This document shows, piece by piece, positions 1 to 25,620 of a stretch of DNA of 25,620 nucleotides (positions are counted from its first letter, which is position 1; every line of letters starts with the position of its first letter). Under the pieces are notes generated by a model. The model was given only the letters and a program-made list of their open reading frames with translations. It ran no database searches and was not told where the DNA came from. The translations under genes were made by a program, and so were the position numbers. The DNA lies in the NCBI GenBank assembly GCA_900299205.1, contig OMIW01000034.1:1-25620 (forward strand), in the 5' to 3' direction. This DNA comes from Pseudomonadota bacterium (GTDB taxonomy: Bacteria > Bdellovibrionota_C > UBA2361 > OMIW01).

Positions 1-469
1 CGTTCGCCCCGACATCAAGGAAGATGCACGGGCACAGCTTGCCTCGACGGGGTATCATCGCCGCTATCGCCGGACGGCCTACTCCTGCAAGAGTGCCGCA
101 TTCGAACATTCCTGCCGCCATCATCGCGCCGGTATTGCCGGCGCTGATGCAGGCACGCGCTTCACCGGCCACCACAGCCCGGAATGCTACTCGAATGGAA
201 GAGTTCGGCTTACGACGAAGTGCCACAGAGGGGCTGTCCTCCATGGTGACTAGATCGGGAGCATGTTTGACCGATATCAAATATCTCAGATCACGAGGGA
301 TCTCACGGAGAAGTTCGCCGAGGACATCCTCATGACCAACAAGAAGGGTCTTTATACCAAGCTCACGGGCGGCTTTGAGTGCCCCCGAGACCGCAACGCT
401 CGGCCCAAGATCGCCTCCCATCGCCTCGAGAGCTATGGGGAGGTGTTCTTCAGAGCTCGCGATCGTCAC
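1..469 (-). CDS. plsX: Phosphate acyltransferase PlsX, N-terminal part (runs off the left edge)
   Basis: PlsX makes acyl-phosphate from acyl-ACP, the first step of phospholipid synthesis in PlsX/PlsY organisms, acting as a peripheral membrane protein. Reading the minus strand from a GTG at 467-469 gives 156 codons to the window edge. Visible family motifs are ALEAMGGDLGPSVAVSGAL near residue 12 and SAGNTGAMMAAG around residue 110, both characteristic of the PlsX N-terminal half. The start is chosen because an in-frame TAG lies only 15 bases upstream and a GGGAGG ribosome-binding site sits between that stop and the GTG. It lies 92 bases downstream of rpmF on the same strand, the classic rpmF-plsX order, so co-transcription is likely. 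The C-terminal half is outside the window. Identification is confident; the GTG start is well supported. Confidence 0.93.
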   Translation of the reverse strand, partial: MTIASSEEHLPIALEAMGGDLGPSVAVSGALKAARELGIKTLLVGHEDVLGELLREIPRDLRYLISVKHAPDLVTMEDSPSVALRRKPNSSIRVAFRAVVAGEARACISAGNTGAMMAAGMFECGTLAGVGRPAIAAMIPRRGKLCPCIFLDVGAN

Positions 470-561
470 CGGAAGGCCTCCCTGCTAGAAGATACATTCC
501 TCACGCACCACCACAACGCGAGGGGACCCGCACCACTCAGCATGCGAGTCAGGTGTCTCGT

Positions 562-765
562 TTATTCGGATTTCTGGGGAACATCCGTTGTCACAGGAGC
601 AAATGCTGGACGACCACGGTAATATCCGCAAGAGGGGCAAGCTCGATGGCTTCGGGTTGCAGATCCACAATTAGCACAGGAACCATATTGAGTTGCTGTA
701 AGTGCATCATGTGAACGACGCATATCTCGCTTCGCACGCGACGTTCGCTTCTTAGGGGTTGGCAT
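562..765 (-). CDS. rpmF: 50S ribosomal protein L32
   Basis: L32 is a small zinc-ribbon protein of the large ribosomal subunit. The 67-residue product starts MPTPKKRTSRAKRDMRRSHD, the hallmark N-terminus, and has four cysteines in two CxxC pairs (C30/C33 and C43/C46) ending in SCGYYRGR, so this is the zinc-binding (C+) form. The ATG at 763-765 is preceded by GGAGAGG about 7 bases upstream. The tail after residue 52 (proline, alanine and serine-rich) is somewhat longer than in the shortest L32 proteins. The gene for the DUF177 (YceD) rRNA-processing protein, often found upstream of rpmF, is not present; alr is divergent instead. Confidence 0.96.
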   Translation of the reverse strand: MPTPKKRTSRAKRDMRRSHDALTATQYGSCANCGSATRSHRACPSCGYYRGRPAFAPVTTDVPQKSE

Positions 766-1093
766 GGGACCTCTCCTTCATTTTCTGGGGATAAAATCGG
801 TAAAACAAAATAAATATAAGAGGAATACGAGGCTTCACGGAACATGGGCTAACTTTACTAGCCTCGTTCAAGCCCCCCAAAGGGACGCAATCCTTCTCTC
901 ATCCCCCTCAGTGCCTATCTGGGCAAATCTCCGAAGCCTTTTCCTCTCTGATACTGGCTGTTAGTATCTGCGTGTACTCTCGTCCGGGGACACCACCGTG
1001 CTTCTTTTGGTTAAGCACAGGCGGAGGGAGGGTAACACACCCATTCATCTGCTTCAACCCTTGTCCATTAGCTACCTCTCTCCGTCAGACATC
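766..1093. other. Divergent intergenic region between rpmF-plsX and alr
   Basis: These 328 bases hold no gene I can support. On the minus strand a TATATT-like -10 candidate (813-818) lies about 48 bases before the rpmF start, without a convincing -35. On the plus strand TGTTAGTAT at 959-967 resembles an extended -10 element that could serve alr. A perfect 8-base inverted repeat is listed separately. The stretch just before alr is pyrimidine-rich and has no Shine-Dalgarno sequence. Promoter assignments here are weak. Confidence 0.4.
827..867. repeat. Inverted repeat ACGAGGCT / AGCCTCGT upstream of rpmF
   Basis: ACGAGGCT at 827-834 and its exact reverse complement AGCCTCGT at 860-867 are separated by 25 bases. 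The pair lies just upstream of the candidate rpmF -10 element on the minus strand. It could be a two-site operator or a stem in a leader RNA. I cannot match it to a known operator consensus. Confidence 0.45.
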
Positions 1094-2242
1094 ATGCCAC
1101 CCTCCTCCCCCTCCTTTCACTCCTACCTTGAGATATCTCGGGCAGCGCTCCGACAAAATATCGGGACCATCCGTAAGCGGATAGGAGCCTCTCCCCGCCT
1201 TGCATTTCCCGTCAAATCAAACGGCTATGGACATGGCGTCGAGCAAGTGGTTGCCGCTGTTGATGATTTAGTAGACCGGTACCTTGTCGATGACTCACGG
1301 GAACTCGCTCAGCTCCGAGCCTTGACGACCCGCCCCATCGAGCTGCTGGGATACGTCGGGCCAGACGAGCTAAGCGTTGTTCAGGAGGCCAAGGGTGTAA
1401 TCCCTATTTTTGATGCTGAGCACGCTAAGGCATACAGAGCATGGGCACGAAAACGGAACAGCACCCTCGAAGCGATGATCGCGGTTGACCTTCGATTTGG
1501 TCGCGAAGGGGTTCCCGTCGACCAAGCCCTCGACCTCATCCGCTCTCTCGCATCATGCCAGTGGCTCTCACTCAGAGGTATCTACGGCCATTTATCTTGC
1601 GCCGATGATGATCCTTCCCTGTCGGCATCTCGAGAACAATACCAGCTTCTCAAAGGCATCGCTGATGCCGCGCGATGCCCTCATCTTGAGACCCATCTCT
1701 TTGCAAGTAGCGGAATCTTCGCTTTCGATTCGCTTGAACCATTCAGTCAGGTGGTCCGGCCCGGGCTGAGCCTCTATGGCATCTGGCCATCAGAGCGGCT
1801 CCGGCATATCGGTGAGGCGCTGGGGTATTCGTTGTTGCCTGCCCTCTCATGGCATTCGCGCGTTGTCCAAATAAAGAGAATACCCGCCGGTTTTCCTATC
1901 GGGTATGGGGGCACCTTTCGCAGTACCTCCCCGATGACAATAGGGCTTGTTCCCCAGGGATATGGGGATGGCTTACCCCGCGCCTATGCAGAAGGATCGG
2001 TATTAGTAAACGGAGAGCGGTGCTCGATTCTCGGAAGAATTTCGATGAACATGATAACAATCGACCTAACACCTCTTCAGCTTACCGGCGAACGGCTCTC
2101 TACGGAGTTACCGGCTGTGCTTCTGGGCTCTCAGGGGTCAGAAACAATATCCGCTGAGGATCATGCCGTGCGAACCTCTACAATCCCATACGAGGTCACG
2201 ACCAGGATTAGTCCGCTGTTACCCCGGGTTCTCGCTGATTAG
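1094..2242 (+). CDS. alr: Alanine racemase
   Basis: This PLP enzyme interconverts L- and D-alanine to supply D-alanine for peptidoglycan. The 382-residue product has the PLP lysine K41 in LAFPVKSNGYGHG at the start of the TIM barrel, the phosphate-binding ASSGIF and VRPGLSLYGI segments, the catalytic tyrosine Y271 in IGYGGTFRS, and the C-terminal beta-domain motifs GLVPQGYGDGLPR and ILGRISMNMITID. The ORF is open back to 998, but ATG 1094 is chosen because homology begins at YLEISRAALRQN a few residues later and length then matches the family. No Shine-Dalgarno sequence is visible; the leader is pyrimidine-rich. The usual GRVxMDQ motif reads GRISMNM, with Asn for Asp. Transcribed away from rpmF. 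Confidence 0.93.
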   Translation: MPPSSPSFHSYLEISRAALRQNIGTIRKRIGASPRLAFPVKSNGYGHGVEQVVAAVDDLVDRYLVDDSRELAQLRALTTRPIELLGYVGPDELSVVQEAKGVIPIFDAEHAKAYRAWARKRNSTLEAMIAVDLRFGREGVPVDQALDLIRSLASCQWLSLRGIYGHLSCADDDPSLSASREQYQLLKGIADAARCPHLETHLFASSGIFAFDSLEPFSQVVRPGLSLYGIWPSERLRHIGEALGYSLLPALSWHSRVVQIKRIPAGFPIGYGGTFRSTSPMTIGLVPQGYGDGLPRAYAEGSVLVNGERCSILGRISMNMITIDLTPLQLTGERLSTELPAVLLGSQGSETISAEDHAVRTSTIPYEVTTRISPLLPRVLAD

Positions 2243-2261
2243 CGAGAAGGGGACTACCCCT
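2229..2261 (+). terminator. Tandem hairpins at the alr stop codon
   Basis: TTCTCGCT (2229-2236), loop GATT, AGCGAGAA (2241-2248) form a perfect 8-bp stem that contains the TAG stop codon. A second small stem, AGGGG ACTA CCCCT (2248-2261), follows directly. No U-tract follows, so this is not a canonical intrinsic terminator; it may stabilise the 3' end of the mRNA or pause transcription. The structure itself is seen directly; the role is inferred. Confidence 0.45.
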
Positions 2262-2557
2262 AAGACAGATAGAACCCGAGTACCCTGATCATGTCACTGG
2301 AAAATTAGTATAAATGGGGCTCTTTAGTTGGGAGATATAGAGGTCGTGGATCAAGAGGTTCGGGGAACCTTTACTTTTTTAGGGATTAAAAGGAACTTCA
2401 CGCCTCTGAGCAAAGGAAATTGGGCAGCTAATGTGAGTTTATACAAGCAGGAGGTGCCGTTGTGTGTCTTTTCGCGCAAGCTTGACAATCATTTTTTTTG
2501 GGGGGTAGTTTTTTTAAAACGCCGCCCTCATTCTCCCCTATTTCGGAGTACCCATAC
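2243..2557. other. Intergenic region between alr and the dehydrogenase
   Basis: These 315 bases contain no gene that I can support. Apart from the hairpins at its left end, the notable content is a promoter-like element with long T and G runs at 2482-2519 just ahead of the dehydrogenase, listed separately, and a GGAG ribosome-binding site at 2545-2548. Confidence 0.6.
2482..2511 (+). promoter_or_regulatory. Candidate promoter with homopolymer spacer upstream of the dehydrogenase
   Basis: A perfect TTGACA -35 hexamer lies at 2482-2487. Eighteen bases later TAGTTT (2506-2511) could act as a poor -10. The spacer consists largely of T8 (2492-2499) and G6 (2500-2505), and a further T7A4 run (2509-2519) follows. 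The predicted start of transcription would be about 40 bases before the ATG at 2558. The -35 match is strong; the -10 is weak, so the call is tentative. Confidence 0.4.
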
Positions 2558-3793
2558 ATGACCACCACAACTTTCACCAAAGCAGCACTCCTCGAAAAAC
2601 TGGCCGATCTCGAGAACCGGTTTTCAGATCTCTCTCCTGAGCTCGAATTGACCGTTCGGGACCCGGAACTTGGTGTTGAAGGATATGTGGTGGTGTGGAC
2701 GACCCTCACCGCTGTGGGGGGACCTTTGGGTCGATGTGGGAAAGGGGGAACGCGCATAACGCCGACGACGACTCTTGATGAAATCAAAATGCTCGCGCGT
2801 ATTATGGCGCTAAAAAATGCGGCGGCTGGATTGCCCCTTGGCGGCGCAAAGTCAGGGATGCGGGACGATTCTTCGTCGCCCGGGTTTGAGCAACGGTATC
2901 GGCGCTTCGTCGAGCTTGTCGCGCCTGTTCTTGTTGAGAGGGGCGGCATTTTTGGTGGATTTGGGTTTGATATCGGCGGGTTTCCGCAGCAGGCGCTCTG
3001 GGCGTGCGATCAGCTTAAATCAACGCGATGCTTCACCGGGAAGCCGGTTGAGATGGGGGGCACCGATTACGATCGCGAGGGAATCGCGGGCCTCGGGGTG
3101 AGTGAGAGCGCGGTAACGGCGCTCGAGTTTGAAGGGGTGCCGGTCGCGGGAACAACCTTCGCGGTGCAGGGGCTCGGCGCGATGGGAGCTGCGGTGGTCC
3201 GCTACTTTAGTGACGCAGGGGGCATTCTGCGCACGGTTTCGGATCCAAGAGTCGGCGGAAGCTATCTTCTCGAAAGAGGCGCCTCTCCCTCGCTCATTCA
3301 GGCGATTGCCTATGGTGACGGGGAGCGAACAAAGACGTTGCTTGAGAGCGAAGGGCGCATCGCGGCTCTTGATGCTGTTCTCTATGAGCCTGTTGATATC
3401 CTCTTCCCCAGTGCGGTTCAGGAAGTCATCACAGCGGCGAATGTCTCTCAGATCCAGGCAAAACGGATCGTCGAGGGGGCCAATAATCCGTGCACTGCAG
3501 AGGCGCGAACGGCGCTCTTTGAAAGGGGTGTGCTTGTACTGCCCGATTTTATCGTTAATGCCGGGGGAATTATCGCAGCGTTTGTCGAGATGAGTTCGCC
3601 GGTAACTGCGGAGGAGAACGCAAAAACGAGAGCAAAGGTAAAAGAGGCAAAAGAGCTCACTCGTACGTTGATGCGCGCCGGGACTCGGGAGATCCTCGAG
3701 ATTGCGCGCTCTGCGGGGGTTGAGCCGACTATTGCGGGTCGCTATCGTGCATTGCGATCAATTTTTAATCGGGCGGAGGTGTCGGCGGGTTGA
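2558..3793 (+). CDS. Glu/Leu/Phe/Val-family amino acid dehydrogenase (divergent)
   Basis: Members of this family oxidatively deaminate an amino acid with NAD(P). The 411-residue product has the catalytic-lysine motif GLPLGGAKSGM (K98), a probable catalytic Asp in GFGFDIGGF (D138), TGKPVEMGG, the Rossmann motif VQGLGAMGAAVV (residues 203-214), EGANNPCTAEA and LPDFIVNAGGIIAAFVE. These give the two-domain order of glutamate dehydrogenases. Several usually rigid motifs are altered: the family's PAPDVxT-like segment reads FGFDIGGF and ATGxGV reads IAGLGV, so substrate (glutamate, leucine or another) should not be assumed. ATG 2558 is chosen over the upstream in-frame ATG at 2498 because GGAG lies 9 bases before it and the upstream residues look like leader DNA. 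It stands alone, and the act operon converges on it from the right. Confidence 0.82.
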   Translation: MTTTTFTKAALLEKLADLENRFSDLSPELELTVRDPELGVEGYVVVWTTLTAVGGPLGRCGKGGTRITPTTTLDEIKMLARIMALKNAAAGLPLGGAKSGMRDDSSSPGFEQRYRRFVELVAPVLVERGGIFGGFGFDIGGFPQQALWACDQLKSTRCFTGKPVEMGGTDYDREGIAGLGVSESAVTALEFEGVPVAGTTFAVQGLGAMGAAVVRYFSDAGGILRTVSDPRVGGSYLLERGASPSLIQAIAYGDGERTKTLLESEGRIAALDAVLYEPVDILFPSAVQEVITAANVSQIQAKRIVEGANNPCTAEARTALFERGVLVLPDFIVNAGGIIAAFVEMSSPVTAEENAKTRAKVKEAKELTRTLMRAGTREILEIARSAGVEPTIAGRYRALRSIFNRAEVSAG

Positions 3794-3992
3794 GCTTAAA
3801 GCACCAGTGACGGTCAGAGGGTTATAGCTTAATTTTGTGGAACAATTATCGTAGGCGAAATTCGAGAACTATTGTCATCCACAACGCATCTCCCCGCTTT
3901 CTCTCTATGCCAAAAACAGCACACACCAAGACAACCTCTGAGATAAAGGCCGATCTAGCGACGATCGGCAGGACGGGGGGAGTCTCGCAGCA

Positions 3993-4020
3993 GGTGAACG
4001 CTCACCACTGAGCAAGCTCA
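3993..4020. repeat. Two adjacent palindromes upstream of the small ORF pair
   Basis: GGTGA-ACGC-TCACC (3993-4006) and TGAGC-AA-GCTCA (4009-4020) lie side by side, ending 5 bases before the GTG start of the 57-codon ORF. Two dyads immediately before a small two-gene cassette resemble an autoregulatory operator, but they could also be chance. The repeats are seen directly; the role is inferred. Confidence 0.35.
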
Positions 4021-4024
4021 CAAT

Positions 4025-4198
4025 GTGATCAAGGTGAGAGAGGCTCGTCGGGCCTTTCGACGATTTCGCGAATTATGTTTCTGGTCCTACGACCCCAATC
4101 TGACTATCGCTGGTGATTATGTGCCATGGATGGTTGAGATGCTGAGAAAACACGGTAATCCTCTAGCAGGAAAGGTCGCTGATACATTATGCCGCTGA
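4025..4198 (+). CDS. Small conserved-looking protein, possible antitoxin-like partner (remnant cassette)
   Basis: A GTG start at 4025 gives 57 residues, including ARRAFRRFRELCFWSYDP and a C-terminus ending DTLCR. From memory, short proteins with an AFRRFR..CFWS motif and an LCR end occur upstream of AbiEii-like nucleotidyltransferase genes; I could not verify this by search. The fit is strengthened by context: its TGA overlaps the ATG of the next frame, which looks like the N-terminus of such a nucleotidyltransferase. The frame is closed by TGA at 3995-3997, so the N-terminus is short; GTG 4034 is an alternative start. No clear ribosome-binding site is seen for GTG 4025. It may be intact but orphaned, or decaying with its partner. 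Confidence 0.42.
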   Translation: MIKVREARRAFRRFRELCFWSYDPNLTIAGDYVPWMVEMLRKHGNPLAGKVADTLCR

Positions 4199-4305
4199 CA
4201 AGTTTTCACCGAGAAGTCGCCGTCCTCCATGTGGCACATCGAACCAACGGTCCTTCACTGATTGGAATCGGAGCAAATCTCTTAAACACAGCGTCGAACC
4301 GGTAG
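4189..4305 (+). pseudogene. Truncated AbiEii-like nucleotidyltransferase (toxin) remnant
   Basis: The frame begins MPLTSFHREVAVL, overlaps the previous small ORF by 10 bases, and stops after 38 codons. The start resembles the N-terminus I recall for AbiEii/AbiGii-type nucleotidyltransferases (MPLTxFQxEV..LLA..R.p.S...GG), and SLIGIGANLL falls where their SHLAGG-type strand would be. The nucleotidyltransferase core (a GS/GG motif followed by a D-x-D pair) is absent, and no continuation is visible in the other frames before the actF end at 4374. If the assignment is right, the gene is a 5' fragment of one that is normally several hundred residues long. Family assignment rests on a short match and on the two-gene overlap. 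Confidence 0.42.
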
Positions 4306-4373
4306 AGCCTGCCTGTCAAGCACACCTGCACTGCTCAGGTTACGTGAAGGATCACAGGTTAGACGAACTGTAT

Positions 4374-5651
4374 CTACCAATCGGCGCTCCCCCGCGCCAA
4401 AGGTGAAGACACAATCACGGGAGGTACCGCCGCCAGGAAGGACTGAACCGAAAGGACGTAAAGTCCTAAAAATCCAACAAATACCCCTATCTCCGTAAAA
4501 CCAAAAGGTATGGCGTGGGGGGAGTATTGAGGCATCACGAGAAGATAGCGCTCCATCGCAAGCCCTATCAGGATCAAAGTCGCTACAGAGCCAATACACC
4601 GAGGGGTTTTCTTGACGTCACGGCTCAGAAGAATGATGAACGGCATGATAAAGCAGGCGGCAAGAGTGACCCAGGCAAATCCCTTCCAGGGGAATTCACG
4701 GAGCCGAATAATGATGTACTGGGTCTCTTCGGGTAGATTCCCGTACCACTGGGGAAGAAATTGGCTAAAAAAGAAATAGCCCCATACCATACAAAAACCA
4801 AAAGTCAGCTTACCGAGGTCCCAGAGCTCATTTGTGGTCACCCACTTCGCGAAGGTCTTATCGCGATGGACGTGGTAAAGAGTCAAAAGAATGAGCATAG
4901 CCCACCCCGCATAAATATTACCGATGAATACGAACCCTCCGAAGAGGTTCGATAGCCATCGATAATCCATCGCCATAACCATCTCGAAGGCAAACATGGA
5001 ATAGACGAGTGCGTAAACAAGGGCTAAAGCGGGCGCCCGTCGGGACAATATATTTTGATTCTCGGGGACCTCAAGCGGCAAACCTCGCCATCGCTCAGTT
5101 ACCGAGCTATGAAGAAAACTCGACCAACGGTCCGGATCCACGCTGTGGTCCTTCACCATGCCGATATCTCCCCGCCACGAAAGGCGCACAAATCGCCACA
5201 TGAATAAGAAGAGGAGGAAAAGCAGAATTCCGATCCGCGCATAGACGAAGGTCGGCTGCATCCACCATTCTGTCCCGGGGCGTGGTGAGCGTGCCCATGG
5301 AAAGAGGTACTCACGACCTGCGTACGATACCAAAAAGAGGGTGAGAGCCACCGGCAGAAAAGCAACATTAGCCTCAGTCAATCGACGAATCGAGGCAGAC
5401 CAGGTCGCCCGGGTGATCTGGAAGATGGCGGAAATCATCACCCCACCGGCCGCTATCCCCATGAAATAGAGAAGGGCCCAATAGTAACAGAACCAGGCAT
5501 GTGCTGCGTCGCCCGAGAGCACTCCGTTCAGGAACGTAGCGGTGCCGATGGCAACCCCAAGCCAGGCGTATTTTCTGACCGAGGCAGCGGGCTGCAACGG
5601 GGCGGCGTTAATCGCCTCTTCGATATTGATTGATGGTGCAGCACCGTGCAT
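4374..5651 (-). CDS. actF: Alternative complex III subunit ActF (NrfD-like membrane protein)
   Basis: ActF is the second polytopic, NrfD/PsrC-related membrane subunit of ACIII and pairs with ActC in the membrane arm. The 425-residue product has about ten hydrophobic helices, starting at YAWLGVAIGTATFLNG near residue 28 and ending at VGFLGLYVLSVQSFLAAVPP, with conserved-looking FAFEMVMAMDYRWLSNLFGG in the middle. The ATG at 5649-5651 has an AAGGAGAG ribosome-binding site 6 bases upstream. It is the last gene of the act operon, 36 bases after actE. The gene ends near a convergent junction; no terminator was found. The assignment rests on topology plus position in a complete actABCDEF order. Confidence 0.9.
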   Translation of the reverse strand: MHGAAPSINIEEAINAAPLQPAASVRKYAWLGVAIGTATFLNGVLSGDAAHAWFCYYWALLYFMGIAAGGVMISAIFQITRATWSASIRRLTEANVAFLPVALTLFLVSYAGREYLFPWARSPRPGTEWWMQPTFVYARIGILLFLLFLFMWRFVRLSWRGDIGMVKDHSVDPDRWSSFLHSSVTERWRGLPLEVPENQNILSRRAPALALVYALVYSMFAFEMVMAMDYRWLSNLFGGFVFIGNIYAGWAMLILLTLYHVHRDKTFAKWVTTNELWDLGKLTFGFCMVWGYFFFSQFLPQWYGNLPEETQYIIIRLREFPWKGFAWVTLAACFIMPFIILLSRDVKKTPRCIGSVATLILIGLAMERYLLVMPQYSPHAIPFGFTEIGVFVGFLGLYVLSVQSFLAAVPPVIVSSPLARGSADW

Positions 5652-5687
5652 GAGTCTCTCCTTCCCTTCCCTCTTTGGTGTTCCTCG

Positions 5688-6251
5688 CTACTCGCCCTTC
5701 GATTTGCCTTCAGCGGCCTGAATTTTCGTCACTCTATCAAGGAGCGGATTCTTTTGTTGAACTGCGCGGATGTAATTTACAATATCCCAATGCTCGTCGA
5801 GCGAGAGCTTCCATCCATACGCCGGCATGATCGCCATGCCCCCAAAATGGATAAACTGAAAGAAGTGGGAATCCGGGACCAGCTTCAGGTAATCCTGCGC
5901 AAGGTTTACCGCTGGCAGCTTCGCTCCGACGGGTCCCGGAACATGGGTCCCATCAACAAAACTTCCGTGACAGGGCGAGCAGTTGGTATTATATACGCGC
6001 TTGCCATGCAGAATTGAGCGTAGCGTGGGAGCAATCGGATTCTTAAGCTCTGCAGCGTCTTCGCGAGTCAGTCCTACATATCGCTTCGCATCATTTGTTG
6101 ATACTGAACCCTCTGCTTTCGGTCGCATGATCTGACCGAGTCCATACTGGTTCCCCACCATATCCTGATTGAACGGAAGTGCATGCGCCGAGGAGGTCAT
6201 CGAGAATAAAGCGAGTGTTGCGATGCAAAGCTGTCTTGTTAGTGGTTTCAT
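5688..6251 (-). CDS. actE: Alternative complex III cytochrome c subunit ActE
   Basis: ActE is the monohaem cytochrome c of ACIII, on the periplasmic side. The 187-residue product has a Sec signal peptide (KPLTRQLCIATLALFSM, likely cut after SAHA, residue 24), one haem site C91-x2-C94-H95 (CSPCH) and a methionine ligand candidate M142 in AIMPAYG. ATG 6251 is chosen over the GTG one codon earlier because GGGAGG lies 7 bases before the ATG. The ATG shares its first base with the actD stop (TGATG), so translation is probably coupled. No lipobox is visible in the signal peptide, so it should be soluble or held by the complex rather than lipid-anchored. Confidence 0.92.
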   Translation of the reverse strand: MKPLTRQLCIATLALFSMTSSAHALPFNQDMVGNQYGLGQIMRPKAEGSVSTNDAKRYVGLTREDAAELKNPIAPTLRSILHGKRVYNTNCSPCHGSFVDGTHVPGPVGAKLPAVNLAQDYLKLVPDSHFFQFIHFGGMAIMPAYGWKLSLDEHWDIVNYIRAVQQKNPLLDRVTKIQAAEGKSKGE

Positions 6252-6763
6252 CACAGCGCCTCCCGAACCTGAATTTCATCCGCACCCGATTCCCGCAATT
6301 TTTCAGCCACTTCTTCCACGGCATTGGATTGACAACCGATGACAACTCCAAATTTATCCTGACTGAAACGGGGATCGTAGCCCACGCTCCTCAGAATGTA
6401 GGGGAGCCGACAGAAATGGAGGAGGGCTAAAAGGGTGAAAATACCGCCAAATAGGATGGTGCACTCGTAGCCGATAACAAAAAAACCCGGTATCGATACT
6501 ATGTCCTTTGCACTAACCCGTAACGGATAATCAAGAGATGTCCAGATAGCAAGCGCAAATCCTCCTGAGCAACCCAGAACTGCTCCAAATCCTGTAAGGA
6601 ATCTGACGGGGCTCTTTCCCGGCAAAGTCGCCTCTTCGAGTTCGTGATGAGGCACAGGCGAGTACACCCGATAATCATGGCCGCCAGCCTTCGCTATTGA
6701 AATGGCTTTCAGTGTATCGTCGATGTAGGTGAATACTCCTACAACAGCCTTTGGTCCTTTCAT
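6251..6763 (-). CDS. actD: Alternative complex III subunit ActD (DUF3341)
   Basis: ActD is a small ACIII subunit with a cytoplasmic ferredoxin-like domain and two transmembrane helices. The 170-residue product begins with VVGVFTYIDDTLKAI and the Y-x-V-Y-S-P-V-P-H-H segment (residues 31-40) typical of DUF3341. Hydrophobic helices follow at about 55-77 and 93-117, and a short polar C-terminus ends it, with a glycine-rich GVVIGC segment. The ATG at 6763 follows actC by 68 bases and has only a weak G-rich ribosome-binding site; the stop overlaps the actE start. Length and topology match the family. Confidence 0.92.
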   Translation of the reverse strand: MKGPKAVVGVFTYIDDTLKAISIAKAGGHDYRVYSPVPHHELEEATLPGKSPVRFLTGFGAVLGCSGGFALAIWTSLDYPLRVSAKDIVSIPGFFVIGYECTILFGGIFTLLALLHFCRLPYILRSVGYDPRFSQDKFGVVIGCQSNAVEEVAEKLRESGADEIQVREAL

Positions 6764-6831
6764 GAGTATCGAACCCCGTAATCTCAGCTAACTAACAAGG
6801 GGCAGGAAATCAACCCCCCATGTAAACTCTC

Positions 6832-8277
6832 CTAGTGGTGCGCATCAGCCGTTCGGCGAGGTGCCGGCAATATCTCCTTGATTTCGGTGATAGCGACCGC
6901 CGGAAAAAACTTAACAAACAATGTCATCCACATCCCAAACCACCCGAAGGAGCCGATTACAATTCCAACGTCGACCCACGAGAAGTTGTACCATCCCCAC
7001 GAATAGGGAATATATTCGTGAGAGAGCGATTGAACGATGATGTTAAATCGCTCAAGCCACATGCCGATATTTATTAAGATGGTGACACAGAAAAGGAACG
7101 GAATGTTTGTTCGCAGTGTCTTTATCCACAGAAGCTGCGGGAAAATACAGTTACAGAAGGTCATACCCCAAAACGCAGCTCCCACCTCGCCGAAGGGGCG
7201 GAACCAAAACTGGGCTCGCTCGAATTCGTTATTACTAAACCAGGCGGTATAGAACTCAACTCCATACGAATAGGTGAGTATTCCGCTGGTCAGGAGGATG
7301 AGTTTACTCATTGCATCGAAGTGCTTGGGTTCAAGAATTCGCTCAAGCCCAAAAATTCGGCGAAGGGGAATCATGATAGTAATGACCATCGCGATTCCCG
7401 AAAAAATCGCTCCCGCAACGAAGTACGGAGGGAAGATAGTCGCGTGCCATCCCGGGACTATGCTCATCGCGAAATCCCACGAAACGACGGAGTGTACTGA
7501 AACAACGAGAGGAGTTGCCAGAGCTGCAAAGAAAAGATAGGCAGCCGTGTAGTGCTTCCATTGCGAATGGCTTCCCGTCCAACCGAGCGAAGTAATACCG
7601 TAGAGAAGCCTTCGGAACTTTGTCCTCGCCGCATCCCGAGCAACCGCAATATCAGGAATCAGTCCAATTATGAAAAAGGTGCTTGATATGGTGAGGTACG
7701 TACTAACCGCAAAGACGTCCCAGAGGAGCGGAGATCGGAAGTTTGGCCAAATCGCCCTCTCATTCGGATAGGGCATAAGCCAATAGAAATACCATACGCG
7801 ACCGAGGTGGATGAGGGGAAACAAACCGGCCGTGAGCACCGCGAAAACGGTCATCGCCTCGGCGAGCCGATAGATCGGCATCCGGAAGTGGGCTCGGAAA
7901 AGATAAAGAACCGCAGAGATCAAGGTACCCGAGTGCGCGATACCAACCCAAAAAACGAAGGTGGTAATGTACCCCCCCCACATATCGGGGTGCGACTTAC
8001 CCGCCTCAGTCATTCCATTGAGGATCTGCCTTGTCCACGACACCCCTCCGATCGCGACTGCGACGAGACACAGACCAAGAAACAACCACCACCGATAGGT
8101 CGGCGGCTCCAGCATCGCGAGAACTGTCTTGTTAACCTCCTCATATGTAAGAGGTTTAGCCTCAGTGGGAACAATGCCCCCACGATAATGAAACTGAGAA
8201 TCGCCCTCTGGCCCCCCCTTATGGCAAGGAGAATCTCCGTGGTGTTCATGGTGAGGCGAATGGTTGTGATGACTCAT
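6832..8277 (-). CDS. actC: Alternative complex III subunit ActC (NrfD/PsrC-type quinol-binding membrane protein)
   Basis: ActC is the main NrfD-type membrane subunit of ACIII and carries the quinol site in studied complexes. The 481-residue product has about ten transmembrane helices, with motifs such as EPPTYRWWLFLGLCLVAVA, ISAVLYLFRAHFRMPIYR, GRVWYFYWLMPYPNERAIWP and AGAIFSGIAMVITI. ATG 8277 is preferred over the in-frame TTG at 8298 because AGGA lies about 9 bases before it. The first 22 residues are very rich in histidine (HHNHSPHHEHH), which is unusual. It follows actB by 103 bases on the same strand. Confidence 0.93.
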   Translation of the reverse strand: MSHHNHSPHHEHHGDSPCHKGGPEGDSQFHYRGGIVPTEAKPLTYEEVNKTVLAMLEPPTYRWWLFLGLCLVAVAIGGVSWTRQILNGMTEAGKSHPDMWGGYITTFVFWVGIAHSGTLISAVLYLFRAHFRMPIYRLAEAMTVFAVLTAGLFPLIHLGRVWYFYWLMPYPNERAIWPNFRSPLLWDVFAVSTYLTISSTFFIIGLIPDIAVARDAARTKFRRLLYGITSLGWTGSHSQWKHYTAAYLFFAALATPLVVSVHSVVSWDFAMSIVPGWHATIFPPYFVAGAIFSGIAMVITIMIPLRRIFGLERILEPKHFDAMSKLILLTSGILTYSYGVEFYTAWFSNNEFERAQFWFRPFGEVGAAFWGMTFCNCIFPQLLWIKTLRTNIPFLFCVTILINIGMWLERFNIIVQSLSHEYIPYSWGWYNFSWVDVGIVIGSFGWFGMWMTLFVKFFPAVAITEIKEILPAPRRTADAHH

Positions 8278-8380
8278 AGCGGCATTTCCTACAGCCAATT
8301 CTTAGCTCTGCGACCCCATCTCTCCCTTTCTCGGCGATGCGATGTCGATAATTGGATCGTAATTCTCACGGTGGCAACTT

Positions 8381-11300
8381 TTACAAACGGTACTTAATAT
8401 CATTGAGATAACTAACCGCAGGCTGAGTGTTGATGTGGTGATCAAGCACCTTGTAGGCGCGCTTATCACCACTAAGCTTGCTCACGCGGCTGTCAGGATC
8501 GTTGAGATTCCCGAAAACAATCGCCTGCGTCGGGCAACTTTGGGCACAAGCCGGTTGAATCTCTCCGTCATTCACAAACCTTCCCTCGTCTTTAGCTGTG
8601 TCCTTTGCCTCAACAATGCGCTGCACACAGAAGGTACACTTTTCCATTACCCCCATCGAGCGCTTGGTGACATCTGGGTTGATCTGCCACGAAAGTGGCT
8701 CTGGTACCTCAATATCGACCCAATTGAAGCGCCGGACCTTGTACGAACAATTGTTCGAACAGTATCGAGTCCCAACACAACGGTTATAGACCATTGCATT
8801 CAACCCCTCCTCGTTGTGGTAAGTCGCATACACTGGACAAACCGGCTCGCACGGAGCGTTATTGCAATGCTGACACATCATCGGGAGAAAGTTTACCGTG
8901 AACTCCTCTCCTTCCCCATGCCCCTCAGTATCGATATACTTCTCGATCCGAAGCCACGACATTTCCCGCCCCTTGCTGCATAGCTCTTTACCAACGGTCG
9001 GAATGTTGTTCTCTGCGTAACACGCGACAACACAAGCCGCGCACCCAGTGCACGCAGCAAGGTCGATGGCCATACCCCACCGATATACCGGATGCTCTCG
9101 CTGCTCGTACATCTGTTTCGGCTCGTGATGGCCCGACGACCCTCCATGCGAACTCCCATGCTCATTATGCGCAAGAAGAGGGGCTCCGGCTGCCGTCAAA
9201 TGCGTTGTTCTCGCAAGACCTCGGCCGTGTTGAGAGTCACTTCCTGCCAGGGTGACAAGAGTGTGCCGCTCAGCTATTCGGCTCACCTCAGCCCGAGCTG
9301 AGACTAAGGGCAAGGTGCCTCCTTTCGGTCGTCCAATTAAATCAAAGACGTTACCCTTCCCAACTGACGATGCATATCGACCATAAGCAGTGTGCCCTTG
9401 GCCCAGAGGAATACCAGCCACGCCACGAGCTATGTAAGGGGTAATGAGGACGGGTCCTCGCAACTCTCCAAAATGGTTCCGAACTGCGACGACATTACCT
9501 TGGGCCACCTTCAGGGCGGCTGCGGTATCGGGATGGAGCTCCACCCATGCATCCCACACCGCACTCGTCATTGGATCAGGCAGCTCTTGCAACCAAGGAC
9601 GATTGGCCGCTCGTCCATCAAAGGTTTTTACCGAGGAAAACGGGTATACAACGAGCTCCTCATGACTGGAGCGATGATCCCCGAAGTGAGGTGGGGCAAA
9701 CGCAGTCGGAAGCGCGTCAACTGTGACGGCCTCAGCCAAGGCTGGAGCTTCCTTAACAAGGTGCCCCCCTTTTGCGAGCGACTCGTGCCAAAATCGCTCC
9801 AAATCATCTCCTCTCTTCCAAGTTTCCGAGATACTGAGCCAGAAATCTTTCACATAAGCGCGAAAGCTACCCTCCGTACCAGCCTGTGGCAACGTAACTC
9901 CCAACATCGTAACGAGAGAGATAATGATATCCCCCACATCGCGAGTGTCGAAGACCGGGGCCATCGCTGGTTGTTGCAGTGAATAGACTCCTGCCCTGAT
10001 AGTGTGTAAGCCCCAGCTCTCCAAACCAGCATGAGACGGCAGGATTATGTCAGCGAGCTGCGCTGTTTCATCCAGGTGAGTGGCTAGGCTCACGACTTTC
10101 CGCGCTTTGCGCACGGCAGTACGGAAACTAAGATCTCCTGGGAGGGTAAATGCCGGATTTGTGCCGTGAATCACCAAAGTCCCGACCGCCCCTTCGTTTA
10201 ACCGATCAACAAGAGCGGTAACCCCTTCAAGCGAAGAATCAACTCGCCTCCCTTGCCCGACCAATACCGTCTTACCGACAGCCCCTATCACGGTATTGAT
10301 GAGCGCAACAAGAACTTGTAACTCCAGAGCTCGCTCGGTCGACTCTGCGGACCCGCCAGCAAGAACCAGCGGTGCCTTTGCCCCTACCAATTCGGCGATA
10401 AGCCTCTCAATCTTCGCTGCAGTGATCCCGGCTTCATCCGCAACGGAGGCAACCGAAACTCCCTTCGTGATACCCGCGATGTAAGTCCGCAGCTCCGACG
10501 AGACATTTGCTCCCGCAGTCCGCAACGCAACCTCTTTGAGCACTGCGAGAGCGATTCGCACCTCAGTCCCAGGATTTGCACAGATCCATTGGTCTGCGTT
10601 CCCTCCCGTCAGTGAGAGGCGAGGTTCAATATGAAACGTCTTTGCGGGCAACTCACGTCGCCGCCCCTTCGCCCACCCTCGAGCATACTCGACGGGGCTG
10701 ACCCAAGTTTCGAGGAAGTCGGCGCCGAAATTAACAATAACATCGGCTTCGCCGAATTCAAATTGAGGAATCTCGCGAACACCATAGACTCGTTCCGCTG
10801 CCTGGGTGAGCGCAATCGGCTGCATGGCGTCGTACACCGTATGCCGAATCTTTAACTCCCGGCTGACATCTTGCATAAGCGCAAGGTGCGCCCCAGAGAC
10901 CTCTCCTGTGAGAAAAACCGACTCAGATCCCCCTTTGCCAAGCTGTTCGGCAACCGTCGCAAGAGCCTCATCCCAGGATATCGGCGCGAATTGCCCGACT
11001 CCATACTTCTCACCCGTTCGCTTGAGAGGCTGGCGTATCCGGTCAGGGTCGTATAATGATTGCAATGACGACTGACCAAGGGCACATAAGCCGCCACCGT
11101 TCACGGGGTGGTCCTTCGCTCCTTCAACTTTGATAGCGCGACCATCCACGGTCTTGATCGATATTCCGCAGCCCGCCGAGCACTCTGTACAAGTAGATGA
11201 GTACCAAACGGGTACTCCTGGAATCTGTCCCCCCTCACTTTTGACCCTCGGCTTAAGAAGCTGGCTTTTATCATCCGCACACCCCGCGAGAGCGGCGCCG

Positions 11301-11470
11301 GCAGAGGTCGCACCAACAATCTGAAGGAACCGACGTCGAGAGACCCCGCCCTTAGCTGTCGGCGTTTGCCCCTCGACCTTTGGTTCAGCTGCTCTCGATT
11401 GCCCCGCTCCTATGGAATCCGAAAGGATGTCCTTGTCCATCACAACCGTTGGCGTCTCCGCATTACTCAT
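8381..11470 (-). CDS. actB: Alternative complex III iron-sulfur/molybdopterin-oxidoreductase-like subunit ActB
   Basis: ActB is the large periplasmic ACIII subunit, a fusion of a molybdopterin-oxidoreductase-like domain and a ferredoxin-like domain. The 1029-residue product carries a Tat signal (SRRRFLQ, residues 44-50) followed by a lipobox-like ALAGC with C64, so it may be an exported lipoprotein. C94, C97, C101 and C129 form a cluster-like motif at the start of the oxidoreductase domain; in solved ACIII structures, as I recall, this domain holds no molybdenum cofactor. From about residue 793 a ferredoxin domain shows CTGCAACVVAC, CQHCNNAPCEPVC, CVGTRYCSNNC and CTFC...CAQSC, enough for four Fe-S clusters. 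A His/Gly/Ser-rich linker joins the halves. ATG 11470 has only a weak GAGG. The gene lies 98 bases downstream of actA. Confidence 0.94.
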   Translation of the reverse strand: MSNAETPTVVMDKDILSDSIGAGQSRAAEPKVEGQTPTAKGGVSRRRFLQIVGATSAGAALAGCADDKSQLLKPRVKSEGGQIPGVPVWYSSTCTECSAGCGISIKTVDGRAIKVEGAKDHPVNGGGLCALGQSSLQSLYDPDRIRQPLKRTGEKYGVGQFAPISWDEALATVAEQLGKGGSESVFLTGEVSGAHLALMQDVSRELKIRHTVYDAMQPIALTQAAERVYGVREIPQFEFGEADVIVNFGADFLETWVSPVEYARGWAKGRRRELPAKTFHIEPRLSLTGGNADQWICANPGTEVRIALAVLKEVALRTAGANVSSELRTYIAGITKGVSVASVADEAGITAAKIERLIAELVGAKAPLVLAGGSAESTERALELQVLVALINTVIGAVGKTVLVGQGRRVDSSLEGVTALVDRLNEGAVGTLVIHGTNPAFTLPGDLSFRTAVRKARKVVSLATHLDETAQLADIILPSHAGLESWGLHTIRAGVYSLQQPAMAPVFDTRDVGDIIISLVTMLGVTLPQAGTEGSFRAYVKDFWLSISETWKRGDDLERFWHESLAKGGHLVKEAPALAEAVTVDALPTAFAPPHFGDHRSSHEELVVYPFSSVKTFDGRAANRPWLQELPDPMTSAVWDAWVELHPDTAAALKVAQGNVVAVRNHFGELRGPVLITPYIARGVAGIPLGQGHTAYGRYASSVGKGNVFDLIGRPKGGTLPLVSARAEVSRIAERHTLVTLAGSDSQHGRGLARTTHLTAAGAPLLAHNEHGSSHGGSSGHHEPKQMYEQREHPVYRWGMAIDLAACTGCAACVVACYAENNIPTVGKELCSKGREMSWLRIEKYIDTEGHGEGEEFTVNFLPMMCQHCNNAPCEPVCPVYATYHNEEGLNAMVYNRCVGTRYCSNNCSYKVRRFNWVDIEVPEPLSWQINPDVTKRSMGVMEKCTFCVQRIVEAKDTAKDEGRFVNDGEIQPACAQSCPTQAIVFGNLNDPDSRVSKLSGDKRAYKVLDHHINTQPAVSYLNDIKYRL

Positions 11471-11568
11471 GAAAGCCCCGCACCTCGTTTTTGGTGATTA
11501 CGTCTGTGGAGTTCGTTTCTGCACGTCGGTTCAGATTTGACCGCCGAAGTGCTCGCCCACCCCTCGCA

Positions 11569-12309
11569 CTAGTGATGACACGTCGCGCAGTCGATACTGG
11601 TCCCCCGCTGTCGATGACAATCTATGCACCACCCCATCTTCATCGAGGAGACCCGCTCGACCACCGGCATCTCTCCCACCTGACCATGGCACTCGTGGCA
11701 GGTAACCCCTCCTTTGACATGCCTCTTGTGATTGAAACGGAGATAATCGGGCATCACGTGGACCTTCTTCCACGGTATCGGCTCTCCCTTAGCCCAGTAC
11801 TGCTTAAGCTTTTCGATTTCGGCATTCGCGGCTGGATCGGCACTTCCTACCATCTTGTGACAACCCATACATAGTTCAACATCGGGTATGGCCGCGTAGG
11901 GAGATTTCGATACGTTCCAGTGACAGTACTGGCACTCCATCTTGTTCCCCTGAACATGAACGATGTGACTGAAATTTATCGGCTGCTCGGGTCGATGCCC
12001 CCGAGCTCGCTGAGCCGGACCAAAATAGCGGAAGTGGTCTATGATATGAAGGTCCCACAGCGCGGCCTGACCGTCATTAAACACGCCGGTGCGAACGCCC
12101 TGCGCGGGATATCCCGGGAGGCTTTGTTGGGGAATACCCAAGCTGGCCGGTTGTTCGCCCGCTGTCGAGCTCGACCCTCCCGCTTGTTGAGCTTGCGCGA
12201 CGGCCTTGTCCCCAGCCAGACACAGTTGCCCATCATCAACCAGAACGCCGAAGGTACCGACGAAGAACGACACCGCAATGATGAAGAGATATCGAAAGGA
12301 TCGTTTCAT
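11569..12309 (-). CDS. actA: Alternative complex III pentahaem cytochrome c subunit ActA
   Basis: ActA carries most of the c-type haems that pass electrons out of ACIII. The 246-residue product has an N-terminal hydrophobic helix (residues 5-24), likely a membrane anchor or signal, then five CxxCH sites: CQYCH (126), CMGCH (147), CHECH (204), CIDCH (228) and CATCH (241), the last two residues from the end. Candidate sixth ligands are H115, H118, H184, H194 and H197. ATG 12309 is preferred to the in-frame GTG at 12336 because it starts right at the basic-hydrophobic signal KRSFRYLFII; neither start has a strong ribosome-binding site. It is the first gene of the operon. Confidence 0.93.
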   Translation of the reverse strand: MKRSFRYLFIIAVSFFVGTFGVLVDDGQLCLAGDKAVAQAQQAGGSSSTAGEQPASLGIPQQSLPGYPAQGVRTGVFNDGQAALWDLHIIDHFRYFGPAQRARGHRPEQPINFSHIVHVQGNKMECQYCHWNVSKSPYAAIPDVELCMGCHKMVGSADPAANAEIEKLKQYWAKGEPIPWKKVHVMPDYLRFNHKRHVKGGVTCHECHGQVGEMPVVERVSSMKMGWCIDCHRQRGTSIDCATCHH

Positions 12310-12455
12310 AAATTTAGTACCGCGCTCTAAGCGCACATTCAGACGAGCGCGCCTTTAGTCGGCAACCACCGACGTGCGACGACATCTTACGAGGCCACCC
12401 CTACGACCCCCCACCCCTGGCAACTTCCCTACGCACTCTTACCTCGTGGGGCGAG

Positions 12456-12468
12456 CAACCTGAGGTTG
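12456..12468. repeat. 13-base perfect dyad CAACCTGAGGTTG
   Basis: CAACCT-G-AGGTTG is a perfect palindrome with a one-base centre. It falls in the predicted actA leader, about 55 bases downstream of the predicted start of transcription. It could be an operator for a dimeric regulator; a role is not demonstrated. Confidence 0.4.
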
Positions 12469-12493
12469 GCCCATTCATCAAATTTCCTCACCG

Positions 12494-12541
12494 GATACCT
12501 GACTCACCGCGACAAAAAATGCGGAAAGAGTGATACCTGAC
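12494..12541. repeat. 10-base direct repeat GATACCTGAC in the act promoter region
   Basis: GATACCTGAC occurs at 12494-12503 and again at 12532-12541, a 38-base period. Both copies are followed by an A6T run within about 20 bases. Read on the minus strand (GTCAGGTATC), the upstream copy runs into the predicted -10 box of the act promoter. Could be a pair of regulator sites; no known consensus is claimed. Confidence 0.45.
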
Positions 12542-12558
12542 ATCCCAAAAAATCGCAA
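12530..12558 (-). promoter_or_regulatory. Candidate promoter of the act operon
   Basis: On the minus strand TTGCGA (12558-12553) and TATCAC (12535-12530) are separated by 17 bases, each with 4 of 6 matches to the sigma-70 consensus. The spacer contains a T6G3 run. Transcription would start near 12523, giving a leader of about 210 bases before actA. Moderate match only. Confidence 0.35.
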
Positions 12559-12640
12559 GTCGAGTGGTCAATACAGGTTGGGGTTGCGTTCGCCCGAGTT
12601 CTCTCGCTTCCCAGGAACATCCCGCCTATGGTTACTCTTC

Positions 12641-12669
12641 TTGGGAATTATTGAAACCCCTGATATCAT
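12641..12669 (+). promoter_or_regulatory. Promoter of the adenosine-deaminase-family gene
   Basis: TTGGGA (12641-12646) and TATCAT (12664-12669) are 17 bases apart, and TG at 12661-12662 makes the -10 an extended TGnTATCAT element. The predicted start of transcription is near 12676, about 105 bases before the ATG at 12780. Confidence 0.6.
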
Positions 12670-12779
12670 TTCGAGGGAAATCGCATGGCAGATCGAATAA
12701 AAAATGGGAGACAGCTTTCTAAAATAGCTCTATCCTGAAGGGATTCGACGCATACACCCCCCGCCGCAAAGGAGTTCTT

Positions 12780-13784
12780 ATGTCCCCTGACCAAGCAATC
12801 CTTCCCGAAGAGCTCCACGACCTGTGCGATCTTCACATGCATCTCGGTTCTGCAGCAACTGCGCACACTCTTTGGGAGATAGCTCACGATCAAGGTATCG
12901 CTCTGAAGGAGAAAGACTATTGGCGATTTGTTGATACCATTGAAATGGTCCATCAAGATACATACGAGGCGTATCTCAAAAGATTCGACTACACGGAAAA
13001 AATTCAGTCGTCGCCAATGGCGGTTGAACGGTGCGTATATGAGGGTTTTTCCCTCTCGTATCGGAAGGCGAACATCCGACTTCTTGAGCTGAGATTCAAT
13101 CCCGTGAACCGGAACAGTGAGGGATTCTATGATCTCGATAAGCTCATATTTAGTGCTATCGTCGGAATGAAAAAGGCAACCCTCATCTACCCAATCCAGG
13201 GAGGTCTCATTCTCTGCATGGATCGGAGACTATCTCCTGAATTAAATCTTATCATCGCGGAAAAGGCGGCTCGATTCTCTCGTGATGGGGTTGTCGGTAT
13301 TGATGTTGCTGGCCCCCTTGTCTCCTCCTTTTCATGGGCTCAGATAAAAGAGCCGGTTCGTATCGCAAGAAAGAATAAACTCGGAGTCACAATTCATACG
13401 GGTGAGGTAACTCCACCAGAAGAGGTGTGGGAGGTAATAGAAACGCTCCAGCCAGACCGAATCGGACACGGGGTGAAGTCAGTGAAGGACAAAAGTCTCC
13501 TTGACGAACTAGCAAGGCGCAAGATTTGTCTGGAACTTTGCCCGACGAGCAATTTACGAACGAAGGAGTGCATTAAAGATTGGGATGAGATGAGAGAGGT
13601 GATTTACACCCTCCGGGATCACGGGGTGCGATTCACGATAAACTCCGACAACCCCGTCTTTCTTCAAACGAATGCCCTTCGAGAAAATCAACAGCTTATC
13701 GCTCAGGGAATTCTGACGCGCGACGAAGTGATAGCGTGCTCCCAACAGGCCGTTCGGGAAAGCTTTATTCGGGGCAATCGGTAA
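12780..13784 (+). CDS. Adenosine deaminase-family amidohydrolase with SDNP active-site variant
   Basis: Family members hydrolyse an exocyclic amino group on purine rings; adenosine is the usual substrate, but adenine, 6-aminodeoxyfutalosine and others are also used. The 334-residue TIM-barrel product has the zinc ligands DLHMHLG (H19, H21) and H206, the catalytic glutamate E209 in HTGE (usually HAGE), H230 in DRIGHG, LELCPTSNLRT and D290. The residue after D290, nearly always a second Asp in SDDP or TDDP, is Asn (N291); in mouse ADA the equivalent Asp contacts purine N7. ATG 12780 has an excellent AAAGGAG ribosome-binding site. It stands alone, divergent from the act operon and convergent with the phosphatase gene 8 bases away. 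True substrate is uncertain. Confidence 0.87.
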   Translation: MSPDQAILPEELHDLCDLHMHLGSAATAHTLWEIAHDQGIALKEKDYWRFVDTIEMVHQDTYEAYLKRFDYTEKIQSSPMAVERCVYEGFSLSYRKANIRLLELRFNPVNRNSEGFYDLDKLIFSAIVGMKKATLIYPIQGGLILCMDRRLSPELNLIIAEKAARFSRDGVVGIDVAGPLVSSFSWAQIKEPVRIARKNKLGVTIHTGEVTPPEEVWEVIETLQPDRIGHGVKSVKDKSLLDELARRKICLELCPTSNLRTKECIKDWDEMREVIYTLRDHGVRFTINSDNPVFLQTNALRENQQLIAQGILTRDEVIACSQQAVRESFIRGNR

Positions 13785-13792
13785 TCATTCGA

Positions 13793-15076
13793 TTATTCGA
13801 CTAGTCGCATGGCTGGTGCTGATGGATTTTTCTTAAAATCAACCGGCACCACGTTTCGGACGCCCCCCGCCCCACTCTTCAACTCCCCTCCATCAAATAA
13901 TAGTTCATTCATAGCCAGAAGCTGCTCGCACATCTGTTCCGCAAGGGCTCGATAAAACTTACTGCCGATGACTGGATCCCTTTCGACCAGTGATTGGAAT
14001 GCCTCATACGACAATTCGATAAGGGTCGAATCGATGATGGCCCGAACATCGGTCGAGCGGGGGTGGTCTGAAAGCGCGGCTAATTCTCCAAAATGACTTC
14101 CCTTCGTGAACTCGGCTACACCTTTCCCCTCCCTCTCGGCTCTGAGCGACCCCTCCAGTATAATAAAGATTTCCCTGCCAGCAGTACCGCGTCGGATCAC
14201 AACCTCGTTCTCGCTTACAGACCGCACCCTCATATGCTCGACTACGAGGGCCAGCTGGGAAAAATCCAGCTCTTCGAACAGGGACATTTCCGCGAGGGTT
14301 TCGTAGGTCAGTACGACCTCCGCCTCTCGTTGCTTGCAATCACAAGCCTTCACAAGAACTTCTACCGCCGTCATGTCATCATCGGAACCTCCCCGAGATG
14401 CCTCATCAACAAGGAGTCGAGCTAAATCAACTTGGTCTCCGTTGTTGGCTCGCCGTTCTGCGTCAAGAGCGACCCGGAGGCCGTCTAAACCCGGTTGCAC
14501 ACCGTCCGAGCACAGGATGATCCGATCGCCCGCAACGAGATCCACCCGCAACGTATCGACGAGCACCACTGGGTGACTACCCAGTGCCCGGGTAAGCACA
14601 TGGGCGTAGGGGCTGAGGGATGCTGCCTCTGGGGAAAGAACCCCTTGCTCGACCAGCTCCCCTATCACCGTATGATCCCGAGTTAGCTGGTGGATCTGTC
14701 CATCACGAATCAGGTAGGCCCGCGAATCACCTACATGGCCGATCCACAGCGAACTGTCACGCACCAGTATCGCCGTCGCCGTCGTTCCCAGACCCCGTGC
14801 AGAAGGGTGACTGAGGCCGTAGTCATGAATAATCCGACACGCTTCAAGGAGCGCACATTCGAGGATAGGCCGGGATGGGTCGGTAGCACTGTCCTCTTCC
14901 GAGACAACTCGACGTATTACTTCGCACGCCAAGGAAGAGGCCACCTCGCCCGCAGCGTGCGCCCCCATGCCATCGCAGACGACATAGAGTCCCAATCCAT
15001 CATCGACGATACAACTGTCCTCACTTACGAGTCGACCGGGACCAGCCCGAGAGTTCACATATGCGTAGGTGTTCAC
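13793..15076 (-). CDS. PP2C-type Ser/Thr phosphatase fused to a cyclic-nucleotide-binding domain
   Basis: The 427-residue product has a PPM/PP2C phosphatase domain (about 1-245) with the metal ligands SED (E19, D20), CDGMGAHAAGEVAS (D35), GTTATAIL, GHVGDSRAYLIR, LTRDHT, CSDG (D191) and DDDMTAVEV (around D233). A CRP-like cNMP-binding domain follows (about 262-380); its phosphate-binding cassette FGELAALSDHPRSTDVRA keeps the ribose-contacting E331 and the phosphate-contacting R340, so it should bind cAMP or cGMP. There is no signal peptide or membrane helix, so it should be cytoplasmic. The start is GTG 15076, with GGGAG 7 bases upstream. No partner kinase or cyclase is nearby. It presumably dephosphorylates Ser/Thr phosphoproteins under cyclic-nucleotide control; the target is unknown. 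Confidence 0.9.
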   Translation of the reverse strand: MNTYAYVNSRAGPGRLVSEDSCIVDDGLGLYVVCDGMGAHAAGEVASSLACEVIRRVVSEEDSATDPSRPILECALLEACRIIHDYGLSHPSARGLGTTATAILVRDSSLWIGHVGDSRAYLIRDGQIHQLTRDHTVIGELVEQGVLSPEAASLSPYAHVLTRALGSHPVVLVDTLRVDLVAGDRIILCSDGVQPGLDGLRVALDAERRANNGDQVDLARLLVDEASRGGSDDDMTAVEVLVKACDCKQREAEVVLTYETLAEMSLFEELDFSQLALVVEHMRVRSVSENEVVIRRGTAGREIFIILEGSLRAEREGKGVAEFTKGSHFGELAALSDHPRSTDVRAIIDSTLIELSYEAFQSLVERDPVIGSKFYRALAEQMCEQLLAMNELLFDGGELKSGAGGVRNVVPVDFKKNPSAPAMRLVE

Positions 15077-15205
15077 TCACATCTCCCGGAGAATATTCTG
15101 GATATAATCCGATTGACCAAAACGGATAAGCGCCGACGGTACAATCAAACAGGGTAACGGCAAGATGAGGCGCCAACTTAAGAGGAAAAGGGTGCTCCTG
15201 CCCCT

Positions 15206-15239
15206 TCAGCCCATCCCTAAAATCAGTTATCCGGGCTGA
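15206..15239. repeat. 7-base inverted repeat between the phosphatase and aacS
   Basis: TCAGCCC (15206-15212) and GGGCTGA (15233-15239) are exact reverse complements 20 bases apart, in the 271-base region between two divergent genes. It may be an operator or a leader hairpin. The same region contains a TATAAT-like hexamer at 15103-15108 on the plus strand without a clear -35. Weak evidence for a role. Confidence 0.3.
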
Positions 15240-15347
15240 TGGGATATTGCCTGATTCTTCCCCAGGATCGATAACAGGGGGCCGACCATCTTCTCCCTCC
15301 GCCATCAAACGGCTATTCTGAATTCTCTCCGTTTTTTCGCTCAAACC

Positions 15348-17306
15348 ATGAAATCATCTCCATCATCCTCGACCGTCATCTGGTCCCCCTCGACCGATCA
15401 ACCTGAGAACATAAGTCAGCTTAAACAGATGATGACTCGGGCTATACCCCTCGGCTATTCGGGTAAATCGGTCCAATCATTCTACGCCTGGTCGGTCGAC
15501 TATCCCGATCTCTTCTGGCCCCTCGTCTGGGAGTCGGTCAATATCATCGCCTCAACCTCCGCTGATACCCCTTTTAGACGAGGAGACGATTTTGCCGATA
15601 TTTCCTGGTTTCCCGGCGCTCGCCTCAACATAGCTGAAAACCTCCTCCGATATCGTGACGAGCGCGAAGCAATCATCGCCTATCAAGAGAATGGGGAGCG
15701 CTCTTCCCTTACCTATCAAGAGCTTTTTGTTGAAACAGGTCGGGTTGCTTCAGGTCTCGCCGCTCTCGGAATCAAAGAGGGCGACACGGTTGCTGCCCTG
15801 ATGCCCAATATTCCCGAAGCGGTCATTTTCATGCTTGCTGCGGCCTCTCTAGGGGCCATTTTTTGCTCGGCTTCACCGGATTTTGGCGCTTCCGGCATCA
15901 TCGAGCGCTTTGGACAGATCGCACCCCGCATACTCTTGACCGTCAATGGATACTGGTTCAAGGGTAAGGCAATTGATATTACCCCACGGGTCCGCGAGAT
16001 TGCTGCGGCCATTCCTTCCATTGAAACAATCCTGGTCGTGCCAAATCTTCCTCAATCTCCTGATGACTCATCGCCCTGGATCCCATTTTCAACATTAGGC
16101 TCACCATCGAAACCAACCTTTGCACAGCTTCCCTTTGATGCACCTCTCTATGTCCTTTTTTCTTCCGGCACAACGGGAAAACCTAAATGCATCGTCCATC
16201 GCGCAGGTGGTGTTCTTCTTGAACATCTCAAGGAACACATGATTCACGGCGACCTGCGACGGGATGACACCATTTTCTATCAGACTACCTGCGGCTGGAT
16301 GATGTGGAATTGGCTCATATCCGCCCTCGCCGTCGGCTCGCGTATTGTCCTCTTCGATGGTTCCCCCCTCGCCGACAACGGGCTTCTCCTTTTCAGGATA
16401 GCAGAACAGGAGCGAATAACCGTATTCGGTACAAATGCCAAGTTTCTCAGCCTCCTTCACGCTCTAAATATCTCACCAAAACACTCCTGCGATCTCTCCT
16501 CCATCCGCACAATCCTTTCAACCGGTTCGCCACTTCTTCCCGAGCAATATGATTTCATCAGAGACCACCTCTCAACGACCGCCCAGATATCCTCCATCAG
16601 CGGCGGCACCGATATCGTGGGATGTTTTGCTCTCGGCTGTCCTGATCTACCGGTACATCGGGGGGAGCTCCAGATGCGAAGCCTCGGCCTTGCCGTTGAG
16701 GTCTGGAATAATGAGGGTAAACCAGTTGTCGGTGAGCGGGGCGAGCTGGTCTGCACCAAACCTTTTCCGACCGTCCCTCTGGGATTTTGGAGTGACTCGG
16801 ATCGAAGACGGTTCTCAGCGGCTTATTTCTCCCGATTCCCCGGTGTCTGGCATCACGGTGATTACGTCGAGCTTACCCCCTCTGGTGGAATGATTTTCTA
16901 CGGCCGATCGGATACCGTCCTCAATCCCGGGGGAGTTCGGATCGGCACCGCCGAGATATACCGCGAAATCGGCCGAATTCCCTGGATACTCGACAGCGTG
17001 GCGGTCGGGCAACGGTGGCTCGGGGATGAACGGATTGTTCTGTTTATTGTAATCTCCCCCGAGCATCAGCTAACTACTGAGGCGATACGAGAAATTCAAG
17101 ATACCATCCGTAAAAATGCGTCGCCGTTTCACGTTCCCAAGAAGATCATCGCGGTGCCAGATATCCCCCGCACCCGAAGCGGAAAGGTCGTGGAGATCGC
17201 GATAAAGCAGACCATTCACGGCGAACCGGTACAGAACCTAGAATCACTAGCCAACCCGGAGGCTCTCGTTCATTTTATTGATCTGATCGCACTTAAAACT
17301 GACTAG
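15348..17306 (+). CDS. aacS: Acetoacetyl-CoA synthetase
   Basis: This AMP-forming ligase activates acetoacetate to acetoacetyl-CoA, feeding ketone bodies or polyhydroxybutyrate products into metabolism. The 652-residue product has the N-terminal ACS-like segment, the P-loop LFSSGTTGKPK at about 270-280, TTCGWMMWNW, the adenine-binding SGGTDI and the GDYVELTPSGGMIFYGRSD hinge region, and the C-terminal acyl-transfer lysine K613 in PRTRSGKVVE. NLLRYRD, the ASPDFG segment and the IVHRAGG motif fit acetoacetyl- rather than acetyl-CoA synthetase. Length matches the family. The ATG at 15348 lies in a pyrimidine-rich leader without a Shine-Dalgarno sequence. A single gene, with queF convergent 76 bases downstream. 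Confidence 0.92.
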   Translation: MKSSPSSSTVIWSPSTDQPENISQLKQMMTRAIPLGYSGKSVQSFYAWSVDYPDLFWPLVWESVNIIASTSADTPFRRGDDFADISWFPGARLNIAENLLRYRDEREAIIAYQENGERSSLTYQELFVETGRVASGLAALGIKEGDTVAALMPNIPEAVIFMLAAASLGAIFCSASPDFGASGIIERFGQIAPRILLTVNGYWFKGKAIDITPRVREIAAAIPSIETILVVPNLPQSPDDSSPWIPFSTLGSPSKPTFAQLPFDAPLYVLFSSGTTGKPKCIVHRAGGVLLEHLKEHMIHGDLRRDDTIFYQTTCGWMMWNWLISALAVGSRIVLFDGSPLADNGLLLFRIAEQERITVFGTNAKFLSLLHALNISPKHSCDLSSIRTILSTGSPLLPEQYDFIRDHLSTTAQISSISGGTDIVGCFALGCPDLPVHRGELQMRSLGLAVEVWNNEGKPVVGERGELVCTKPFPTVPLGFWSDSDRRRFSAAYFSRFPGVWHHGDYVELTPSGGMIFYGRSDTVLNPGGVRIGTAEIYREIGRIPWILDSVAVGQRWLGDERIVLFIVISPEHQLTTEAIREIQDTIRKNASPFHVPKKIIAVPDIPRTRSGKVVEIAIKQTIHGEPVQNLESLANPEALVHFIDLIALKTD

Positions 17307-17382
17307 TCCTCCTTTGAGGCTCAGCATAGATTTCAATTCATCACTACTTCTGGGTTAGTGGATCGCGGGTGAAGGCCACACA

Positions 17383-18237
17383 TCACTGGCGCGGAACCCG
17401 CACCCGTGACACGGCATCATCTCCATCACCAAACGATCGAACCGGGGTGATGTCTATTCCACCGCGCCGAGTGAAGAGGCACGATACCGACAGCCTCTCG
17501 GGGGTGCACGCGAGAGCGATGTCGGCGACGATTCGCTCGCAACACGCCTCATGAAACCCAAGATGATTTCGGAAAGACACTAGGTACTGGAGCAGTGAAC
17601 CGTGAGAAATAGGGGCGCCAGTATAAGATATCTGTACCGTCGCCCAATCAGGTTGTTGGGTGACAGGGCAGAGGGTCCGCAGGAGATGTGAGTACAGCCG
17701 CTCGGAAACCCGTTCCCCGCGAGTCACAGTTAAGATCGAGCGATCCGGCTCCGTAAACTTGCATGGGATCGGAATCGTATCGATACAGCTTCCGGCCCAC
17801 TGGAGGAATTCAGCATGGGGAGTCGGAGCTATCTCCTGCCATCGATCAGGAGGAAAGATCACCACCGACACGTCGTTCTTTATCGCCCGAGAAATATCTT
17901 GCGCTATCGTTTCACAAACCTGCTCAAAACTTGAGAACGAACTCTGAGCAAAGCTGTTGAGATAAAGCTTGAGACTTTTCGACTCGACGATTGCGGGGGA
18001 GGATGCGGGAACGACGATTTCAACCAACCCAACTCCCGGCGGACGCGAATCATGGAGCCACGAAAGCTCGTAGCACATCCACCGATCGAACCCAACACCA
18101 AGGGGGACTTTACCGTTAGGAATCCCGATTTCACCACTGATACCCTCTCGATACGACTGACGCTCGATTGGATACAGAAGCTCGGGGGAATAGGTAGCCG
18201 GATATAAGACCTGTTGGCCTAATGGATTTTTGCTCAT
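17383..18237 (-). CDS. queF: NADPH-dependent 7-cyano-7-deazaguanine reductase QueF
   Basis: QueF reduces the nitrile preQ0 to the amine preQ1, the last step before insertion into tRNA for queuosine. The 284-residue product is the long, tandem T-fold type. The start at ATG 18237 is chosen because with it the catalytic Cys, Asp and His/Glu fall at C190, D197 and H229/E230, the same numbers as in E. coli QueF; in-frame starts further upstream at 18246, 18312 or TTG 18324 would add 3-29 residues. Other motifs are ESKSLKLYLNSF near residue 85, CPVTQQPDW and TRRGGIDITP. It has no obvious Shine-Dalgarno sequence. It is divergent from queC, with a shared 161-base upstream region. Confidence 0.92.
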   Translation of the reverse strand: MSKNPLGQQVLYPATYSPELLYPIERQSYREGISGEIGIPNGKVPLGVGFDRWMCYELSWLHDSRPPGVGLVEIVVPASSPAIVESKSLKLYLNSFAQSSFSSFEQVCETIAQDISRAIKNDVSVVIFPPDRWQEIAPTPHAEFLQWAGSCIDTIPIPCKFTEPDRSILTVTRGERVSERLYSHLLRTLCPVTQQPDWATVQISYTGAPISHGSLLQYLVSFRNHLGFHEACCERIVADIALACTPERLSVSCLFTRRGGIDITPVRSFGDGDDAVSRVRVPRQ

Positions 18238-18279
18238 CGGGACCATTTCAAAGGGATTGTGGGAGGTAGGACCGTTATC

Positions 18280-18288
18280 TGATATAAT
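18280..18288 (+). promoter_or_regulatory. Extended -10 promoter of queCDE
   Basis: TGATATAAT at 18280-18288 is a perfect extended -10 element (TGnTATAAT). No good -35 lies at normal distance, as is usual for extended -10 promoters. Transcription would start near 18295, giving a leader of about 100 bases before queC. I looked for a preQ1 riboswitch in that leader and saw none. Confidence 0.6.
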
Positions 18289-18398
18289 TCTTGATAAGCC
18301 TCTGATTTGCATCTGCTTTCTCAATTCTATTCTTTTAGGGTTGAAAAGTCGCTATCATCCTCCGCGTCTCGTTTTTCGCCGTTTTTTTCTGTTTCCTG

Positions 18399-19082
18399 AT
18401 GAATATCGTTGTCGTTTACTCGGGCGGAATGGATTCAACCGTCCTTCTCTATCATCTCGCCGCTCAAGGTCACCAAATCCGCGCCCTCTCCGTAAACTAT
18501 GGTCAACGTCATCGGAAGGAGCTCTCTGCCGCGCGCGAGATCTGCGTCAGGCTCGGCATCAACCATCAAGAGGTTGACCTATCCTCAATAACCCCTCTTC
18601 TATCGGGTAGTGCCCTCACGAATGCTGCGATAGATCTTCCTGCCGGGCACTACGAGGATCAGTCGATGCGAATCACCGTTGTTCCCAACCGAAACATGAT
18701 CCTACTCTCACTCGCCACAGCCTGGGCTATTAATGAGCGGTGCGATGCCGTCGCCTACGGTGCTCACAGTGGTGATCACGCGATATACCCCGATTGTCGG
18801 GAGACCTTCGTCACACCCCTTGCAGAAGCGATCCGACACTGTGATTGGCATCAGGTCTCGCTTCTTCGGCCGTTTATTGGAATGACAAAGGGGGACATCT
18901 GTCAGCTTGGTGCATCACTGGCGGTCCCGTTTGAAAAAACATGGAGTTGCTATGGGGGAGGGATGAGACATTGTGGAGGGTGCGGAACCTGTACGGAGCG
19001 ACGCGAGGCCTTCGAGCACGCGGGGGTTGCAGATCCAACTGAATATGAGAAAGATTACCAGCCACACGGAAACTTCCCTTGA
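18399..19082 (+). CDS. queC: 7-cyano-7-deazaguanine synthase QueC
   Basis: QueC converts 7-carboxy-7-deazaguanine to the nitrile preQ0 using ATP and ammonia. The 227-residue product has the PP-loop SGGMDST (residues 8-14), [23 protein letters not shown] (residues 95-106) and the zinc site C184, C192, C195, C198 in [18 protein letters not shown]. Length is normal. The ATG at 18399 has no Shine-Dalgarno sequence; it is preceded by a T- and C-rich tract. It heads the queC-queD-queE run. Confidence 0.95.
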
Positions 19083-19132
19083 ATCCTCCGTCTGTGACTC
19101 GGAGAGGTAAACATTTTAAGAAAGGAACTCTT

Positions 19133-19501
19133 ATGGAATGGACCCTCGAGAAAGAATTTCGCTTCGAAGCTTCTCATGTGCTGCCCCGCCATGGAGGTAA
19201 GTGCGCGCGGCTTCATGGTCACTCATGGCGAGGACGGCTCGTCTGTCGAGGTGCCACGTTACAATCCACCGGACCGAGTGTCGGAATGGTACTAGATTAC
19301 GGAGAGCTCTCGGCAGCGATACGGCCTCTTCTGGACCAATTCCTGGACCACTACCATCTCAACGACTCCTTACAACTCGAGAACCCAACAAGCGAGGAGG
19401 TCGCTCGATGGATATTCGATCGGGTTAAGCCGATGGTCCCTCAGCTGATATCGGTCGTGCTCGATGAAACCTGCACTTCTCGGTGCGTGTATGCGGAATG
19501 A
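19133..19501 (+). CDS. queD: 6-carboxy-5,6,7,8-tetrahydropterin synthase QueD
   Basis: QueD turns 7,8-dihydroneopterin triphosphate into 6-carboxytetrahydropterin, the first committed step of the pathway after GTP cyclohydrolase. The 122-residue product has zinc ligands H15, H28 and H30 and the catalytic cysteine C24 in RHGGKCARLHGHSW, LDHYHLND (H73), NPTSEEVARWI and the pterin-anchoring glutamate E112 in LDETC. ATG 19133 is chosen because AAAGGA lies just upstream and homology begins at residue 1; the open frame back to TTG 19079 looks like a leader. It lies 50 bases after queC. No GTP cyclohydrolase (folE) gene is in the window. Confidence 0.95.
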   Translation: MEWTLEKEFRFEASHVLPRHGGKCARLHGHSWRGRLVCRGATLQSTGPSVGMVLDYGELSAAIRPLLDQFLDHYHLNDSLQLENPTSEEVARWIFDRVKPMVPQLISVVLDETCTSRCVYAE

Positions 19502-19512
19502 GGAAAATTTTA

Positions 19513-20163
19513 ATGGAGCAGACACCTATTCCAACAGAACAAGCCGTGAGGTCCCAATCTCGGGGGGGCTATCGTGTTAATGAGATATTCTTCTCCGTTC
19601 AGGGTGAGGGAAGACTGGCAGGAACGCCGATGGTTTTCATCCGTTTCAGTGATTGCAATCTGCGGTGCTCGGTAGTAAATGCAGGATTCGACTGCGACAC
19701 GGAGTTTATGAGCGGTCGATATCGTGACATCGACGATATACTCGCTGATGCTGAGGCCCTCAACCCCCGAAAAGGATGGCTTCTTTTCACCGGTGGAGAA
19801 CCAGCTCTCCAGCTCGACGCCCCTCTCGTGACCACCGCCAAACGCCGCGGCTGGCGCCTTGCTATCGAAACAAACGGCACCATCAAACTGCCGGAGGGGC
19901 TTGATTGGATATGCGTTTCCCCAAAGACAGCGGAGCACACCCTCCGGCAAAGAACCGCCGACGAGGTGAAATACGTGCGACAAGTCGGTATGGAAATACC
20001 TGAGCCAACCATTAAGGCGACGCACCACTTGATCTCTCCCCCATTTATGCCGAATGGATTTATGCGACTGGAGGACCTCGAGTGGTGTATCGAGTTGGTT
20101 AAGGCAAATCCCGAAAAATGGAGCCTGTCTTTTCAATATCATAAGCTTCTGCAGGTAAGATAG
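19513..20163 (+). CDS. queE: 7-carboxy-7-deazaguanine synthase QueE (atypical cysteine spacing)
   Basis: QueE is a radical-SAM enzyme that contracts 6-carboxytetrahydropterin to 7-carboxy-7-deazaguanine. The 216-residue product has NEIFFSVQGEGRLAGTPMVFIRF, the cluster cysteines C48, C52 and C61, FTGGEPALQLD, AIETNGT and CVSPK. The cysteine spacing here is Cx3Cx8C, with CDTEF carrying the third Cys, instead of the usual Cx3Cx2C; longer spacings are known in this family. ATG 19513 is chosen for its TGAGGAAAA ribosome-binding site 6-8 bases upstream; an ATG at 19498 that overlaps the queD stop (ATGA) is also possible. It completes the preQ0 pathway with queC and queD. Confidence 0.93.
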   Translation: MEQTPIPTEQAVRSQSRGGYRVNEIFFSVQGEGRLAGTPMVFIRFSDCNLRCSVVNAGFDCDTEFMSGRYRDIDDILADAEALNPRKGWLLFTGGEPALQLDAPLVTTAKRRGWRLAIETNGTIKLPEGLDWICVSPKTAEHTLRQRTADEVKYVRQVGMEIPEPTIKATHHLISPPFMPNGFMRLEDLEWCIELVKANPEKWSLSFQYHKLLQVR

Positions 20164-20261
20164 GGAGGGTGTCACATCCCGCCGAAGGGCGGCCATAACA
20201 AAGGGGGGGATGAGATTGTGTTCTTCGTAAGTGGCGAGAAACGTGATATCGAGCGGTATGA

Positions 20262-21710
20262 ATGAGTTCTGATCGAATACCCATAGGGAAGGTGATACCC
20301 GGACGACCGGTGGGACTCTCCGAGCGCGAGGGCGTTGCTGGTGTCAACCGTGGAGACCGACAGAACGAATCGCCCGTGGAGCTGAAAAATGGCGCTCGCC
20401 CCCCTTCCCTGGTGTCAATTACGGAGCGGAACTCCTCCGAAACGAAGGCACCTCAGTCGAGGGTCTCTCAGAATCCTACCCCTCGAGCGATGTCCCCTCA
20501 ATCTCCTGGGTCGCAAGGCTCGCCTCCCTCGGCCTCGAAGGCAAGGTCCGTTCCACCATTACGAGGAACCCCCCGCCCTTCTCAGCTGCGCCCCGAATCC
20601 GGCCACCCAATTTCAGGAGCTTCGCCATCCGCAACATCGTCAAGACCATCACCAGGAACCGGCTTGGGCCGAGGGATGGTCGACACCCTGTGGAGCTTCT
20701 TGAGCCGATGGGTCGATGAGGCAAATCAACAGATCACCTCGCTTTACCGTCGATATCCGTATGAAGCACTCGGTAGCGTCCTCTGCTTCGGTCTTCTCAT
20801 CCTGGTGTGGCCAGCTCAGGAGAATGTTTCAGCTCCATTCCCCAACTATTTCCGCCAACGACTGTCCTCTTTGGGGGGAGTCAGTGGAAATGCGGAAGCT
20901 TCGCCCGATCCACTCTCCGCAGAAGGGGGCGAAGCTCCCACTGAGAGGGACTTGCTTGACCTCGACGGCATTAATACCCTCCTCGAGCGTTTTGAGAGGC
21001 GCACAAGAGTGATAACCGTCTCCGCGAATAAGCCCCTCAAACGAAATGTTAGGACCATTCGAGTCAGCGGCAGCAGCAGTACCTTCATTCAACGTCCACC
21101 TGCACGGGGGAACCCAATTCGAAGTCCCGTTCAGTCAGCGCCCCCCCCCACCTTCACTATTCGTCGACTCACTCACACCGATAGAGATGCTCTCACCGCT
21201 CAGGTCCTACGGATAGTATCCCGTCACGGCAAACGGGGGGTAGACAGGCGTGAGCTCGCTCGATCCATCGTAGCCGAAGCACTTCGACAAGATTATGATC
21301 CTCTCTTTGTCGCTGCAGTAATAAAATCAGAGAGTGCCTTCAATACATACGCACGCTCATATGTGGGAGCTCAAGGATTGATGCAGATTATGCCTGCGAC
21401 TGCCCGATACGTTGAAGGTATGAATGCCCTTCCGAGGGGCGATCTTTCCGACCCTGGTCATAATCTTCACTTAGGGGTGAAATATCTGAAATATTTGGAA
21501 GACATGTACAAGGGGAATCGGATTCTTACCCTGATGGCCTATAACTGGGGGCCGGGGCACATAGAGCGCACGATAAAAGGGGGGCGTCGTCGAGGGGTAC
21601 CTCGAGAGGTGGTTAATTATGCCCTTCGCATTTTGAGCGATCATTCGCGTTGGGTCGATGAGGCGAACCAAACAATAGCCCGAGCAGATGCTGCTTCACG
21701 AGTATCTTAG
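20262..21710 (+). CDS. Membrane-anchored SLT-family lytic transglycosylase with long disordered N-terminus
   Basis: The C-terminal SLT domain cleaves peptidoglycan between MurNAc and GlcNAc, forming anhydro ends. In the 482-residue product, residues 1-137 are rich in Pro, Ser, Arg and Gly and probably disordered and cytoplasmic; one transmembrane helix (about 168-185, EALGSVLCFGLLILVW) follows, then a low-complexity periplasmic linker and the catalytic domain (about 330-460). Motifs are KSESAFNTYARSYVGAQGLMQIMPATA with catalytic E357, and LMAYNWGPG. The nine residues SRWVDEANQ occur twice, at 148-156 before the helix and at 462-470 after the SLT domain. ATG 20262 has only a weak ribosome-binding site. 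It is not obviously part of the que operon; 98 bases separate it from queE. Function of the N-terminal part is unknown. Confidence 0.88.
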   Translation: MSSDRIPIGKVIPGRPVGLSEREGVAGVNRGDRQNESPVELKNGARPPSLVSITERNSSETKAPQSRVSQNPTPRAMSPQSPGSQGSPPSASKARSVPPLRGTPRPSQLRPESGHPISGASPSATSSRPSPGTGLGRGMVDTLWSFLSRWVDEANQQITSLYRRYPYEALGSVLCFGLLILVWPAQENVSAPFPNYFRQRLSSLGGVSGNAEASPDPLSAEGGEAPTERDLLDLDGINTLLERFERRTRVITVSANKPLKRNVRTIRVSGSSSTFIQRPPARGNPIRSPVQSAPPPTFTIRRLTHTDRDALTAQVLRIVSRHGKRGVDRRELARSIVAEALRQDYDPLFVAAVIKSESAFNTYARSYVGAQGLMQIMPATARYVEGMNALPRGDLSDPGHNLHLGVKYLKYLEDMYKGNRILTLMAYNWGPGHIERTIKGGRRRGVPREVVNYALRILSDHSRWVDEANQTIARADAASRVS

Positions 21711-21860
21711 GTTGAAATTTCGGACATTTTAATCGCTCCGCTTCAAATTGCCCAACTTCAGACCTCCCCCTGGCTGAATCTTTCTCTTTTTGCTGGTATC
21801 GTTGTCAACAAACAGGGGAACTTTCCAAGAGAGGACCATCTCTATCTTTGATCAAATGTT

Positions 21861-23441
21861 ATGATTGTCTCTGATTTTTTGGTGCTTGGCGGAGGTATTG
21901 CTGGGCTCACTTTTGCGCTTGAGGCATCCCACAACGGCTCGGTTTCTGTGCTCTGCAAAACTGCGCTCTCAGAGGGCTCGACCCCGTGGGCTCAGGGTGG
22001 TATTGCAGCCGTTGCCGGCGATGACGACTCTCCCGACCTTCACGTCAATGACACCCTCACCGCGGGGGCTGGTCTCTGTAAGCGCTCAATCGTCGAGATG
22101 GTCGTTGCTGAGGGGCCGGGTCGCATTGAAGAACTTATTAGGCTCGGAGTCGCCTTCGACCGCGAAGGTGACTCCTCATATCACCTCCACCGCGAGGGGG
22201 GTCACTCACGAAGGCGTATCTACCACACCGCAGATGCAACAGGTCGAGAGATTCAAACTAAACTCTCTCAGAGAGTGCTCGAAACACCCTCGGTCACTCT
22301 CTTTGAAAACTGTATGGCTGTCGATCTCATCACCTCCCGTAAGGTGGGTATCGATTTTCATCGCCCCAATCGTGTTCTCGGTGCTTACGTTCTTATGCCT
22401 GACGGCTCGATCGAGCTTTTCTGCGCTGACAAGGTCATCCTGGCGACCGGAGGTGCGGGGAAGGTCTACCTCTACACATCGAATCCCGATATTTCAAGTG
22501 GCGATGGGATCGCCATCGCATATCGGGCTGGATGCGCGATTGCGAATATGGAGTTTTTCCAATTTCATCCGACGTGTCTCTTTGACCCAAAGGCAAAATC
22601 ATTTCTCATTACCGAGGCGATGCGTGGTGAAGGGGCAAAGTTGCGAAGGGTCGACGGAACCCCTTTCATGCACGAATACGATCCGAGAGAGGAGCTTGCT
22701 CCTCGTGACGTTGTCGCTCGCGCTATAGACTTTGAAATGAAGAAAACGGGGGATGAATTCGTCCTTCTCGATATCAGCCACAGAGGTGAGGGTTTTGTCA
22801 AAGAGCATTTCCCGACTATCTACGAGCGGTGTCTCTCGTACGGTATTAACCCCGGTACCGATCCGATTCCCGTCGTGCCCGCCGCGCACTTCTGCTGCGG
22901 TGGCATTCAGACCGACGAGTGGGGTCGGACATCGATAGAGGGGCTCTATGCGGTGGGGGAATGCGCTTGTACCGGCTTGCACGGAGCGAATCGGCTTGCG
23001 TCAAACTCGCTCCTCGAGGGAGTTGTATTCGGCCATCGTGCCGCTGGTCATGCCTCTTCGCGCCTCGGAAAACCACGACGGGTTCCTCAGATACCTGAGT
23101 GGGATACAACCGGAGCGGTCAGGAGCGAAGAGGCCGTGATCATCTCCCAGAACTGGGATGAAATTCGTCGTTTTATGTGGAACTACGTCGGCATCGTCCG
23201 AAGCGATAAACGGTTGGAGCGTGCGCTCCGCCGGAGCGAGGTTATTGAGCAGGAAATTCGAGAGTACTACTGGAATTTCACTGTCACAAAGAACCTCCTG
23301 GAGCTCCGAAATCTCAGCCTTGTGGCAAATCTTGTGATACGATCCGCTATGGCTCGGAAGGAGAGCCGTGGGTTACATTACACTATAGATCATCCTGAGA
23401 TGCGGGGAGAGGTGGGTGAAGATACTATCCTAGTGCCGTGA
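21861..23441 (+). CDS. nadB: L-aspartate oxidase
   Basis: NadB oxidises L-aspartate to iminoaspartate, the first step of de novo NAD synthesis. The 526-residue flavoprotein has the FAD-binding LVLGGGIAGLTFALEA (residues 7-22), PWAQGGIAAV, the substrate-region REGGHSRRRIYHTADATGREI, FHPTCL and TEAMRGEGAKL, and the conserved AAHFCCGGI and GLHGANRLASNSLLE blocks. The Arg-bearing motifs are intact and length is normal, so it should be active. The family resembles the succinate dehydrogenase flavoprotein, but no sdhBC genes are nearby and the motifs fit LAO. ATG 21861 lies in an AT-rich leader without a Shine-Dalgarno sequence. nadA and nadC are not in the window. serC follows 46 bases later. Confidence 0.94.
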   Translation: MIVSDFLVLGGGIAGLTFALEASHNGSVSVLCKTALSEGSTPWAQGGIAAVAGDDDSPDLHVNDTLTAGAGLCKRSIVEMVVAEGPGRIEELIRLGVAFDREGDSSYHLHREGGHSRRRIYHTADATGREIQTKLSQRVLETPSVTLFENCMAVDLITSRKVGIDFHRPNRVLGAYVLMPDGSIELFCADKVILATGGAGKVYLYTSNPDISSGDGIAIAYRAGCAIANMEFFQFHPTCLFDPKAKSFLITEAMRGEGAKLRRVDGTPFMHEYDPREELAPRDVVARAIDFEMKKTGDEFVLLDISHRGEGFVKEHFPTIYERCLSYGINPGTDPIPVVPAAHFCCGGIQTDEWGRTSIEGLYAVGECACTGLHGANRLASNSLLEGVVFGHRAAGHASSRLGKPRRVPQIPEWDTTGAVRSEEAVIISQNWDEIRRFMWNYVGIVRSDKRLERALRRSEVIEQEIREYYWNFTVTKNLLELRNLSLVANLVIRSAMARKESRGLHYTIDHPEMRGEVGEDTILVP

Positions 23442-23487
23442 AGAAGGAACAGGTTCAAACCTATTTAAAAAATAACGAGAGACTGTT

Positions 23488-24573
23488 GTGGTACACAATT
23501 TCAACCCGGGTCCGGCGGTCCTTCCCGATACCGTCAGAGAGGAAGTGGCTGATGCCGTAAGACGGCTGCCAAATAGTAATCTCGGCATTCTCGAGATCAG
23601 TCATCGTGGGAGAGTTTTCGAGGAAATTCTCGCATCTGCAGAAGCTCGCATCCGGCGACTTCTGGCCATTCCTGATGATTTCGCGGTGATGTTCTGCCAT
23701 GGTGGTGCAACGATGCAATTCTCGATGGTGCCACTTAATTTAGGACAGGCGGCCTCGTCAAAGCCCGAATACCTTATCTCTGGGGTTTGGTCCCAGAAAG
23801 CATTCGCCGAGGCAAGTCGACTCGTGGGTGCCACTCAAAACGGTTCCGGCGAATTAGTCCAATTCAGAGAATTACCGAAGGTCCTAGCAACGGCTCCAGG
23901 GTGTCCCTATCTTCACTACACGAGTAATAACACGATCTATGGAACGCAATGGACCTCGGCGCCTACCGCTGAAGCTTGTTCTCTTGCACCCTTGGTATGT
24001 GATGCATCATCGGATCTGTTCTCCGCCTCTGTTGACTTTTCGCGGCATGATGCCGTGTATGCGTGCGCTCAGAAGAACTTTGGATGTTCGGGTTTAACTA
24101 TTGCGGTGGTCAGAAGCAATCTTCTCGACCAAGTGCCGAAAAACCTCCCTATTCTCCTCTCGTACCAAACCTACGCGAAAAATCAGTCACTCTACAATAC
24201 TCCTGCTACCTTCGCTATCTTTGTGGCTGAGCGATACCTTGCCTGGATAGAGAATCTCGGTGGCTTGGCTGAGATGCACCGTCGCGCTCGAGAGCGCGCA
24301 CAACGAGTGTATGCGTGTATCGATGAATTCCCCGTTTACTTGCCATATGCCGAGCCTGCATCACGAAGTCTTATGAACGCCACCTTTCGAATCGAGGATT
24401 CCGAGCGCGAGAAAAAGTTTTTAAAGGAGGCGGAGAGTGCCGGATTGTTTGGGCTGAAGGGTCATAAACTGCTCGGTGGAATTCGGGTATCTATGTACAA
24501 TGGCCTCTCGATGGGCGCGATAGAGGATCTGACCTCTTTCATGAAGGAGTTTGCGATACGATGGGATTCTTAA
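23488..24573 (+). CDS. serC: Phosphoserine aminotransferase SerC
   Basis: SerC transaminates 3-phosphohydroxypyruvate to phosphoserine in serine synthesis and may also act in PLP synthesis. The 361-residue product has NFNPGPAVLP at the N-terminus, EISHRG, CHGGATMQF, DASSDLFSA, the PLP lysine K196 in CAQKNFG, SLYNTPATFAIF and a C-terminal LKGHKLLGGIRVSMYN. The usual NET motif in the HYxxNETIxG block reads NNT (residues 147-149). Start is GTG 23488, where homology begins; GAGAG precedes it by about 7 bases. It overlaps the next gene by 13 bases. Confidence 0.93.
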   Translation: MVHNFNPGPAVLPDTVREEVADAVRRLPNSNLGILEISHRGRVFEEILASAEARIRRLLAIPDDFAVMFCHGGATMQFSMVPLNLGQAASSKPEYLISGVWSQKAFAEASRLVGATQNGSGELVQFRELPKVLATAPGCPYLHYTSNNTIYGTQWTSAPTAEACSLAPLVCDASSDLFSASVDFSRHDAVYACAQKNFGCSGLTIAVVRSNLLDQVPKNLPILLSYQTYAKNQSLYNTPATFAIFVAERYLAWIENLGGLAEMHRRARERAQRVYACIDEFPVYLPYAEPASRSLMNATFRIEDSEREKKFLKEAESAGLFGLKGHKLLGGIRVSMYNGLSMGAIEDLTSFMKEFAIRWDS

Positions 24574-25586
24574 GCTCTTTTCGCCTTCCCTTTTTTCGTG
24601 CCCGTTCCCGACAGGGCCCGTTGTTGGTAGGTCTTGTCGGCACTGGTGTTGCCATGGAACGGATCCATGTGCCGACTATTCGTAAGATGGGGTCAAAATT
24701 TAGAATATTTGGCTGCTGCTCGGGTAGCCCGGAGGGCGCTCGTCAATTCGCCGCCGAACACGACATCGAACACTCATATCGAGACATCGACGAGATGCTC
24801 GCCGATCCGAAGATTGACGTTGCGGTGGTTGCCGTTCCGCTCAATCTTAATGCTTCGATAGCAGAGAAGGTTCTGCGGGCTCGGAAACATCTGCTGATAG
24901 AAAAGCCTCTCGCAACTTCGCCCCATCAGGCTCGCTCGGTAGCAGCTCTTGCCCAGTCAGTCGGCACGGTGGCAATGGTCGCGGAGAATGTACTCTATTG
25001 GCCCGTGCTCGATTCGGTAAAAGCACAGCTGGAAAATCAAACAATCGGAACCCCCTCTCTTGTTTCATGGAATTCTATCCAGCATGTATCGGAGGCCTCG
25101 CTGCCCGGATGGAGGAGTCAGCCCTCATATCCCTTCGGGTACCTCCTTGAAAGTGGGGTCCATCTCATTGCAGCTCTGAGATTTTTGTTCGGCAATCTAC
25201 AAATTGTTGATGCCCACAGCGAGGCAATCTACCCGAGTTTGGGCAACGGCGATTTCATGACGGTCACCCTCAGTAACGGAGGTACGCTGAGAATTGTGAT
25301 TACTTTCATCAGAACCCCCTTTGAGCACTCCGTCAACGAGAATCGCTGTACCATAGTAGGCTCTGAGGGTAAGATTCTCTTCTCATCAAATCGGTGTCTC
25401 GTCCGAGCAGTCGACACTGAGCGAGACTCTACCTTTTCAGGAGACCTCGGTTATCAGGCTGAATACGACGATCTCTTTCGAGCCGTAAGAGAAGGTATTT
25501 CACCGCGAAGTACCCTTGAAAGGGCCTGTGACGACCTTGACCTTCTATGGCGCGCTCTGACTTGGCGGGAGAATAAAAGCGATTGA
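24561..25586 (+). CDS. Gfo/Idh/MocA-family oxidoreductase
   Basis: Members are NAD(P)-dependent oxidoreductases acting on sugars, inositols or related compounds. The 341-residue product has a Rossmann motif LVGLVGTGVAMERIHVPTIR (residues 22-41), the family signature EKPLA (near 113) and GVHLIAALRFLFG, with a C-terminal beta-sheet domain. ATG 24561 lies inside the last 13 bases of serC, which suggests coupled translation and co-function, but the substrate cannot be read from sequence. It is not SerA, which is unrelated in fold motifs. Intact, ending 34 bases before the right edge of the window. Confidence 0.85.
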   Translation: MGFLSSFRLPFFRARSRQGPLLVGLVGTGVAMERIHVPTIRKMGSKFRIFGCCSGSPEGARQFAAEHDIEHSYRDIDEMLADPKIDVAVVAVPLNLNASIAEKVLRARKHLLIEKPLATSPHQARSVAALAQSVGTVAMVAENVLYWPVLDSVKAQLENQTIGTPSLVSWNSIQHVSEASLPGWRSQPSYPFGYLLESGVHLIAALRFLFGNLQIVDAHSEAIYPSLGNGDFMTVTLSNGGTLRIVITFIRTPFEHSVNENRCTIVGSEGKILFSSNRCLVRAVDTERDSTFSGDLGYQAEYDDLFRAVREGISPRSTLERACDDLDLLWRALTWRENKSD

Positions 25587-25620
25587 GTTAAAGGCAACAC
25601 CTACTTCCCGGTCTGCCCCA

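Follow-up and report, generated by a model that had tools for sequence, protein, structure and literature searches.

Remnants of a two-gene module in the window

The window, i.e., the whole stretch of 25,620 nucleotides analyzed here, is part of a draft assembly of 206 contigs and carries two short frames in the gap that separates a dehydrogenase gene (stop at 3793) from the convergent actF gene (stop at 4374). The first is a GTG frame of 57 codons (4025-4198), whose last codons contain the start of an ATG frame of 38 codons (4189-4305), and the two share 10 bases, ATGCCGCTGA. The features of the gap are given in Table 1.

Table 1. Features of the gap between the dehydrogenase and actF genes and of its flanks
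Feature	Position	Strand	Remarks
Dehydrogenase gene	2498-3793	convergent with actF	stop at 3793
Best, poor match in the gap to the 19-bp operator	3848-3866	+	-1.2 bits vs 20-33 bits for real sites
N-terminal fragment of small antitoxin-like gene	3931-3987	+	IGRxGG domain (TTSEIKADLATIGRTGG..); frame differs from the remainder; profile positions 4-22, 6.7 bits
Small-gene lesions	3988-3997	+	net +1 base between profile blocks; TGA at 3995-3997, a sense codon in relatives
Remaining small-gene frame	3998-4198	+	C-terminal helical, presumed toxin-binding domain; ends LCR-stop; includes the 57-codon frame from 4025
Start of AbiEii-type nucleotidyltransferase gene, 38 codons and premature TAG	4189-4305	+	profile positions 1-38; stops just short of catalytic Asp-x-Asp
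Spacer up to actF stop	4306-4373		no nucleotidyltransferase sequence detectable in six-frame profile search
actF gene	4374-5651	convergent with dehydrogenase	stop at 4374; intact

A profile of 45 relatives of the small protein, searched against the window in six frames, matched 3998-4195 over profile positions 26-91 (E=1.3e-24), and all 57 residues were matched at 49-56% identity by single homologs in five other genomes. These relatives are approximately 88 residues long, with starts upstream of the equivalent of 4025. Judging from these alignments, the 57-codon frame represents the C-terminal two thirds of a genuine protein family of about 88 residues. The frame proposed in the first-pass annotation was therefore real and has homologs, but the gene does not start at 4025, and its N-terminus lies in another frame at 3931-3987. 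This N-terminal block is weak by itself, yet collinear with the C-terminal block in the profile. Because the two blocks are collinear but profile positions 22 and 26 are separated by 10 bases of window DNA rather than the 9 expected, with a TGA between them, the small gene has a net shift of one base and a stop at 3995-3997. When an intact relative of 88 residues was used as a tblastn query, the window was matched over 3977-4195 across one TGA. Additionally, the window gene retains 15 of 20 conserved columns, as compared with 85-100% in each of 32 intact relatives; W80 and D63 are among the residues replaced, and the loss exceeds that in any of the 32.

Neither window frame matched Pfam or NCBIfam, and the 57 residues gave only weak, unrelated matches in plasmids. 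The decayed frame as a single-protein query against genome contigs found no match; the intact family as query succeeded. The match at 3848-3866 might be read as a decayed operator, but it is no better than chance (0.19 such matches expected per gap); this reading was rejected, and the window operator was taken as lost.

The 38-codon frame aligned with the nucleotidyltransferase profile from position 1 at 9.4-9.7 bits (E=0.027), a score reached by none of 3000 codon shuffles and none of 3000 base shuffles. The alignment ends at profile position 38 and no later match was found in six frames, in agreement with the earlier remark that the downstream core motifs are missing. Since no further piece of the toxin gene precedes actF, about 225 codons have been deleted, including the catalytic Asp pair (D43 and D45 in the alignment); the gene lacks its 3' ~85% (~680 bases), and the active site with it. 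In the assembled host genome, no other copy of either gene, and no intact one, was found. A search of 29 actF loci of relatives detected no dehydrogenase within 1.5 kb of actF, so the dehydrogenase/actF junction may be peculiar to this lineage.

Intact modules in other bacteria

When 84,980 species genomes were scanned with the small protein as seed, 50 loci were obtained, whose records name Gemmatimonadota, Myxococcota, Bdellovibrionales, Acidobacteria, Phycisphaerales, Bacteroidota, Verrucomicrobia, and others. The first-pass annotation had proposed a small protein followed by an overlapping AbiEii-type nucleotidyltransferase, and this arrangement was recovered: among the 46 loci having the C-terminal domain, 37 have a full-length nucleotidyltransferase (at least 225 codons) directly downstream, with its ATG or GTG positioned exactly nine bases ahead of the last base of the small-gene stop codon, i.e., with the same 10-base overlap as in the window. 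A further downstream frame counted by the script, at L093, begins with CGG and was rejected as an artefact because tblastn detected no nucleotidyltransferase there. The small protein is indeed poorly described, as the annotation had supposed: no family was found for it in Pfam or NCBIfam and no credible match among PDB sequences, where very short helical proteins may escape detection, and its structural model had no Foldseek match, a search that can likewise miss short helical proteins. In the open-licence literature, we found no description of its pairing with a nucleotidyltransferase, and no experiment on toxicity, neutralization, or DNA binding was found for the family.

The partner enzyme of L011 passes the Pfam AbiEii cut-off (PF08843, 27.2 vs 22.5 bits). 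That of L086, 38% identical to it in the alignment, falls below the Pfam AbiEii and DUF6036 cut-offs and matches AbiEii of PADLOC at 2.5e-9. In 26 relatives, G27 and D43 of the GG...DxD active site are invariant, and G28 and D45 are nearly so. The AlphaFold model of the L086 enzyme (pLDDT 91.7) has JHP933, MenT4, and MenT3 as its closest solved structures (Z 13.7-13.9 over 199-229 residues), and also matches MenT1 (8an4) with a Z of 10.6; the predicted fold is a nucleotidyltransferase fold, as judged by the matches to MenT3, MenT4, and JHP933. The nucleotidyltransferase profile gave no credible match against PDB sequences, and no relatives of the enzyme were found in the phages searched. A related nucleotidyltransferase (36% identity), annotated as AbiEii/AbiGii, is encoded on plasmid pRPC2 of Rhizobium sp. 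BG4 (L123, 2160-3316), a conjugative plasmid, near transposases; the small protein upstream of it differs, having 113 residues and lacking the CFW motif.

Operator palindrome and putative exchangeable DNA-binding domains

Of 43 small genes of the IGRxGG type, 42 have a 19-bp palindrome, ATCATAAGCNGCTTATGAT, at their promoter, with one site per locus (for example, ATCATAAGCCGCTTATGAT). It mostly lies 5-15 bases ahead of the first matched codon of the small gene, and its right arm can therefore act as a -10 element. An exact pattern search of 191 genomes returned one match, which lies ahead of the small gene of the module in G012. The only full-length locus lacking the palindrome, L088, is also the one in which the N-terminal domain has been replaced.

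In addition, the small proteins of L008-L012 form a second class, in which an N-terminus of ribbon-helix-helix type is attached to the C-terminal CFW domain shared with the IGRxGG type; the partner enzyme, too, is of the kind found with that type. The N-terminus of L008 scores above the Pfam BrnA cut-off (PF14384, 43 vs 26.1 bits), and the same search found no PF14384 domain in the small protein of the window type (P0001). The palindrome is absent from this second class. By eye, the upstream regions of L008-L012 are rich in AT-rich, TATATAC-like repeats just ahead of the start codon, which are possibly a second type of operator. As the exchange of the N-terminal head coincides with the absence of the palindrome in L088 and L008-L012, these comparisons suggest that the antitoxin consists of exchangeable DNA-binding heads, each fitting its own operator, on one toxin-binding tail. 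The operator and the two antitoxin classes, like the N-terminal lesions of the window gene, go beyond the first-pass annotation.

The palindrome, often as ATCGTAAGCCGCTTACGATGCAT, is also found in L108 and in the Verrucomicrobia contigs L109-L111, in the latter 6-10 times within 3.7-5.1 kb, where it adjoins a protein of about 63 residues having only the IGRxGG N-terminal domain. These copies look like a dispersed palindromic repeat family.

Comparison with known toxin-antitoxin systems

AbiE (AbiEi/AbiEii) is a type IV toxin-antitoxin system (PMC3985639), the operon of which is reported to be autoregulated via inverted repeats (PMC7319586). The modules described here resemble AbiE in having two genes, the antitoxin gene first and the AbiEii/DUF1814 nucleotidyltransferase gene second, with an inverted repeat at the promoter. 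However, AbiEi (COG5340) is a two-domain protein, whereas the first protein here has about 88 residues, matches no Pfam or NCBIfam family, is unrelated to AbiEi by the searches made, and has its own operator. In MenAT1 of Mycobacterium tuberculosis, MenA1, a protein of 68 residues reported to be without a DNA-binding domain, is paired with MenT1 (PMC10435456, PMC11375011). MenA antitoxins comprise three independent protein families (PMC11375011), and the MenT enzymes attach nucleotides to tRNA (PMC10435456, PMC11541572). Both systems have a small antitoxin gene followed by the gene of a DUF1814 nucleotidyltransferase, and the enzyme here matches MenT1 in fold, but the small proteins have no detectable sequence relation (profile against PDB sequences), and the modules here carry a conserved operator. 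Within the AbiEii-type toxin-antitoxin modules, the family represents a previously undescribed AbiE/MenAT variant.

Two further likenesses concern single components. The toxin of the BrnTA system, BrnT, is a ribonuclease. The antitoxin BrnA resembles the L008 class in its ribbon-helix-helix N-terminus, but here this domain is joined to the CFW C-terminal domain and accompanied by a nucleotidyltransferase. JHP933 of Helicobacter pylori (4o8s) is within the best Foldseek match group of the nucleotidyltransferase model, although it is only 17% identical to the L086-type enzyme.

In an intact module, a promoter overlapped by the palindrome would yield an mRNA that has a very short leader and spans both genes. 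Of these, the first would encode the antitoxin of about 88 residues, with an N-terminal IGRxGG..SRR domain predicted to bind the palindrome and a C-terminal helical domain, bearing the CFWSYDP motif, that may bind and block the toxin. The second gene, presumably coupled to the first in translation through the 10-base overlap, would encode the AbiEii/DUF1814 nucleotidyltransferase, which, to judge from its fold, probably extends tRNA ends with nucleotides and arrests growth in the manner of MenT1 and MenT3. Weighing these features together, we lean slightly towards an undescribed type of toxin-antitoxin system, in which a conserved AbiEii-toxin-binding tail is carried on swappable heads and operators, and in which IGRxGG..SRR would be a new small DNA-binding domain reading ATCATAAGCNGCTTATGAT that has also spread, tail-less, beside the dispersed Verrucomicrobia palindromes.

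Decay of the module

Homology, gene order, lesions, operator conservation, and predicted fold make it highly probable that the region is a pseudogene pair, the dead copy of a toxin-antitoxin module located on the chromosome. The cassette is decayed, as had been proposed: the toxin gene has lost its 3' part, and the antitoxin gene has acquired a frameshift, the TGA, and replacements of conserved residues and has lost any recognizable operator. With these lesions in both genes, neither product should be able to work. Loss of the toxin would have left the antitoxin free to decay, an order of events that we infer.

A coincidental likeness, whether of frames open by chance between genes or of a different gene, might be read into the failure of both frames to match Pfam or NCBIfam and into the short second frame, which is weak alone. 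It is refuted by the profile E-value of the first frame, the 6000 shuffles, none of which reached the score of the second, and the exact overlap shared with intact pairs, which leave it practically no probability. Assembly errors in a pair that is intact in the organism are hardly more credible. The sequence is a draft contig and one lesion is a single base, which could be such an error, but ~680 missing toxin bases, a separate stop, and several losses of conserved residues cannot all be base errors, and the flanking actF is intact; two lesions together with the loss of the 3' part of the partner make such errors unlikely as a full account.

It is also improbable, if less so, that only the toxin is dead and that the small gene still functions, being read from the GTG at 4025 into the C-terminal toxin-binding domain alone and acting alone as an antidote to related modules that arrive from outside. 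In its favor, no stop interrupts the C-terminal frame, most of the conserved columns are kept, and at other loci whose toxin has been lost or truncated the small gene persists by itself with its frame intact (L062, L066, L067, L075, L082, L093, L101, and L105). However, these solitary relatives retain the whole 88-residue frame and the operator (the L105 frame continues into toxin sequence), whereas the window gene has lost its N-terminus, operator, and start, and conserved residues, W80 and D63 among them, have been replaced beyond the loss in any intact relative. The window copy is a fossil of ordinary decay.

A lost or damaged toxin beside an open small frame was found at nine loci, i.e., the eight above and L098, where the toxin is damaged by a frameshift, and additionally in G029 (L003); the case of L082 lies at a contig end. 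Because the small protein served as the query of the scan, the converse, a live toxin with a dead small gene, would be missed. In the class of the window organism, all nucleotidyltransferases found lie at loci already known for the small gene, save one at a contig end; every IGRxGG-type copy found there has a damaged or missing toxin, and the ribbon-helix-helix pairs look intact. Toxin genes without the N-terminal, active-site half were observed in L105 (2501-3162), L101 (2777-3226), and L003 (1322-1486, minus strand), and in L105 the C-terminal half of the toxin appears fused to a truncated small-protein gene.

Although itself only a fossil, the window copy has led to a widespread family of antitoxins, so far unnamed, that accompany nucleotidyltransferase toxins. 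Because the small gene and its operator persist at several other loci after loss of the toxin, these loci make it possible to study the sequence of events by which such modules die. The family is also a compact system for testing how antitoxins exchange their DNA-binding heads and retain the part that binds the toxin, and its IGRxGG domain may be a new DNA-binding domain, one whose operator is sharply defined.
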